In this document: positions 1 to 64,000 of the stretch, in pieces | Position numbering within the stretch: position 1 is the stretch's first letter | Layout: every line of letters starts with the position of its first letter | NCBI RefSeq assembly: GCF_021590045.1 | Contig: NZ_CP062221.1 | Span: 1,550,001 to 1,614,000 of the forward strand | Length of the DNA stretch: 64,000 bases | Reading direction: 5' to 3' | Source: Cellulomonas palmilytica | Lineage (GTDB): Bacteria > Actinomycetota > Actinomycetes > Actinomycetales > Cellulomonadaceae | The notes under the pieces: model-generated | Told to the model about the DNA's origin: nothing | The model's input: only the letters and a program-made list of their open reading frames with translations | The model's database searches: none | Made by a program: the position numbers and the translations under genes

Positions 1-108
1 GCCGAGCTGCGTGAGCTGCGACGCCGCAACCGGCTCCTCGAGCAGGAGGTCGAGGTGCTGCGCCGTGCGACGGCCTACCTGTCCCAGGCGCACCTGCCGG
101 GAAAATGA
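1..108 (+). CDS. IS3-family transposase OrfA, C-terminal fragment (cut by window edge)
   Basis: Frame 1 is open from the first base to a TGA at 106-108. It encodes an arginine/glutamate-rich helix with a heptad-like leucine pattern (LRELRRRNRLLEQEVEVLRR), typical of the leucine-zipper end of IS3 OrfA proteins, which bind the terminal repeats and multimerise. The stop overlaps the orfB start (AATGATG), and orfB lies in the -1 frame relative to orfA. That is the arrangement used by IS3 elements for a -1 frameshift OrfAB fusion or translational coupling. The helix-turn-helix part is to the left of the window. Confidence 0.85.
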   Translation, partial: AELRELRRRNRLLEQEVEVLRRATAYLSQAHLPGK

Positions 109-980
109 TGTACCCGCTCGTGAAGGAGCTCGCCGGTGACGGGATCCCCGTCGCGGTGACGTGCCGGGTCCTCAAGCTCGCCCGACAGCCCTACTACCGC
201 TGGCTCGCCGCCCCGGTGACCGCGCACGACCTGGACGAGGCATACCTGGCCAACGTGCTGTTCGACGCCCACGTCGACGACCCGGAGTTCGGGCACCGGC
301 TCCTCGCCGACGAGGCTCACCGTGCGGGTCTGCGCGCGTGTGACCGGCGGGTCTGGCGAATCTGCCGGGACAACGCATGGTGGTCGGTCTTCGGCAAGAA
401 GCGCGCCAGGAACGGCAAGAAGGCCGGCCCGCCGGCGCACGACGACCGGGTGCTGCGGATCTTCCGCGCCGATGCACCGAACCGGTTGTGGCTCTGGGAC
501 ATCACCGAGCACGCCACGGCCGAGGGCAAGCTGTACCTGTGCGCGATCAAGGACGTCTACTCCAACCGGATCGTGGGGTACTCGATCAGCGACCGCATGA
601 AGTCCCGGATCGCCGTGAACGCCCTGGCCAGTGCCGTGCAACGCCGTCGTGACGTGGCCGGTTGCATCGTGCACTCGGACCGGGGCAGCCAGTTCCGCAG
701 CAGGAAGGTCCTGCGCGAACTGGACCGTCACGACCTGCTCGGATCCATGGGCCAGGTCGCATCGGCCGGGGACAACGCGGCCATGGAGAGCTTCTTCTCG
801 CTGCTGCAGAAGAACGTTCTGGACCGCCGCCGCTGGGCCACCCGGGCGGAACTTCGCCTGGCGATCATCACCTGGATCGAACGGACCTACCACCGCCGCC
901 GCAGGCAAGCCCGACTCGGCCGACTGACACCCATCGAGTTCGAGGCCATCATGACCACTCAGGTAGCACTCGCCGCCTGA
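105..980 (+). CDS. IS3-family transposase OrfB (DDE integrase core)
   Basis: This 291-aa protein has the retroviral-integrase-like catalytic core of IS3 transposases. The DDE triad is visible: Asp132 in WDIT, Asp192 in HSDRGSQF and Glu228 in AAMESFFS, giving the expected DD(35)E spacing. An N-terminal HTH_21-like segment and a C-terminal region ending in LTPIEFE complete the family layout. The length matches intact OrfB proteins, so the copy looks functional. It acts with OrfA, or as the frameshifted OrfAB, in copy-out transposition. The first ATG at 105 overlaps the orfA stop; a second ATG follows immediately at 108. Confidence 0.93.
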   Translation: MMYPLVKELAGDGIPVAVTCRVLKLARQPYYRWLAAPVTAHDLDEAYLANVLFDAHVDDPEFGHRLLADEAHRAGLRACDRRVWRICRDNAWWSVFGKKRARNGKKAGPPAHDDRVLRIFRADAPNRLWLWDITEHATAEGKLYLCAIKDVYSNRIVGYSISDRMKSRIAVNALASAVQRRRDVAGCIVHSDRGSQFRSRKVLRELDRHDLLGSMGQVASAGDNAAMESFFSLLQKNVLDRRRWATRAELRLAIITWIERTYHRRRRQARLGRLTPIEFEAIMTTQVALAA

Positions 981-1012
981 GACCCGCTGTCACCTATCCG
1001 TGCAGCAGTCCC

Positions 1013-1342
1013 CTGCGTCGTCGACATGTGGTCGGTGAGCGCCGCGCGTACGGACACCTCCACGCGTTCGAGGGCATCCATCACGAGGAGGCGCAACGCG
1101 CGGTCGAAGACGTAGAGATCCAGGACGTCGTCGAACGCGGCTCCGGCGCGGAACCGGTGCTCGGCGCCTCGATCCTGGAAGGGGATCGTGTACGGCGAGA
1201 GCCGGTAGTACCCGATGTGTCGGAGGTACCGGGCGGCCTTGGTCTCGTCAGGGATCGCGAGCCCGCGCTCCTCGAGCCGGCCCACGAGTCCTTCGATGGT
1301 CATCGCAGGTTTGGTGTAGCGCAGCGAGCCTCGCGGTCGCAC
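1013..1342 (-). pseudogene. Abi_2 (AbiD/AbiF-type) abortive-infection gene, truncated by the IS
   Basis: The minus-strand frame encodes the N-terminal third of an Abi_2 protein: YTKPAMTIEGLVGRLEERGL, a YLRHIGYYRLSPY block, then FDRALRLLVMDALERVEVSV and RAALTDH. These are the family's conserved N-terminal blocks, and RAALTDH fits the HEPN RNase pattern R-x(4-6)-H. The frame then runs into IS sequence at about 1013, so roughly 110 of about 300 residues remain and the second catalytic half is missing. The start is uncertain: GTG at 1342 or ATG at 1303; the ATG would remove the conserved YTKP block. The other half may lie left of the IS, outside the window. Confidence 0.8.
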
Positions 1343-1382
1343 GGCCCTGCGAGCCGAATGGACCCCCTGGAGGACAGAGAAA

Positions 1383-1419
1383 ATCCCCCAAGTGCGCTTC
1401 TGCGAGAGGCGTGGGGGAT
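1383..1419 (-). ncRNA. Strong hairpin in the abi leader, candidate abi-associated RNA
   Basis: A perfect 8-bp stem (ATCCCCCA at 1383-1390 pairs with TGGGGGAT at 1412-1419) encloses a second short stem with a GCG loop. Read on the minus strand it is followed at once by a T-rich run (TTTTCTCT), unusual in this GC-rich DNA, so it could end a small RNA. It sits 41 nt upstream of the abi GTG start on the same strand. Conserved structured RNAs are known next to abiF-type genes (the abiF RNA motif). Placing this hairpin in that class is my inference from position and shape. Confidence 0.35.
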
Positions 1420-1502
1420 CTAGTGCGGCGAGGCTAGCACGGCGGCGAACCTGCGGGTGCGATATGGGCCTACGCTCGGTGGAGAAGCTGCGGAGGGGCG
1501 AG

Positions 1503-1865
1503 ATGAGCAACGAGCGCGTGTTCCGGATGACGTTCGCGTCGATCTACCCGCTGTACGTGACGAAGGTCGAGCGCAAGGGGCGCACGGTCGACGAGCTGCA
1601 CACGGTGCTGACGTGGCTCACGGGCTACGACGAGGCGGGGCTGCGCCGGGCGATCGACTCGGAGGTCGACCTGCGCACGTTCTTCGCGCAGGCCCCGGCG
1701 ATGAACCCGAACGCGACCCTCATCACGGGCGTCATCTGCGGCTACCGGGTCGAGGAGATCGCCGACCCGCTCATGCAGCAGCTCCGCTGGATGGACAAGC
1801 TCGTCGACGAGCTGGCACGCGGCAAGAAGCTCGCCTCGATCCTGCGCGCGGAGAAGGTCGGCTGA
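1503..1865 (+). CDS. DUF2200 family protein
   Basis: This 120-aa protein matches the DUF2200 pattern: an RVFRMTFASIYPLYVTKVERKG start, LTWLTGYDEAGL, then the C-terminal LASILRAEKVG. Family length is about 120 aa, so it is full length. No biochemical function is established; the proteins are small, soluble and widespread in bacteria. The ATG at 1503 is chosen because GGAGGGG lies 5-6 nt upstream; a TACGCT -10 box at 1471-1476 would give a short leader of about 20 nt. The upstream frame to 1392 runs through the abi hairpin region and is not coding. Confidence 0.85.
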   Translation: MSNERVFRMTFASIYPLYVTKVERKGRTVDELHTVLTWLTGYDEAGLRRAIDSEVDLRTFFAQAPAMNPNATLITGVICGYRVEEIADPLMQQLRWMDKLVDELARGKKLASILRAEKVG

Positions 1866-1870
1866 CGCGA

Positions 1871-1898
1871 CGACGGGCGCCCGCGCGGGCGCCCGTCG
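1871..1898. terminator. Bidirectional GC-rich hairpin terminator
   Basis: A perfect 28-bp palindrome lies 6 nt after the DUF2200 stop and 9 nt before the stop of the convergent DUF1801 gene. Without a clear T-tract it fits the GC-hairpin terminators common in actinomycetes and could serve both strands. Confidence 0.7.
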
Positions 1899-1907
1899 CG
1901 TGCCGCG

Positions 1908-2342
1908 TCAGCTCGCCGCGCGCTTGACCAGGCTCGCGATCTGCGCCTCGACGTCCGGCGTCAGCTCGGTGACGGCGAACGTCGTCGCCCACATCGGGCC
2001 GTCGTCGAGGTTCGCGGGGTCGTTGAACCCGAGCGTGCCGTAGCGCGCCTTGAACTTCGACGCGGGCTGGAAGAACGCCAGCACCTTGCCGTCCTTCGCG
2101 TACGCCGGCATGCCGTACCAGGTGCGCGCGGTCAGGTGCGGGGCGTTCTCCTGGACGAGCCGGTGGATCGCCTCGGCGATCGCGCGGTCGTCGTCGGGGA
2201 ACTCCGCGATCTTCGCGAGCACCTCCGCCTGCGCCTGCTCCGGGGTGAGCTTCTTCGCCGCGCGCGTCTCCCTGGCGCGCTCCTTGACCGCGGCCTTCTC
2301 CTCGTCGGTGAAGCCCGCGTCCTGCTCGTCGCGTCCCGCCAT
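1908..2342 (-). CDS. DUF1801 / YdhG-like domain protein
   Basis: This 144-aa protein has a charged N-terminal helix (residues about 10-35) and a YdhG/DUF1801-type core with ARTWYGMPAYAKDGKVLAFF and FKARYGTLGF. The fold resembles frataxin/Fra-like iron-binding proteins in some members, but no function is established for this branch. The start is set at the ATG at 2342, preceded by GAAGGGA. A GTG at 2369 in frame lies only 4 nt behind a TAGCCT -10 box and would add nine non-conserved residues. Confidence 0.8.
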   Translation of the reverse strand: MAGRDEQDAGFTDEEKAAVKERARETRAAKKLTPEQAQAEVLAKIAEFPDDDRAIAEAIHRLVQENAPHLTARTWYGMPAYAKDGKVLAFFQPASKFKARYGTLGFNDPANLDDGPMWATTFAVTELTPDVEAQIASLVKRAAS

Positions 2343-2442
2343 GGTCGTGTCCCTTCGTCGTCGGTTCACGGCCAGGCTAGGGACGACGAGCGGGCGCGTG
2401 CTTCTCGAATCCTGACCGGTTCGCGGCCCGCGCGATGGCGGC

Positions 2443-3159
2443 TCAGGTGGTGCCGTAGACCCGCGCGCGGTGGGCCGCGAAGCGCCGCCGTCCGACGAGG
2501 TGCCACACCACCCGTGCGGGCAGGGGCAGGTTGGTGCGCAGCCACCCGGCGCGCTCGGCGGTCGGCACCACGTCGAGGATCCAGCCGAGCTGCAGGAGCA
2601 GCCGGTCGCGCGGGACGGACGCCATGCCGTGCTCGTGCAGCGCGCCCCACTCGCGCTGTGACATGACGGTCGACGCGGTCGGCAGGATGGACGACTCCTC
2701 GTCGCCGAGGTGCGTCAGCAGCGTGTCGCGCACGGCGTCGAGGTGGTCGGCGACACGGTCGCGGTCGGCGGCGCTCGCGGTGGCCTGCCACGCGGGGACG
2801 GCCTCGTGCAGGTCGCGCAGCTGCTCGGCGGTCGTGGCGTGCTGCGCGCGCATCCGCCCGACGTGCAGCGCGCACGCGGGTGCCCGCTGCTCGAGCCTCT
2901 CCCAGAGCAGCTCGTCCTCGCCCGTGTGGTGGTGGTGCAGTGCGCCGGCGACCTCGAGCGTGTGCGCCGCGACGACCTGCGTGCGCGCGAGGTCGCCGTC
3001 GTCGACGCCGCGCACCAGGCCGGGCAGGTCGGTGAACGCGCGGCGGAACAGCGCGTGGATGGTCAGCATGTCGGACGTGTCGCAGCCGGGTCGGTCGTCC
3101 TGCGTCGCCCGCTGCCGAGTCGTGCGGGCGGCGGTCGGGCTCGTCGTCGGGGGAGTCAT
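2443..3159 (-). CDS. Hemerythrin HHE domain protein
   Basis: This 238-aa protein contains two metal-ligand blocks typical of hemerythrin-like HHE domains: HHHHTGEDELLW near residue 70 and THLGDEESSILP near residue 135. Such proteins bind a di-iron centre and are linked to oxygen, NO or redox sensing. The C-terminal 80 residues are basic and not recognised. The ATG at 3159 is preceded by GAGGA at good spacing; an internal ATG in front of LTIHALFRR is less well placed. It is divergent from the CGNR gene, with a shared 57-bp promoter region. Confidence 0.85.
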   Translation of the reverse strand: MTPPTTSPTAARTTRQRATQDDRPGCDTSDMLTIHALFRRAFTDLPGLVRGVDDGDLARTQVVAAHTLEVAGALHHHHTGEDELLWERLEQRAPACALHVGRMRAQHATTAEQLRDLHEAVPAWQATASAADRDRVADHLDAVRDTLLTHLGDEESSILPTASTVMSQREWGALHEHGMASVPRDRLLLQLGWILDVVPTAERAGWLRTNLPLPARVVWHLVGRRRFAAHRARVYGTT

Positions 3160-3203
3160 CAGGATCCTCGCATCACCGGTAAACATCTGACAGTGGTGAC
3201 GAC

Positions 3204-3209
3204 TATCGT
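3204..3209 (+). promoter_or_regulatory. -10 box (TATCGT) of the CGNR gene
   Basis: TATCGT ends 7 nt before the GTG at 3217, and no ribosome binding site precedes that GTG. This suggests a leaderless mRNA and decides between several in-frame GTG codons. Confidence 0.5.
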
Positions 3210-3216
3210 GTGTCCC

Positions 3217-3702
3217 GTGCCGGACGTCAACACCCTCGAGCGGTGGACCACCCTCGGCGTCGAGCCGGGCGTCGCCCCCGGCGCGCTCGAGCGCGTCCGC
3301 GCGCTGCTCAACACCGACGACCGCTTCCACGGCGTCGAACGGCTGGCCGAGGCGCCCGCGGCGTGGCGCACGTTGCGCGACGCGCTGCGCGCGTTCGTCG
3401 TCGACGGGTCGGCCGACGCGCTCGACCGCGAGGCCTCGCGTCGCGCGCTCGTCGTCCGCGTCGGCGCCGACGGTCCGCGCCTCGTCCCCGTCGACGAGCA
3501 CGACGAGGCCGCCGCGCTGCTGGCGACCGTGCTCGACGAGCACCGGGCCGGCCGCCTGCAACGGCTCAAGGCGTGCGCCAACCCCGACTGCCAGTGGGTG
3601 TACTACGACGCGTCGCGCAACCGCTCGGGCCGCTGGTGCTCGATGGGCGAGTGCGGCGACGTCATGAAGGCCCGCGCCTACCGCGCCCGCTCCCGCGCCT
3701 GA
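3217..3702 (+). CDS. CGNR zinc-finger protein with ABATE-like domain
   Basis: The 161-aa product ends in a four-cysteine treble-clef zinc finger, with CANPDCQWVYYD followed by RWCSMGECGD. That is the C-terminal module of CGNR proteins, thought to bind DNA, and here the name-giving CGNR tetrad reads CGDV. The N-terminal 110 residues correspond to the helical ABATE (stress-induced, possibly ligand-binding) domain. Family members are probable transcriptional regulators. The start is ambiguous: GTG codons in frame at 3196, 3208 and 3217; 3217 fits the -10 box best. The divergent neighbour is the hemerythrin gene, a plausible target. Confidence 0.8.
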   Translation: MPDVNTLERWTTLGVEPGVAPGALERVRALLNTDDRFHGVERLAEAPAAWRTLRDALRAFVVDGSADALDREASRRALVVRVGADGPRLVPVDEHDEAAALLATVLDEHRAGRLQRLKACANPDCQWVYYDASRNRSGRWCSMGECGDVMKARAYRARSRA

Positions 3703-3764
3703 GCCTCCCACCCGTGAGCGCCGCTCGCGGTGCGCGTGTCGGAGGTGGGCGTCAGCATGGGGCG

Positions 3765-4412
3765 ATGGAGACGCTGACGGGACAGCAGATCGCCGACGCG
3801 GGCCTGACGGGCTGGGTGTACCTGCCCGGCGGGCTGCACACCCGCATCGCCACGGGTGACTTCGCCGCGGGGCTCGCGCTCGTGAACCGGATCGGCGCCG
3901 CCGCCGAGGCGCAGGGCCACCACCCGGACGTCGACCTGCGCTACCCGTTCGTCGACGTGCGCCTCACGAGCCACGACGCGGGCGGCGTCACGGAGAAGGA
4001 CGTGCGGCTCGCGCGGGACATCAGCGCGTTCGCCGCCGAGGCGGGGCACGCGTTGCGCGGGATCGAGCGCGCGGTCGTCGAGCTCGCGCTCGACAGCCCC
4101 GACCACACGCAGGTGCGTGCGTTCTACGAGGCCGTGCTCGCGTTCGCCGGGCGGGACGACGAGGTGCGCGACCCGGCCGAGGCGCTGCCGCCGGTCTGGT
4201 TCCAGCGGTCCGGCAGCGAGGAGCCCCGTCAGCGCTGGCACCTCGACGTGTGGGTCGACCCGAGCCAGGTGCAGCCCCGCCTGGACGCCGCGCTCGCGGC
4301 CGGCGGTCGGCTGGTCGACGACTCGCACGCACCCAGCTTCTGGGTCGTCGCGGACGCGCAGGGCAACCGCCTGTGCTTGTGCACGTGGCAGGACCGGGGC
4401 TCGGCGACCTGA
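3765..4412 (+). CDS. Pterin-4a-carbinolamine dehydratase fused to a VOC/glyoxalase-like domain
   Basis: Residues 1-100 form a complete PCD/DCoH domain: EAQGHHP, a tyrosine 5 residues on, then SHDAGGVTEKD match the family signature of histidines and aspartate at the right spacing. This activity dehydrates 4a-hydroxytetrahydropterin after aromatic hydroxylation. Residues 105-215 form a VOC (vicinal oxygen chelate) fold of the glyoxalase-like type, with HLDVWVD and a final ANRLCLC-like strand. Single-domain PCDs are about 100 aa, so this is a genuine fusion. No pterin-dependent hydroxylase is adjacent. ATG at 3765 is the only start near the domain edge. Confidence 0.85.
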   Translation: METLTGQQIADAGLTGWVYLPGGLHTRIATGDFAAGLALVNRIGAAAEAQGHHPDVDLRYPFVDVRLTSHDAGGVTEKDVRLARDISAFAAEAGHALRGIERAVVELALDSPDHTQVRAFYEAVLAFAGRDDEVRDPAEALPPVWFQRSGSEEPRQRWHLDVWVDPSQVQPRLDAALAAGGRLVDDSHAPSFWVVADAQGNRLCLCTWQDRGSAT

Positions 4413-4423
4413 GTCGACCCCGG

Positions 4424-4807
4424 CTAGGCGCGGCCGGGTACCCCGGTGGGCTGGTCGACGAGGCGCTGCTCGAGCTCGTCGTCGTCCGCGACGAACCACA
4501 CGTGCCGGCCCCGGTTGGACTCGTGGACGTACCCGGCGAGCGCCTCGCTGGACCCGACCTGCTCGCTGACGTCGCCGACGACGACGAGGTGCAGGTGGTA
4601 GTTCACGAGCTTCTGCGCGATCTCCCCGGCGACGCGCGTGCTGAGGCGGAAGAAGTCGGGGTCGAGGCGCTGCGCGGGGACGGCGACGACGGACGCGTCG
4701 TAGCCCCACGCGTCGCCGACGAGGTCCGTCGCCTGCGCTGCACCGATCGCGGGACCGTCCGCGGGCAGCATGAGGACGCGACGGTCGCCGATGACCCGAA
4801 CCTGCAT
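4424..4807 (-). CDS. DUF4180 domain protein
   Basis: This 127-aa protein carries the DUF4180 hallmarks: DPDFFRLSTRVAGEIAQKLV, then LHLVVVGDVS and YVHESNRGRHVWFV. The family is small, cytosolic and of unknown function; the C-terminal part resembles a STAS-like beta-alpha unit. The ATG at 4807 matches the family N-terminus (MQVRVIGD), and a TACGGT box lies exactly 6 nt upstream, so the transcript is probably leaderless. It is convergent with the PCD/VOC gene, with only 11 nt between stops. Confidence 0.85.
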   Translation of the reverse strand: MQVRVIGDRRVLMLPADGPAIGAAQATDLVGDAWGYDASVVAVPAQRLDPDFFRLSTRVAGEIAQKLVNYHLHLVVVGDVSEQVGSSEALAGYVHESNRGRHVWFVADDDELEQRLVDQPTGVPGRA

Positions 4808-4813
4808 GGCGTC

Positions 4814-4837
4814 ACCGTAGCCGGTGGAACCGGTTCC
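4814..4837 (-). promoter_or_regulatory. DUF4180 promoter: -10 TACGGT and upstream GGAACCGGTTCC palindrome
   Basis: On the minus strand TACGGT (4819-4814) precedes the ATG by 6 nt. A 12-bp palindrome GGAACCGGTTCC covers 4826-4837. Its GGAAC part resembles an ECF-sigma -35 element, or it may be an operator; the sequence alone does not decide. Confidence 0.4.
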
Positions 4838-4937
4838 GGCGACGACCGTCACCACCTCGTGACCCGCCCGTGACCCGCCTGTCGTCCAGGCGGGCCACGA
4901 ACGCGTCATGAACCGGACATCACCGGCCGGGAACCGC

Positions 4938-7262
4938 TCAGGCCGTGATCGTGAAGCCCGCGACGAGCTGCCGTTCGCGGACCGACGACGGACCGACACG
5001 CAGCTCGAACGCGCCCGGCTCGACCACGCGGCGCGCGTGGGCGTCGACGATCGAGCACGCGGACGCCGGCAGCGCGAGGTCGACGACGACGCTCTCGCCC
5101 GCCGCGACCTCGACCTGGCGGTACGCCTTGAGCTCGCTCTCGGCCCACATGGTCGTCGTGACCAGGTCGGACACGTACACCTGCACGGTCTCGAGCGCGG
5201 GGCGCGAACCGGTGTTGCGCAGCGTGACCCGCGCGCGCACCTCGTCCGACGCGGTGAGTGACGGCGTGAGGACCTCGAGGTCGGCGTACTCGACGGTCGT
5301 GTAGCTCAGGCCCTCGCCGAACGCGAACGCGGGACGCTGCGTGAGGTCCGCGTACCGCGTGCCGTGCTGGCCGCGCAGCTGGTTGTAGAAGGTCGGCTGC
5401 TGGCCGACGTGCCGCGCGAACGTGATGGGCAGGCGTCCGGACGGCTCGACGAGGCCGAGCAGGATCTCGGCGATCGCCTGACCGCCGCGCATGCCCGGGT
5501 TGGCGGCCCAGACCACGGCGTCGGCGTCCAGCGCGGAGTCGGGCAGCACGTGCGGCTTGGACGCCACCAGCACGACGACGAGCGGCTTGCCGGTCGCGGC
5601 GAGCGCGTCGAGCAGCGCGACCTGACCGCCGATGAGCTCGAGCGTCGCGGTCGAGCGGCCCTCGCCGACGAGCTCGATGCGGTCGCCGACGACGGCGACG
5701 ACGTAGTCGGACTCCTGAGCCGCGGCGACGGCCTCCGCGATGAGCGCCTCGTCGGGCTCGCACGGCATGACGACCTGCGGGCGCGGCTGCCCGTCGGGGA
5801 AGAACTCGCCCTCGGGGTCGGGCGCGAGCGTGAGGATGTCGGCGCCGCGCGCGTACGTGACGTCCCACCCCTCGGGGGTGCGGCGGCGCAGCCCGTCGAG
5901 CACGGTCTCGATCATGTGGCGCGGGTGGCCGTCGGGCAGCCAGTCCACCTGACCGGAGCGGCCGGCCCAGTCGCCGAGCTGCGCGTCGGTGTCGTCCGCG
6001 TTCGGGCCGACGACGAGCACGCGCTTGTGCTCGGCGCCCGCGGGGGCGACCGCGCGCTCGTCGTCGCCCGCGGTGCAGCCACCCGCGAGCGGCAGGACGC
6101 CCTCGTTGCGCAGCAGCACGACCGACCGGCGCGTGAGCTCGAGGTTGACGGCCTCGTGCTCGGGGACGCCGAGCACCTGGGCGATGCGCGCGTCGTCGGG
6201 GCGGCGCGGGTCCTCGAACAGCCCGAGTGAGAACTTGAGCGTGAGGATGCGCGAGACGGCGGCGTCGATCGCGGCCTCGTCGAGCAGCCCGGAGGCGACG
6301 GCCTCCTGCGCGCCCTCGAAGAACTGCGGCGTCGTCATGATGACGTCGTTGCCGGCCTTGACCGCAGCCGCGGCGGCGTGCGCGTAGTCGGGCTGGATCT
6401 GCTGCTCCCAGACCATGCGACCGACGTTGTCCCAGTCGGTCACGAGCGTGCCGGTGTAACCCCACTCGCCGCGCAGGACGTCGGTCAGCAACCAGTCGTT
6501 GACGGTGATGGGCGTGCCGTCCATCGACTGGTACCCGAGCATGAACGTCGCGCAGCCCTCGCGCGCGACGCGCTCGAACGGGGGCAGGAACCACGCGGTG
6601 AGCTTGCGGCGCGAGATGTCGGCCTCGGTCGCGTCACGCCCGCCCTGCGTCTCGGAGTAGCCGGCGAAGTGCTTGGCGGTCGCGAGGATCGCGGTCGGGT
6701 CGGTCAGACCGTCGCCCTGGTACCCCTTCACCATGGCCGAGGCGAGCTCGCCGATGAGGAACGGGTCCTCGCCGAACGTCTCGGACACGCGGCCCCAGCG
6801 CAGGTCGCGGCCGATGCACAGCACGGGGGAGAACGTCCAGTGGATGCCGGTCGCGGCGACCTCGACGGCCGTGATGCGGGCGGCGCGCTCGACGAGCCCG
6901 GGGTTCCAGGACGCCGCCATGCCGAGCTGGGTCGGGAAGATCGTCGCGCCCTCGAAGAACGAGTGACCGTGGATGCAGTCCTCGGCGATGAGCAGCGGGA
7001 TGCGCAGCCGCGTGCCGGCGGTGATCTCGTGCGCCTCGCGCACCAGGGCGGGGGAGGTGTGCAGGATCGAGCCGACGTGCTGGTCCTCGATGAGGCCGCG
7101 CACGGAGCCGCGCGAGTCGAGCTGCATCATCTGCCCGACCTTCTCCGCCAGCGTCATGCGGCCGACGAGGTCGGCGACGCGCTCGGCGACGGGGAGCGTC
7201 GCGTCGAGGTAGGGCGCCGTGCCCGTCTCGGTGCGGCCGGCGGTCTCGAGGGGTGGGGTCAC
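4938..7262 (-). CDS. Glycoside hydrolase family 3 beta-glucosidase
   Basis: This 774-aa enzyme has the full GH3 layout: an N-terminal TIM barrel, the alpha/beta sandwich domain and a C-terminal fibronectin-III-like domain (about residues 660-770, with VTLRNTGSRPALETVQVYV). The catalytic nucleophile is Asp276 in TLVTDWDNV; KHFAGYSETQGGRD and TFSPVLCIGRDLRWGR are substrate-binding blocks. No signal peptide is seen, so it probably cleaves imported cellobiose or other beta-glucosides in the cytosol. The start is GTG at 7262, preceded by AAAGGA. A CebR-type operator lies upstream, which supports induction by cellobiose. Confidence 0.93.
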   Translation of the reverse strand: MTPPLETAGRTETGTAPYLDATLPVAERVADLVGRMTLAEKVGQMMQLDSRGSVRGLIEDQHVGSILHTSPALVREAHEITAGTRLRIPLLIAEDCIHGHSFFEGATIFPTQLGMAASWNPGLVERAARITAVEVAATGIHWTFSPVLCIGRDLRWGRVSETFGEDPFLIGELASAMVKGYQGDGLTDPTAILATAKHFAGYSETQGGRDATEADISRRKLTAWFLPPFERVAREGCATFMLGYQSMDGTPITVNDWLLTDVLRGEWGYTGTLVTDWDNVGRMVWEQQIQPDYAHAAAAAVKAGNDVIMTTPQFFEGAQEAVASGLLDEAAIDAAVSRILTLKFSLGLFEDPRRPDDARIAQVLGVPEHEAVNLELTRRSVVLLRNEGVLPLAGGCTAGDDERAVAPAGAEHKRVLVVGPNADDTDAQLGDWAGRSGQVDWLPDGHPRHMIETVLDGLRRRTPEGWDVTYARGADILTLAPDPEGEFFPDGQPRPQVVMPCEPDEALIAEAVAAAQESDYVVAVVGDRIELVGEGRSTATLELIGGQVALLDALAATGKPLVVVLVASKPHVLPDSALDADAVVWAANPGMRGGQAIAEILLGLVEPSGRLPITFARHVGQQPTFYNQLRGQHGTRYADLTQRPAFAFGEGLSYTTVEYADLEVLTPSLTASDEVRARVTLRNTGSRPALETVQVYVSDLVTTTMWAESELKAYRQVEVAAGESVVVDLALPASACSIVDAHARRVVEPGAFELRVGPSSVRERQLVAGFTITA

Positions 7263-7337
7263 GACAGGTCCTTTACGACGGGGATCACGACGGCGGCGGC
7301 GCGAGCCGGTGGGTCCCGTAGCCGCACGACGAGCGTG

Positions 7338-7365
7338 CGGGAGCGATCCCACGCGGGCGAGCCTA
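7338..7365 (-). promoter_or_regulatory. GH3 promoter with CebR-like operator
   Basis: The 14-mer CGGGAGCGATCCCA (7338-7351) matches the LacI-family CebR box TGGGAGCGCTCCCA at 12 of 14 positions. A minus-strand -10 box TAGGCT lies at 7365-7360, so the operator falls on the predicted transcription start, a typical place for repression. Confidence 0.65.
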
Positions 7366-7402
7366 ACCGAAAAGACTTACCGCGTGGTAGGTGTGCGCAC
7401 GC

Positions 7403-7870
7403 CTACCGGACGGGCTCGAGGACGAACAGGTGCAGGTCGCGGCCGGCGCGCTGCTCGTACGCCTCGTAGCCCGGCCAGGTCTCCCGCAGGCGGGGCAGGA
7501 GCACCCGTGACTCGGCAGGCGTGGCGAGACGCGCGGCCACCTCGTGCGTGGCCCCCTCGACGGTGACCCGGGCCCGCGGGTCGGCCAGCAGGTTGAGCGC
7601 CCACGCGGGGTGGTGGGCCTGGCCCCAGTTGGAGCCGAGCACCACCCAGGCGTCCTCGTGCCGCACGTGGAGCAGCACCACCTCGCGCGGCTCGCCCGAG
7701 CGGCGGCCGGTGGTCGTGAGCACGAGCTGCGGCAGGCGCGCGCGGCCGAGGACCGTCCACCGCCCGCCGGTCGCCCGCTGCAGGCGTCGGTCGAGCCGCG
7801 ACGTCGCGCGGCCGAGCCGCGCGAACCAGCGGGTGCGTCCCGCACGGCGGGCGAGGTCGGTGAGGTTCAC
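7403..7870 (-). CDS. Deazaflavin (F420)-dependent nitroreductase/quinone reductase family protein
   Basis: This 155-aa protein fits the Ddn/DUF385 family: PQLVLTTTGRRSGEPREVVL, WVVLGSNWGQAHHPAWALNLLADPRARV and RLRETWPGYEAYEQRAGR are its characteristic blocks. Members adopt a split beta-barrel that binds F420H2 and reduce quinones or nitro-compounds; some paralogues use other flavins. The start is GTG at 7870 with no obvious ribosome binding site. It is separated from the GH3 promoter by about 40 bp on the same strand, so the two are probably independent units. Confidence 0.85.
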   Translation of the reverse strand: MNLTDLARRAGRTRWFARLGRATSRLDRRLQRATGGRWTVLGRARLPQLVLTTTGRRSGEPREVVLLHVRHEDAWVVLGSNWGQAHHPAWALNLLADPRARVTVEGATHEVAARLATPAESRVLLPRLRETWPGYEAYEQRAGRDLHLFVLEPVR

Positions 7871-8232
7871 GCCCGCATTGTGCCGTCCTGCCGAGGCGTC
7901 GGCGGTCGGTCGTGTTGCCGGGACGTGTCCGGCAGGTGGCCGGTGTGTAACGGGGCCTTAACACATCGCGCGTGGGACCGTCGCCGATTTGACGGATGGT
8001 GGACAGCCTTCCCGCTGGAGAGAGGTGATTTTTCGGCATGAATCGCCGCCGCTGTCTCGAAAGTTGAGACGTACTGGTCAGTATCAATCGGGTAACGATC
8101 AGGGGTCGGCCGGGTCCCAGCCCGCTTTGCCCGAAAACGCTTGACTAACGTTGCGCCAAACCCTGGCGGTCTGCCTCACAGCCGTACCTCGTACGAGCGG
8201 TCCTGCGGACCTCCACCTTCCCTGGAGGAACA
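7871..8232. other. 362-bp intergenic regulatory region upstream of the peptide-binding lipoprotein gene
   Basis: No gene is seen here. The region is AT-richer than its surroundings and holds an imperfect 22-bp palindrome at 7944-7965 (ends TGTGT and ACACA), the TACTG-type operator at 8070-8085, and promoter-like elements near 8141-8151 (TTGACT followed by TAACGT). A GTCTC/GAGAC inverted repeat lies at 8054-8070. These suggest the downstream binding-protein gene is controlled by more than one regulator. Confidence 0.5.
8070..8085. promoter_or_regulatory. Degenerate copy of the shared 16-bp palindromic operator
   Basis: GTACTGGTCAGTAT at 8071-8084 preserves the half-sites GTACTG and CAGTA of the perfect palindrome found at 10209 and 63081, with a different central pair. 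It lies about 150 bp upstream of the binding-protein start. Confidence 0.5.
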
Positions 8233-10065
8233 TTGAAGATCAGGCGATCCCTGGCCGGTGTCGCGGCTCTCGCGACCACCGCGCTCGTGCTCACCGCGTG
8301 CTCCAACGCGCCTGGCGACTCGGACGACGACGCCACCGGCGCTCCGTCGGCCTCCGAGGCGGCCACCACCGGCGGCACGCTCACCGTTGCCGAGACGAAC
8401 CAGTTCTTCTCGTTCAACCCGAACACGAGCAACGGCAACACGGACATCAACGCGAAGGTCACGACCTACCCGACGCGCGCGTGGTTCAACTACGTCGACG
8501 GGTCGAGCTTCGCCGCGGGCAACCCCGGTGTCGCCAAGGACGAGTCGTTCGGCACGTACGAGGTCGTCTCCGAGGACCCGCTGACCGTCAAGTACACGAT
8601 CAACGAGGGTGTCGTCTGGTCGGACGGCGAGCCCGTCGACGCGGACGACCTGCTCCTGTCGTGGGCGGTCGACTCGGGCCACTACAACTCGGCCGACGGC
8701 AAGGTCTCCTACTTCGACTACGCCGGTGACACGGGCACGCTCGCGCTGACCGACTTCCCGGAGCTGGGTGAGGACGGTCGCTCGATGACCCTCACCTTCT
8801 CCGAGCCGGCCGCCGACTGGGAGTACGCGCTCGCCGCCGAGGCGCCCGCGCACGTCGTCGCCAAGAAGGCCGGCCTCGCGGACGGTCAGGCGCTGATCGA
8901 CCTGTTCACCAAGCTCGCGCCGACCGCCAAGGACGCGACGGCCGACGACCCGGAGCTGCGCAAGGTCGCGGACTTCTGGAACACCGGCTTCGACTCCACG
9001 GTCCTCCCGAGCGACCCGGAGCTGTACCTCTCGTCCGGCCCGTACATCGTCTCCGAGGTCGTCGAGAACCAGTCCGTCACGCTCGTCCCGAACGAGAAGT
9101 ACTCGGGCGACCTGACGCCGAAGCTGGACTCGATCGTCATGCGCACCATCCCGGACGCCACGGCGGCCGTGCAGGCGCTCAAGAACGGCGAGGTGGACGT
9201 CATCTCCCCGCAGCCGTCCGCTGACACGCTCGCGGCGCTCGAGGGCATCGACGGCATCACGGTCCACGAGGGCGACCAGCTCGCGTACGACCACGTCGAC
9301 CTGACCTTCAACAACGGTGGTCCGTTCGACCCCGCGACCTACGGTGGCGACGAGGCCAAGGCCCTCAAGGTCCGCCAGGCGTTCCTCAAGGTCATCCCGC
9401 GCCAGGCGATCCTCGAGGCGATCGTCACGCCGCTCAAGGCGGACGCGTCGATCCTCAACTCGCAGCTCTTCGTCCCGGCCCAGGCCTCGTACGAGGACTC
9501 GGTCGCGAACAACGGGTCGGCCGACTTCCCGGGTGAGCCCGACGTCGCCGGCGCCAAGGCGCTGCTCGAGGAGGTCGGTGTCACGCCGACCGTGCGCATC
9601 CTCTACAACATCAACAACCCGAACCGCGTCAACGCCTACACGCTGATCGCGGCGCAGGCCACGGCCGCCGGCTTCAAGGTCGACGACCAGGGTGACGCCG
9701 AGTGGGGCTCGCGCCTCGCCGACGGCTCGTACGACGTCGCCATCTTCGGCTGGATCAACTCGGGTGTCGGCGTCTCCGGCGTCCCGCAGATCTTCTCCAG
9801 CACCGGTGGTGGCAACTACAACGGCTACAAGAACGCCGAGGTCGACCAGCTCGCCGCGACGCTCGTGAAGACGCTGGACCTCGACGAGCAGGCGAACATC
9901 CAGGAGCAGATCGACCCGCTCCTGTTCGCCGACGCGTACGGCCTGCCCCTGTTCCAGTCGGTCGGCATCGACGCGGTCGCCGACCGCGTGGGTGGCATCG
10001 AGGCCTACAACCCGAGCCAGTCGGGTGTCTGGTGGAACGTGTGGGACTGGACGGTCACCGACTGA
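8233..10065 (+). CDS. Peptide ABC transporter substrate-binding lipoprotein (family 5)
   Basis: This 610-aa protein begins with a lipoprotein signal (basic KIRR, hydrophobic stretch, lipobox L20-T21-A22-C23) and an acidic linker. The mature part is a family 5 solute-binding protein of the Dpp/Opp type: VWSDGEPVDADDLLLSW, SSGPYIVSEVVENQSVTLVPN and the late GSYDVAIFGWIN block. It captures peptides outside the membrane for the adjacent permeases. The start is TTG at 8233, set by GGAGGA just upstream and by the signal peptide. A strong terminator follows, so it is probably expressed separately and more highly than the permeases. Confidence 0.92.
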   Translation: MKIRRSLAGVAALATTALVLTACSNAPGDSDDDATGAPSASEAATTGGTLTVAETNQFFSFNPNTSNGNTDINAKVTTYPTRAWFNYVDGSSFAAGNPGVAKDESFGTYEVVSEDPLTVKYTINEGVVWSDGEPVDADDLLLSWAVDSGHYNSADGKVSYFDYAGDTGTLALTDFPELGEDGRSMTLTFSEPAADWEYALAAEAPAHVVAKKAGLADGQALIDLFTKLAPTAKDATADDPELRKVADFWNTGFDSTVLPSDPELYLSSGPYIVSEVVENQSVTLVPNEKYSGDLTPKLDSIVMRTIPDATAAVQALKNGEVDVISPQPSADTLAALEGIDGITVHEGDQLAYDHVDLTFNNGGPFDPATYGGDEAKALKVRQAFLKVIPRQAILEAIVTPLKADASILNSQLFVPAQASYEDSVANNGSADFPGEPDVAGAKALLEEVGVTPTVRILYNINNPNRVNAYTLIAAQATAAGFKVDDQGDAEWGSRLADGSYDVAIFGWINSGVGVSGVPQIFSSTGGGNYNGYKNAEVDQLAATLVKTLDLDEQANIQEQIDPLLFADAYGLPLFQSVGIDAVADRVGGIEAYNPSQSGVWWNVWDWTVTD

Positions 10066-10092
10066 GTCGGCTGACCTCCCCGGTATGACAGC

Positions 10093-10134
10093 CACCGGTG
10101 CCGGGACCCGGTCGTTCGGGTCCCGGCACCGGTG
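10093..10134 (+). terminator. Perfect 18-bp stem terminator after the binding-protein gene
   Basis: Two 18-nt arms (10093-10110 and 10117-10134) are exact reverse complements around a 6-nt loop, starting 28 nt after the stop codon. This isolates the binding-protein transcript from the permease operon. Confidence 0.85.
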
Positions 10135-10187
10135 CGTCCCGGGGTCGTCGACGCACCGTCGACGACGGACCGGCGCGCGACGCGCGC

Positions 10188-10224
10188 TAGAGTCCCTCCT
10201 CAGAACGTCGTACTGACCAGTACG
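10188..10224 (+). promoter_or_regulatory. Promoter (-10 TAGAGT) and perfect 16-bp palindromic operator of the permease operon
   Basis: TAGAGT at 10188-10193 resembles an actinobacterial -10 box. CGTACTGACCAGTACG at 10209-10224 is a perfect interrupted palindrome lying just downstream of the predicted start site, suited to repression. The identical 16-mer occurs at 63081-63096. Confidence 0.6.
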
Positions 10225-10354
10225 GCGGACCCGCCTTGAACGCGTCGCCCACGAGGCGCGGCGTTCCCGACCTTTGCGTCGCGACAGCGCGACGCCGACG
10301 CGGAGGCGTGCACCTCACCCGCGCACGCTCCCCACGCCCGAGAAGCGAGAATTG

Positions 10355-11884
10355 ATGGCTTCCTACGTCTTGCGACGCCTCGGTGTGTCGCTGCTCATCC
10401 TGCTCGGGGCGTCGTTCCTCGTGTACCAGCTGGTCGCCGTGTCCGGTGACCCGCTGAGGGAGTACCGCGAGTCGAACCGCCCCAACAAAGAGGCCCTGAT
10501 GCAGGCCCGCATCGACCTGCTCGACCTCGACACCCCCGCACCCCTGCGCTACTTCTCGTGGCTCAGCGGAGCCGTCAAGTGCGTGATCCCCGGTCAGTGC
10601 GACCTCGGCAAGACGCTCCAGGGCCAGGAGGTCACCGACGCGCTGAGCGCCGCGATCCCCTCGACGATCCAGCTGGTGCTCACCGCGACGATCCTCGCGG
10701 TCGTCATCGGCATCACGATCGGCATCGTCGTCGCGCTGCGCCAGTACTCGGTGCTCGACTACAGCGTCACGTTCATGACGTTCCTGTTCTTCTCGCTGCC
10801 GGTGTTCTGGGTCGCGGTGCTCCTCAAGGAGTTCGGCGCGATCGGCTTCAACGACTTCCTCCGGGACCCGTCGGTGAGCGTGACCGTCGCTCTCGCCGTC
10901 GGGCTGGTCGCCGGTGTCATCTGGACGGTCCTCATCGGCGGCTCGTGGAAGCGCCGCGGCATCGTGTTCGCGGGGTCCACGCTCCTCACCGCCGGCATCC
11001 TGTGGTACCTCGGCTGGTCGCAGTGGTTCAGCTACCCGGGTCTCGGGCCGGGCATCGTCGCCGGGCTCGGCGTCGGCATCGCGTTCGCGCTCACCGCGCT
11101 GCTCGCGGGCCTGCGCAACCGCAAGGCGCTGTACTCCGCGCTCATCATGGTCGGGCTCGCCGTCGTCGCGATGTTCGCGCTGCAGCCGCTGCTCGAGGAC
11201 CCGTCGGTCTGGCTCGTCATCCTCCTCGGCATCGCCGCGGTCGGCGGCGGCCTGCTCGTCGGGCGCCTCATGGGCGGCTACGACCGCGGCCAGTCGATGA
11301 AGGTCGCGGCCCTCACCTCGTTCCTCGTCGCGGGCCTCGTGCTGCTCGACGGGTTCATGCAGGCGTGGCCCGAGTACTTCAAGCTCACGCGCGGCCGCCC
11401 GATCGCGACGATCGGCTCGGAGACGCCGAACCTCAACGGCGACTTCTGGATCACGGGCGTCGACAAGTACACGCACCTCGTCCTCCCGACGATCTCGCTC
11501 ATCCTCATCTCGCTCGCCTCGTACACGCGCTACTCGCGTGCGTCGATGCTCGAGGTGATGGGTCAGGACTACGTCCGCACCGGCCGCGCCAAGGGCCTGC
11601 CGGAGCGCACGGTCGTCGTCCGGCACGCGTTCCGCAACGCGCTGATCCCGCTCGCGACGATCGTCGCGTTCGACATCGGCGGCCTGCTGGGTGGCGCCGT
11701 CATCACCGAGAACGTGTTCTCGTTCAAGGGCATGGGCCAGCTCTTCATCCAAGGCCTCGACCACCAGGACCCGAACCCCGTCATGGGCGTGTTCCTCGTC
11801 GTCGGCGTCACCGCGGTGACGTTCAACCTGGTCGCGGACCTCCTGTACTCCGCACTCGACCCGCGCGTGAGGGTGAAGGCATGA
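10355..11884 (+). CDS. Peptide ABC transporter permease (DppB-like) with a large membrane insertion
   Basis: This 509-aa inner-membrane protein has a DppB N-terminus (ASYVLRRLGVSLLILLGASF) and a typical C-terminus with the EAA coupling loop (GRAKGLPERTVVVRHAFRNA) and the final AVTFNLVADLLYSALDPR. Between them, residues of about 165-365 are extra relative to the usual 310-340 aa. They hold about six additional hydrophobic segments that show no known domain to me. The start is ATG at 10355 because the longer frame upstream covers the operator leader. The stop overlaps the next gene (ATGA), so the two permeases are translationally coupled. Confidence 0.9.
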   Translation: MASYVLRRLGVSLLILLGASFLVYQLVAVSGDPLREYRESNRPNKEALMQARIDLLDLDTPAPLRYFSWLSGAVKCVIPGQCDLGKTLQGQEVTDALSAAIPSTIQLVLTATILAVVIGITIGIVVALRQYSVLDYSVTFMTFLFFSLPVFWVAVLLKEFGAIGFNDFLRDPSVSVTVALAVGLVAGVIWTVLIGGSWKRRGIVFAGSTLLTAGILWYLGWSQWFSYPGLGPGIVAGLGVGIAFALTALLAGLRNRKALYSALIMVGLAVVAMFALQPLLEDPSVWLVILLGIAAVGGGLLVGRLMGGYDRGQSMKVAALTSFLVAGLVLLDGFMQAWPEYFKLTRGRPIATIGSETPNLNGDFWITGVDKYTHLVLPTISLILISLASYTRYSRASMLEVMGQDYVRTGRAKGLPERTVVVRHAFRNALIPLATIVAFDIGGLLGGAVITENVFSFKGMGQLFIQGLDHQDPNPVMGVFLVVGVTAVTFNLVADLLYSALDPRVRVKA

Positions 11885-12999
11885 CCGAGCAGACCACGGA
11901 GCGGATGACCGACTCCCTCGACTCCGGCGAGGTCGCGGCCGACCTCAAGGGCAAGAGCCAGGGCGCGCTGGTCCGCAAGCGCTTCTTCGGCCACACGGGC
12001 GCGATCGTCTCGCTCGTCGTCCTCGCGCTCGTCGTGATCCTCGCGCTCACCTCGGTGGGCATCGGCGGCTGGCACGGCTGGTGGAAGTTCCGCTGGACGG
12101 ACACCCCGCCGCTGCAGAACGGCGGGCGACCCACGCTGAGCCTGTTCCCGTTCTCCCTGGGAGAGCACCCGTTCGGGCAGGACTCGGTCGGGCGCGACTA
12201 CTTCGCGATGACGATGCGCGGCACCCAGATCTCGCTGCTCGTGACGTTCGTCGTCGGCGTCATCGCCGCGTTCGTCGGCGTCGTGTTCGGCGCGCTGTCC
12301 GGGTACTTCCGCGGCTGGGTCGAGGCGGTGCTCATGCGCCTGACCGACATGGTGATCATCATCCCGGTGCTGCTCATCGGCGCCGTGATCGGCTACAACA
12401 CCAAGTCCGGTGTCGTCGTGCTCGGCCTGCTGCTCGGCCTGACGTACTGGACCGGCATGGCGCGGCTCGTCCGCGGTGACTTCCTGTCGCTGCGCGAGCG
12501 CGAGTTCGTCGACGCGGCCCGCCTCGCGGGCGCGTCCGACAAGCGGATCATCTTCAAGCACATCCTGCCGAACGCGGTCGGCGTCATCACGGTCAACACG
12601 ACCCTGCTGATGTCCTCGGCGATCCTGCTGGAGACGTCGCTGTCCTACCTGAACATGGGCGTCAAGGCGCCGGACACGTCCCTGGGCCTGCTCATCAGCC
12701 AGAACCAGGCCGCGTTCGCCACGCGCCCCTGGCTGTTCTGGTGGCCCGGCCTGTTCATCGTCCTCATCTGCCTCTGCATCAACTTCATCGGCGACGGCCT
12801 GCGCGACGCGTTCGACCCGCGCCAGCGCAAGATCTCCCTGCGTCGCATGAAGGAGACGCCGCGCGAGGAGATCGACAACCGCCTCGAGGGCAGCCTGCTC
12901 GCCGCGAACGTCGCCACGCTCGGCGGGGTGCGCAGCGGGTGGGAGGTCGACGCTCCCGGCGGCCCGCTCGGGGAGACCCCCGGGGACGAGCACCGGTGA
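11881..12999 (+). CDS. Peptide ABC transporter permease (DppC-like)
   Basis: This 372-aa protein is the second permease of the peptide importer. It has a cytosolic N-terminus of about 40 residues, one TM segment, a periplasmic loop ending EHPFGQDSVGRDYFAM (the DppC/OppC N-terminal mark), and a five-TM binding-protein-dependent transport domain with the EAA loop DAARLAGASDKRIIFKHILPN. The C-terminal 50 residues after DPRQRK are charged and extended beyond the family norm. The ATG at 11881 overlaps the upstream stop by 4 nt. Confidence 0.92.
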   Translation: MTEQTTERMTDSLDSGEVAADLKGKSQGALVRKRFFGHTGAIVSLVVLALVVILALTSVGIGGWHGWWKFRWTDTPPLQNGGRPTLSLFPFSLGEHPFGQDSVGRDYFAMTMRGTQISLLVTFVVGVIAAFVGVVFGALSGYFRGWVEAVLMRLTDMVIIIPVLLIGAVIGYNTKSGVVVLGLLLGLTYWTGMARLVRGDFLSLREREFVDAARLAGASDKRIIFKHILPNAVGVITVNTTLLMSSAILLETSLSYLNMGVKAPDTSLGLLISQNQAAFATRPWLFWWPGLFIVLICLCINFIGDGLRDAFDPRQRKISLRRMKETPREEIDNRLEGSLLAANVATLGGVRSGWEVDAPGGPLGETPGDEHR

Positions 13000-13043
13000 T
13001 GCGCCCGGTCTCGCGGTGCACGCGCACGCACGCGGCGCGGTGC

Positions 13044-13667
13044 TCAGCCGACGAGCTGCAGCACCGCGCCCAGCGCGACGAGCGCGACCACCGTCACCAG
13101 GCCGGTCGTGTGCAGCTCGCGGCGCACCGGGACCTCGTCGGCGACGCCCAGCTCGAGCTCGCCGCCCTCGACCAGGCGCTCCCAGCGGCGGCGCGCCTCG
13201 GTCGCGACGACCGCGGACGGCGAGTGGCCGATCTCGCCGATGCTCACCGAGCGTGCGGGGTCGAACGCGGTGGCGTGCGCGTGCCGCAGGTCGACCGACG
13301 CGGCGCGCGTCGCGGCGTGCCGGCCGGGACCCGGGGCGGCGAACGCCTCGACCTTCCTGCCGGGCGTGACGAACGTGCACGTGAAGCGCGTGCGGATCTC
13401 GATGAGCGCCTCCCACGGCACGTGGTGCGTCACGAAGGGGTTCACCACGTGGATCCCCTCGTCGTCGAGGCGCACGTGCGGCAGGTAGGCCAGCAGCCAC
13501 GTCACCAGTGCGGCGGCCGCGGTGAAGGGCACCGCACGCAGCAGCGCACCAGCACCCCCCTCGGCGACCGCGGCACCCGCGAAGCCCGCGACCACGAGCC
13601 ACGTACCCCCCGTGATCCACGCCGCGCTGCGGGGCCGGAAGGTCCAGGTCTCGTCGTCGTCTCGCAC
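13044..13667 (-). CDS. PH-domain (bPH-type) membrane protein, antisense within the transporter locus
   Basis: This 207-aa protein has two N-terminal hydrophobic segments (AAWITGGTWLVVAGFAGAAVA and a second near residues 45-65), then a bacterial PH-like domain with VRLDDEGIHVVNPFVTHHVPWEALIEIRTRF. It ends in a third hydrophobic stretch (LVTVVALVALGAVLQLV). The layout matches actinobacterial 'low molecular weight antigen 6'-type PH proteins of unknown function. The start is GTG at 13667. It lies on the opposite strand between the permease and ATPase genes of one operon, so the operon's transcript must be antisense to it. Confidence 0.82.
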   Translation of the reverse strand: MRDDDETWTFRPRSAAWITGGTWLVVAGFAGAAVAEGGAGALLRAVPFTAAAALVTWLLAYLPHVRLDDEGIHVVNPFVTHHVPWEALIEIRTRFTCTFVTPGRKVEAFAAPGPGRHAATRAASVDLRHAHATAFDPARSVSIGEIGHSPSAVVATEARRRWERLVEGGELELGVADEVPVRRELHTTGLVTVVALVALGAVLQLVG

Positions 13668-13693
13668 GACCCCATGATCCCAGGAGCTCTGTC

Positions 13694-15484
13694 ATGACCA
13701 CGCCCACCACGACCCGCGAGCCCGTGCTGGAGGTGCGCGACCTGTCGGTCGACTTCGCGGTCGACCGCACGTGGGTGCCCGCGGCGATCAAGCTCAACTA
13801 CTCCGTCGCCCCCGGCGAGGTCCTCGCGATCGTCGGCGAGTCCGGCTCGGGCAAGTCCGTGTCCTCGATGGCGATCCTCGACCTGCTGCCGCGCAACGCG
13901 CGCATCTCGGGCTCGATCAAGCTGCGTGGCACCGAGCTGCGCGGGCTGCCGAGCAAGCGCATGCGCGCGATCCGCGGCAACGACGTCGCGATGATCTTCC
14001 AGGAGCCGATGACCGCGCTGAACCCGGCGTACACGGTCGGCTCGCAGATCATCGAGACGCTGCGCCTGCACAGCGAGATGTCGCCCGCGCAGGCCCGCGA
14101 GCGCGCGCTCGAGCTGCTGTCGATGGTCGAGCTGCCGGACCCGGACAAGGCGTTCCGGTCGTACCCGCACCAGCTCTCGGGCGGCCAGCGCCAGCGCGCG
14201 ATGATCGCGCAGTCGCTGTCCTGCGACCCGGCCCTGCTCATCGCCGACGAGCCGACGACCGCGCTCGACGTCACGGTGCAGGCCGAGATCCTCGACCTCA
14301 TGCGCAACCTGCGCGACCGCCTCGACTCCGCGGTCATCCTCATCACGCACGACATGGGCGTGGTCGCGGACCTCGCGGACCGCATCGCCGTCATGCGGCG
14401 CGGCGTGATCGTCGAGATGGGCACGTCCGAGCAGATCTTCTCCGACCCGCAGCACCAGTACACGCAGGAGCTGCTCGCCGCGGTCCCGCACCTCGGCGGC
14501 CCGGAGATCGACCTGACGGCCGCGCTCGCGAGCGCGACCCACGCGGAGGACCTCGTCGTCGACGTGTCGCGCGAGGAGCTCGCGCGCCGCGAGGCCGAGA
14601 ACGCGGCCAAGCTCGAGGCCGCGCGTCGCGAGGAGCGCGCCCGCGAGATGGCCGGCACCGAGCCGATCCTGCAGCTCAAGGACGTCGCGATCGAGTACCC
14701 CAAGCAGGGGCGCATGCCGGCGTTCCGCGCGGTCGAGGGCGCGAACCTCGTCGTGCGGCCCGGTGAGGTCGTGGGCCTCGTCGGCGAGTCCGGTTCCGGC
14801 AAGACGACGATCGGCCGCGCCGCGGTCGGCCTGCTGCCGGTGGCCGAGGGCACGCTCACGGTCGGCGACATCGACGTCTCGTCGAACGACCGCAAGACGA
14901 TCGCGCGCCTGCGCCGCAAGGTCGGCATGGTGTTCCAGGACCCGTCGTCGAGCCTCAACCCGCGCCTGCCGATCGGTGAGTCGATCGGTGAGCCGCTGTA
15001 CCTCGCGAAGATCGCCAAGGGTGGCGAGCTGCAGCGTCGCATCGAGGAGCTGCTCGACCAGGTCGAGCTGCCCCGCGCGTACCGCAACCGCTACCCGCAC
15101 GAGCTGTCGGGCGGTCAGAAGCAGCGCGTCGGCATCGCGCGTGCGCTCGCGCTGTCGCCCGAGCTGCTTGTGGCCGACGAGCCGACGTCCGCGCTGGACG
15201 TGTCGGTGCAGGCCCACGTGCTCGAGCTGCTGCAGGAGCTGCAGGAGCGCCTGAAGTTCGCGTGCCTGTTCGTCACGCACGACCTCGCGGTGGTGGACCT
15301 GCTCGCGGACCGCATCGTCGTGATGCAGCGCGGCCGGATCGTCGAGCAGGGCTCGCGCGACGCGATCCTGCGCAACCCGCAGGACCCGTACACGCAGCGC
15401 CTCATCGCGGCCGTGCCGCTGCCCAACCCGGAGAAGCAGCGCGAGCGTCGCGAGCTGCGGGCGCTGCTCGCCGACCGCTCCTGA
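13694..15484 (+). CDS. Fused peptide ABC transporter ATPase (DppD-DppF)
   Basis: This 596-aa protein joins two ABC ATPase domains. Domain 1 has Walker A GESGSGKS (48-55), signature LSGGQRQR and Walker B ALLIADEPTTALD. Domain 2 begins near residue 325 with Walker A GESGSGKTT (about 363), signature LSGGQKQR and LLVADEPTSALD. A charged helix (about 285-320) links them. It powers the peptide importer with the two permeases. In most bacteria DppD and DppF are separate; the fused form is common in actinobacteria. ATG at 13694 is preceded by GGAG. Confidence 0.93.
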   Translation: MTTPTTTREPVLEVRDLSVDFAVDRTWVPAAIKLNYSVAPGEVLAIVGESGSGKSVSSMAILDLLPRNARISGSIKLRGTELRGLPSKRMRAIRGNDVAMIFQEPMTALNPAYTVGSQIIETLRLHSEMSPAQARERALELLSMVELPDPDKAFRSYPHQLSGGQRQRAMIAQSLSCDPALLIADEPTTALDVTVQAEILDLMRNLRDRLDSAVILITHDMGVVADLADRIAVMRRGVIVEMGTSEQIFSDPQHQYTQELLAAVPHLGGPEIDLTAALASATHAEDLVVDVSREELARREAENAAKLEAARREERAREMAGTEPILQLKDVAIEYPKQGRMPAFRAVEGANLVVRPGEVVGLVGESGSGKTTIGRAAVGLLPVAEGTLTVGDIDVSSNDRKTIARLRRKVGMVFQDPSSSLNPRLPIGESIGEPLYLAKIAKGGELQRRIEELLDQVELPRAYRNRYPHELSGGQKQRVGIARALALSPELLVADEPTSALDVSVQAHVLELLQELQERLKFACLFVTHDLAVVDLLADRIVVMQRGRIVEQGSRDAILRNPQDPYTQRLIAAVPLPNPEKQRERRELRALLADRS

Positions 15485-15502
15485 CGCGCGGGTGACCTGC
15501 CC

Positions 15503-17323
15503 GTGACCCGTGCAGCGCAGGAGCGTGCGGCCGGTCGCCCTCGAGGCGGCCGCCGCGCGCTCCTCGCCGCTGCGGCGGGGTGTGCGGTCGCCCTGGTCCC
15601 GCTCGCGTGCTCGTCGTCGCCGGAGCCCGGGCCGGACCGGTCCGGCGACGCGGTCGTCACCGTCGGCGCCCCGTTCGGCTCGCTCAACGCGGGCACGCCC
15701 GAGGGCCGGCTGCCCGGGTCGGTGCTGGTGCGCGGGCTCGTGCAGGACGGGTTCGTCGCGCTCGACGCGACGGGCGCGGCCGTCATGGACCCCGTGTTCG
15801 GCACGGTCGAGAAGACGTCCGACGACCCCCTGACGGTCCGGTACACGGTCGGCCCCGACGTGCGCTGGTCGGACGGCACGCCCGTGACCGCGGCGGACCT
15901 GCTGCTCGAGTGGGCCGCCCGGTCGGGTGCGCTCGACGAGGTCGCGCCCGAGCTCGGCGAGGACGGCGAGGTCGTCAACCGCGACGCCCTGGACGCGGGC
16001 GTGGCGTTCGCGGCGACGTCGCGCGCGCTCGTGCACGTGCAGGCCGTCCCGGCCGTCGACGACGAGGGTCGCGTCACGTTGCGGTACGCGCAGCCGGTCG
16101 CGGACTGGCAGGTCGCGCTCGACGTCAACCTGCCCGCGCACGTGCTGGGCCGCACGGCGCTCGGGGTCGAGGACGCGCAGGAGGCGGCTGAGGCGGTCGT
16201 CGCAGCCGTGACCGCGCCCGCCGAGCACCACGACGACCTCGTCGCGCTGTCCCGCACGTGGCGGACCGCGTTCGACGAGGACGCCCTCGCGGCGAGCGCC
16301 GCCGACGCGGTGACGACCGGCCCGTACGCGGTCGCGGCCGTGACCGCCGGCGGCGTCGAGCTCGTGCGCAACGAGCACTACGCGGGATCGCGGCCCGCGC
16401 GGTTCGACTCGGTGCGGGTGCGCACGGACCTGCACCCCCTCGACCAGGTCGAGGCGCTGGCATCCGGTGAGGTCGACGTGGTCGCCCCGGTCGCGACCGA
16501 GGACGTGCGCGACGCGCTCACGGACGCCGAGGCGGACGTCGTCACCGGCGGTGACGCGGCGTGGCAGCTCGTCGCGCAGACCGCGGGCACGGGACCGCTC
16601 GCGGGCGCCGATCGCGCCCCGGCCGTGCGACGCGCGTTGTGGCTGACCGTCCCGCGCGAGCAGGTGGTGACCGACGTCGTCGCGCCGCTGTGGCCCGACG
16701 CGGTCGTCGACACCGCGGTGCTGGCCACGGTGGGCGAGGGTGCCGGCGGTGCGGTCGCGACCGCCCGGCCCGACCCGGACTCCGCCGCGACGCTGCTCGC
16801 GGACGCGGGGGTCGACACGCCCGTCGCGGTGCGGGTGCTCGCGAACACCACCGACCCGCTGCGCGAGCAGACGGTCGCGCTGCTCACCGACGCGGCCCGC
16901 GCCGCGGGCCTCGAGCTGACGGCGTCCACGGCCGACCCGACCACGGCGCTGTGGGCCGAGCCCGACGCGTGGGACGTCGCGCTCGTGCCGACCGTTCAGG
17001 ACGAGCTCCCCGTCGCCTCCCTCGTCGGCCGGTGGGGGACCGACGGCACGTCGAACGTGACCGGCTGGTCCGACGAGGCCACCGACGCGGCGCTCGCGGC
17101 GCTCGCCGCGCAGACCGACCCCGCCGGGCTCGCCGCGGGACAGGCCACGCTCGCCGCGCGGCTGGTCGAGGCCGGTGCGGTGCTGCCGCTCGTGCACGCA
17201 CCCGCGCTCACGGCGACGCGCGCCGAGCCGGCCGAGGGGGCACCGCGGGTGGGCGAGGTCCCGCTGCTGCGGCTCTCGCGCGCCGACCTGACCGACTGGT
17301 GGTCCTGGGCCACGCAGGCCTGA
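15503..17323 (+). CDS. Second family 5 peptide-binding lipoprotein
   Basis: This 606-aa protein is a divergent family 5 solute-binding protein: VRWSDGTPVTAADLLLEWA, VTTGPYAVAAVTAGGVELVRNEHY and a late PDAWDVALVPT block. The N-terminus has GRRALLAAAAGCAVALVPLAC; Cys36 is a plausible lipid attachment site, but Pro at -3 makes the lipobox weak. It follows the ATPase by 18 nt and starts with GTG at 15503. Its position as last gene of the operon, with a different first binding protein at the front, suggests a second substrate range for the same permease. Confidence 0.88.
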   Translation: MTRAAQERAAGRPRGGRRALLAAAAGCAVALVPLACSSSPEPGPDRSGDAVVTVGAPFGSLNAGTPEGRLPGSVLVRGLVQDGFVALDATGAAVMDPVFGTVEKTSDDPLTVRYTVGPDVRWSDGTPVTAADLLLEWAARSGALDEVAPELGEDGEVVNRDALDAGVAFAATSRALVHVQAVPAVDDEGRVTLRYAQPVADWQVALDVNLPAHVLGRTALGVEDAQEAAEAVVAAVTAPAEHHDDLVALSRTWRTAFDEDALAASAADAVTTGPYAVAAVTAGGVELVRNEHYAGSRPARFDSVRVRTDLHPLDQVEALASGEVDVVAPVATEDVRDALTDAEADVVTGGDAAWQLVAQTAGTGPLAGADRAPAVRRALWLTVPREQVVTDVVAPLWPDAVVDTAVLATVGEGAGGAVATARPDPDSAATLLADAGVDTPVAVRVLANTTDPLREQTVALLTDAARAAGLELTASTADPTTALWAEPDAWDVALVPTVQDELPVASLVGRWGTDGTSNVTGWSDEATDAALAALAAQTDPAGLAAGQATLAARLVEAGAVLPLVHAPALTATRAEPAEGAPRVGEVPLLRLSRADLTDWWSWATQA

Positions 17324-17339
17324 GCCCGCAGGGCCCGTG

Positions 17340-17365
17340 GCGCCGCGCACCGGCCCGCGCGGCGC
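17340..17365 (+). terminator. GC-rich hairpin after the transporter operon
   Basis: A perfect 9-bp stem (17340-17348 with 17357-17365) and 8-nt loop begin 16 nt after the stop of the second binding protein. No T-tract follows. Confidence 0.55.
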
Positions 17366-17479
17366 ACGTCACGTGTGGCGAGCGCCACGCGACCGGCCGG
17401 TGACTGGCTCGGTGCGGGTAGGATCGATCGGCGCCGCCGTCGGCGTCTCCCCCTTTTCCTCCACTCGAGAAGAGCTCGC

Positions 17480-19411
17480 ATGCCCTCGTCCGTCACCGGA
17501 ACTGCCGTTCGCGGCGACCTGCGCAACGTCGCGATCGTCGCGCACGTCGACCACGGCAAGACCACGCTCGTCGACGCCATGCTCTGGCAGTCGGGCGCGT
17601 TCGGCGCGCACGACCACGTCGACGAGCGCGCGATGGACTCGGGCGACCTCGAGCGCGAGAAGGGCATCACGATCCTCGCGAAGAACACCGCGGTCCGGTA
17701 CCTGGGCCCCGCGGCGGCCGCGGCGGGTCAGCCCGACGGCATCACGATCAACGTCATCGACACCCCCGGGCACGCGGACTTCGGTGGCGAGGTCGAGCGC
17801 GGCCTGTCGATGGTCGACGGCGTCGTCCTGCTGGTCGACGCGTCGGAGGGCCCGCTCCCGCAGACGCGCTTCGTGCTGCGCAAGGCGCTCGCCGCGAAGC
17901 TGCCCGTCATCCTCGTCGTGAACAAGGTCGACCGCCCCGACGCGCGCATCTCCGAGGTCGTGCACGAGGCGACCGACCTGCTGCTCGGCCTCGCGTCCGA
18001 CCTGCACGAGGACGTCCCGGACCTCGACCTCGACGCGATCCTCGACGTCCCGGTCGTGTACGCCTCCGCCAAGGCGGGCCGCGCGTCGCTCGAGCAGCCG
18101 GCCGACGGCGCGCTCCCGGACAGCGAGAACCTCGAGCCCCTGTTCGCGACCATCCTCGAGAAGATCCCCGCGCCGACGTACGACGAGTCCGCGCCGCTGC
18201 AGGCGCACGTCACGAACCTCGACGCGTCCCCGTTCCTCGGCCGCCTCGCGCTGCTGCGCGTGTTCAACGGCACGCTGCGCAAGGGGCAGACGGTCGCGTG
18301 GGTGCGCAACGACGGCTCGCAGCAGAGCGTGCGCATCACGGAGCTGCTGGAGACCAAGGCGCTCGAGCGCGTCCCCACGGAGTCCGCGGGCCCCGGTGAC
18401 ATCGTCGCGGTCGCGGGCATCGAGAACATCACCATCGGCGAGACGCTGACCGACCCCGACGACCCGCGCCCGCTGCCGCCCATCACGGTCGACGACCCGG
18501 CGATCTCGATGACGATCGGCATCAACACCAGCCCGCTCGCGGGCAAGGGCGGCAAGGGCCACAAGGTCACCGCGCGCCAGGTCAAGGACCGCCTCGACAA
18601 GGAGCTCATCGGCAACGTGTCGCTGCGCGTGGTCCCCACGGACCGCCCCGACGCGTGGGAGGTCCAGGGCCGTGGTGAGCTCGCGCTCGCGATCCTCGTC
18701 GAGCAGATGCGCCGCGAGGGCTTCGAGCTGACGGTCGGCAAGCCGCAGGTCGTCACCAAGGTCATCGACGGCAAGGTCCACGAGCCGATGGAGCGCATGA
18801 CGATCGACGTGCCCGAGGAGTACCTCGGCTCGGTCACGCAGCTCCTCGCGCAGCGCAAGGGCCGCATGGAGACCATGAGCAACCACGGCACGGGCTGGGT
18901 GCGCATGGAGTTCCTCGTCCCCGCGCGCGGTCTCATCGGGTTCCGCACGCGGTTCCTCACCGAGACGCGCGGCACGGGCATCGCGTCGTCCATCGCCGAG
19001 GGCTTCGAGCCGTGGGCGGGTGTCATCGAGACGCGCCTGACCGGCTCGCTCGTCGCCGACCGCGCGGGCGTCGCGACGCCGTTCGCGATGCTCAACCTCC
19101 AGGACCGCGGCACGTTCTTCGTCGAGCCGACCGCCGAGGTGTACGAGGGCATGGTCGTCGGCGAGAACTCGCGCAACGAGGACATGGACGTCAACATCGC
19201 CAAGGAGAAGAAGCTCAACAACATCCGCTCCTCCACGGCGGAGTCGTTCGAGAACGTCGTCCCGCCGCGCAAGCTCACGCTCGAGGAGTCGCTCGAGTTC
19301 GCGCGCGAGGACGAGTGCGTCGAGGTGACGCCCGAGATCGTGCGCATCCGCAAGGTCGTGCTCGACCAGACGGAGCGCGCGCGCATCTGGGCCCGCACCA
19401 AGAAGGGCTGA
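17480..19411 (+). CDS. typA: Translational GTPase TypA/BipA
   Basis: This 643-aa GTPase has the elongation-factor-type G domain (AHVDHGKT at 21-28, DTPGHADFGGEVER, NKVDRPDARI) and the BipA C-terminus (VPARGLIGFRTRFLTETRGTG, KLTLEESLEFAREDECVEVTP). BipA binds ribosomes and supports 50S assembly and growth under stress. The ATG at 17480 matches the family N-terminus; a longer frame upstream crosses the promoter (TAGGAT at 17419-17424). The weak GAGAAGAG upstream is the only SD candidate. Confidence 0.96.
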   Translation: MPSSVTGTAVRGDLRNVAIVAHVDHGKTTLVDAMLWQSGAFGAHDHVDERAMDSGDLEREKGITILAKNTAVRYLGPAAAAAGQPDGITINVIDTPGHADFGGEVERGLSMVDGVVLLVDASEGPLPQTRFVLRKALAAKLPVILVVNKVDRPDARISEVVHEATDLLLGLASDLHEDVPDLDLDAILDVPVVYASAKAGRASLEQPADGALPDSENLEPLFATILEKIPAPTYDESAPLQAHVTNLDASPFLGRLALLRVFNGTLRKGQTVAWVRNDGSQQSVRITELLETKALERVPTESAGPGDIVAVAGIENITIGETLTDPDDPRPLPPITVDDPAISMTIGINTSPLAGKGGKGHKVTARQVKDRLDKELIGNVSLRVVPTDRPDAWEVQGRGELALAILVEQMRREGFELTVGKPQVVTKVIDGKVHEPMERMTIDVPEEYLGSVTQLLAQRKGRMETMSNHGTGWVRMEFLVPARGLIGFRTRFLTETRGTGIASSIAEGFEPWAGVIETRLTGSLVADRAGVATPFAMLNLQDRGTFFVEPTAEVYEGMVVGENSRNEDMDVNIAKEKKLNNIRSSTAESFENVVPPRKLTLEESLEFAREDECVEVTPEIVRIRKVVLDQTERARIWARTKKG

Positions 19412-19417
19412 CCCACG

Positions 19418-20344
19418 GTGGCGCCCGGCGGCCTGCTCGCGGTGCACGCGCACCCCGACGACGAGACCCTCGCGACGGGAGCGCTGCTCGCGACGTGGGC
19501 CGCGGCCGGGCGGCCCGTGACGCTGGTGACGTGCACGCGCGGTGAGCGCGGCGAGGTGATCGGCGCCCCGCTCGCGCACCTGCAGGGCGACGGCCCGGCG
19601 CTCGCGGCGCACCGCGAGACCGAGCTCACGGCCGCGCTCGCGGCGCTCGGCGTGACCGACCGCGTGTTCCTCGACGCGCTCACCGGCGCGCGGTACGAGG
19701 ACTCGGGCATGGCGTGGGCCGACGAGGGCCGCCGCGCGGTCGCCGCCCCCGAGGCGGTCGCCGCGGGCACGGCCCTGGCCGCGCAGCCGCTCGACGACCT
19801 GGCCGCACCGCTCGCCGCGCTCGTCGTCGAGCGGCGTCCCGACGTCGTCGTGACGTACGAGCCGAACGGCGGCTACGGCCACCCGGACCACGTGTACGCG
19901 CACCACGTGACGCACCGCGCGCTCGAGCTCGCGGCCCGCGACGGCCACCGCGTGCCCGTCGTGCTGTGGGCCGCGCAGGGCCGGGAGCGGGCGCGGGCCG
20001 CCCGCGCCGCGCTGCGCCGCCTCGTCGGGCCGGGGGACCCGTTGACCGCACCCGCGGCGGACGACGTGTTCGCGTCGGTCGTCGTCGACGACGACGAGGT
20101 CGCGCTCGAGGTCGACACCCGCGCCGTCCGCGACGCGGTGCTGGACGCGCTGCGCGCGCACGCGACCCAGGTCCAGGACGTCGCCCCCGTCGACGACGAG
20201 CCCGCGCTCGCCGGCCGCTACGCCCTCAGCCTCGGCCTGGCCGAGCCGGTGCTGCCGGTCGAGCAGTACCGCCTCGCGGCCGGCGTGACCCCGGCCGACC
20301 TCGCGGGCGTCGCGTGGCCCGCAGGGGTGCGGCCGGTAGCCTGA
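19418..20344 (+). CDS. mshB: N-acetyl-1-D-myo-inositol-2-amino-2-deoxy-alpha-D-glucopyranoside deacetylase
   Basis: This 308-aa PIG-L-family zinc deacetylase has AHPDDE (11-16) and HPDH (from His155), the zinc-binding motifs, plus GERGEVIGAPL and FLDALTGARYEDSGM. These fit MshB, the deacetylase of mycothiol synthesis, rather than the mycothiol conjugate amidase. Mycothiol is the main low-molecular-weight thiol of actinobacteria. It starts at GTG 19418, 6 nt after typA, and may be co-transcribed with it. The next gene, a small membrane protein, often accompanies mshB. Confidence 0.9.
   Translation: MAPGGLLAVHAHPDDETLATGALLATWAAAGRPVTLVTCTRGERGEVIGAPLAHLQGDGPALAAHRETELTAALAALGVTDRVFLDALTGARYEDSGMAWADEGRRAVAAPEAVAAGTALAAQPLDDLAAPLAALVVERRPDVVVTYEPNGGYGHPDHVYAHHVTHRALELAARDGHRVPVVLWAAQGRERARAARAALRRLVGPGDPLTAPAADDVFASVVVDDDEVALEVDTRAVRDAVLDALRAHATQVQDVAPVDDEPALAGRYALSLGLAEPVLPVEQYRLAAGVTPADLAGVAWPAGVRPVA
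20337..20342 (+). promoter_or_regulatory. -10 box (TAGCCT) inside the mshB 3' end
   Basis: TAGCCT ends 6 nt before the GTG at 20349 and overlaps the mshB stop region, so the downstream membrane protein probably also has its own leaderless transcript. Confidence 0.5.
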
Positions 20345-20348
20345 CCGC

Positions 20349-20813
20349 GTGCAGCCGCTGACCCCGCAGACGCTCCTGCGGGCCCTCCTGTCGTTCGTCC
20401 TCGGCCTCGTGATCGGCGCGCTCGGGACCGTCGTCCACCGCGGCGCGATCCCGTGGGGGCTGCTCGCCGCGCTCGCCCTGGTGCTCGCCGCGACCGTCAT
20501 GGTCCGCGCGTGGGCCGGGTGGCCCGCCTACGTCGGGATCGTCGGCGGGGTGTTCCTGGCGGTCGTCGTGCTCGCGCAGACCGGTCCCGGCGGTGACGTG
20601 CTCCTGCCCGGCGGCGACCGCGTCAACGCGCCGTGGCTCGGGTTCGCGTGGCTCGGTGGCGTCGTGGTCGTCCTCGCGCTCGGGGCGCTCGCGCCGCGCC
20701 GCTGGTTCGACGACACGCCCCGCCCGCCCCGGGCGGCCGCACCCGTCACGCCACCCCCGGCGCAGCAGGAGGGCGCGGCGTCGACCGACGGACCCGCTGC
20801 GGCCGACGCGTGA
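20349..20813 (+). CDS. Small integral membrane protein (DUF6113-like)
   Basis: This 154-aa protein has four hydrophobic segments (about residues 8-28, 34-52, 57-78 and 96-115) and a proline/alanine-rich cytosolic tail. The size, topology and position after mshB resemble the DUF6113 group; I cannot verify the match. No catalytic motif is visible. Start GTG at 20349 sits 6 nt behind a TAGCCT box. Its stop overlaps the next start (GTGA). Confidence 0.7.
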   Translation: MQPLTPQTLLRALLSFVLGLVIGALGTVVHRGAIPWGLLAALALVLAATVMVRAWAGWPAYVGIVGGVFLAVVVLAQTGPGGDVLLPGGDRVNAPWLGFAWLGGVVVVLALGALAPRRWFDDTPRPPRAAAPVTPPPAQQEGAASTDGPAAADA

Positions 20814-21298
20814 GCGCGCAGCCCGACGACTTCCGCACCGCCGTCGCGGCCCTGCCCGCGGGTGTCGCCGTCGTCACCACGACCTGGCGGCGCACCGTGT
20901 GGGCCATGACGGTCAGCTCCGCCACGTCGGTGTCCCTCGACCCGCCGCTCCTGCTGTTCTGCGTGCACACCGACGCGCGCCTGCGCGACGCGCTCGACGA
21001 GGCCGACACCTGGACCGTCTCCGTGCTCGGCGCCGACCAGGCGCCCGTCGCCGACTGGCTCGCGTCCGCCGGCCGCCCCGCCGTCGACCAGCTCACGCGC
21101 GTCCCGCACCACGCGCCCGACGTCGCCGCGGGCGTCCGCCTCGACGGCGCCGCCGCGTGGTTCGAGTGCCGCACCAGCGCGATCCACCCCGCGGGGGACC
21201 ACGACGTCGTCGTCGGCGACGTGCTCGTCGCGCAGCGGGCCGCCCCCGAGGTCGGCGGCCTCGTGCACCTCGAAGGGCGCCTGCGCGGCGTGCGCTGA
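20810..21298 (+). CDS. Flavin reductase-like domain protein
   Basis: This 162-aa protein matches the flavin reductase-like (FMN-binding split barrel) family: FRTAVAALPAGVAVVTT, WAMTVSSATSVSLDPPLLLFC and a C-terminal GDVLVAQ with LVHLEGRLRG. Such proteins reduce FMN/FAD with NAD(P)H for a partner monooxygenase or act alone. The family's usual length is about 160 aa. GTG at 20810 overlaps the stop of the membrane protein by 4 nt, so the two are translationally coupled; why is not evident. Confidence 0.85.
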   Translation: MSAQPDDFRTAVAALPAGVAVVTTTWRRTVWAMTVSSATSVSLDPPLLLFCVHTDARLRDALDEADTWTVSVLGADQAPVADWLASAGRPAVDQLTRVPHHAPDVAAGVRLDGAAAWFECRTSAIHPAGDHDVVVGDVLVAQRAAPEVGGLVHLEGRLRGVR

Positions 21299-21375
21299 GG
21301 TCACGATCTCGTCACAGGTCGCTCCCGCGCGGCCAGGCACGCGTGCGCGTGCGCGAACCCTAAAGCACAGCGACG

Positions 21376-21381
21376 TAGACT
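21376..21381 (+). promoter_or_regulatory. -10 box (TAGACT) of the VanW-protein gene
   Basis: TAGACT lies 33 nt before the ATG at 21415, giving a short leader that carries AGGGGAAG as ribosome binding site. Confidence 0.45.
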
Positions 21382-21414
21382 CGCCGGGCGTAACACGACC
21401 GAGCAGGGGAAGCG

Positions 21415-24400
21415 ATGACCGACCGTACCGATTCCGACAGCCCCGCACCGCAGGAGCCGTCGGGCGGGAGATCGGCCGACGACGTCGTCTGGCCCGTCTG
21501 GGGTGCGACCACGGGTCGTCCCGCCCTGGGTGACGAGACCCGCCCGAACCCCGTGGTCCCGGCGGCGTCCGAGCGCGCCGACAGGTCTGCGTCCGACGAG
21601 GCGCCCGAGCCCGACGTCGCTGAGCCCGACGTCGCCACCGTCGAGGCGGCGTCGGACGAGCCCGCGCCCGACGAGCCCGCGCCCGACGAGGCTGTGCCCG
21701 ACGAGGCCGCGTCCGACGAGGCTGTGTCCGACGAGCCCGCGCCCGACGAGGCTGTGTCCGAGGTGGCGGTGTCCGACGAGCCCGGCACGGACGAGAGCAC
21801 GACCGACGAGGGTGCCGGCGACGAGGTGCCGGTCGACGCGCCGGAGGAGTCGCCTGCGGAGCACGGCGGCGTCGCGGAGGTCGACGAGCCCGTGGTCGAC
21901 GAGCCCGTCGTGGACGAGCCCGCGGTCGACGAGCCCGTCGTGGACGAGCCCGCGGTCGACGAGCCCGCAGTCGACGAGCCCGCGGTCGACGAGCCCGCGG
22001 TGGACCAGGCGCTGCCCGTCGACGAGACCACCGAGACCGAGCCCACGCACGAGCCGGTCGCCGCGGACGCGGCCGACGAGGCCTCGCCCGTCGAGACGAC
22101 GCCCGACGACGCCCAGGCCGACGAGCCGGCGGTCGACGACGCCGAGGTCGACGAGCCGGCGGTCGACCACGCCGAGGCCGACGAGGCGGGCGGGGACGCG
22201 GACGCCCGCGACGACGCCGAGGCGGGCGCCCCGCAGGAGCAGGAGCTCGTCGACGAGTCGGAGCCCGTCGCGGCGGAGGCCGCGGACGCGGACACCACCG
22301 AGGGCGTGTCGGCCCGAGCAGCCGAGGCGACCGAGGTCGCCGCGACCGCGACGCCCGAGCCGGAGGCGGCACCGACGATCGTCGTGCCCGCGATCTTCTC
22401 CGACGAGACGGTCGCGCCGAAGCCCGCCGCCCGGGAGCCCGAGGCTGCCACGGAGACCGGTGCCGCGGTCGTCGGCGCCGACGAGGCCGCACCCGCGCCG
22501 GCCCAGGTCGAGGAGCCGGAGGTCGACGAGCCTCAGGCCGACGACGCCGCGGTCGACGAGCCCGACGCGAGCGAGCCCGAGTCCGCCGCGAGCGAGCCCG
22601 AGGTCGACGAGCCCGAGGCCGACGACGCCGCAGTCGACGAGTCCGACGCGAGCGAGCCCGACGCCGGAGAGCCGGAGACGGACGGACCGGAGACCGTCGC
22701 GTCGTCGAGCGCCGAGCCGCAGGACGAGCAGACTGCCGAGCCCGCGACCGCGGAGGCTGCCGTCGGCGAGCCCGCCGCGGACGCGGCTGACGTCGGCGGC
22801 GCCGCGACCGCAGTCGCGAGTGCGCCTGCACAGGCCGAGACGGTCGTCCTGCCGGTGACGCCCGCCGCCCCGGCGCAGCCGGCCGCGCAGGCCGAGCCCG
22901 CGACGCCCACGGCCACGCCCACGGCCACGCCCACGGCCACGCCCACCGCCACGCCCACGGCCACGCCCGCGGCTCCGGCCGCCGAGACGGCCGCACCGAG
23001 CGCACCCGCGCGCGACTCGGTCTTCCAGCGGCGCGAGCCGGCGGCGCCGTCGGCCCCCGCGCAGGACGCGACGGTCGTCCTGCCCGCGGCGGGCGCGACG
23101 CCCGAGGAGCCGGCCGCGCCGGTCCCGCCCGCGCTCAGCGGCGCGGCGCGCGTGTCCGCAGGCCCGGTGCCGACGACGCCGCGCGACCCCTCGCCGTTCG
23201 ACGACTTCGAGTCCGAGGAGCACGTGCGGCGCTGGCCGCGGCGCCTCGCGATCGGTGCGGGCGTCGTCGTGCTGCTCGGCGCGGCGTACGTGGGCGCGAG
23301 CTACGCGACGGCCGACCGCGTGCCGCGTGGTGCGACGGTCGCGGGGGTCGAGATCGGCGGACTGTCGGCGGACGAGGCTGCGGAGCGCCTGGACACCGAG
23401 CTCGCGCCGCGGACGCAGGACGCGGTCGAGGTGCTCGCGAACGACGCGCAGGCGACGCTCGAGCCGCAGGCGGCGGGCCTGTCGTTCGACGCACGCGCGA
23501 CCGTCGACCGGCTCACGGGGGTCGACCTCGCGCAGCCGCGCCGGCTGTGGGACCAGATCGTCGGAGTCGGGGCGCAGGAGCCTGTCACGCAGGTCGACGA
23601 GACGAAGCTGGTGGGCGCGCTCGAGGCGCTCGGCACGTCGCTGTCACTCGCGCCGGTGGACGGTGCGGTGCTGTTCGTCGACGGCGCGGCGGTCATGACG
23701 GACGCGTCCGACGGCTGGAGCATCGACCAGGACGCGGCCGCCGAGCGCGTCGCGCGTGACTGGCTGGTCGCGGCGCAGCCGCTCGAGCTGCCGACGGTCG
23801 TCGTCGAGCCGGAGATCACGCAGGCCGAGGCGCAGGCGGCGCTGGACGACGTGGCGGAGCCGCTGGTGTCCGCGCCCATCTCGGTCGTGGTGTCCGAGAA
23901 GCTCGCGGTGCTGCAGCCGGCGACGCTCGCGGCCGCGGCGGCGATGCAGCCGGTGGACGGCGAGCTCGAGCTGCAGCTCGACGGCGAGGCGCTCGCGGCG
24001 GAGGTCGTCGAGCAGCTGCCCGAGGGCGTGCTGACGTCCGCGTCGGACGCGCACTTCGAGTTCCAGGACGACAAGCCGGTGCTCGTGCCGGGCGAGCCGG
24101 GCACGACGGTCTCGCCGGAGGACGTCGCGGAGGCGGTCGCGGCGGTCGCGGGGGCGCAGGACCGCACGGCGAACGTCGAGCTGTCGCAGACGGACCCGGC
24201 GGAGACCACGCAGGCGCTCGAGGAGCTGGGCGTCAAGGAGGTCGTGTCGGAGTTCTCGACGCCGCTGACGAGCGAGCCGCGGCGCACGCAGAACATCCGG
24301 CAGGGCCTGGCGAACATCACGGGCGTGCTGATCCGCCCGGGGGAGACGTTCAGCCTCACGGAGTCGCTCGGCCCGATCGACGCGGCCCACGGGTTCGTGC

Positions 24401-24960
24401 AGGCCGGCGCGATCGTCAACGGCGAGCACTCGGACGCGTGGGGCGGCGGCCTGTCGCAGGTGTCGACGACGACGTACAACGCGGCGTTCCTCGCGGGCAT
24501 GGAGGACGTCGAGCACACGCCGCACAGCGAGTGGTTCGCGCGCTACCCCGAGGGCCGCGAGGCGACGATCTTCACCGGCGTGATCGACATGAAGTGGAAG
24601 AACACCACGCCGTACGGGGCGCTCGTGCAGGGCTGGGTCGCGAACGGGCGCGCGTACGTGCGCATCTGGGGCACCAAGTACTGGACGGTCGAGGAGTCGA
24701 CGAGCGGCCGATCGGGCGTCGTGCAGCCGTCGACGGTCTACTCAACGTCGCGCACGTGCACGCCGCAGGCCGCGGGGAACCCGGGCTTCTCGGTGACGGT
24801 GACGCGCCGGCTGCTGCTCGACGGCGTGCTCAAGGAGACGACGTCGAACACGTGGCGCTACAAGCCGCAGAACCGCGTGATCTGCGGGTCGCCGCCGAGC
24901 AAGGACAAGGACAAGGACAAGGACGAGGAGTCCGACGAGAAGGACGCCGCCCGGCGCTGA
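21415..24960 (+). CDS. Giant VanW-family protein with an acidic repetitive N-terminus
   Basis: The 1181-aa product has three parts. Residues 1-600 are low-complexity, rich in Asp, Glu, Pro, Ala and Val, with tandem VDEP[AV] units and TPTA units. A single TM segment follows (about 605-625, AIGAGVVVLLGAAYVGAS), so the acidic part is probably cytosolic. Outside lie YoaR/PG_binding_4-like repeats (about 635-930) and a VanW domain (about 945-1100, with RPGETFSLTESLGPI and GGGLSQVSTTTYNAAFL). The tail is Lys/Asp rich. VanW proteins are cell-envelope proteins of poorly known role. ATG 21415 has a good ribosome binding site. Confidence 0.9.
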   Translation: MTDRTDSDSPAPQEPSGGRSADDVVWPVWGATTGRPALGDETRPNPVVPAASERADRSASDEAPEPDVAEPDVATVEAASDEPAPDEPAPDEAVPDEAASDEAVSDEPAPDEAVSEVAVSDEPGTDESTTDEGAGDEVPVDAPEESPAEHGGVAEVDEPVVDEPVVDEPAVDEPVVDEPAVDEPAVDEPAVDEPAVDQALPVDETTETEPTHEPVAADAADEASPVETTPDDAQADEPAVDDAEVDEPAVDHAEADEAGGDADARDDAEAGAPQEQELVDESEPVAAEAADADTTEGVSARAAEATEVAATATPEPEAAPTIVVPAIFSDETVAPKPAAREPEAATETGAAVVGADEAAPAPAQVEEPEVDEPQADDAAVDEPDASEPESAASEPEVDEPEADDAAVDESDASEPDAGEPETDGPETVASSSAEPQDEQTAEPATAEAAVGEPAADAADVGGAATAVASAPAQAETVVLPVTPAAPAQPAAQAEPATPTATPTATPTATPTATPTATPAAPAAETAAPSAPARDSVFQRREPAAPSAPAQDATVVLPAAGATPEEPAAPVPPALSGAARVSAGPVPTTPRDPSPFDDFESEEHVRRWPRRLAIGAGVVVLLGAAYVGASYATADRVPRGATVAGVEIGGLSADEAAERLDTELAPRTQDAVEVLANDAQATLEPQAAGLSFDARATVDRLTGVDLAQPRRLWDQIVGVGAQEPVTQVDETKLVGALEALGTSLSLAPVDGAVLFVDGAAVMTDASDGWSIDQDAAAERVARDWLVAAQPLELPTVVVEPEITQAEAQAALDDVAEPLVSAPISVVVSEKLAVLQPATLAAAAAMQPVDGELELQLDGEALAAEVVEQLPEGVLTSASDAHFEFQDDKPVLVPGEPGTTVSPEDVAEAVAAVAGAQDRTANVELSQTDPAETTQALEELGVKEVVSEFSTPLTSEPRRTQNIRQGLANITGVLIRPGETFSLTESLGPIDAAHGFVQAGAIVNGEHSDAWGGGLSQVSTTTYNAAFLAGMEDVEHTPHSEWFARYPEGREATIFTGVIDMKWKNTTPYGALVQGWVANGRAYVRIWGTKYWTVEESTSGRSGVVQPSTVYSTSRTCTPQAAGNPGFSVTVTRRLLLDGVLKETTSNTWRYKPQNRVICGSPPSKDKDKDKDEESDEKDAARR
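21880..21999 (+). repeat. Eight 15-bp tandem repeats coding VDEP[AV]
   Basis: Eight consecutive 15-nt units encode Val-Asp-Glu-Pro-Val/Ala in the acidic part of the VanW protein. Units differ only at a few positions (GTC/GTG, CCC-GTC/GCG), so copy number can change by slippage without shifting the frame. Confidence 0.9.
22903..22962 (+). repeat. Five 12-bp tandem repeats coding TPTA
   Basis: Five near-identical 12-nt units (ACGCCCACGGCC) encode Thr-Pro-Thr-Ala shortly before the membrane segment of the VanW protein, a flexible linker that can vary in length in frame. Confidence 0.9.
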
Positions 24961-24983
24961 GCGTCGGCCCTCGGTGCGGACGG

Positions 24984-25232
24984 TCAGTGCCGTCGGGCGC
25001 GGCGCTCGGGCGGTGGGGGGATCGGCTTCCACAGCACGACGTCCGCGCCGGCGATCCGGGCGGGCCCGCGTGACGTGTCCAGCGTGAGGCCGTCGTCGTC
25101 GACGCGCAGCACCACGCCGAGCACGTCGGTGAGGTGCGGCCCGTCCGGCGGGGCCGGCACGAGGCGGCGTCGCACGACGACGCGCGTGCCGGCGGCGGCC
25201 TCCTGCCACGGCCGCGCCGGGGTGGCGCTCAT
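24984..25232 (-). CDS. Small SH3-like protein related to the N-terminal domain of Rv0428c-type acetyltransferases
   Basis: This 82-aa protein has the pattern GTRVVVRRRL, LTDVLGVVLRVDDDGLTLDTSRGPARIAGADVVLWKPIPPPPERR. In actinobacteria this beta-barrel-like stretch usually forms the N-terminus of a GNAT acetyltransferase (Rv0428c type). Here no acetyltransferase domain follows, so the domain stands alone. The start is ATG at 25232. It is convergent with the VanW gene and divergent from fdxA. Confidence 0.7.
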   Translation of the reverse strand: MSATPARPWQEAAAGTRVVVRRRLVPAPPDGPHLTDVLGVVLRVDDDGLTLDTSRGPARIAGADVVLWKPIPPPPERRARRH

Positions 25233-25338
25233 CGTCCGTCCGCGGTGACGTCGGCCGATGCGTCGGTGGGTGGACACGGGATCGTGCGCGTGCGCATGTG
25301 GGGAATACTAGGGACGACCCGTCAAGTGGAGGACGACC

Positions 25339-25665
25339 GTGACGTATGTGATCGCTGAGCCCTGCGTGGACGTCAAGGACAAGGCGTGCATCGAGGAATG
25401 TCCCGTGGACTGCATCTACGAGGGCAAGCGGTCGCTCTACATCCACCCGGACGAGTGCGTGGACTGCGGCGCGTGCGAGCCGGTCTGCCCGGTCGAGGCC
25501 ATCTACTACGAGGACGACGTCCCCGAGCAGTGGAGCGAGTACTACAAGGCCAACGTCGAGTTCTTCGACGATCTGGGCTCGCCGGGTGGTGCCGCCAAGA
25601 TGGGGCAGATCGACAAGGACCACCCGATCATCGCGACGCTGCCGCTGCGCGTGCACGGCGACTGA
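25339..25665 (+). CDS. fdxA: Seven-iron ferredoxin
   Basis: This 108-aa ferredoxin shows Cys9, Cys17 and Cys21 in a CVDVKDKACIEECPVDC block and a second CVDCGACEPVCP cluster. That is the ligand set of 3Fe-4S/4Fe-4S bacterial ferredoxins of the FdxA/FdxC type, small electron carriers for cytochromes P450 or other oxidoreductases. GTG at 25339 has GGAGGA 8 nt upstream. The pair fdxA-dapC is conserved in actinobacteria, which supports both assignments. Confidence 0.93.
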   Translation: MTYVIAEPCVDVKDKACIEECPVDCIYEGKRSLYIHPDECVDCGACEPVCPVEAIYYEDDVPEQWSEYYKANVEFFDDLGSPGGAAKMGQIDKDHPIIATLPLRVHGD

Positions 25666-25677
25666 CGCGCGCCACCG

Positions 25678-26829
25678 GTGGGCCTGCTGACCGGCGCGCT
25701 GCCGGATTTCCCGTGGGACACGCTCGTGCCGTTCGCGCAGCAGGCGCGTGCGCACGAGCGGGGCATCGTCGACCTCTCGGTCGGCACGCCCGTCGACCCG
25801 ACCCCGGCGGTGGTGCGCGACGCGCTCGTCGCGGCCGCGGACTCGCCGGGCTACCCGACGACCTGGGGGACCGCCGACCTGCGTGAGGCGGTCGTGCGGT
25901 GGTTCGAGCGGCGGCGCGGCGTGCCGGGCCTGGACCCGGCGGGCGTGCTGCCGACGGTCGGCTCGAAGGAGCTGGTCGCGCTGCTGCCCGCTCTGCTCGG
26001 GCTGGGCGAGGGCGACACGGTGCTGCACCCCGCGGTGGCGTACCCGACGTACGACGTGGGCGCGCGGCTCGCGGGCGCGACTCCCGAGCCGTGCGAGGAC
26101 CCGGCGGCGCGGCTCGCGCAGGGGCGCGGTGACGTGCGCCTGGTGTGGCTGAACTCGCCCGCGAACCCGCACGGCGCGGTGCTGGGCGCCGACGAGCTCA
26201 CGGCGGTCGTCGCGGCGGCACGGGAGGCCGCGCGGCGGGACGGCCGCCCGGTCGTCGTCGCCTCGGACGAGTGCTACGCCGAGCTGGCGTGGGACGAGCC
26301 GTGGGCGGGCGACGGCGTGCCGAGCGTGCTCGACCCGCGCGTCACGGGGGGCGACGTCACCGGGCTGCTGGCGGTGTACTCGCTGTCGAAGCAGTCGAAC
26401 CTCGCGGGGTACCGCGCGGCGTTCGTCGCGGGCGACCCGGCGCTGGTCGCGGGGCTGCTCGAGGCGCGCAAGCACGCGGGGATGATCGTGCCGGGACCGG
26501 TGCAGGCGGCGATGACGGTCGCGCTGGACGACGACGCGCACGTCGCGGCGCAGCGCGAGCGGTACCGCGCGCGGCGCGGGCTGCTGCGTGCGGCGCTCGA
26601 GGAGGCCGGGTACGTGGTCGACGAGTCCGCGGCGGGCCTGTACCTGTGGGTGCGCCCCGCGGGTGGCGGGCAGGACTGCTGGCAGACGGTCGCGGACCTG
26701 GCGGGGCTGGGCATCCTCGTCGCGCCGGGTGCGTTCTACGGGCCGGCGGGGCAGGGGCACGTGCGGGTCGCGCTGACGGCGTCCGACGAGGCGGTCGCGG
26801 AGGCCGCGGCGCGGTTGCGCGGCGCCTGA
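25678..26829 (+). CDS. dapC: Succinyldiaminopimelate transaminase
   Basis: This 383-aa class I/II PLP aminotransferase has the Schiff-base Lys238 in SLSKQSNLAGYR, LNSPANPHGAVL and the phosphate-binding PTVGSKELVALLP. Conserved placement right after fdxA and the presence of dapD and dapE nearby identify it as DapC of the succinylase branch of lysine/meso-DAP synthesis. It converts N-succinyl-2-amino-6-oxopimelate to succinyl-DAP using glutamate. Start GTG 25678, 12 nt after the fdxA stop. Confidence 0.9.
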   Translation: MGLLTGALPDFPWDTLVPFAQQARAHERGIVDLSVGTPVDPTPAVVRDALVAAADSPGYPTTWGTADLREAVVRWFERRRGVPGLDPAGVLPTVGSKELVALLPALLGLGEGDTVLHPAVAYPTYDVGARLAGATPEPCEDPAARLAQGRGDVRLVWLNSPANPHGAVLGADELTAVVAAAREAARRDGRPVVVASDECYAELAWDEPWAGDGVPSVLDPRVTGGDVTGLLAVYSLSKQSNLAGYRAAFVAGDPALVAGLLEARKHAGMIVPGPVQAAMTVALDDDAHVAAQRERYRARRGLLRAALEEAGYVVDESAAGLYLWVRPAGGGQDCWQTVADLAGLGILVAPGAFYGPAGQGHVRVALTASDEAVAEAAARLRGA

Positions 26830-26838
26830 CCAGGTCGA

Positions 26839-26854
26839 TGTGACTTGATTCACA
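26839..26854. promoter_or_regulatory. Perfect Crp/GlxR-type site upstream of gltA
   Basis: TGTGACTTGATTCACA is TGTGA-N6-TCACA, the exact consensus of Crp-family cAMP receptors (GlxR in corynebacteria). It lies 150 bp upstream of the gltA start, 9 nt after the dapC stop. GlxR control of gltA is established in Corynebacterium; here it is inferred from the site. Confidence 0.75.
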
Positions 26855-27004
26855 GCGGATCAGGTCGTCCCAGGATTCGTCTCTGCGCGCCGGGCGCAGG
26901 TACCGTCGTCGGCAGGCCAACGGAGGCCACCGCTGCGGCCGCAGGGCCGACGTCGGCGACGACCCGGGCGCGAGCGCGCGCCGGTCGTGGCAGGAAGGAA
27001 CGCC

Positions 27005-28303
<1,299 letters not shown>

Positions 28304-28304
28304 C

Positions 28305-28736
28305 GTGACCGGCACCGGCGGACGCGACGCGCGCCGCGCCGGTGCGCCCCTTCCGCCCGGGGTGGCCGGGCCGTTGTCGGTCGTCGCGTTCGTGTGCGAG
28401 CTCGGGCTGCTGGTGCTCGCGGGCGTCACGGGGTGGCGTCTGGGGCAGCGGCTGGACGTGCCGGGGCAGGACGCGCTCGCGGCCGTGCTCGCGGTGCTGC
28501 TCGTCGCGGTCGTCGTGATCGTCTGGGCGCGGTGGAACGCGCCGCGCTCGCCCTCGCGACTGCGGTGGCCCTGGCGCTACCTCACGCAGCTCGCGCCGTT
28601 CGTCGGCGTCGCGCTGCTCGCGTCGCTCGTCGGGCTGGGCTGGTGGGGTGCGGTGCTCGCGGTCCTCGCCGCGGTCGCGTTCGGCTTCTCGCGCGGCGGG
28701 CAGGACGCGGCGACGACGAGCCCGCCGCCCCGCTGA
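28305..28736 (+). CDS. YrdB-family (DUF2568) membrane protein
   Basis: This 143-aa protein has four hydrophobic helices starting after residue 20 (VAFVCELGLLVLAGVTGWRL, AVLAVLLVAVVVIVW, a third near 90 and a fourth near 110), matching the DUF2568/YrdB topology with its conserved first-helix glutamate. Function is unknown. GTG at 28305 lies 1 nt after the gltA stop, so it is probably in the same transcript. It is convergent with the lysozyme-like gene, whose stop is adjacent. Confidence 0.75.
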   Translation: MTGTGGRDARRAGAPLPPGVAGPLSVVAFVCELGLLVLAGVTGWRLGQRLDVPGQDALAAVLAVLLVAVVVIVWARWNAPRSPSRLRWPWRYLTQLAPFVGVALLASLVGLGWWGAVLAVLAAVAFGFSRGGQDAATTSPPPR

Positions 28737-29636
28737 CTACAGGTCGAGGCGGACCGAGCCCGCCTCGCGCGTGCCGCGGTCGTTCGTCGTCCACTCGCCG
28801 CTCTCGCGGGTCCATGTGCGGTCCGCGACGTCGACGCGCTGCGTGCCGAGCTCCTGCGCGGTCGCCACGGCCCATGCCGCGAGCGCCCAGCCCGACCGCG
28901 CGGCGTCGTCGCCCAGCCCGCTCACGTCGACGACCACGCCCGCAGGCTCGTCGTCGCCGCCGAACCGCCGCGTGGGGACGTCGCCCAGGTCCCGCTCGAC
29001 GCGAGCGAGCACGGCGTCCGGGTCGCCGCCGTCGCTCCGGGGGAGCGTGCACGCGATCGTCGCGGGGGAGTGGCCCGTGAGGCCCGACGCCCACGCGCGC
29101 GCCCGCACCTCGTGCTGCGCGTACGCCTTCGGGAACGCGGAGCGCTGCACGGCCTGCGCGGCGTCCGTGACGTCCATGTCCTCGTAGCGGTCGACCTTCA
29201 CGAGCCCGTCGTAGAACTTCCCGACCGAGTAGACGGGGTCCATGATCTCCTCGACCGTGCCCCAGCCCTGCGACGGCCGCTGCTGGAACAGGCCGATCGA
29301 GTCCCGGTCGCCGTAGTCGATGTTCTCGAGCCGCGACTCCTGCAGCGCGGTCGCGATCGCGATCGTCACGGCACGTGCGGGCAGGCCGCGACGCTGCGCG
29401 ACCGCCGCGAACAGCGCCGCGTGCTGCGCCTGGTCCGCGCTCAGCGTCCACGCGGTGCCGTCGAGCGTGGCGGTGCACCGGGCGACCACGGGCAGGTCGG
29501 GCTCGAGGCGCTGGAGCGCGGTCACGACGAGCGCGACCGCGCCGGCCAGCACACCGACGACGACGAGCAGCCCGACGAACGCGCGCCCCGCACGGCGCCG
29601 CCGCCGTGCGCGTGCCGGGCGCCGACCAGCGGCCAC
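28737..29636 (-). CDS. Membrane-anchored lysozyme-like protein
   Basis: This 299-aa protein has an arginine-rich N-terminus, one TM anchor (about 20-42, AFVGLLVVVGVLAGAVALVV) and an extracellular domain with ATALQESRLENIDYGDRDS followed by GLFQQRPSQGW. This block is the catalytic-type core of a lysozyme/transglycosylase-like family frequent in actinobacteria; Glu in QESRL would be the acid. A role in peptidoglycan turnover is likely but unproven. The GTG at 29636 gives a proper anchor; it begins 5 nt after the dapD stop, so both may share a transcript. Confidence 0.75.
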   Translation of the reverse strand: MAAGRRPARARRRRRAGRAFVGLLVVVGVLAGAVALVVTALQRLEPDLPVVARCTATLDGTAWTLSADQAQHAALFAAVAQRRGLPARAVTIAIATALQESRLENIDYGDRDSIGLFQQRPSQGWGTVEEIMDPVYSVGKFYDGLVKVDRYEDMDVTDAAQAVQRSAFPKAYAQHEVRARAWASGLTGHSPATIACTLPRSDGGDPDAVLARVERDLGDVPTRRFGGDDEPAGVVVDVSGLGDDAARSGWALAAWAVATAQELGTQRVDVADRTWTRESGEWTTNDRGTREAGSVRLDL

Positions 29637-29641
29637 CGCGC

Positions 29642-30583
29642 TCAGTTGGCGTGCAGCGACGCGTTGAGCTGGACGCCCGAGCCCGTGCGCGCCACCGCCT
29701 CGACCCCGCCCGTGAGCGAGTTGCGGCGGAACAGGACGCCGTCCGCGCCGGACAGTGCGTGCGCCTTGACGACCTTCCCGTCGTCGTCGCCGAAGCCGAC
29801 GAGCGTGACCTTCGTGCCCGCGGTGACGTAGAGCCCGGCCTCGACCACGCAGTCGTCGCCGAGCGCGATGCCGAGCCCCGCGTTCGCGCCGAGCAGCGTG
29901 CGCCGCCCGATCGAGACGACCTCGCGGCCGCCGCCGGACAGCGTGCCCATGATCGACGCGCCGCCGCCGACGTCGGAGCCGTCGCCCACGACGACGCCCT
30001 GCGAGATGCGGCCCTCGACCATCGACGTGCCGAGCGTCCCGGCGTTGAAGTTCACGAAGCCCTCGTGCATGACGGTCGTGCCCGCGGCGAGGTGCGCGCC
30101 GAGGCGCACGCGGTCCGCGTCGGCGATCCGCACGCCCGCCGGGAGCACGTAGTCGACCATGCGCGGGAACTTGTCGACGCCGTACACGGTCGGCGCGACC
30201 TGGTTCGCAGCGCGCAGCCGGGCGCGCGTGAGCTCGAAGCCGTCGACCGCGCACGGGCCGCGGTCGGTCCACACGACGTTCGGCAGCGCGGCGAAGATGC
30301 CCTCGAGGTTGAGGTCGTTCGGCCGGACCAGGCGGTGCGACAGCAGGTGCAGGCGCAGGTACGCGTCCGACGTGCCCGCGGGCGGCGCGTCGAGGTCGAT
30401 GAGGGTACGCACGACGTGCACGCGCACGCGGCGTGCCTCGTCGACGTGCTCGTGCAGGTCGGCGGGCGGCTGGACGTCGTCGTCCGGCTCGCCGAGCGCG
30501 GGAGCGGGGTACCAGGTGTCGAGGGTGATGCCGTCGAGGGTCGTGGTCGCGAGACCGAACCCCCAGGCGGGGCGAGAGCTCAT
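29642..30583 (-). CDS. dapD: 2,3,4,5-tetrahydropyridine-2,6-dicarboxylate N-succinyltransferase
   Basis: This 313-aa protein is an actinobacterial Dap[66 protein letters not shown] and the left-handed beta-helix hexapeptide repeats. It succinylates tetrahydrodipicolinate in the lysine/DAP pathway. Start ATG 30583 is preceded at 7 nt by TACGCT with no ribosome binding site, so the mRNA is probably leaderless. It is divergent from dapE, as in other actinobacteria. Confidence 0.95.
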
Positions 30584-30590
30584 GGCGACA

Positions 30591-30596
30591 AGCGTA
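30591..30596 (-). promoter_or_regulatory. -10 box (TACGCT) of dapD
   Basis: On the minus strand TACGCT ends 7 nt before the dapD ATG, with no SD between, as expected for a leaderless transcript. Confidence 0.55.
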
Positions 30597-30652
30597 CGGG
30601 CGCCTGAATCGTTACCGGTCGGTAGCCGACCCGCGGCGCGGCTCGGGCGGCC

Positions 30653-30658
30653 TAGGCT
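30653..30658 (+). promoter_or_regulatory. -10 box (TAGGCT) of dapE
   Basis: TAGGCT ends 8 nt before the dapE GTG (30667). The two divergent dap promoters lie within about 65 bp of each other. Confidence 0.55.
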
Positions 30659-30666
30659 CGAGGACC

Positions 30667-31746
30667 GTGACGCATCCTGCCCTCGACCCCCGCGGCGACC
30701 TGGTCGCCCTCACCCGCGCGATCTGCGACGTCCCCTCCGTGAGCGGCGACGAGCGCGCGCTCGCCGACCTCGTCGAGGCCGCGCTGCGCAGCGCGCCCCA
30801 CCTCGAGGTCCTGCGCGACGGCGACACGGTCGTCGCGCGCACGCACCTCGGGCGCGACCAGCGCGTCGTCGTCGCCGGTCACCTCGACACCGTGCCGATC
30901 GCGGACAACCTGCCGACGCGCCTCGTGGACGACGAGCTGTGGGGGCGTGGGACGGTCGACATGAAGGGCGGCGTCGCGGTCGCGCTCGCGCTCGCGGTCC
31001 GGCTCGAGGAGCCGACGCGCGACGTGACGTGGGTCTTCTACGACCACGAGGAGGTCGCGGCGGAGCTCAACGGGCTGGGCCGCCTCGTGCGGCACCGTCC
31101 CGACTGGCTCGCGTGCGACTTCGCGGTGCTCGGCGAGCCGTCGAACGGCGGCCTCGAGGGCGGCTGCAACGGCACGCTGCGGGCGGAGGTCCGGCTGGCC
31201 GGCGTCGCGGCGCACTCGGCGCGAGCGTGGGCGGGCGTCAACGCGGTGCACGCCGCGGGCGAGGTGCTGCGCCGGCTCGAGGCGTACGAGCCGCGCACGG
31301 TCGACGTCGACGGGCTCGCCTACCGCGAGAGCCTGGGCGCGGTCCTCATCAGCGGCGGGACCGCGACGAACGTCGTCCCCGACGCCTGCGTCGTCACCGT
31401 CAACTACCGGTTCGCGCCGTCGTCGTCCGTCGCCGACGCCGAGGCGCACGTGCGCGAGCTGTTCGACGGCTACGACGTCGTGATCACCGACGCCGCGCCC
31501 GGCGCGCGCCCGGGTCTCGACGCGCCCGCCGCGCGGGAGTTCGCCGCCGCGGTGCTCGCGGTGACGGGCGGCGCGCCCGCACCCAAGTACGGCTGGACGG
31601 ACGTCGCCCGGTTCTCCGAGCTCGGCATCCCCGCGGTGAACTTCGGCCCCGGTGACCCGATGCTCGCGCACAAGGCCGACGAGCGCTGCCCGGTCGCGCA
31701 GCTCGACTCGTCGTACGAGGCCATGCGCGTCTGGCTCACCTCCTAG
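30667..31746 (+). CDS. dapE: Succinyl-diaminopimelate desuccinylase
   Basis: This 359-aa M20 metallopeptidase has the di-zinc ligands in [20 protein letters not shown] and [14 protein letters not shown], and the dimerisation domain with [21 protein letters not shown]. It removes succinate from succinyl-DAP, giving LL-DAP for lysine and peptidoglycan. Start GTG 30667 is set by the -10 box 8 nt upstream. The stop codon TAG at 31744 is itself the first bases of the -10 box of the next gene. Confidence 0.94.
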
Positions 31747-31749
31747 GCT
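31744..31749 (+). promoter_or_regulatory. -10 box (TAGGCT) overlapping the dapE stop codon
   Basis: TAGGCT begins with the TAG stop of dapE and ends exactly 6 nt before the ATG of the LOG gene, so the LOG transcript is probably leaderless and independent of dapE. Confidence 0.55.
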
Positions 31750-31755
31750 GCGGGC

Positions 31756-32586
31756 ATGAGCGACGACGGACAGCCCGCACCCGGCCGCGGCTACCGCAAG
31801 GGACCCGTGCTGCTGCGCGGGCAGCAGATCCCGACGACGACGTCGGACCAGCGCCTGCTCAGCCGCCCTGTCGGCGGCGCGAGCTGGCTGCACGACGACC
31901 CGTGGCGCGTCATGCGCATCCAGTCGGAGTTCGTCGAGGGGTTCGGCGCGCTCGCCGAGGTCGGGCCCGCGGTGAGCGTGTTCGGCTCGGCGCGCACGCC
32001 CGCCGGCTCGCCCGCGTACGTGCTGGCCACCGAGGTCGCGCGGCAGCTCGTCGAGGCCGGGTACGCGGTGATCACCGGTGGCGGCCCCGGGATCATGGAG
32101 GCCGCCAACCGCGGCGCCAAGGAGGCCGGCGGGGTCTCGATCGGGCTCGGCATCGAGCTGCCGTTCGAGCAGGGCATGAACGACTGGGTCGACCTCGGGG
32201 TCAACTTCCGGTACTTCTTCGCGCGCAAGACGATGTTCGTGAAGTACTCCGAGGGGTTCATCGTGCTGCCCGGCGGGTTCGGGACGCTCGACGAGCTGTT
32301 CGAGGCCCTCACGCTCGTGCAGACGCACAAGGTCATCGAGTTCCCGATCGTCCTCGTCGGGCGCGAGCACTGGCAGGGGCTGCTCGACTGGATCAACGGG
32401 CCGGTCGTCGCGGCGGGGCTCATCTCGCCCGTCGACCGGGAGCTCATCCAGGTGGTCGACACCGCGGAGGAGGCCGTGCAGGTGGTGCTGCAGCGCGGCG
32501 CCGAGCTGCGCGCCGCCGAGGAGGCCGCGACCGCCGCGGCCGAGGCCGCGCAGCAGGCCGCGGACGCGTCGTCCGACGAGCCGTGA
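31756..32586 (+). CDS. LOG-family protein (TIGR00730)
   Basis: This 276-aa protein has the Rossmann-like LOG fold: VSVFGSARTP, ITGGGPGIMEAANRGAKEAGG and the signature PGGFGTLDELFEALTLVQ. LOG enzymes are phosphoribohydrolases that release a base from a nucleoside 5'-monophosphate (cytokinin activation in plants); the bacterial role is uncertain. The alanine-rich tail (about 250-276) is extra. In mycobacteria a LOG gene also lies near dapD-dapE and folP2, so synteny is conserved. Confidence 0.88.
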   Translation: MSDDGQPAPGRGYRKGPVLLRGQQIPTTTSDQRLLSRPVGGASWLHDDPWRVMRIQSEFVEGFGALAEVGPAVSVFGSARTPAGSPAYVLATEVARQLVEAGYAVITGGGPGIMEAANRGAKEAGGVSIGLGIELPFEQGMNDWVDLGVNFRYFFARKTMFVKYSEGFIVLPGGFGTLDELFEALTLVQTHKVIEFPIVLVGREHWQGLLDWINGPVVAAGLISPVDRELIQVVDTAEEAVQVVLQRGAELRAAEEAATAAAEAAQQAADASSDEP

Positions 32587-33623
32587 CGCCGGGCCCCGGC
32601 ACGACCGGTCGCGCCGCGCCCGAGCCCGCGCCCGGCGTCGCGACCGGGCTGGGGACCGGGCTCGCGGGCGTGCCCGCGGCCGGGGCCGCGCTGCGCCTGC
32701 GTGACCGCGTGCTGGGGCCCGACCACCCCGTGGTGATGGCGGTCGTCAACCGCACGCCGGACTCGTTCTACGCGCCCGCCCGGTACGACGACGCGGGGGC
32801 CGACGCCGCGGTCGCGCGCGCCGAGGAGGAGGGCGCGGACGTCGTCGACCTCGGCGGCGTGCGCGCCGGGCGCGGGCCGCGGGTCGAGCCCGACGAGGAG
32901 ATCGCGCGGGTCGTGCCGCTGGTCGAGCGCGTGCGTCGGCGGCACCCCGACCTGCTCGTCAGCGTCGACACGTGGCGCTCGTCGGTCGCGCGCGCGGCCG
33001 CGCTCGCGGGCGCGGACCTGGTGAACGACACGTGGGCCGGTCACGACCCGGAGCTCGTCGCGGTCGCCGCGGAGCACAGGCTGGGCGTCGTGTGCTCGCA
33101 CACGGGCGGCGCCCGACCGCGCACCGACCCGTTCCGCGTGGCCTACCCGCGCACGTCACCACGGCTGTCCGACGAGCACGCGTCCGACGAGCGCGCGTCC
33201 GACGAGCACGCATCCGACCCGCTCGACGGGGTCGTGGACGACGTCGTCGCGACGCTCGCCGCCGCCGCACGGCGGGCCGTGGACCTCGGGATCGACCCGG
33301 CGAGCGTGCTCGTCGACCCGACGCACGACTTCGGCAAGAACACCTGGCACTCGCTGCACCTCGTGCGCCGCACGTCCGCGCTCGTCGCGCTCGGCCACCC
33401 CGTGCTCATGGCGTTCTCGCGCAAGGACTTCGTGGGCGAGACGCTCGGGCTGCCCGCCGAGGAGCGGCTCGAGGGCACGCTCGCGGCGACCGCGGTGGCC
33501 GCGTGGCTCGGGGCGCGGGTCTTCCGCGCGCACGACGTGCGGGCCACGCGCCGCACGCTCGACATGGTCGCCGCGATCCGCGCCGACCGCGCACCCGAGC
33601 TCGCGGTCCGGGGGATGGCATGA
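32583..33623 (+). CDS. folP2: FolP2-like dihydropteroate synthase paralogue
   Basis: This 346-aa TIM-barrel protein resembles dihydropteroate synthase but with altered signatures: MAVVNRTPDSFY in place of the usual NVTPDSFSDGG, and VDLGGVRAG in place of the DIGGESTRPG type. This is the pattern of mycobacterial FolP2, which lacks normal DHPS activity. A low-complexity insertion of three acidic units (SDEHA, SDERA, SDEHA; nt about 33168-33215) lies after YPRTSPRL. GTG 32583 overlaps the LOG stop by 4 nt. The neighbourhood (dapE, LOG, mannosyltransferase) agrees with FolP2. Function is unresolved. Confidence 0.85.
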   Translation: MTPGPGTTGRAAPEPAPGVATGLGTGLAGVPAAGAALRLRDRVLGPDHPVVMAVVNRTPDSFYAPARYDDAGADAAVARAEEEGADVVDLGGVRAGRGPRVEPDEEIARVVPLVERVRRRHPDLLVSVDTWRSSVARAAALAGADLVNDTWAGHDPELVAVAAEHRLGVVCSHTGGARPRTDPFRVAYPRTSPRLSDEHASDERASDEHASDPLDGVVDDVVATLAAAARRAVDLGIDPASVLVDPTHDFGKNTWHSLHLVRRTSALVALGHPVLMAFSRKDFVGETLGLPAEERLEGTLAATAVAAWLGARVFRAHDVRATRRTLDMVAAIRADRAPELAVRGMA

Positions 33624-34978
33624 GGGACGAGCTGACCGCGCAGGGCGCGGGCGACGCCGCGCCGACCGCCGCGACGGACGACGACGCCCGCGCACAGTCC
33701 GAGCCGCAGGCAGAACCTCAGGCGGAGCAGCAGGTCGGGCTGCGGGCCGAGGGGCGGCCCGCGGCCGTGCGCACGCGGCCGCGGTGGGACCCGCGCACGT
33801 GGGCGTGGTGGGTGCAGGTGCTCGCGGTGTACGCGCTCGCGCGCGGGGCCACCGCGCTGCTGCTCCTGCAGGCGGCCGCGCACCAGGGCCCCACCCCGTG
33901 GGCCGACGAGCACCCGTCGTACGCGCAGATGACGGGGCTGTTCTGGGACGCGGGCTGGTACCACCGCATCGCCGAGGAGGGCTACCCCGACACCCTGCCC
34001 GTCGACGAGTCCGGCAACGTGCGGCAGAGCGCGTGGGCGTTCTTCCCGCTGTACCCGATGCTCGTGCGCGGTCTCATGGCGGTGACCACGCTCGGCTGGG
34101 AGGTCGTCGCGCCGACGACGTCGCTGCTGCTCGGCGCGGGCGCGGTGCTGCTGGTGCACCGGGCCGTGGTGCACGGCGCGCCCCGGGCGTGCGCCGCGTG
34201 GCCGGGGCTGCCGCTCGCGACCGTGGTGCTCGTCGCGGTGTTCCCGACGTCGCCGGTGCTGCAGGTCGCGTACACCGAGTCCCTCGCGCTCCTGCTCGTC
34301 GCCGCCGCGCTCCTGCTGCTGGTCCGCCGGCACTACCTCGCGTGCGCGGGCGTGCTCGTGCTGCTCGGGCTGACGCGCGCGGTCGCGCTGCCCATGGCGG
34401 TCGTCGTCGGCGTGCACCTGCTGGCGCGGTGGGCCGGGGCGCGCCGCGGCCGCGAGGCGTTCCCCGCCCGGGACGTCGCCCAGGTGCTGGGGCTCGGGGT
34501 CGTCGCGGTCGTCTCGGGCTTCCTGTGGCCCGCGGTGTGCGGCTGGGTCACGGGCGTGCCGCAGGGGTACCTGCGCACGCAGGAGGCGTGGCGCGGGGTC
34601 CGCGAGGTCACGCCGTTCGGCGGCTGGGACTACGTGCTGCAGTTCTGGTTCGGCGACGCGGGCTGGTGGGTGCTCGCGGCGGCCGCGGGGTTCGTCGTCG
34701 CGCTGCTCGTCGTGCCCGCCGCGTGGCGGCTGGGACCCGAGCTGCACGTGTGGCCCGCGGCCTACGTGCTCTACCTCGCCGCGGCGATCGAGCCGGGAAG
34801 CAGCCTCGCCCGGTTCCTCGTCCTCGCCTTCCCGGCGGGCGCGATCACCGCGGGCGTGGTGCGTCGCCCGACCGCCGCGCGGTGGGCCTGGTTCGCAGCC
34901 GTGGTCGTGCTCATGCTCGTCCTGCAGGCGGTCTGGGTGTGGCGGTTCTGGCGCCTGACGAGCGGCTGGCCGCCGTGA
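33620..34978 (+). CDS. GT-C membrane mannosyltransferase (PIG-V-like)
   Basis: This 452-aa protein starts with about 55 acidic/polar residues followed by 9-10 TM segments. The first outer loop has FWDAGWYHRIAEEGYPD, the Asp-containing catalytic loop of PIG-V/GT-C glycosyltransferases that use polyprenyl-phosphate sugars. A YFPLYPM-like AFFPLYPMLVR and AYTESLALLL also match. It probably mannosylates an envelope lipid or protein. ATG 33620 overlaps the FolP2 stop (ATGA), so the genes are translationally coupled. Confidence 0.85.
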   Translation: MRDELTAQGAGDAAPTAATDDDARAQSEPQAEPQAEQQVGLRAEGRPAAVRTRPRWDPRTWAWWVQVLAVYALARGATALLLLQAAAHQGPTPWADEHPSYAQMTGLFWDAGWYHRIAEEGYPDTLPVDESGNVRQSAWAFFPLYPMLVRGLMAVTTLGWEVVAPTTSLLLGAGAVLLVHRAVVHGAPRACAAWPGLPLATVVLVAVFPTSPVLQVAYTESLALLLVAAALLLLVRRHYLACAGVLVLLGLTRAVALPMAVVVGVHLLARWAGARRGREAFPARDVAQVLGLGVVAVVSGFLWPAVCGWVTGVPQGYLRTQEAWRGVREVTPFGGWDYVLQFWFGDAGWWVLAAAAGFVVALLVVPAAWRLGPELHVWPAAYVLYLAAAIEPGSSLARFLVLAFPAGAITAGVVRRPTAARWAWFAAVVVLMLVLQAVWVWRFWRLTSGWPP

Positions 34979-34994
34979 TGTCCGGCCTGTGAAC

Positions 34995-35123
34995 TAGGAT
35001 GGTCCCCGGACATCCGGCACCACGGGATCGCAGGTGGTGCGGGCACGAGCGGCGCGCAGGCGCCGCACCGCGACCGCACCGGGGCACCCGGTCGGGACGC
35101 ACGAGGCGAAGGAGAGGCCACGC
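34995..35123 (+). promoter_or_regulatory. Promoter and structured 5' leader of the DUF3117 gene
   Basis: A TAGGAT -10 box (34995-35000) predicts a leader of about 115 nt. It contains two perfect 7-bp stems: GCACCAC with GTGGTGC (35017-35023 / 35034-35040) and GCGGCGC with GCGCCGC (35049-35055 / 35060-35066). The ribosome binding site GGAGAGG follows near the end. A leader this long and structured is disproportionate for a 55-aa protein. Confidence 0.5.
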
Positions 35124-35291
35124 ATGGCCGCGATGAAGCCGAGGACCGGAGACGGACCGCTCGAGGTGACGAAGGAAGGACGCGGCATCGTCATGCGCGT
35201 CCCGCTCGAGGGTGGTGGTCGTCTCGTGGTCGAGCTGAACGCGACCGAGGCCGCCGAGCTGGGCGAGGCACTGACCTCCGTCGCAGGCTGA
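35124..35291 (+). CDS. DUF3117 family protein
   Basis: This 55-aa protein matches DUF3117: AAMKPRTGDGPLEVTKEG, then RGIVMRVPLEGGGRLVVEL and ELGEALTSV. The family is small, nearly universal in actinobacteria and of unknown function. ATG 35124 follows GGAGAGG. Its stop is 1 nt from the pepA start, so the two are probably co-transcribed. The gene is preceded by a structured leader. Confidence 0.9.
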   Translation: MAAMKPRTGDGPLEVTKEGRGIVMRVPLEGGGRLVVELNATEAAELGEALTSVAG

Positions 35292-35292
35292 C

Positions 35293-36891
35293 GTGGCCGC
35301 TGGTCGTCCCCTGACGATCGGCCGGAGGCTGCCGGCCGTCTCGCTCGTCGGCGGTGTGGTGGCGGACAGCCCGCTGCTGACGGAGCCCGACGTCGACGCG
35401 GTCGCCGTCCCCGTCGCGCCCGCCGTCGCGGGCGACGAGGACGAGGGGCCTCAGCCGCGCCGTGGCGCGGCGTCGACCGCGGCGCGCTACGGCATCGACC
35501 TCGCCGAGCTCGCCGAGCGCGCCGGGCTGACCGGCGCCGCGGGCGAGGCGTCCGTCGTGCAGCTGCCGCGCCCCGCGGGGTCCGGCGTGACGCTGCCGTG
35601 GGCCGGTCTGCCCCCGCGCATCGTGCTCGTCGGCATCGGGGCGAGCACCGACACCGACCTGCGCCGCGCGGGTGCCGCGCTGGCCCGGGCGACGCGCGGG
35701 CTCTCGCGCGTCGTGACGACGATCGGCGACGACGCGGGCTACAGCGCGTCCCAGGCGGCGCGCGCGGCGCGTGCGCTCGTCGAGGGGTACCTGCTCGCGG
35801 CTTACGTGCCGCTGAGCCTGGCGAAGACCCCCGCGGTCAAGCCGTCGGCCGACCTGGTGCTGCTCGGGCGCGACGGCACGCGCGCGGGCGCGGCCGTCGA
35901 CGCGGCGCGCACGGCCGCCTCGGCCACCTGGCTCGTGCGCGAGCTCGCGTCGACGCCGTCGAGCATCAAGAACCCCGCCTGGCTCGCCGACCAGGCGCGC
36001 CGCCTCGCGACCGAGGCGGGCCTCGAGGTGACCGTGCGCGGCCCCCGCGAGCTCGCGGCCGAGGGCTTCGGCGGCATCCTCGCCGTCGGCTCGGGCTCCG
36101 CGTCGCCCCCGCGCCTCGTGACCGTCACGTACACGCCGCCGACGTTCGCCGCGGACGGCAAGCACGTCGTGCTGGTCGGCAAGGGCATCACGTACGACAC
36201 GGGCGGCCTGTCGATCAAGCCGCGCGAGGCCATGGTCCCCATGAAGACCGACATGGCCGGCGCCGCGGTCGCGCTCGCGACGGTGCTCGCCGCGGCCCGG
36301 GCCGGCGTGCTGCACAAGGTCACCGCGGTCCTGCCGCTCGCCGAGAACCACTTCGGCGCCGCGTCCTACCGGCCCGGCGACGTGCTCACGATGTACGGCG
36401 GCACGACGGTCGAGATCGCCAACACCGACGCCGAGGGTCGGCTCGTCCTGGCCGACGCGCTCGCGTGGGCCGACGCGGCGCTCGACCCGGACCTCCTCGT
36501 CGACGTCGCGACGCTCACGGGCGCCGCGACCGTGGGGCTCGGCAAGCAGTACGCCGCGCTGTACGGCACGGACGCCGCGCTCGTCGCGGCGCTCCGGCAG
36601 GCCGGCGCAGACTCGGGCGAGCTCGCGTGGCCCATGCCGCTCGTCGGCGAGTACGACGAGGCCGTGCGCAGCTCCGTCGCGGACCTGCGGCACGTGCCCG
36701 AGGACGGCAAGATCGGCGCGGGCTCGGTGACCGCGGCGCTGTTCCTGCGGCGCTTCGCGGGCGAGCGCGCCTGGGCGCACCTCGACATCGCCGGCACCGC
36801 GCGCGCGACCGCCGACAAGCACGAGGTCACGGAGGGCGCGACCGGCTACGGCGCGCGCCTGCTCCTGCGCTTCCTCAGCGACCTGCGCTGA
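35293..36891 (+). CDS. pepA: Leucyl aminopeptidase (M17)
   Basis: This 532-aa M17 metallopeptidase has the metal- and substrate-binding blocks VGKGITYDTGGLSIKP and KTDMAGAAV and the family signature NTDAEGRLVLADAL. The N-terminal macro-like domain (about 1-170) is also present. It removes N-terminal residues from peptides in the cytosol, consistent with use of peptides imported by systems such as the one at 8233-17323. GTG at 35293 lacks a clear ribosome binding site and is probably coupled to DUF3117. The 3' end runs into a 15-bp tandem repeat. Confidence 0.94.
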   Translation: MAAGRPLTIGRRLPAVSLVGGVVADSPLLTEPDVDAVAVPVAPAVAGDEDEGPQPRRGAASTAARYGIDLAELAERAGLTGAAGEASVVQLPRPAGSGVTLPWAGLPPRIVLVGIGASTDTDLRRAGAALARATRGLSRVVTTIGDDAGYSASQAARAARALVEGYLLAAYVPLSLAKTPAVKPSADLVLLGRDGTRAGAAVDAARTAASATWLVRELASTPSSIKNPAWLADQARRLATEAGLEVTVRGPRELAAEGFGGILAVGSGSASPPRLVTVTYTPPTFAADGKHVVLVGKGITYDTGGLSIKPREAMVPMKTDMAGAAVALATVLAAARAGVLHKVTAVLPLAENHFGAASYRPGDVLTMYGGTTVEIANTDAEGRLVLADALAWADAALDPDLLVDVATLTGAATVGLGKQYAALYGTDAALVAALRQAGADSGELAWPMPLVGEYDEAVRSSVADLRHVPEDGKIGAGSVTAALFLRRFAGERAWAHLDIAGTARATADKHEVTEGATGYGARLLLRFLSDLR

Positions 36892-36938
36892 GCCGACCTG
36901 CGCTGAGCCGACCAGCGCTGAGCCGACTTGCGCTGAGC
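36880..36938 (+). repeat. Four 15-bp tandem repeats spanning the pepA stop codon
   Basis: GACCTGCGCTGAGCC and variants occur at 36880, 36895, 36910 and 36925 (last copy partial). Every unit carries a TGA in the pepA frame, so copy-number change would not extend the protein. The array reaches to 2 nt before the stop of the convergent O-methyltransferase gene. Confidence 0.9.
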
Positions 36939-36939
36939 G

Positions 36940-37587
36940 TCAGCGGCGGACCGCGACCAGCAGGCCGTCGCCCACCGGCAGCAGGGCGGGCTGCAGGCGC
37001 TCGTCGGCCCGCACGGCGCGGCCCAGCTCGCGCACGATCGTCGTCGCCTCGTCACGCCGTGCCGGGTCGGCGACCCGGTCGTGCCACAGCGCGTGGTCCA
37101 CGACGAGCACGCCGCCCTGGCGCAGCAGGCGCACGGCCTGCGCGAGGTACTCGGGAGCGGACTCGAGGAGCCCGCCGACGCTCGTGAGGCCGAGCAGCAC
37201 CAGGTCGTAGGCGCCGTCGGTGAGGCGCGGCAGGACCTCGAGCGGGCGGCCCGAGATGGTGCGGGTCCGCGTGGGGCGGAAGCCCGCGTCGGCGAACGAC
37301 TCCTTCGCGGCGCGGTGGTGCTCGACCTCGGAGTCGATCGTCGTCAGCACACCGTCCTCGGGCATGCCGCGCAGCAGGAACAGCGACGCGACGCCCGTGC
37401 CCGTGCCGATCTCGACGACGGCACGCGCCTTGGACGCGGCGGCGAGCAGCGTGAGCACCGCGCCCGTGCCCGGGGTCACGGCGCTCGCGCCGAGCTGTGC
37501 GGCGCGCTCACGTGCGGCGAGCACCGCGTCGTCCTCGGGGAGGAACTCCTCGGCGTAGACCCAGCTGCTGGCCTTGTCGGCGGAGAT
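36940..37587 (-). CDS. SAM-dependent O-methyltransferase (Rv1220c type), probable ATC start
   Basis: This 215-aa class I methyltransferase has [20 protein letters not shown] (SAM-binding glycine loop), [24 protein letters not shown] and [13 protein letters not shown]. It belongs to the O-methyltransferase family 3 type found next to sigE in mycobacteria (Rv1220c), which is also the arrangement here. Start: homologues begin at SADKASSW, but no ATG/GTG/TTG exists there; GGGAGG (37599-37594) is followed 6 nt later by ATC at 37587. The nearest upstream canonical codon, GTG at 37686, lies upstream of the -10 box and codes an arginine-rich stretch. Confidence 0.82.
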
Positions 37588-37651
37588 GATGGACCTCCCG
37601 GCGGTGGCGCGGCGTGCGCGCGGCGTGCGCCCACGGTCGCGGGCTCGCCCC

Positions 37652-37657
37652 AGCCTA
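37652..37657 (-). promoter_or_regulatory. -10 box (TAGGCT) of the O-methyltransferase gene
   Basis: Minus-strand TAGGCT (37657-37652) predicts a start near 37645, hence a leader of about 58 nt before the proposed ATC start. It argues against the GTG at 37686. Confidence 0.5.
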
Positions 37658-37710
37658 GTGCGGCACGGCCCAGGGGCCAGCCCCACGGCGAGGTGCCGAC
37701 GACCGACCCG

Positions 37711-37736
37711 GGAACGAATCGCGCGGGTGCGGCGTT
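37711..37736 (+). promoter_or_regulatory. ECF (SigE-type) autoregulatory promoter
   Basis: GGAAC (37711-37715) and CGTT (37733-37736), separated by 17 nt, match the -35/-10 pattern of SigE/SigR-group ECF sigma factors. They lie about 130 bp upstream of sigE, consistent with autoregulation. Confidence 0.6.
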
Positions 37737-37863
37737 GGCACACACGTCACGGACCTCCTCACCGGTCGCGGGCACCGTGCGGGGCCTGGGACACTGGGCG
37801 GTCGGTCGCGGCAGGAGTCGCGGGCGACCGGACGAGTCCGACCACCGAGCGATGAGGGAGCGC

Positions 37864-38526
37864 GTGCCGAGCGACCAGGCCACCCCCACCACCCCCACGT
37901 GGCAGGCGCCGTCGTGGGAGGAGATCGTGCGCGAGCACTCGGCGCGCGTGTACCGGCTCGCCTACCGACTGACGGGCAACCAGCACGACGCCGAGGACCT
38001 CACGCAGGAGACGTTCGTGCGCGTGTTCCGCTCGCTGCACACGTACTCGCCCGGCACGTTCGAGGGCTGGCTGCACCGCATCACGACGAACCTGTTCCTG
38101 GACCAGGCACGTCGGCGTCAGCGCATCCGCATGGACGCGATGGGCGACGACGACGAGCGCTACGAGAACACCGACGGGCTCGCGACGCCCGAGCGCGCGT
38201 TCGAGCACGGGAACCTGGACCACGACGTGCAGCGGGCACTGGCGGACCTGCCGCCCGAGTACCGTGCGGCCGTGGTGCTGTGCGACATCGAGGGCCTGTC
38301 CTACGAGGAGATCGCCGTCACGCTCGGGATCAAGATCGGCACGGTCCGGTCCCGCATCCACCGGGCCCGTGCGCGGCTGCGCGAGTCGCTCGAGCACCGT
38401 GCTCCCACGGCTCCCACGGCTCCCACGGCTCCCACGGCTCCCACGGCTCCCACGGCTCCCACGGCTCCCACGTCCTCGTCGTCCCCGGTGGCGCCGCTGG
38501 CGCACGGCGAGGTGGTCGCGCGGTGA
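37864..38526 (+). CDS. sigE: ECF RNA polymerase sigma factor SigE
   Basis: This 220-aa ECF sigma factor has region 2 ([27 protein letters not shown]) and region 4 ([44 protein letters not shown]). Synteny with an anti-sigma factor, HtrA and TatB identifies the SigE envelope-stress system. The C-terminus is extended by eight Ala-Pro-Thr units encoded by 9-bp repeats. The start is set at GTG 37864, just after GAGGGAG; ATG at 37852 is an alternative. Its stop overlaps the anti-sigma start (GTGA). Confidence 0.93.
38401..38472 (+). repeat. Eight 9-bp tandem repeats (GCTCCCACG) coding Ala-Pro-Thr
   Basis: Eight perfect copies of GCTCCCACG follow the sigma region 4 of sigE. Perfect identity over 72 bp indicates recent expansion; the unit is a multiple of three, so copy changes alter only tail length. 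Confidence 0.95.
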
Positions 38527-39467
38527 CGCACCACCTCGGCTCCCAGCTCAGCGCGCTCGTCGACGGGCGGCTCTCGGCCGCCGCGACCGAGCGGGTGCTC
38601 ACGCACGTCGCCCGCTGCCCGCAGTGCGCGGACGAGCTCTCGGCGGCCCGTCTCGCCCGGCGCGCCCTGGCCGCGGCCGCGAGCGACGACGTGCCGCTCG
38701 CGCCCGACCTCACGGCCCGCCTCATGTCGCTCGCGGGGTCCGTCCCCGCGCCCGCCCCCGCTCCCGTGCCCGCACCGCGCGACCCGTTCGCGCAGCCCGC
38801 GATCGGGGTCCCGGAGCTGCACGGCCGCCGGGCGCGCGCGCTGCGCGGCGAGGTCGCCCAGCGGCGGCAGGTCTCGCGGCTCGCGGCGGGGTCGCTCGCG
38901 GGTGTCGGCGCGATCGCGGCGATGCTGTTCGTGCTGGGGGACCGGCCCGCGGTCTCGCCCGTCGGGCATCCCGGGGAGGACCTCGACCTGCTCGGCAGCG
39001 CGTCGGCCGCCTCGGTGCTCGCGGCGGCAGCGCAGGGCGAGCCCGACCGGCAGGACGAGCCCGGGCTGGCCCAGTCCCTGCGGGCGCGCGGGTGGGCGTT
39101 CCCCGACACGCTGCCCGCCGGCTGGAGCATCACCGGGACGCGGTGGGACGACGAGGCGCGCGAGCTCGAGATCGACCTCGCCGGGCCGCAGGGCACGCTC
39201 GTCGTGACCGAGCAGGAGGGGCGCCTCGACACGACTGCCCTGCGCGGTGCGGAGCGCGTGACGATCGGGGAGCACCAGGCGTACGTGCTGTCGTACGCGC
39301 CGTGGCACGTCGTCTGGCAGTGCGACTCGACGGTCGTGCAGGTCGTCTCGGGCGGTGACGCCTCCGCGATCGTCGAGGCGTTCCCCGCCAAGGCGTTCGA
39401 CGGCGGGCTGCCCGCGCGCATGTCGCGCGGGTGGTCGACCGTGGCCGGGGTGATCGGCCGCCCATGA
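38523..39467 (+). CDS. rseA: Anti-sigma factor (RseA-like, zinc-finger type)
   Basis: This 314-aa protein has an N-terminal ZAS/zf-HC2 motif ([12 protein letters not shown]) that binds the cognate sigma factor. One TM segment follows near residues 118-138 ([18 protein letters not shown]), then an outer MucB/RseB-like sensor domain. The gene is coupled to sigE (GTGA) and followed by htrA, whose product may degrade it, as proposed for mycobacterial RseA. The sensor domain is longer than in mycobacterial RseA (about 150 aa), so the symbol is by synteny. Confidence 0.88.
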
Positions 39468-41053
39468 GCACGTCCGACGAGCCCGCGCGCCCGGCCGGCG
39501 CGCACCCCGAGCCCGCCCTGGAGCCGACCGTGCCCGAGCCGGAGACCGCCGCGCCGCCCGCCACCGACGCCCCGACCCCCGCACCCCCGGCGTCGGTCGC
39601 GGACGCCGCGACGCCGGCACCTGCCGCCCCCAGCCTGTTCGCCGAGCCCTACGGACGGCCCGCGAACCCGTACGGCCCGCCCGCGACGTACCCGCAGCTC
39701 GGCCACTCGCAGCCGCCGGCCGCGCCGCACCCGCCGGCCGTGCGCGTCGGTGCGCAGCCGCACGGTCTGACACCGCCCGGGCTGCACGGCCCGCAGGGCG
39801 CGCAGCCGCCGTACGCGCCCGGCCCGCAGCCCGCGCCCTGGTACGCGCCGTACGGCGCCGCCGGACCGCAGCCCGGGGTCGTCGGTGCGCCGGGTCAGCA
39901 GGGCTCGCCGGAGACCGGGGAGAGCCGGCGCCGGGCGCGGCGTGGCCTGTCGGCCGGGTGGGTCGCGGGGCTCGTCGCGCTCGCGCTCGGTGCGGGGCTC
40001 GTCGGTGGGCTCGCGGGGGCGCGGCTGCTCGACCGGGACGACCGGCTCGCGGACGCGGGCCTGCCCGCCACCGTCACGCGGCCGACGGACGCCGCGGGGA
40101 ACCCCGTGGGCGGGGCGATGGTGGACGGCTCGGTCGCCGAGATCGCGGCGGCCGTGCTGCCGAGCGTCGTGTCGATCCAGTCGTCGGGCTCGTCGGGCAC
40201 GGCCACGGGCTCGGGCTTCGTGCTGCGGCAGGACGGGTACCTGCTGACCAACAACCACGTGGTCGCGGGCGGCACCGGGTCGGGCGGCTCGCTCGTCGTG
40301 ACGTTCGCCGACGGGCGCGAGGCGGACGCGACGCTCGTCGGGAGCACCGCGGACTACGACCTCGCGGTCATCAAGGTCGACGTCGAGGGGCTGGTCCCGC
40401 TCGCGCTCGGCGACTCCGACGCGGTGCGCGTGGGCGACCCCGTGGTGGCGGTCGGTGCGCCGCTCGGGCTCGAGGGGACCGTGACGACGGGCATCGTCTC
40501 GGCGCTCAACCGGCCGGTCTCGGCGGGCGACGAGGCTGACACCGCCTTCATCAACGCGATCCAGACGGACGCCGCGATCAACCCGGGCAACTCCGGCGGG
40601 CCGCTCGTGAACGCCGCGGGCGAGGTCATCGGCATCAACTCCGCGATCGCGCAGCCGCCGGGCCAGACCGCGCAGACGGGCGGGAGCATCGGGCTCGGCT
40701 TCGCGATCGGCTCGAACCAGGCGCGGCGCACCGCGACGCAGCTCATCGAGACGGGCCGCGCGACGTACCCGATCATCGGTGTGCTGCTCGACCGCCAGTA
40801 CACGGGCGAGGGCGTGCGCGTCTCGTCGCAGGCGCAGCAGGGCCAGGACCCGGTGACGGCCGGGGGGCCGGCGCAGGACGCCGGGATCCGGCCGGGCGAC
40901 GTGATCGTCGCGATCGACGGACGGCCCGTGACGGACCCCGACGAGCTCATCGTCGCGATCCGCGCGCACGAGCCCGGCGAGGTGATCGAGCTGACCGTCC
41001 GCTCGCGCGGCGAGGACCGGACGCTGCAGGTGGAGCTCGACGAGTCCGAGTGA
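39464..41053 (+). CDS. htrA: HtrA/DegP-family serine protease with PDZ domain
   Basis: This 529-aa protein has a Pro/Ala-rich cytosolic N-terminus (1-155), a TM segment (about 164-185), a trypsin-like domain and a C-terminal PDZ domain (AGIRPGDVIVAIDGRPVTDPDEL). The catalytic triad is His265 (NNHVVAGG), Asp299 (DYDLAVIKV) and Ser377 (NPGNSGGPL). It is an envelope protease/chaperone in the SigE regulon. ATG 39464 overlaps the rseA stop (ATGA), so sigE-rseA-htrA form one translationally coupled operon. Confidence 0.95.
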   Translation: MSTSDEPARPAGAHPEPALEPTVPEPETAAPPATDAPTPAPPASVADAATPAPAAPSLFAEPYGRPANPYGPPATYPQLGHSQPPAAPHPPAVRVGAQPHGLTPPGLHGPQGAQPPYAPGPQPAPWYAPYGAAGPQPGVVGAPGQQGSPETGESRRRARRGLSAGWVAGLVALALGAGLVGGLAGARLLDRDDRLADAGLPATVTRPTDAAGNPVGGAMVDGSVAEIAAAVLPSVVSIQSSGSSGTATGSGFVLRQDGYLLTNNHVVAGGTGSGGSLVVTFADGREADATLVGSTADYDLAVIKVDVEGLVPLALGDSDAVRVGDPVVAVGAPLGLEGTVTTGIVSALNRPVSAGDEADTAFINAIQTDAAINPGNSGGPLVNAAGEVIGINSAIAQPPGQTAQTGGSIGLGFAIGSNQARRTATQLIETGRATYPIIGVLLDRQYTGEGVRVSSQAQQGQDPVTAGGPAQDAGIRPGDVIVAIDGRPVTDPDELIVAIRAHEPGEVIELTVRSRGEDRTLQVELDESE

Positions 41054-41151
41054 CGCCCGGGCGACGCCGTGGCCCGTCCGAGCCTTCTCCGGGCCGTCTC
41101 CGAGCCCGTCCGTGGCCCCGGGATCGAGTCAACGGGCGGTTGCGGTCGGGG

Positions 41152-41157
41152 TAGCCT
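41152..41157 (+). promoter_or_regulatory. -10 box (TAGCCT) of tatB
   Basis: TAGCCT ends 6 nt before the tatB GTG, with no ribosome binding site between, so tatB probably has its own leaderless transcript besides read-through from htrA. Confidence 0.5.
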
Positions 41158-41163
41158 GAGCCG

Positions 41164-43192
<2,029 letters not shown>

Positions 43193-43218
43193 CGCGTCGG
43201 CGTCGCGGCCAGGCTCGT

Positions 43219-43234
43219 CGTTAGCCGGCTAACG
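43219..43234. promoter_or_regulatory. Perfect 16-bp palindrome upstream of yihY
   Basis: CGTTAGCCGGCTAACG is fully self-complementary and lies 51 bp upstream of the TAGCCT -10 box (43285-43290) that precedes the yihY GTG by 6 nt. The TTAG-N4-CTAA form is common for MarR-type operators, but no regulator gene is adjacent. Confidence 0.5.
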
Positions 43235-43296
43235 CCCCAGACGGCCGGGGGATCCCTCGAGGTGCCGGGCCGTGCGGGCCCACCTAGCCTCGTGAG

Positions 43297-44298
43297 GTGG
43301 GACGACAGCCAGACGTGGTGGAACCGGCAGCAGGCTCGGGCTCGGCGCACGTGCGCGCCGCGGCGGGCGTCGGCGAGGAGATCGGCGCGCCGCGCCGCTC
43401 CCTCGTGACGCGCGTCGTCGACCGGGCGAAGGCGCTGCTCGCATGGTGGCAGGGGACGCGGGCCGCGCGCGCGAACGCGCGGTTCGGCGCGCAAGGCGGG
43501 GGCGTGCTCACCGGCGGCATCGCGTACGCCGCGCTGTTCTCCGTGTTCGCGGCCCTCACGATCGGCTGGACCGTGTTCATGGCCGTCCTCGGTGGGAACG
43601 ACGAGCTGCGCACGCAGGTCGTCGACGCGATCAACGACGCCGTGCCCGGCCTGCTGAGCACCGGCAGCACCGAGGGCCTGGTCGACCCGGACTCGCTGCG
43701 CCTCAGCTCCGGGCTGACGGTCGCGGGGGCGGTCGCGTTCGTCGTGCTGCTGCTGTCCGCGCTGTCCGCGACGGCTGCGCTGCGCACCGGCGTGCGGGCG
43801 ATGTTCGACGAGCAGGGCGGCGGCAACGCGGTGGTCGGCAAGCTGCGCGAGCTCGGCGGGCTCGCGGGCCTCGCGGTGGCGATCCTGCTGTCCGCGGTCA
43901 TGACGACCGCCGCGGCGGCCGCGGTCGGCTGGCTGCTGCGGACGCTCGGCTGGGGCGGTGCGGCGGTCGCGCTGCAGGTCGTCGGCGTCCTCGTGGCGTT
44001 CGTCGTCGACGCGGCCGTGTTCGTGCTCGTCGTCAAGGTCCTGGCGGGGGAGTCGCCGCCCTGGCCCGACCTGCGGGGCGGCGCGCTCATCGCGGGCGTC
44101 GGCATGGGGGTCGTGCGGATCCTCGGGACCTCCGTGGTGGCGGGCAGCGCGACGAGGAACCCGGTCCTCGCGTCGTTCGCGCTCGTCGTGACCCTGCTCG
44201 TGTGGGTCAACCTCATCTCGCGCATCGTGCTGCTCGCTGCGGCCTGGACCGCGAACCCTCCCGCGAGCCCGTCCCCGGCGGCCGACGCGCACGCCTGA
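43297..44298 (+). CDS. YihY/BrkB family inner-membrane protein
   Basis: This 333-aa protein has the YihY/virulence factor BrkB architecture: a cytosolic N-terminus, GGVLTGGIAYAALFSVFAALTIGW as first TM, five further TM helices and the conserved RGGALIAGVGMGVVRILG and LLVWVNLISRIVLLAAAW. It is not an RNase despite older names; transport function is suspected but unproven. GTG 43297 is set by the -10 box TAGCCT exactly 6 nt upstream. Confidence 0.87.
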   Translation: MGRQPDVVEPAAGSGSAHVRAAAGVGEEIGAPRRSLVTRVVDRAKALLAWWQGTRAARANARFGAQGGGVLTGGIAYAALFSVFAALTIGWTVFMAVLGGNDELRTQVVDAINDAVPGLLSTGSTEGLVDPDSLRLSSGLTVAGAVAFVVLLLSALSATAALRTGVRAMFDEQGGGNAVVGKLRELGGLAGLAVAILLSAVMTTAAAAAVGWLLRTLGWGGAAVALQVVGVLVAFVVDAAVFVLVVKVLAGESPPWPDLRGGALIAGVGMGVVRILGTSVVAGSATRNPVLASFALVVTLLVWVNLISRIVLLAAAWTANPPASPSPAADAHA

Positions 44299-44342
44299 CG
44301 CGCACACACCTGACGGACCGACCGCAGAGGCCCCGCGAGGGG

Positions 44343-45158
44343 TCAGCCGCGCGCGAGGGCCGCGACGATCTCGTCGGTCCGTGCGACGAGCAGGCGCAGC
44401 CGCCGCAGCGTCGAGGCCGGCTCGTCGCGCTCGCCGAGGCGCAGCATCCCCGCGTCGCCCGCGCGCTGGCCCGCGGTGATCCGGTCCGCCGAGTCCGTGA
44501 CCCGACGCTCGACGTGGCGCAGCAGCGTCTCAGGGTCGACGCCGCCGTACGCGTCGGCGATCACGCGCAGCCCGTGCGCGAGACGGGCCGCGTCCGCGTC
44601 GGGGAACAGCAGGGGCGACACCCACGCGAACATCGCGAGGTCGTCGAGCGGGACGCCAGGGCCGGCGGTGTCCCAGTCGAACACGCCCGCGAGCGCGTCG
44701 CCGTCGAACACGAGGTTGTACATCGCGAAGTCGTGGTGGCACACGATCTCGCCGGGGCCCAGCGCCCGCTCGACGAACCGCCAGCGCCGTGACGAGCGCG
44801 GGAAACCCGCGACCACGCGGTGGTAGTCGCGCAGCCACCGTGCCGCGGAGGCGAGCTGCGCGTCGGTGAGCTCGACCCGGCCGACCGGCACGACCTCGCC
44901 CGGCAGGTAGTCCAGGACCTCGCGGCCGCGGTCGTCGACGCCGTGCGGGCGCGGGACGCCCGCCAGGCCCTCGTCGGCCAGGAACCCCAGCAGCTCGTGC
45001 ACCGCGGGCGTCCACGGCCCCGTCGGGCGGCGCACCGTGGCGCCCACGCGCACGGCCCCACCCACGTTGCCGCCAGGGAGCACGACCTCCTCGTGCAGCT
45101 CGTCGTGCAGCTCGTCGTCCCGCTCGTCCTCCAGCACGGCGACCACCCAACCACACAC
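44343..45158 (-). CDS. Aminoglycoside phosphotransferase-family kinase
   Basis: This protein (271 aa if started at GTG 45158) shows the APH fold: catalytic HHDFAMYNLVF and the metal-binding VFDWDTAGPGVPLDDLA. The family includes small-molecule kinases; this subgroup (LPGGNVGGAVRVGATVRRP) is common in actinobacteria and there is no evidence that it acts on antibiotics. The N-terminus is doubtful: a DELHDELHEE repeat precedes the conserved part, and a GTG beside GAGGAG near VVLPGGN may be the true start. It lies directly after the sdh terminator on the same strand. Confidence 0.8.
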   Translation of the reverse strand: MCGWVVAVLEDERDDELHDELHEEVVLPGGNVGGAVRVGATVRRPTGPWTPAVHELLGFLADEGLAGVPRPHGVDDRGREVLDYLPGEVVPVGRVELTDAQLASAARWLRDYHRVVAGFPRSSRRWRFVERALGPGEIVCHHDFAMYNLVFDGDALAGVFDWDTAGPGVPLDDLAMFAWVSPLLFPDADAARLAHGLRVIADAYGGVDPETLLRHVERRVTDSADRITAGQRAGDAGMLRLGERDEPASTLRRLRLLVARTDEIVAALARG

Positions 45159-45160
45159 GA

Positions 45161-45198
45161 CGACGCCCGCCGACCCGTGTCCGGGGTGGCGGGCGTCG
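45161..45198 (-). terminator. Terminator of the sdhCDAB operon
   Basis: CGACGCCCGCC (45161-45171) and GGCGGGCGTCG (45188-45198) form a perfect 11-bp stem beginning 14 nt after the sdhB stop. Confidence 0.75.
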
Positions 45199-45212
45199 GC
45201 CGGCTCAGCGGG

Positions 45213-45974
45213 TCAGAACGCGCGTGTGATCATGGCGCGCTTGACCTCCTGGATCGCCTTGGTGACCTCGATGCCGCGCGGGCAGGCCTCGGTGCAGTTG
45301 AAGGTCGTGCGGCAGCGCCACACGCCCTCCTTGTCGTTGAGGATCTCCAGGCGCTGCGCGCCGCCCTCGTCGCGGCTGTCGAAGATGAACCGGTGCGCGT
45401 TGACGATCGCCGCCGGGCCGAAGTACTGGCCGTCGGTCCAGAACACCGGGCACGACGACGTGCACGACGCGCACAGGATGCACTTGGTCGTGTCGTCGAA
45501 CCGCGCGCGCTGCTCGGGCGACTGCAGCCGTTCCTTGCTCGGCTCGTTCCCCGTGGTGATGAGGAACGGCATGATCTCGCGGTAGGACGCGAAGAACGGC
45601 TCCATGTCGACCACGAGGTCCTTGATCACCGGCAGGCCCTTGATGGGCTCGACCGTGATCGGCTTGCTCGGGTCCAGGTCCTTGAGCAGCGTCTTGCACG
45701 CGAGCCGGTTGCGGCCGTTGATCCGCATCGCGTCCGAGCCGCAGATCCCGTGCGCGCACGAGCGGCGGAACGTCAGCGAGCCGTCGTGCTCCCACTTGAT
45801 CTTGTGCAGCGCGTCCAGCACGCGGTCCGTGCCGTGCACCTCGAGCTCGAACTCGTCGAACCGCGTGACGGCCGTGCCGTCGTCGGCGGGCAGGTGACGC
45901 AGCACGCGCAGGGTGACCGTGAACGACGGCACGGCACCGGCCTTGGCGGGGGCGTCCTCGAGCGTGGCAGTCAT
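45213..45974 (-). CDS. sdhB: Succinate dehydrogenase iron-sulfur subunit
   Basis: This 253-aa subunit has the 2Fe-2S ligands in RRSCAHGICGSDAM and the later CKTLL cysteine, the 4Fe-4S motif CILCASCTSSCP, and the 3Fe-4S region ending NCTEACPRGIEVTKAI. It passes electrons from the SdhA flavin to quinone at the membrane. Its start overlaps the sdhA stop by 1 nt (TGATG), and a hairpin terminator follows. Confidence 0.96.
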   Translation of the reverse strand: MTATLEDAPAKAGAVPSFTVTLRVLRHLPADDGTAVTRFDEFELEVHGTDRVLDALHKIKWEHDGSLTFRRSCAHGICGSDAMRINGRNRLACKTLLKDLDPSKPITVEPIKGLPVIKDLVVDMEPFFASYREIMPFLITTGNEPSKERLQSPEQRARFDDTTKCILCASCTSSCPVFWTDGQYFGPAAIVNAHRFIFDSRDEGGAQRLEILNDKEGVWRCRTTFNCTEACPRGIEVTKAIQEVKRAMITRAF

Positions 45975-47803
45975 CAGTACTTACGCTCCATCGGCTGGTA
46001 GCGGGTCACGGTGACGGACTTGGAGCCGAGCACCAGCTGGTAGTCGTCGAACGTCTCGACGTGGTGGAACGAGCCCTCCGCGTCGCCGTCGGTGACGGGG
46101 GCGTCGAGCGGGCGACGGTAGGCCATCGTGTGCCGCATGAAGCCCGCGTCGTCGCGGTCCGGGAAGTCCTCGCGGAAGTGGCCGCCGCGCGACTCCTCGC
46201 GGTTGAGCGCGCCGACGACGACCGTCTCGGAGATGTCCAGCAGGAAGCCGAGCTCGACGGCCTCGAGCAGGTCGGTGTTGAACGTGCGCGACTTGTCCTG
46301 CACGGAGACCGCCTGGAACCGCTTGCGCAGCGCCTTGATGTCGGCGAGGGCCTGCGCGAGCGACTCGGCCGTGCGGAACACCTGGGCGTTCGCGTCCATC
46401 GTCTCCTGCAGCGCGCGGCGGATGTCCGCGACGCGCTCGCCGTCCGGGCGCGTGCGGATCGTCTCGAGCTCGTCCTCGACGACCACCGCGGGGTTCTCCG
46501 GGAGCTCGACGAACGACGCGTCCGCGGCGTACGCGGCGGCCGAGCGGCCGGCGCGCTTGCCGAACACGTTGATGTCGAGCAGGGAGTTGGTGCCCAGGCG
46601 GTTCGAGCCGTGCACGGACACGCACGCGACCTCGCCGGCCGCGTACAGGCCCTTGATGACGTCGCGCTCGTTGCGCAGCACCTCGCCCTCGATGTTCGTG
46701 GGGATGCCACCCATCGCGTAGTGCGCGGTCGGGTACACGGGGACGGGCTCGGTGTACGGCTCGATGCCGAGGTACGTGCGCGCGAACTCGGTGATGTCCG
46801 GGAGCTTCGCGTCGATGTGCGCGGGCTCCAGGTGCGTGAGGTCGAGCAGCACGTAGTCCTTGTTCGGCCCCGCGCCGCGGCCCTCGCGGACCTCGTTCGC
46901 CATGGACCGGGCGACGATGTCGCGCGGCGCGAGGTCCTTGATCGTCGGGGCGTAGCGCTCCATGAAGCGCTCGCCGTCGGCGTTGCGCAGGATGCCGCCC
47001 TCGCCGCGGGCCGCCTCCGACAGCAGGATGCCCAGGCCCGCGAGGCCCGTCGGGTGGAACTGGAAGAACTCCATGTCCTCGAGCGGGATGCCGCGGCGGT
47101 ACGCGAGCGCCATGCCGTCGCCCGTGAGCGTGTGCGCGTTCGACGTGGTCTTGAAGATCTTGCCCGCGCCGCCCGTCGCGAACACGACGGCCTTCGCCTG
47201 GAAGACGTGGATCTCCCCGGTCGCGAGCTCGTACGCGACGACGCCCGAGACGTTGACCTCCTCGCCGTCGGGCACGTGGCCCGCCGCGAGGTCGTGGTCC
47301 ACGAGCAGGTCCAGCACGTAGAACTCGTTGAAGAACTCGACGTCGTTCTTCACGCACTGCTGGTAGAGCGTCTGCAGGATCATGTGACCCGTGCGGTCCG
47401 CGGCGTAGCACGCGCGGCGCACGGCGGCCTCGCCGTGGTTGCGCGTGTGGCCGCCGAACCGGCGCTGGTCGATGCGGCCCTCGGGCGTCCGGTTGAACGG
47501 CAGGCCCATCTTCTCGAGGTCGAGCACCGCGTCGATGGCCTCCTTGGCCATCACCTCGGCGGCGTCCTGGTCGACCAGGTAGTCACCGCCCTTGACGGTG
47601 TCGAACGTGTGCCACTCCCAGTTGTCCTCCTCGACGTTGGCGAGGGCGGCGCACATGCCGCCCTGTGCCGCGCCGGTGTGGGAACGCGTGGGGTAGAGCT
47701 TGGAGATGACGGCGGTGCGCACGCGTGTCGAGGACTCGAGGGCGGCGCGCATCCCGGCGCCGCCCGCGCCGACGATGACGACGTCGTACTGGTGCGTCTG
47801 CAT
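45974..47803 (-). CDS. sdhA: Succinate dehydrogenase flavoprotein subunit
   Basis: This 609-aa flavoprotein has the dinucleotide-binding [13 protein letters not shown], the covalent-FAD histidine in [11 protein letters not shown], and the catalytic-site RFMERYAP and [15 protein letters not shown]. It oxidises succinate to fumarate. The full length and the linked sdhC, sdhD and sdhB genes show a complete complex II rather than an orphan fumarate reductase. Confidence 0.97.
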
Positions 47804-47828
47804 GAGGGTCAGGGCTTCCTTCGGGGCG

Positions 47829-48287
47829 TCAGGCGGTGCAGAACGAGGGCAGCAGGTCCAGCGGCGCGTCGGCCGGGCACGCGTCGAACGTGAAGATCAC
47901 GAGCGTGCCGAGGACGACCACGATGACGAACGCGAAGTACAGCAGGCCCTTGAGCACCAGGCGGGTGGTGTCCTTGGACGCGTAGTCGTTCACGAGCGTG
48001 CGCATGCCGTTGGTGCCGTGGATCATCGCGAGCCACAGCATCAGCAGGTCCCAGACCTGCCACAGCGGCGACGCCCACTTGCCGGCGACGAACCCGAAGT
48101 CGATCGCCGAGATGCCCTCGCCGTCGACGAGGTTCATGAACAGGTGCCCGAAGATCAGCACGATCAGCAGTGCGCCGGAGGCGCGCATGAACACCCAGCC
48201 GTACAGCTCGGTGTTGCCGCGCGTGGTCAGGCGCGACGGACGGGCGCGCGGCGGGCGAGGGGCCTTGGGGTCGGCGATCGTCGTCAT
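47829..48287 (-). CDS. sdhD: Succinate dehydrogenase membrane anchor subunit
   Basis: This 152-aa protein has three TM helices (about residues 30-55, 75-100, 110-135) with [21 protein letters not shown] and a [18 protein letters not shown] block, typical of actinobacterial SdhD. It anchors complex II and helps bind heme and quinone. ATG at 48287 shares one base with the sdhC stop (TGATG); GTG at 48290 is a less likely alternative. Confidence 0.9.
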
Positions 48288-48706
48288 CACTCACCCCCGA
48301 AGACGTGCATGAGGTGCCGCGGCAGGAAGCCCGCCATGGTCACGACGAACAGGCCGATCACGACCCAGAGCATGACCCGCTGGTACTTCGGGCCCTTGGC
48401 CCAGAAGTCCACGAGGATGATCCGGATGCCGTTGAAGGCGTGGAACACGATCGCCGCCACGAGGCCGGCCTCGCCGAGTCCCATGACCGGGTTCTTGTAC
48501 GTGCCGATGACCTCGTTGTACGCCTCGGGCGAGACGCGCACGAGCGAGGTGTCGAGCACGTGGACGAGAAGGAAGAAGAAGATGGCGACGCCGGTCACGC
48601 GGTGCGCGACCCACGACCACATTCCTTCACGCCCGCGGTAGAGGGTGCCGACGGGCGCCTTCTTCCTCGCCGGGGGCGAGGCGGGCGCGGTGGGCGCTGC
48701 GGACAC
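48287..48706 (-). CDS. sdhC: Succinate dehydrogenase cytochrome b556 subunit
   Basis: This 139-aa protein has GMWSWVAHRVTGVAIFFFLLVH (heme-binding region) followed by two more TM helices, matching SdhC. The GTG at 48706 is set by AGGAGG 8 nt upstream. It is the first gene of the sdhCDAB operon, whose control region carries a Crp-like palindrome. Confidence 0.9.
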   Translation of the reverse strand: MSAAPTAPASPPARKKAPVGTLYRGREGMWSWVAHRVTGVAIFFFLLVHVLDTSLVRVSPEAYNEVIGTYKNPVMGLGEAGLVAAIVFHAFNGIRIILVDFWAKGPKYQRVMLWVVIGLFVVTMAGFLPRHLMHVFGGE

Positions 48707-48768
48707 GGGAAGTGCCTCCTGGCGAGTCAGGGGGTGGGACGGCCTCGTCCCTGGGTGTTTCCCCTCAC

Positions 48769-48836
48769 TGTATAGACCCCCCCAAGGCCGATCGCACGGG
48801 GCTGGGCCCAAGGTCCTGCCTGTGAGAAAGTCCACA
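48769..48836 (-). promoter_or_regulatory. sdhCDAB promoter with Crp/GlxR-like site
   Basis: A minus-strand -10 box TATACA lies at 48774-48769. About 45 bp further upstream, TGTGAGAAAGTCCACA (48821-48836) matches TGTGA-N6-TCACA with one mismatch. GlxR binding at sdh promoters is known in Corynebacterium; here it is inferred. Confidence 0.6.
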
Positions 48837-48975
48837 GACTGGGACGACGAGGGTCGATCGCGGGGGCTTGTGCCCGGTTGTCCCCGCCCCCCCCGCGCGG
48901 GTCGGTCGCGCACCCGGCTCGACCGTCGGCTCGACGGTCGGCTCCCGCGGCCGGGGGCGGCCGACGGGCTCGGGC

Positions 48976-48981
48976 TAACCT
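48976..48981 (+). promoter_or_regulatory. -10 box (TAACCT) of the mannose-1-phosphate guanylyltransferase gene
   Basis: TAACCT ends 7 nt before the ATG at 48989 without a ribosome binding site, so the transcript is probably leaderless. Confidence 0.55.
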
Positions 48982-48988
48982 GTCGCGC

Positions 48989-50122
48989 ATGTCCGATACC
49001 GCCGCACCGTCGTCCGGCCGCATCCCCGGTTTCCACGCCGTCGTCCCCGCGGGCGGGGCCGGTACGCGCCTGTGGCCGCTGTCGCGCGCGGGCCACCCCA
49101 AGTTCCTGCTCGACCTCACGGGCTCGGGCCGCACGCTGCTGCAGGCCACCGTGGACCGGCTCGCGCCGCTCACGGGCGAGTCCGGGGTCGTCGTCGTGAC
49201 GGGCGTGCGGCACGCGCGGGCCGTCGCGGAGCAGGTCCCCACCCTCGGCGCAGGCGAGGACGGCGGGCGGCTGCTCGTCGAGCCTTCTCCGCGCGACTCG
49301 ATGGCGGCGATCGGGCTCGCCGCGGCCGTGCTGCTCGAGCGGCACGGCGAGGACGTCGTGATCGGCTCGTTCGCCGCGGACCACGTGATCGACGGGACGC
49401 AGGCGTTCGAGCGCACGGTGCGCGAGGCCGTCGCGGCCGCGCGCGAGGGGTTCGTCGTGACGATCGGCATCACCGCGACGGGTCCGTCGACCGCGTTCGG
49501 CTACATCCGGTCGGCCGACGACCTGGGGGTCGCGGACGCGCCGAGCGCGCGGCACGTCGCGGGCTTCACCGAGAAGCCCGACGCGCAGACCGCCGCCGAG
49601 TACCTGGCAACCGGCGACTACCGGTGGAACGCGGGCATGTTCGTCGTGAAGGCCGCGGTCCTGCTCGACCACCTGGCGCAGCAGATCCCGGCGCTCGCTG
49701 CGGGCCTGCGCGAGATCGGCGCCGCGTGGGACACCGCCGAGCGCGACGCCGTGCTCGAGCGCGTGTGGCCGGGGCTGACGAAGATCGCGATCGACCACGC
49801 GATCGCCGAGCCGGTCGCCGCGGCGGGCGGCGTGGCCGTCGTGCCGGGGGACTTCGGGTGGGACGACGTGGGCGACTTCGCGTCGCTCGCGGAGCTGCTG
49901 CCGTCGGCGACGCTCGGCGACGACGCCGCCGTGCTGCGCGTCGGGTCGGACGACGCGTTCGTCGTGCCGGCCGCGGGACGCACGGTCGCGGTCGTCGGGC
50001 TCGCCGACGCGGTCGTCGTCGACACGCCCGACGCGCTGCTCGTGACGACGCGCGCCCACGCGCAGCAGGTCAAGTCGGCCGTCGACGGCTGGCGCGCGGC
50101 GGGCCGCGAGGACCTGCTCTGA
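48989..50122 (+). CDS. manC: Mannose-1-phosphate guanylyltransferase
   Basis: This 377-aa nucleotidyltransferase has the pyrophosphorylase signature VVPAGGAGTRLWPLSRAGHPKFLLD, then FAADHVI, FTEKPDAQTAAEYL and YRWNAGMFVVKA, the GMP-specific pattern. It makes GDP-mannose for mannosylation of lipids and glycans, a possible supply for the PIG-V-like enzyme at 33620. The C-terminal isomerase domain of bifunctional ManC/AlgA is absent. ATG 48989 is placed by a -10 box 7 nt upstream. Confidence 0.92.
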   Translation: MSDTAAPSSGRIPGFHAVVPAGGAGTRLWPLSRAGHPKFLLDLTGSGRTLLQATVDRLAPLTGESGVVVVTGVRHARAVAEQVPTLGAGEDGGRLLVEPSPRDSMAAIGLAAAVLLERHGEDVVIGSFAADHVIDGTQAFERTVREAVAAAREGFVVTIGITATGPSTAFGYIRSADDLGVADAPSARHVAGFTEKPDAQTAAEYLATGDYRWNAGMFVVKAAVLLDHLAQQIPALAAGLREIGAAWDTAERDAVLERVWPGLTKIAIDHAIAEPVAAAGGVAVVPGDFGWDDVGDFASLAELLPSATLGDDAAVLRVGSDDAFVVPAAGRTVAVVGLADAVVVDTPDALLVTTRAHAQQVKSAVDGWRAAGREDLL

Positions 50123-50175
50123 CCCGACGCGTGCGCGCTCGCGGACACCTCGGGCAGTGCCGCAGCGGGCGGGGA

Positions 50176-50181
50176 TAACCT
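50176..50181 (+). promoter_or_regulatory. -10 box (TAACCT) of the M20 amidohydrolase gene
   Basis: TAACCT ends 6 nt before the GTG at 50188; no ribosome binding site is present. Confidence 0.55.
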
Positions 50182-50187
50182 CGCCAC

Positions 50188-51444
50188 GTGCCCACCTCGT
50201 CGTCCGTCGTCGTCCCGTCGCTCGACTCGCTGCGCCCGGCGCCCACGTCCGCGCCGGTGCTGCGCCTGACGCGGCTGATGGACTCGCTGCGCGACGAGCT
50301 CGTCGAGATCCGCCGTGACCTGCACGCGCACCCCGAGCTCGCCCGCACCGAGGAGCGCACGACGCGCGTGGTCGCCGAGCGGCTGCGCCTCGCGGGGCTG
50401 ACGCCGCACGTGCTGCCGGGCAGCGGGCTCGTGTGCGACATCGGCCCGTCGCACGCGCAGACCGGACGCGGGCGGATCGCGCTGCGCGCCGATCTCGACG
50501 CGCTGCCCGTCACCGACGAGTGCGGGCTGCCGTGGCACTCGACCCACCGGTCGGTCGCGCATGCGTGCGGCCACGACGTGCACGCGACCGTCGTGCTCGG
50601 CGCGGGGCTCGCGCTCGCGGAGCTCGCCGCCGCGGGCGAGCTCGCGACCGGCGTGCGGCTCGTCTTCCAGCCGGCCGAGGAGGTGCAGCCGGGCGGCTCG
50701 CTCGACGTGATCGCGGCGGGTGCGCTCGACGGCGTGTCCCAGATCTTCGCGGTGCACTGCGACCCGAAGGTCGACGTCGGTCAGGTGGGCACGCGCATCG
50801 GACCCATCACGTCGGCGAGCGACGAGGTCACGGTCGTGTTCTCGGGTGCGGGCGGGCACACGTCGCGCCCGCACCTCACGGGCGACCTGGTGTTCGCGCT
50901 CGCGCAGGTCGTCACGCAGGTCCCCGCGATCCTCGGGCGCCGGCTCGACCCGCGCTCGGGCGTCAACCTCACGTGGGGCGCGGTGCAGGCCGGCGTCGCG
51001 CACAACGTCATCCCCGGCACCGGGACGGTGCGCGGCACGCTGCGCTGCCTCGACGTGCGCGCGTGGGAGGCGGCGTCGCAGGTGTTCCACGACGCGGTCG
51101 AGCAGGTCGTCGCGCCGTACGACGTCGAGGTCGAGATCCGCCACCAGCGCGGCGTCCCGCCGGTGGAGAACGACGAGCGTGCCACCGGTGTGCTCGAGGC
51201 GGCCGCGCGCGACGTGCTCGGACCCGACTCGGTGAACCTCACCGAGCAGTCGCTCGGGGGTGAGGACTTCGCCTGGTACCTGACGAAGGTGCCGGGCGCG
51301 ATGGCGCGCCTGGGCACCCGCACGCCCGGGGGCCGGACGTACGACATCCACCAGGGCGACCTCGTGGTCGACGAGCGCGCGGTCGAGGCCGGTGCGCTGC
51401 TCCTGGCGCGTGCCGCGGTGGTCGCGGGGACGCCGCGCACCTGA
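50188..51444 (+). CDS. M20D-type amidohydrolase
   Basis: This 418-aa metallohydrolase has LRDELVEIRRDLHAHPELA, the metal site ACGHDVHATVVLGAG and VFQPAEEVQPGGSLD, and the lid domain with GGHTSRPHLTGDL. These are typical of IAA-amino-acid hydrolase-like/N-acyl amino acid amidohydrolases. The exact substrate cannot be read from the sequence. GTG 50188 follows a -10 box by 6 nt (leaderless). Confidence 0.88.
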   Translation: MPTSSSVVVPSLDSLRPAPTSAPVLRLTRLMDSLRDELVEIRRDLHAHPELARTEERTTRVVAERLRLAGLTPHVLPGSGLVCDIGPSHAQTGRGRIALRADLDALPVTDECGLPWHSTHRSVAHACGHDVHATVVLGAGLALAELAAAGELATGVRLVFQPAEEVQPGGSLDVIAAGALDGVSQIFAVHCDPKVDVGQVGTRIGPITSASDEVTVVFSGAGGHTSRPHLTGDLVFALAQVVTQVPAILGRRLDPRSGVNLTWGAVQAGVAHNVIPGTGTVRGTLRCLDVRAWEAASQVFHDAVEQVVAPYDVEVEIRHQRGVPPVENDERATGVLEAAARDVLGPDSVNLTEQSLGGEDFAWYLTKVPGAMARLGTRTPGGRTYDIHQGDLVVDERAVEAGALLLARAAVVAGTPRT

Positions 51445-51823
51445 CGTCCTGTGGCTGCGTCCTGCGCGGCGTCCTGCGTCGCGTCCGGATCGTCTCGGTC
51501 GGGGTGGACCCGCACGGGTTGACACGAGTGACCCCCGGCGTCCGGAAGGTCCGTCACGGACCGGTCCGCGGCGGCCGCATCGTGAGACGGCACGTCCGTC
51601 ACCTGGGCTGATGTCCCAACTCGGTAACGGAACCTGCAGCGATACTCGCCGGTAACATGCGCGTCATCCGGCGCTCACTAGAGTCCGAACCATCGACCGG
51701 CCCGTGCGACCTCGCCGTGCACCCGCCGCGCAGCGACCGCACGTGCCCCGCACGTGCGCCCCTGAGCGGCCCGTTCCCCCGAGGCGCAGGGTCGGTGCTC
51801 TGACGAGAACCCAGGAGACACGC
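51445..51823 (+). other. 379-bp intergenic region with promoter and long leader of the nucleoside importer
   Basis: No gene is seen. The first part has GCGTCCTG direct repeats (51444-51490) and a GGTCCG/CGGACC inverted repeat near 51547. TAGAGT at 51679-51684 resembles a -10 box, giving a leader of about 135 nt. Within it, GCACGTGC occurs twice (51739-51746 and 51750-51757). No riboswitch class was recognised. Confidence 0.5.
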
Positions 51824-52945
51824 GTGAAGAAGCTCATCCGTGTGGCCGCGCTCAGCGGGGCGGTCGCCCTCGCGCTCACGGCCTGTGGCAGCGCCCCCGA
51901 CGACGACGACACGACGCCCGGGGCGGGGGCGACCGGCGGCGAGACCACCGCGGCCGCGCCCGAGGAGGTCGACTTCAAGGCCTGCATGGTCTCCGACTCC
52001 GGCGGCTTCGAGGACAAGTCGTTCAACCAGTCCGGTGCCGAGGGCCTGCAGCGTGCGGCCGACGAGCTGGGCGTCCAGATCAACATGGTCGAGTCGACCG
52101 CGGCGACGGACTTCACGCCCAACATCGACCAGATGATCGCGGACGACTGCGACCTCATCATCGGCGTCGGCTTCCTCCTCGAGGACCCGATCCAGGCCGC
52201 GGCCGAGGCGAACCCCGACGTGCACTTCGCGCTCATCGACTCCTCGTTCAGCGACGCCGAGTTCAACCCGGTGACCCTGGACAACGCCAAGCCCCTGCTG
52301 TTCAACACGCAGGAGGCCGCGTTCCTCGCCGGCTACGTCGCCGCGGGCACGAGCACCACGGGCACGGTCGCGACGTTCGGCGGCATCCAGCTGCCGTCGG
52401 TCTCGATCTTCATGGACGGCTTCGCCGACGGTGTCGCGCAGTACAACACCGACGCCGGCAAGACGGTCAAGGTGCTCGGCTGGGACAAGGACAAGCAGAC
52501 CGGCTCGTTCACGGGTGACTTCGAGAACCAGTCGAACGGCCAGAACCTCGCCAAGGGCTTCATCGACCAGGGCGCGGACGTCATCATGCCGGTCGCGGGC
52601 CCCGTGGGCCTCGGCGCCGCCGCCGCCGCGAAGGACGCCGGCGACGTCGCGTTCATCGGCGTCGACGCCGACTGGTTCCTCACCGCCCCCGACTACTCGG
52701 GCATCGTCCTGACCTCCGTCATGAAGGAGATCGGCGCGGCCGTCTTCGACACGGTCAAGGAGTCGGCCGAGGGCAGCTTCTCCGCCGAGCCGTACGTCGG
52801 CACGCTGGAGAACGGTGGCATCGGCATCGCGCCGTTCCACGACTTCGACTCGAAGGTCTCCGACGAGGTCAAGACCCGCGTCGAGGAGCTCAAGCAGCAG
52901 ATCATCAGCGGTGAGCTGAAGGTCGAGTCGCCGAGCCAGAACTGA
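51824..52945 (+). CDS. BMP-family nucleoside-binding lipoprotein
   Basis: This 373-aa protein has a lipoprotein signal with lipobox L18-T19-A20-C21, then a Bmp/PnrA-like (Med) domain: MVSDSGGFEDKSFNQSGAEGL, DLIIGVGFLLEDPI, FNTQEAAFLAGYVAAG and VMKEIGAAVFDTV. These proteins bind purine or other nucleosides for ABC uptake. GTG 51824 follows CCAGGAGA. A 17-bp stem hairpin directly after the gene probably keeps its expression above that of the ATPase and permeases. Confidence 0.93.
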   Translation: MKKLIRVAALSGAVALALTACGSAPDDDDTTPGAGATGGETTAAAPEEVDFKACMVSDSGGFEDKSFNQSGAEGLQRAADELGVQINMVESTAATDFTPNIDQMIADDCDLIIGVGFLLEDPIQAAAEANPDVHFALIDSSFSDAEFNPVTLDNAKPLLFNTQEAAFLAGYVAAGTSTTGTVATFGGIQLPSVSIFMDGFADGVAQYNTDAGKTVKVLGWDKDKQTGSFTGDFENQSNGQNLAKGFIDQGADVIMPVAGPVGLGAAAAAKDAGDVAFIGVDADWFLTAPDYSGIVLTSVMKEIGAAVFDTVKESAEGSFSAEPYVGTLENGGIGIAPFHDFDSKVSDEVKTRVEELKQQIISGELKVESPSQN

Positions 52946-52950
52946 CGGTG

Positions 52951-52988
52951 ACGACGGTGGCCCGGGCGGGTGCCCGGGCCACCGTCGT
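52951..52988 (+). terminator. Perfect 17-bp hairpin between binding protein and ATPase
   Basis: Arms at 52951-52967 and 52972-52988 are exact reverse complements around a 4-nt loop, starting 5 nt after the stop. A TAATCT -10 candidate (52999-53004) follows, so the ATPase-permease genes may also have their own promoter. Confidence 0.8.
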
Positions 52989-53035
52989 GCCCTGCGGCTA
53001 ATCTGCACAGCAACGACGCGAAGGAGCGTGACCTC

Positions 53036-54664
53036 GTGAAGCTCGAGCTGCGGGGCATCACCAAGCGGTTCGGCGCGCTGGTGGCGAACGACCACATCGA
53101 CCTCGTGATCGAGCCCGGCGAGATCCACGCCCTGCTCGGCGAGAACGGCGCCGGCAAGAGCACCCTCATGAACGTCCTCTACGGGCTGTACGACCCGGAC
53201 GAGGGCGAGATCCTGCTCGACGACACGACACGCACGTTCGTCGGACCCGGCGACGCGATGGCGGCCGGGATCGGCATGGTGCACCAGCACTTCATGCTCG
53301 TGCCGGTGTTCACGGTCGCGGAGAACGTCGCCCTCGGGCACGAGCCCGTCAAGGGCGGCGGCATCCTCGACCTCGCGCAGGCCCGCCGCACGGTGCGGGA
53401 GATCTCCGACCGCTTCGGGTTCGACGTGGACCCCGACGCGCTCGTCGAGGACCTGCCCGTGGGCGCGCAGCAGCGCGTCGAGATCATCAAGGCGCTCTCG
53501 CGCCGCGCCGAGGTCCTCATCCTCGACGAGCCCACCGCGGTCCTCACGCCGCAGGAGACCGACGAGCTGATCGCGATCATGCGCCAGCTCAAGGAGTCGG
53601 GCACGTCCATCGTCTTCATCACGCACAAGCTGCGCGAGGTGCGCGCGGTCGCCGACAAGATCACCGTGATCCGCCGCGGGAAGGTCGTCGGCACCGCCGA
53701 GCCCACCTCGACCGAGACCGAGCTCGCGTCCCTCATGGTCGGGCGCTCGGTCTCCCTCGGCGTCGACAAGGCCCCGGCCCGACCGGGCGAGGTCGGCCTC
53801 GAGGTGAGCCACCTGACCGTCATCGACCCCGCGGGCGTCCGCCAGGTCGACGACGTGAGCTTCGACGTCGCGCGCGGCGAGATCGTCGCGATCGCCGGCG
53901 TCCAGGGCAACGGGCAGACCGAGCTCACCGAGGTGATCCTCGGCCTGCAGAAGCCCGTCACCGGGTCCGTGCGGCTCGACGGCGCCGACCTGGTCGGCCG
54001 CAGCGTCAAGGAGGTCCTGCGCGCGGGCGTCGGGTTCGTGCCCGAGGACCGCACGGTCGACGGGCTCGTCGCCGAGTTCTCCGTCGCCGAGAACCTGGTC
54101 CTCGACCTGCACGACGAGGAGCCGTTCGCCAAGGGCGTGCAGATGGACCTCGCGAAGGTCCGCGCGAACGCCGAGCACCGCACGGTCGAGTTCGACGTGC
54201 GCACCCCGTCGATCGAGGCGGCAGCAGGCACCCTGTCGGGCGGCAACCAGCAGAAGGTCGTGCTCGCGCGCGAGATGAGCCGCCCGCTGCGGCTGTTCAT
54301 CGCGTCGCAGCCCACGCGCGGCCTCGACGTCGGGTCGATCGAGTTCGTGCACAAGAGGGTCGTCGCGGAGCGCGACAACGGCACCCCCGTGATCATCGTG
54401 TCCACCGAGCTCGACGAGGTGCTCGCGCTGGCCGACCGGATCGTCGTGATGTACCGCGGGCGGATCGTCGGCACCGTGCCCGGCGACACCGACCGCGACG
54501 TCCTCGGCCTGATGATGGCGGGCGTGCCGCTCGCCGAGGCCCAGGTCCAGGCGGCCACGCACCACACGGCGCTGGGCGAGGCGGACCTCGTGGCCGACGC
54601 CGCCCCCGACGTCCCGGCCGCCGACGACGCGCAGCAGGACCCCACCCAGGAGGCAGACCGGTGA
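53036..54664 (+). CDS. Nucleoside ABC importer ATPase (two ABC domains)
   Basis: This 542-aa protein has two ABC domains in sugar/BMP-importer style. Domain 1 has Walker A GENGAGKST, Q-loop VHQHFMLVPVFTVAEN and Walker B VLILDEPTAVL. Domain 2 has a degenerate Walker A (GVQGNGQTE), signature LSGGNQQK and a Walker B lacking Glu (LFIASQPTRGLD), as usual for this family. The C-terminal tail is acidic. GTG 53036 is preceded by AAGGAG. Its stop overlaps the first permease (GTGA). Confidence 0.93.
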   Translation: MKLELRGITKRFGALVANDHIDLVIEPGEIHALLGENGAGKSTLMNVLYGLYDPDEGEILLDDTTRTFVGPGDAMAAGIGMVHQHFMLVPVFTVAENVALGHEPVKGGGILDLAQARRTVREISDRFGFDVDPDALVEDLPVGAQQRVEIIKALSRRAEVLILDEPTAVLTPQETDELIAIMRQLKESGTSIVFITHKLREVRAVADKITVIRRGKVVGTAEPTSTETELASLMVGRSVSLGVDKAPARPGEVGLEVSHLTVIDPAGVRQVDDVSFDVARGEIVAIAGVQGNGQTELTEVILGLQKPVTGSVRLDGADLVGRSVKEVLRAGVGFVPEDRTVDGLVAEFSVAENLVLDLHDEEPFAKGVQMDLAKVRANAEHRTVEFDVRTPSIEAAAGTLSGGNQQKVVLAREMSRPLRLFIASQPTRGLDVGSIEFVHKRVVAERDNGTPVIIVSTELDEVLALADRIVVMYRGRIVGTVPGDTDRDVLGLMMAGVPLAEAQVQAATHHTALGEADLVADAAPDVPAADDAQQDPTQEADR

Positions 54665-55950
54665 GCACCACGCCGCCACTTCCCGACGCGCAGGTGCCGC
54701 CGCCGGCGGACGCGGGCACGCCGGCCGTCACGACGACGAAGGAGCAGCCCGAGCCGCGCAGCAGCACGGTGCTGCGGGAGATCCTGTCGAGCGGGTGGCT
54801 CGTCACGGTCCTCGCGGTCGTGCTCGCGCTCGTCCTGTCGGGCCTGCTCATCGCCGCGGCGGACGAGGAGGTCCAGAAGGCCGCCGGCTACTTCTTCTCC
54901 AAGCCGATGGACACGATCAGCGCCGCGTGGGACGCCGTGTCCAGCGCGTACGTCGCGCTGTTCCACGGTGCGGTGTACGACCCGAGCAAGGACACGTTCG
55001 CGGCGTCGATCAAGCCGCTGACGGAGACGATGACGACGTCGGTGCCGCTGATCCTCGCGGGACTCGGCCTCGGCATCGGGTTCCGCGCCGGCCTGTTCAA
55101 CATCGGTGCGCAGGGCCAGATCATCCTCGGCGCGATCGGTGCCGGGTGGGTCGCGTTCCACCTCGACCTGCCGCCCGTGCTGCACCTGCTCGTCGCGATG
55201 CTGGCCGCAGCGGTCGCCGGTGGTCTGTGGGCCGGGATCGCGGGCTTCCTCAAGGCGCGCACGGGTGCGCACGAGGTGATCGTCACGATCATGCTCAACA
55301 ACATCGCGATCTACCTGGTCGCGTACCTGCTGACGACGTCGGTGCTGAAGAACCCCGGCAGCACCAACCCGATCTCGCCGCCCGTGCCGGGCTCGGCGCA
55401 GTACCCGGCGCTGCTGGGCGGGCAGTTCCGCCTGCACGGGGGCTTCGTGGTCGCGGTGCTCGCGGCGGTCTTCGTCTGGTGGCTCATGAGCCGCTCGACC
55501 ATCGGTTTCAAGTTCCGTGCGGTGGGCTCCAACGCGCACGCCGCACGCACCGCCGGCATCTCGGTGAACTCGTCGTACGTGTGGGTCATGGTCGTCGCGG
55601 GCGCGCTCGCCGGCCTCGGCGGCTCCGCGCAGGTGCTCGGCACCGACAAGGTCCTCACGGCCGACGTGGCCGCCAGCTTCGGCTTCGACGCGATCACGGT
55701 CGCGCTGCTCGGCCGGTCCAAGCCGCTCGGCACGTTCTTCGCCGGTCTGCTGTTCGGCGCGCTGCGTGCGGGCGGGTTCGCGATGCAGGCGCGCACGGGC
55801 ACGCCGATCGACGTCGTGCTCGTCGTGCAGTCGCTCGTCGTGCTGTTCATCGCGGCGCCGCCGCTGGTCCGCTCGGTCTTCCACCTGCCGGCCCCTGGCA
55901 GCAAGCGCGAGCGCACGCCCCGCGCGACGACGAAGGAGGTGGCCGCGTGA
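54661..55950 (+). CDS. Nucleoside ABC importer permease 1
   Basis: This 429-aa permease has a cytosolic N-terminus of about 45 residues and about nine TM helices with FRAGLFNIGAQGQIILGAIGAGW and HEVIVTIMLNNIAIYLVAYL, hallmarks of YufP/BMP-type permeases in the ribose/branched-chain family. The periplasmic loop after the first helix is longer than usual. It pairs with the next permease. GTG 54661 overlaps the ATPase stop by 4 nt. Confidence 0.92.
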   Translation: MSTTPPLPDAQVPPPADAGTPAVTTTKEQPEPRSSTVLREILSSGWLVTVLAVVLALVLSGLLIAAADEEVQKAAGYFFSKPMDTISAAWDAVSSAYVALFHGAVYDPSKDTFAASIKPLTETMTTSVPLILAGLGLGIGFRAGLFNIGAQGQIILGAIGAGWVAFHLDLPPVLHLLVAMLAAAVAGGLWAGIAGFLKARTGAHEVIVTIMLNNIAIYLVAYLLTTSVLKNPGSTNPISPPVPGSAQYPALLGGQFRLHGGFVVAVLAAVFVWWLMSRSTIGFKFRAVGSNAHAARTAGISVNSSYVWVMVVAGALAGLGGSAQVLGTDKVLTADVAASFGFDAITVALLGRSKPLGTFFAGLLFGALRAGGFAMQARTGTPIDVVLVVQSLVVLFIAAPPLVRSVFHLPAPGSKRERTPRATTKEVAA

Positions 55951-57248
55951 GCGCCCCGACGACCGACCGTCCGACGCCCTCGGGCGCCGCGCCGGTTCAG
56001 GCCAAGCCGCTGCCCCCGATCTCCTGGAAGGCCCCGATCGGGTACGGCGTCGTCGGCGTCCTGTCGCTCGTGCTGTTCGGGCTGCTGCCCGACGGCGGGC
56101 AGGACTCGACGTTCACGGTCTCGACGAGCAAGGACTTCGTCACGATCGACCCGATCACGGTGCCGTCCAAGCTCACCGCGATCGTCCTGTCGCTCGTCGC
56201 GATCGCGCTCGCCGCGTACTCGTACTGGGCGACCAGCCGGCGCCGGAAGGTCGGCGTGTGGCTGCCGATCCTGTTCGGCATCGCCGTCGTGCTGGCTTTC
56301 CTCACGTGGGCCGACGCCGGCAAGGCGTCGCCCATGCCGCTCACGGGTCTGCTGCAGGGCTCGCTGTTCCTCGCGATCCCGCTGGTGTTCGGCGCGCTCG
56401 CGGGCACGCTGTGCGAGCGGTCCGGCATCGTCAACGTCGCCATCGAGGGCCAGCTGCTCGCGGGCGCGTTCCTCGCGGCGGTGGTCGCCTCGATCACGCA
56501 GTCCGCGTACGCGGGCCTGGTCGCCGCGCCGATCGCCGGTGCGCTCGTCGGTGCGCTGCTCGTGCTGTTCTCGATCCGCTACGTGGTGAACCAGATCATC
56601 GTCGGCGTCGTGCTCAACGTGCTGGTCGTCGGCGTGACCAGCTACCTGTTCTCCACGGTGCTGAAGAACGACGCGGCCACGTTCAACTCGCCGCCGAAGC
56701 TGCAGTCGATCGACATCCCGGTGCTGAGCCAGATCCCGGTCGTCGGGCCCGTGCTGTTCCGGCAGACCGCGCTGGTCTACGTCATGTACGTCGTCGTGAT
56801 CCTGCTGCAGGTGTTCCTGTTCCGCAGCCGCTGGGGCCTGCGCCTGCGGTCCGTCGGCGAGCACCCCAAGGCCGCGGACACGGTCGGCATCAAGGTCAAC
56901 CGCACGCGCATGCGCGCCACGCTGCTCGGCGGCGCGGTCGCCGGTCTCGGCGGTGCGTTCTTCACCGTCGCGGCGGGCCTCGCGTTCGGCAAGGAGATGA
57001 CCGGTGGCAAGGGGTTCATCGCGCTGGCCGCGATGATCCTCGGCCGGTGGAACCCCGTCGGGGCGCTCGCCGCCGCGCTGCTGTTCGGCTTCTCCGACAA
57101 CCTGCAGGTGGTGCTCGGCATCATCGGCACTCCCATCCCGTCGCAGATCATGCTCATGACGCCGTACGTCGTGACGATCTTCGCGGTCGCCGGGCTCGTC
57201 GGCCGGGTGCGCCCGCCGGCGGCCGAGGGCATCCCGTACGTCAAGTGA
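55947..57248 (+). CDS. Nucleoside ABC importer permease 2
   Basis: This 433-aa permease resembles YufQ: LCERSGIVNVAIEGQLLAGAF, VNQIIVGVVLNVLVVGVTSYL and FIALAAMILGRWNPVGALAA. Two additional N-terminal TM helices (about 35-55 and 75-110) precede the family core. With permease 1 and the ATPase it forms the import channel. GTG 55947, with GGAGGT upstream, overlaps the preceding stop. Confidence 0.92.
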   Translation: MSAPTTDRPTPSGAAPVQAKPLPPISWKAPIGYGVVGVLSLVLFGLLPDGGQDSTFTVSTSKDFVTIDPITVPSKLTAIVLSLVAIALAAYSYWATSRRRKVGVWLPILFGIAVVLAFLTWADAGKASPMPLTGLLQGSLFLAIPLVFGALAGTLCERSGIVNVAIEGQLLAGAFLAAVVASITQSAYAGLVAAPIAGALVGALLVLFSIRYVVNQIIVGVVLNVLVVGVTSYLFSTVLKNDAATFNSPPKLQSIDIPVLSQIPVVGPVLFRQTALVYVMYVVVILLQVFLFRSRWGLRLRSVGEHPKAADTVGIKVNRTRMRATLLGGAVAGLGGAFFTVAAGLAFGKEMTGGKGFIALAAMILGRWNPVGALAAALLFGFSDNLQVVLGIIGTPIPSQIMLMTPYVVTIFAVAGLVGRVRPPAAEGIPYVK

Positions 57249-57261
57249 GGCAGGCAGTGCA

Positions 57262-57666
57262 GTGACGCAGGCAGAGGTGGACTGGGACGCGCTGCGCGCG
57301 GTCGCCACGGAGGCGATGGGCAAGGCGTACGTCCCGTACTCGAGGTTCCCCGTCGGGGCCGCCGCGATCGTCGACGACGGTCGCGTGGTCTGCGGGGCGA
57401 ACATCGAGAACGCGAGCTACGGCGTCACGCTGTGCGCGGAGTGCTCGCTGGTCTCGGCGCTCGTCATGTCGGGCGGCGGTCGGCTGGTGGCGTTCACGTG
57501 CGTGGACGGGCACGGCAACGTGCTCATGCCGTGCGGGCGCTGCCGCCAGCTCCTGTTCGAGCACGGCGGCCCGGGTCTCGTCCTGGAGACCGTCTCGGGC
57601 ATCCGGACCATGGACCAGGTGCTGCCCGACGCGTTCGGGCCCGCCGACCTGGAGGAGCGGGCATGA
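57262..57666 (+). CDS. cdd: Cytidine deaminase
   Basis: This 134-aa zinc deaminase has NIENASYGVTLCAECSLV, containing the catalytic Glu and first zinc Cys, and PCGRCRQLLFE with two more zinc cysteines, as in tetrameric CDAs. It converts cytidine and deoxycytidine to uridine forms. GTG 57262 lies 13 nt after the importer permease and its stop overlaps deoA (ATGA), so import and catabolism are one operon. Confidence 0.95.
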   Translation: MTQAEVDWDALRAVATEAMGKAYVPYSRFPVGAAAIVDDGRVVCGANIENASYGVTLCAECSLVSALVMSGGGRLVAFTCVDGHGNVLMPCGRCRQLLFEHGGPGLVLETVSGIRTMDQVLPDAFGPADLEERA

Positions 57667-58952
57667 GCGAGCAGTTCGACGCGGTCGACGTCATCGTCGC
57701 GAAGCGTGACGGGCGGCGGCTGAGCGACGCGCAGATCGACTGGGTCATCGACGCGTACACGCGCGGCGTGGTGGCCGACGAGCAGATGTCCGCGCTCAAC
57801 ATGGCGATCCTGCTCAACGGGATGGACCGCGCCGAGATCGCGCGGTGGACCGCCGCGATGATCGCGTCGGGCGAGCGCATGTCGTTCGCGGACCTCGGCC
57901 GGCCGACCGCCGACAAGCACTCGACCGGCGGCGTGGGCGACAAGATCACGCTGCCGCTCGCGCCGCTCGTCGCGGTGTTCGGCGTCGCGGTGCCGCAGCT
58001 CTCGGGCCGCGGACTGGGCCACACGGGCGGCACGCTCGACAAGCTCGAGTCCATCCCCGGCTGGCGGGCCGCGCTCAGCAACGACGAGATGATGCGCCAG
58101 CTCGCCGACGTCGGTGCGGTCATCTGCCAGGCCGGCTCGGGTCTCGCACCCGCGGACCGCAAGCTGTACGCGCTGCGCGACGTCACAGGCACGGTCGAGG
58201 CGATCCCGCTGATCGCGTCGTCGATCATGAGCAAGAAGATCGCCGAGGGCACGGGCTCGCTCGTGCTCGACGTCAAGGTCGGCTCGGGTGCCTTCATGAA
58301 GGACCTCGACCGCGCGACCGAGCTCGCGCGCACCATGGTCGAGCTCGGCACCGACGCGGGCGTCACGACCGTCGCGCTGCTCACCGACATGTCGACGCCG
58401 CTGGGTCTCACCGCGGGCAACGCGCTCGAGGTCCGCGAGTCCGTCGAGGTGCTCGCGGGCGGGGGACCGGCCGACGTCGTGGAGCTCACGCTCGCCCTGG
58501 CGCGCGAGATGCTCGACGCCGCGGGCCGCCCCGACGCGGACCCGGAGGCGGCGCTCGCCGACGGTCGCGCGATGGACGTGTGGCGCCGCATGATCGCCGC
58601 GCAGGGCGGCGACCCGGACGCGACGCTTCCGGTCGCCCGCGAGACGCAGGACGTGGTCGCGGAGGCCGACGGCGTGCTCACCACGCTGGACGCGTACGCG
58701 GTCGGCATCGCGGCGTGGCGGCTCGGTGCGGGCCGCGCGCGCAAGGAGGACCCGGTGCAGGCCGGTGCGGGCGTGCAGATCCACGTCCGACCGGGCGAGC
58801 GGGTCACCGCGGGCCAGAAGCTGCTCACGCTGCACACGGACACCCCGGAGCGGTTCGCCCGCGCGCGCGAGGCGCTCGACGGCGGCGTCGTCGTCGACCC
58901 CGCCGGGACGCCCGGCGCGGGGCCGCTGGTGCTCGGCCGCATCACCGCCTGA
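57663..58952 (+). CDS. deoA: Thymidine phosphorylase
   Basis: This 429-aa nucleoside phosphorylase II has ADKHSTGGVGDKITLPLAPLV, SGRGLGHTGGTLDKLESIPG and DVKVGSGAFMKD, the phosphate- and pyrimidine-binding blocks, plus the C-terminal ARKEDPVQAGAG domain. It splits thymidine (or, as a pyrimidine nucleoside phosphorylase, uridine) to base and pentose-1-phosphate. The ATG at 57663 overlaps cdd. Confidence 0.95.
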   Translation: MSEQFDAVDVIVAKRDGRRLSDAQIDWVIDAYTRGVVADEQMSALNMAILLNGMDRAEIARWTAAMIASGERMSFADLGRPTADKHSTGGVGDKITLPLAPLVAVFGVAVPQLSGRGLGHTGGTLDKLESIPGWRAALSNDEMMRQLADVGAVICQAGSGLAPADRKLYALRDVTGTVEAIPLIASSIMSKKIAEGTGSLVLDVKVGSGAFMKDLDRATELARTMVELGTDAGVTTVALLTDMSTPLGLTAGNALEVRESVEVLAGGGPADVVELTLALAREMLDAAGRPDADPEAALADGRAMDVWRRMIAAQGGDPDATLPVARETQDVVAEADGVLTTLDAYAVGIAAWRLGAGRARKEDPVQAGAGVQIHVRPGERVTAGQKLLTLHTDTPERFARAREALDGGVVVDPAGTPGAGPLVLGRITA

Positions 58953-59053
58953 GAGCCGCCGGACCGGCTCCTGACCAGGGCCGAAGGCCCACTGGCGGCG
59001 GGCAGGGCACGGGAGAAGGATGGGCAGGACGACCCGGCGACGAGGAGGACGCG

Positions 59054-59287
59054 ATGAGCACGCTGCCTGGACCTGACGCCTGGCGAGACGCGGGGCTCGA
59101 GCCCGCGGACCCGGCCGTCCCCGCCCGGCTGACCGACGACGAGACAGACCGGCCCACCGACGCGCCGGACCCGGAGGAGTACGTGCCGGACTTCGCGCGG
59201 CCGGACCGTGACGGCGCCGCCGACGAGGCGGACGTCGTCGAGCAGGACACCGAGGTCCCCCTGGACGACGACGAGGACGAGGCGTGA
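59054..59287 (+). CDS. Small acidic protein of unknown function
   Basis: This 77-aa protein begins [21 protein letters not shown] and ends in a run of Asp/Glu (PLDDDEDEA); it is strongly acidic, with [14 protein letters not shown] in the middle, and shows no domain I recognise. It is supported by GAGGAGGACG before ATG 59054, third-position GC, and a GTGA overlap with add downstream. Its conserved-looking N-terminus suggests a binding peptide or regulator of the salvage operon, but this is speculative. Confidence 0.65.
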
Positions 59288-60465
59288 CGAAGAAGAAGGA
59301 CGAGAAGCAGCACGAGCAGAAGGACGAGCCGGCCGGCGAGCAGCCGGGGGAGCAGGCGGGCGTCGCCGACGAGGCGGTGCGGGCGCTCGTCGGCCTGATC
59401 CCCTCCCTGCCGAAGGTGCTGCTGCACGACCACCTCGACGGCGGGCTGCGCCCCGCGACGATCGTCGAGCTGGCCGCGCAGGTCGGGCACGAGCTGCCCG
59501 CCACGGATCCCGACGAGCTCGCGGCGTGGTTCGTCGACGCGGCCTCGGCCGGGTCCCTGGAGCGGTACCTCGAGACGTTCACGCACACCGTCGCGGTGCT
59601 GCAGACGGCCGACGCGCTGCGCCGGGTCGCGCGCGAGGCGGTGCTCGACCTCGCCGCGGACGGCGTCGTGTACGCCGAGCTGCGCTACGCGCCCGAGCAG
59701 CACCTGGCCGGCGGGCTGAGCCTGCAGGACGTCGTGGACGCCGTGCGCGCGGGTGTCGACGAGGGCGTCGCGCAGGTGCGCGAGGCCGGCACACCGATCC
59801 GCGCGCAGACCGTGCTGTGCGCGATGCGCCACCTCGACCGGTGGGCGGAGGTCGCCGAGCTGGCGATCGCGAACCGTGACGAGGGTGTGGTCGGGTTCGA
59901 CCTTGCCGGGCCTGAGGACGGGTTCCCCGCGTCCGCGCACCCCGAGGTGTTCGCGATGCTGCGCAGGGCGCACCTGCCGTTCACGCTGCACGCGGGCGAG
60001 GCCGCGGGCGTCGGGTCCGTGTCCGACGCGGTCGCGGAGGGCGCGCTGCGCCTGGGCCACGGCGTGCGGCTCGTCGACGACGTGAGCGCCGACGACCTGG
60101 GCGACCGGTTCGGGACGGTCGCGCACTGGGTGCGCGACCAGCGCCTCGCGCTCGAGGTCTGCCCGTCGTCGAACGTCCAGACGGGCGCCGCGGCCTCGGT
60201 CGCGGAGCACCCCGTGACGCGGCTGCGACGCCTCGGCTTCGCGGTGACCGTCAACACCGACAACCGGCTGCAGTCCGGCACGACGCTCGGCCGCGAGCTC
60301 ACGCTCCTGGTCGAGCAGGCCGGGTGGACGCTGCACGACCTGGAGGACGTCGCGGTCACCGCGGCCGCGCAGGCGTTCCTCCACCACGACGAGCGCGCCG
60401 CGCTCATCGACCAAGTGATCCGGCCCGCGTACGCCGCGGCCCGGGGAGGAAGGCACCGCGCATGA
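59284..60465 (+). CDS. add: Adenosine deaminase
   Basis: This 393-aa TIM-barrel metalloenzyme has the zinc ligands in [12 protein letters not shown], the catalytic [11 protein letters not shown] and LRLGHGVRL, and [12 protein letters not shown] and [12 protein letters not shown]. It deaminates adenosine and deoxyadenosine to inosine forms. The N-terminal 25 residues ([13 protein letters not shown]) are a charged extension absent from most homologues; an internal GTG might be used instead. GTG 59284 overlaps the acidic small gene. Confidence 0.94.
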
Positions 60466-61148
60466 CCCACGACCCGCTCGACGCAGCGGCCCTCGCCCAG
60501 TTCGTCGACCACACGCTGCTCAAGCCCGAGGCCACCCGGGCGGACGTCGACGCGCTCGTCGCCGAGGCGGCCCGCCTCGGCGTGTACTCGATCTGCGTGT
60601 CGCCGTCGTTCCTGCCCGTCGACGTCTCGGGTGCGCCCGGGCTGAAGGTCGCCACGGTGTGCGGCTTCCCGTCGGGCAAGCACCACAGCGAGGTCAAGGC
60701 CGCCGAGGCCGCGCGTGCGGTCGCGGACGGCGCCGACGAGGTCGACATGGTGATCGACGTCGGCGCGGCCAAGGAGCAGCGGTTCGAGGACGTGCAGGCG
60801 GACATCGCCGCGGTGCGCGCCGCGATCCCCGCGCCCGCGGTGCTCAAGGTCATCATCGAGTCCGCCGCGCTGACGGACCACGAGATCGTGCACGTGTGCA
60901 AGGCCGCCGCGGCGGCCGGCGCGGACTTCGTCAAGACGTCCACGGGCTTCCACCCGGCGGGCGGTGCGTCGGTGCACGCGGTGCGCATCATGGCCGACAC
61001 GGTGGGCGGCCGCCTGGGCGTCAAGGCGTCCGGCGGCATCCGCACCGCGGGCGACGCGCTGGCGATGATCCAGGCGGGCGCGACGCGCCTCGGCCTCTCG
61101 GGCACGGCGGCGGTCCTCGCGGGCCTGGAGTCCGAGTCGGCCTACTGA
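60462..61148 (+). CDS. deoC: Deoxyribose-phosphate aldolase
   Basis: This 228-aa class I aldolase has [36 protein letters not shown] and the Schiff-base lysine block [14 protein letters not shown], with the second lysine in GVKASGGIR. It cleaves 2-deoxyribose-5-phosphate to acetaldehyde and glyceraldehyde-3-phosphate, the end of deoxynucleoside catabolism. ATG 60462 follows GGGGAGGAAGG and overlaps add. Confidence 0.96.
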
Positions 61149-61162
61149 GCCGACCCGCTCGC

Positions 61163-61211
61163 GCGACGGGTGGAGAAACGCTCACCAGGCGAGCGGTTCT
61201 CCACCCGTCGC
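61163..61211. terminator. Long bidirectional hairpin between deoC and the phospho-sugar mutase
   Basis: A 15-bp perfect stem (61163-61177 with 61197-61211) extends by five more pairs after one mismatch. It lies 14 nt after the deoC stop and 3 nt before the mutase stop, so it serves both converging units. Confidence 0.85.
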
Positions 61212-61214
61212 GTC

Positions 61215-63071
61215 TCAGGCGATGCCGAGGGCCTGCCGGACGTCGGCCGCGACCGCGTCCAGGCGCTCGCGCGCGTGGTGGCGGGCCTTGCCCACGGCGG
61301 CGTCGTCCGCGTCGGGGAGGACCGGCTCGATGACCTCGAGGTAGCACTTCACCTTGGGCTCGGTGCCCGACGGGCGCACGACCACGCGCGTGCCGTCCGC
61401 GGCGTCGAGCCGCAGCCCCTCGGTCGGCGGGAGGCCGCCGCGCTCCTCGTCGGTGCCGCGCGCGAGGTCGACGACGCGCGTCACGGCCGCCCCGCCCAGC
61501 GTCGTCGGCGGCTCGGCACGGACCCGCCCGACGGTCGCGGGGATGGCCGCGAGGTCGTCGTAGCGGGCCGACACCTGGCCGGTGAGGTACAGGCCGTGCG
61601 CGCGCGCCAGGTCGTCAAGCGCGTCGACCAGCGAGCTCCCGGACGCCTTGAGCCGCGCGGCGAGGCCCGCGACGAGCAGCGCGGCGGAGATGCCGTCCTT
61701 GTCACGCACCGTCCCGGGCGCGACGCAGTAGCCGAGCGCCTCCTCGTAGCCGAACACGAGCCCATCGACGCGCGAGAGCCACTTGAAGCCCGTGAGCGTC
61801 TGCACGTGGCGCACGCCGGCGGCCTGCGCGATCTGCGCGAGCTGCCGCGAGGACACGATCGAGCTCGCGAACGCCGCCTCGGGGTCGAGCGGACCGCCGT
61901 CGGCCGCGAGGCGGTCGGCCATCGCCTGGCCGAGCAGCGCGCCGGTCTCGTCGCCGTGCAGCATGCGCCATCCCTCGGCGGCCGCGGTGTCCGGGCCGCG
62001 GTACGCGCGCGCCCGCGGGTCCTGCACCGCGACGGCGCACCGGTCGGCGTCCGGGTCGAGCGCGATCACCAGGTCCGCACCCTCGTCGGACGCCAGGCCC
62101 AGCGCGAGGTCGATCGCACCCGGCTCCTCCGGGTTGGGGAACGCGACCGTGGGGAACCGGCCGTCAGGCTCGGCCTGCTCCGGGACGACGAGCACGTCGG
62201 TGAACCCGGCCTCGGCGAGCACCCGCTGCGCGACCGCCCCGCCCACGCCGTGCAGCGGGGTCAGGACGATCTTGAGGTCCCCGGCCACCGCGCGCGTCGT
62301 CGGGTCCGCGAGCCGCAGCGTCGCGTCCACGTACGCGTCGACGACGTCGTCGCCCAGCACGGTCCAGCCGTGGTCGGCCCGCGGCACCGACGCGACGGAC
62401 GGCACCCGCGCGATCTCGGCGGCGATCGCCGCGTCCGCGGGCGGCACGATCTGCGCGCCCTGGCCGCTGTCCGTCACGACGCGTCCGCCCAGGTAGACCT
62501 TGTAGCCGTTGTCCTGCGGCGGGTTGTGCGACGCGGTGACCATGACACCCGCGTCGGCGTCGAACCGGCGCACGGAGAACGCGAGCAGCGGGGTCGGCAG
62601 CGGGCGGGGGAGCAGCAGCACCTCGATGCCGACGGCCGTCAGCACGGACGCGGTGTCCCGTGCGAGCTGCTCGGACTTGCGACGCGCGTCGTAGCCGACG
62701 ACGACGCGCGGCGGCGGCGTGAGGCCGTCGAGCTCGCCCAGCAGGTAGTCCGCGAGTCCGGACGCGGCGCGGATGACGACCGCGTGGTTCATCCGGTGCG
62801 GGCCGCCCGCGATCGCGCCGCGCAGCCCCGCCGTGCCGAACTGCAGCAGGCCGGAGAACCGGTCGGCGAGCTCGGCGCGCGCGTGCCTCGCGGCGCGCAG
62901 CACCGTGAGCTGCTCGAGGTCCGGCTCGGCGCCCTCCTGCAGCCCGGGCGGTGACTCCTGCGCGAGCCGCAGCAGCTCGCGCAGCTCGTCCGCCGTCTCG
63001 GGGTCCGGGTCGTCGGCGATCCATGCCTCGACCCGGGCCTTGAGGTCCTCCCACGCGTCGTCGGCGCTCAT
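61215..63071 (-). CDS. Phospho-sugar mutase (phosphoglucomutase/phosphomannomutase/phosphopentomutase family)
   Basis: This 618-aa alpha-D-phosphohexomutase has the N-terminal LQFGTAGLRGAI, the phosphoserine loop VMVTASHNPPQDNGYKVY, the metal loop ALDPDADRCAV, the sugar-binding GYEEALGYC and the phosphate-binding RPSGTEPKVKCYLE. The long N-terminus and GYEEALGY resemble the PGM2 group, which includes phosphopentomutases. Its place beside PNP and the deo genes favours that role. ATG 63071 follows GGGAG; a perfect 16-bp operator sits 10 nt upstream. Confidence 0.9.
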   Translation of the reverse strand: MSADDAWEDLKARVEAWIADDPDPETADELRELLRLAQESPPGLQEGAEPDLEQLTVLRAARHARAELADRFSGLLQFGTAGLRGAIAGGPHRMNHAVVIRAASGLADYLLGELDGLTPPPRVVVGYDARRKSEQLARDTASVLTAVGIEVLLLPRPLPTPLLAFSVRRFDADAGVMVTASHNPPQDNGYKVYLGGRVVTDSGQGAQIVPPADAAIAAEIARVPSVASVPRADHGWTVLGDDVVDAYVDATLRLADPTTRAVAGDLKIVLTPLHGVGGAVAQRVLAEAGFTDVLVVPEQAEPDGRFPTVAFPNPEEPGAIDLALGLASDEGADLVIALDPDADRCAVAVQDPRARAYRGPDTAAAEGWRMLHGDETGALLGQAMADRLAADGGPLDPEAAFASSIVSSRQLAQIAQAAGVRHVQTLTGFKWLSRVDGLVFGYEEALGYCVAPGTVRDKDGISAALLVAGLAARLKASGSSLVDALDDLARAHGLYLTGQVSARYDDLAAIPATVGRVRAEPPTTLGGAAVTRVVDLARGTDEERGGLPPTEGLRLDAADGTRVVVRPSGTEPKVKCYLEVIEPVLPDADDAAVGKARHHARERLDAVAADVRQALGIA

Positions 63072-63080
63072 GGCTCCCAA

Positions 63081-63096
63081 CGTACTGACCAGTACG
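63081..63096. promoter_or_regulatory. Perfect 16-bp palindromic operator before the phospho-sugar mutase
   Basis: CGTACTGACCAGTACG is identical to the site at 10209-10224 in front of the peptide permease operon. Here it sits in the 91-bp gap between the PNP stop and the mutase start, where it could block transcription into the mutase gene. Confidence 0.6.
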
Positions 63097-63162
63097 GCTG
63101 CGCACGAACCGAACGTCCCGCCCCGCCGCGCGGCGCGCGCGGTAGCGGCTCGCGAGGTCCGG

Positions 63163-63993
63163 TCAGAGGCGCCGGATGATGTCGGCGAGCAGCGCGCTGA
63201 TGCGCGGACCGGCCGCCAGACCCGCCTCGAGGACCTCCTCGTGGGACAGCGGCTGCTCGCTGATGCCGGCCGCGAGGTTCGTCACGAGCGAGATGCCCAG
63301 GACCTCGAGCCCCGCCTGGCGCGCCGCGATCGCCTCGAGCGTCGTCGACATCCCGACGAGGTCACCGCCGAGCCGCCCGGCCATCCGCACCTCGGCGGGC
63401 GTCTCGTAGTGCGGCCCGCGGAACTGGACGTACACGCCCTCGTCGAGCGACGGGTCGACCTCGCGCGCGAGGCCGCGCAGACGCGCGGAGTACAGGTCGG
63501 TGAGGTCGACGAACGTCGCGCCCTCCAGGGGCGACGTCGCCGTGAGGTTGAGGTGGTCGCTGATGAGCACGGGCGTGCCCGGGCCCCACGCGGGGTTGAG
63601 GCCCCCGCAGCCGTTGGTCAGGACGACCGTCGTCGCGCCCGTGGCCGCGGCCGTGCGCATCCCGTGCACGACGCGCCGCACGCCCTTGCCCTCGTACAGG
63701 TGCGTGCGCGAGCCCAGGACCAGCGCGTGCCTGCCCGTGTCGCCGATGCGCACCGAGCGGATCGTGCCGACGTGGCCGTGCACCGCCGCGGCCGAGAACC
63801 CCGGGACGTCGGTGCTCGCGACCTCGGCGACCGTCTCGCCCAGCAGGTCGGCCGCGCCACCCCAGCCCGAGCCGAGCACGAGCGCCACGTCGTGGCGCGC
63901 CACCCCCGTCGCCTGCGCGAGGTGCTCCGCGGCCGCGCGGGCCACGTCGAACGGGTCGGTGGTCGGGTCGTCGAGGTCCAGGACGTCGCTCAT
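63163..63993 (-). CDS. Purine-nucleoside phosphorylase
   Basis: This 276-aa trimeric-type PNP has ALVLGSGWGGAADLL (phosphate-binding), GHVGTIRSVRIG with the active-site His, RTHLYEGKGVRRVVHGMR, TNGCGGLNPAWGPG and LVTNLAAGISEQPLSHEEV with the purine-binding Asn. It splits inosine and guanosine to base and ribose-1-phosphate, following Add in the pathway. The ATG at 63993 is 7 nt from the window edge, so its promoter is not seen. Confidence 0.94.
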   Translation of the reverse strand: MSDVLDLDDPTTDPFDVARAAAEHLAQATGVARHDVALVLGSGWGGAADLLGETVAEVASTDVPGFSAAAVHGHVGTIRSVRIGDTGRHALVLGSRTHLYEGKGVRRVVHGMRTAAATGATTVVLTNGCGGLNPAWGPGTPVLISDHLNLTATSPLEGATFVDLTDLYSARLRGLAREVDPSLDEGVYVQFRGPHYETPAEVRMAGRLGGDLVGMSTTLEAIAARQAGLEVLGISLVTNLAAGISEQPLSHEEVLEAGLAAGPRISALLADIIRRL

Positions 63994-64000
63994 GACGAGA

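Follow-up and report, generated by a model that had tools for sequence, protein, structure and literature searches.

A probable AbiF-type toxin-antitoxin module with a broken toxin gene and a surviving RNA in Cellulomonas palmilytica, and toxin-less relatives of the RNA in bacteria and phages

The stretch of DNA analysed here, referred to as the window, comprises 64,000 nt (bases 1,550,001-1,614,000) of the single-contig 3.83-Mb genome of Cellulomonas palmilytica (G000). Judging from its sequence, its left end carries, with a probability of roughly 0.85, an inactivated AbiF-type RNA-protein toxin-antitoxin module with a surviving and probably expressed RNA (Table 1). The preliminary description had likewise proposed a decaying locus in which the toxin is dead while the RNA survives; indeed, the toxin gene contains an insertion sequence (IS) and a frameshift, whereas no lesion was visible in the RNA. 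In intact relatives, a promoter is followed by a short hairpin RNA with a terminator-like T tail and then by the gene of a HEPN ribonuclease, probably expressed by read-through. The hairpin RNA would bind and silence the ribonuclease, as was shown for the AbiF/RCd22 system of C. difficile. Together, the IS3-like element, a shifted frame and the missing usual start codon have destroyed the toxin gene. Since the RNA and its promoter retain every conserved feature, the RNA is probably still made. We infer that the toxin was lost first, which would be allowed because loss of the antitoxin first would be harmful.

Table 1 Positions of the module and its neighbours. Positions are those of the window unless given as G000:C1 (genome coordinates).
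Feature	Position	Strand	Basis
Right part of 1,251-bp element, presumably IS3-like	1-1007	+	whole element G000:C1:1549757-1551007; ends read by eye
Transposase, rve integrase core	105-980	+	PF00665, 68.5 bits
3-bp target repeat GTC	1008-1010; other copy G000:C1:1549754-1549756		by eye
N-terminal piece of broken AbiD/F-type Abi_2 gene	1011-1342	-	PF07751; PADLOC AbiD
C-terminal Abi_2 piece	G000:C1:1549378-1549620, left of window		PF07751, 78.2 bits
Putative abiF-type antitoxin RNA hairpin with T tail	1379-1419	-	RF03085, 32.3 bits at 1383-1418; model R1, 66.1 bits (window among its training rows)
Predicted extended -10 of the RNA, TGCTAGCCT	1431-1439	-	11 nt before hairpin
DUF2200 gene, divergent neighbour	1503-1865	+	PF09966, 172.5 bits

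The toxin gene was found in two pieces, both above the PF07751 (Abi_2) cut-off. In agreement with the Abi_2 N-terminus noted in the preliminary description, a Pfam search gave 72.9-74.3 bits (cut-off 25.6) at 1019-1342 of the minus strand, and PADLOC also assigned this piece, to AbiD. The piece, whose first in-frame GTG is at 1342, corresponds to the first third of an Abi_2 protein, ends at the IS3-like element and is 76% identical to the protein of an intact gene in another genome of the genus (G037). The C-terminal piece contains RNVCAH, which fits the HEPN motif R-N-x-C-A-H, and is frameshifted, with the blocks DPHWYVDPHHF and SLEHYLTTYASPELPPSW in two different frames. The insertion and the frameshift thus leave no intact reading frame. 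Furthermore, where most homologues have an ATG after a GGAG-type site, the aligned window lacks a start codon by eye, so that at least two kinds of lesion (IS and frameshift) are accompanied by a missing usual start. The HEPN-like R-x5-H earlier placed in the N-terminus is present as RAALTDH, but it is not the HEPN motif: its histidine is unconserved (C. marina has RANLTDT), and the true motif is the RNVCAH of the other piece. The claim that an IS3 element cuts the gene was borne out by the transposase, the inverted repeat (TGCTGCACGGATAGGTGACA; right end at 1007 by eye), the GTC repeats and the C-terminal piece beyond the IS. The label IS3-like is our assumption. A single full copy of the IS was found in the genome, together with 8 partial matches of 66-86% identity. 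The G037 protein was 100% identical to that of a Cellulomonas sp. URHD0024 locus and matched PDB 8vz6 ('Abi family protein') with an E of 7e-49. A further weak Abi_2 match lies elsewhere in the C. palmilytica genome (G000:C1:577391-577561; 18.4 bits, or 27.7 with in-frame neighbours).

The hairpin consists of an 8-pair outer stem (5 G-C), a 3-pair inner helix and a T-rich tail, and lies 41 nt upstream of the first in-frame GTG of the toxin gene, in agreement with the strong, T-tailed hairpin noted in the preliminary description. The 138-nt leader folded with a z-score of -2.34, and 4 of 200 shuffles folded equally well. When the abiF RNA family of Rfam (RF03085) was searched, as had been proposed, it aligned end to end (all 37 model positions covered and none of the pairs flagged as non-standard; E 6.8e-4 for the 651-base region and 9.2e-4 genome-wide). 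This match was the only one reported in the 3.8-Mb genome (973 candidates, 150 scored), yet its 32.3 bits stay below the Rfam gathering score of 37 and do not confer formal membership. Whereas a default Rfam scan of the window gave no abiF match, an E-value scan of the short region revealed it. We therefore class the element as an abiF-type RNA by its homology to the G037 copy, not as a formal Rfam member. The outer stem and the loop GCCUCUC...GA(U/A)GC are present, as is every invariant position of our alignment A5. A lineage model, R1, built from 12 actinobacterial hairpins of which the window is one, scored the window hairpin at 66.1 bits. The loop of the window is the variant GCAGAAGC, the commoner actinobacterial loop being CACGATGC; the GAAGC class occurs naturally, as in Nocardia (L029) and Aeromicrobium (L044). 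Because GCAGAAGC also stands unchanged before a full-length AbiF in G731, the window RNA bears no sign of decay. The loop classes (C)GATGC and (A/G/T)GAAGC recur in bacteria and phages (A5 columns 17-22); their changes seem coupled, perhaps reflecting a non-canonical contact.

Subsequently, conservation was examined at 47 loci obtained by scanning genome contigs with the Abi_2 proteins of G037 and G027. The hairpin was present 51-100 nt before the protein match in 29 of the 29 actinobacterial loci found by protein, so that the expected conservation upstream of homologues was confirmed. An extended -10, TGnTAnnnT, accompanied it: TGnTA and the last T occurred in at least 80% of 31 aligned rows and are intact in the window, and no conserved -35 was seen in this alignment. 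In the alignment of 12 actinobacterial sequences, 9 of 11 pairs were invariant and pair 8-30 covaried (A-U in 8, U-A in 2, G-C in 1, unpaired in 1); 257 of 500 shuffles had at least as many pairs with both partners changed as the real alignment, and covariation from Actinobacteria alone is thin. The toxin was broken by frameshift or deletion beside hairpins that look whole in 6 of the 29 loci (L042, L045, L046, L051, L052 and L061), some of which may be draft-sequence errors; one more toxin was cut by a contig end. Outside Actinobacteria, 2 of 18 AbiF loci tested had an abiF RNA above the Rfam cut-off, and the link between RNA and AbiF is thus not universal at that threshold. Most of these relatives (L053-L072) have no such RNA above the cut-off; theirs may be of another class.

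Within the genus, RF03085 matched at E<=0.1 in 5 of 81 genomes, 4 of them convincingly, and the locus is rare and probably mobile; the match in G026 (24.2 bits) was rejected as false, as by eye it lies inside a helicase-like reading frame. In G037 (41.3 bits, above the cut-off) and likewise in G027 (contig C30; 32.3 bits), the RNA is followed by an intact Abi_2 gene. In C. marina (G027, L020) and on plasmid pT75-VIM (L495, 430-5049), RNA and Abi gene are embedded in a type I restriction operon (methyltransferase, RNA-Abi, HsdS, helicase subunit); by eye, the frame preceding the RNA in C. marina resembles an HsdS protein. The DUF2200 neighbour, matched by DNA in 56 of the 81 genomes, is found together with the hairpin in the sister species G076. 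There, a deletion has removed almost all of the toxin gene, fusing its first codons to an MFS transporter gene, and no Abi_2 match was left genome-wide at E<=1e-3. The G076 hairpin equals that of the window in 41 of 42 columns, compared with 59 of 85 and 56 of 75 in the flanks (69-75%). This identity may date from before each toxin loss, and we accordingly rejected it as proof of selection after the loss. The first base of the -10 in G076 is changed from T to C, and given this change its RNA may be silent. In G031, the MFS and DUF2200 regions are about 170 nt apart with no RNA or toxin match between them, and the RF03085 and Abi_2 searches were also blank there. This empty site implies either insertion of the module after the lineages had split or its loss in G031.

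Toxin-less copies were also found beyond the genus. Among 396 genomes of the order, R1 found 29 matches, distributed over 28 genomes (E<=1e-8); within about 1.5 kb downstream, as searched by tblastn and an AbiF HMM, 12 had a full AbiF, 3 a broken one and 14 none. The HMM, built from 38 full-length proteins, recovered 27 of 29 Pfam-found Abi_2 loci (2 of the 27 also in its training set), and loose tblastn beside orphan RNAs gave mostly low-complexity noise and was used for clear remnants only. The broken ones are the window, G560 (in pieces) and G796a (internal deletion). In the last (L128), AbiF is cut to a 128-residue frame with the RNA kept, 14 kb from an island orphan RNA. The 14 toxin-less loci are not independent, as those of G795, G772, G711, G573 and G796b lie on one common island (L144-L148). 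G795 and G772, of different families, are 99.9% identical over 11.2 kb, and the other three are about 88-95% identical to G795 in pieces. Judged from its protein sequences, this island is presumably one of arsenic resistance; the gene convergent with its orphan RNA had no Pfam match at E<=0.1. Abi_2 was then searched in 19 genomes, namely 16 with a toxin-less RNA plus G000, G560 and G194. No match at E<=1e-3 was obtained in 8 of the 16 (G076, G788, G610, G506, G694, G798, G757 and G244), and G711, G573 and G796 have another, intact Abi_2 gene some 2 kb away from the RNA and beyond the part common with G795. A JetD (Wadjet) gene adjoins the altered orphan RNA of G694 (L136). In a class-wide draw, 10 of 394 genomes matched at E<=1e-4, those beyond the top five weakly (at most 31 bits). 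Among the top five, the orphan sequence of G244 recurs in a viral contig (L170), and G194 shows no more than a short N-terminal frame resembling AbiF. Three Rhodococcus plasmids matched, one with AbiF after the RNA and a second without any match to the G037 protein in the surrounding 4 kb; two hairpins queried against E. coli genomes gave no match.

These data bear on two rival accounts of the window RNA, each of which we regard as possible but less likely than not. In one, the hairpin is by now no more than a relic, or a common intrinsic terminator, and persists by chance after a recent toxin loss. Its terminator shape with a T tail, the altered orphan hairpins (by eye) of G694, G674, G788, G798 and G757, and the frequency of broken toxins beside intact hairpins (the 6 of 29 loci above) would fit this. 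However, the loop, for which a terminator has no use, is the same in the window and G076 despite their diverged flanks, and the two or more lesions of the toxin gene imply that the loss is not brand new. In the other, held with equal reserve, a toxin-less RNA is kept as protection from AbiF on incoming plasmids, phages or islands (anti-addiction). The abundance of toxin-less hairpins (14 of 29 loci), the island spanning families with its five copies and the 8 genomes free of Abi_2 matches speak for it, whereas several orphans are altered and the five island copies represent one lineage. That the hairpin is unrelated to AbiF and its sub-threshold score fortuitous is hardly credible, as the match is unique in the genome, full-length, and in the correct place and strand, its G037 homologue passes the cut-off, and the hairpin precedes AbiF in all 29 loci.

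The same hairpin was found in viral contigs. Scans of IMG/VR with patterns fixing loop and stem gave 8 actinobacterial-type and 91 consensus-type hairpins. Among the 88 loci listed (8 + 80), AbiF was downstream in 1, absent in 77 and unassessable in 10 too short, that is, adjacent in 1 of 78 with at least 350 nt of downstream sequence. Further scans freed the loop or the stem. With the second loop half free, 96 stretches were obtained; among the 80 listed, 66 were distinct, comprising 31 with GATGCNCA, 34 judged by eye to be near variants (with GAAGC, with GGAAGC or altered after GATGC) and 1 unrelated. When the whole loop was freed and the stem and T tail fixed, there were at least 120 matches, and the 66 distinct among the 80 listed included 19 with the strict abiF loop, about 18 near variants (by eye) and about 29 other hairpins. 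Fixing the 16-base loop alone also gave at least 120 matches; here the 66 distinct among the 80 listed had a perfect 6-bp stem in 49 cases, 5 of 6 pairs in 15 and 4 of 6 in 2. The 49 perfect stems use 25 different sequence pairs, compared with 792 perfect stems in 4,658 (17%) when arms of different loci were paired, a control raised by allowing G-U pairs and several offsets; a few matches are probably due to chance, and a control pattern of equal composition matched 2 contigs. In the loop-only sample, AbiF was downstream in none of the 74 assessable among the matches listed (6 were too short). The 1/78 and 0/74 samples overlap and count AbiF adjacent to the RNA, not elsewhere in the viral genomes. 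Since the HMM finds 27 of 29 Pfam-found loci, the absence of AbiF is not detection blindness. Thus, in the sampled viral contigs the RNA is nearly always without AbiF, and its loop and compensating stems are conserved. On the other hand, 24 of 57 distinct viral hairpins lie at most 26 nt from the stop of an upstream frame, like terminators, which counts against a pure antitoxin role.

In named phages, the hairpin lies between the connector and scaffold genes in the Aeromonas T7-like phages PZL-Ah8 and T7-Ah, between the o-spanin and capsid genes in Rhizobium phage Pasto, and among tRNA genes in cyanophages S-CREM1 and S-SZBM1; S-SRM01 and Salicola phage CGphi29 also have it. The annotation of the flanks examined shows no Abi gene (for S-CREM1, in the 4 kb around the RNA). 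The Rfam abiF cut-off was passed by 9 of 10 phage loci tested, Pasto being below it. Over 38 nt, the copies of PZL-Ah8 and CGphi29 show no difference from the RNA that precedes the full-length AbiF of a proteobacterial locus (L059). At their common site, PZL-Ah8 and T7-Ah share a 20-nt loop part exactly and differ in two compensated pairs. In PZL-Ah8 the element CCCTGACTATAGGGA, which we take by comparison with T7 promoters to be a promoter for a phage RNA polymerase, occurs three times in 6 kb, also before the capsid gene; the copy preceding the hairpin stops 15 nt short of it. The T tail, which a terminator should have, is weak or missing in the S-CREM1, T7-Ah and Pasto copies. A paper of 2000 reportedly bears a title stating that a region of phage sk1 protects phage 712 from AbiF; a link to the abiF RNA is unsupported, as sk1 had no abiF match in Rfam at E<=5.

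In the passages of the literature available, the closest known system is AbiF/RCd22 of C. difficile phi027, in which the RNA binds and silences the HEPN toxin (PMC12373285). The intact relatives described here resemble it in having an Abi_2/AbiD-F HEPN toxin, an abiF-motif RNA upstream, a terminator between them and probable read-through; the toxin motif is RNQCAH there and RNVCAH in the C-terminal piece of the broken gene. In contrast, RCd22 comprises two motifs, its terminator being separate (PMC12373285), whereas the window has a single motif, with the T tail directly on its stem, and a dead toxin. By analogy, the window module may have had a type III-like (RNA-neutralised) function. A review figure legend gives PDB 8VZ6 as the PbAbiF-ncRNA complex; PbAbiF-AbiFr belongs to the protein family of the G037 homologue and has one RNA per monomer (PMC12737573). 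It comes from a Prevotellaceae bacterium and its toxin is intact, whereas that of the window is broken. The primary paper for PbAbiF-AbiFr is Zilberzwige-Tal 2025. An abiF sRNA is annotated in S-CREM1, with mention of three phage sequences in Rfam (PMC9964418); it is of the same Rfam family, a single annotation for which the passages available propose no anti-AbiF role. The parts available of a review call the role of abiF RNA unconfirmed, and those of a 2024 paper call it of unknown function. In the portion of the literature searched we found no proposal that phage abiF RNA counters AbiF, an earlier mention being possible (e.g. Weinberg 2017 or Zilberzwige-Tal 2025), and no functional test of a toxin-less phage copy. 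Phage PhiTE pseudo-ToxI (PMC3475682) and RNA anti-CRISPRs (PMC10651486) are, as here, solitary RNA partners of host defence systems carried by phages, although of other defence families.

We are slightly inclined to a broader reading, in which solitary abiF RNAs are a widespread RNA counter-defence by which T7-like phages, cyanophages, prophages and mobile islands would silence host AbiF, and the window RNA would illustrate the chromosomal origin of such copies. Phages appear to maintain the RNA in the absence of the toxin, and antitoxin mimicry may be the simplest reason for this; pseudo-ToxI and the RNA anti-CRISPRs are precedents. The window is a clear case of a dying toxin gene with a whole antitoxin RNA, and an abiF RNA match by itself does not imply that an AbiF system is present. 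It leads to the testable claim that the AbiF antitoxin RNA is a common solitary element in phages. AbiF is related to Cas13, which presumably descends from it. If the claim holds, phages would exert strong counter-selection on AbiF, and RNA mimics carried alone, such as pseudo-ToxI and the RNA anti-CRISPRs, would be a general route, now reaching the lineage near Cas13.
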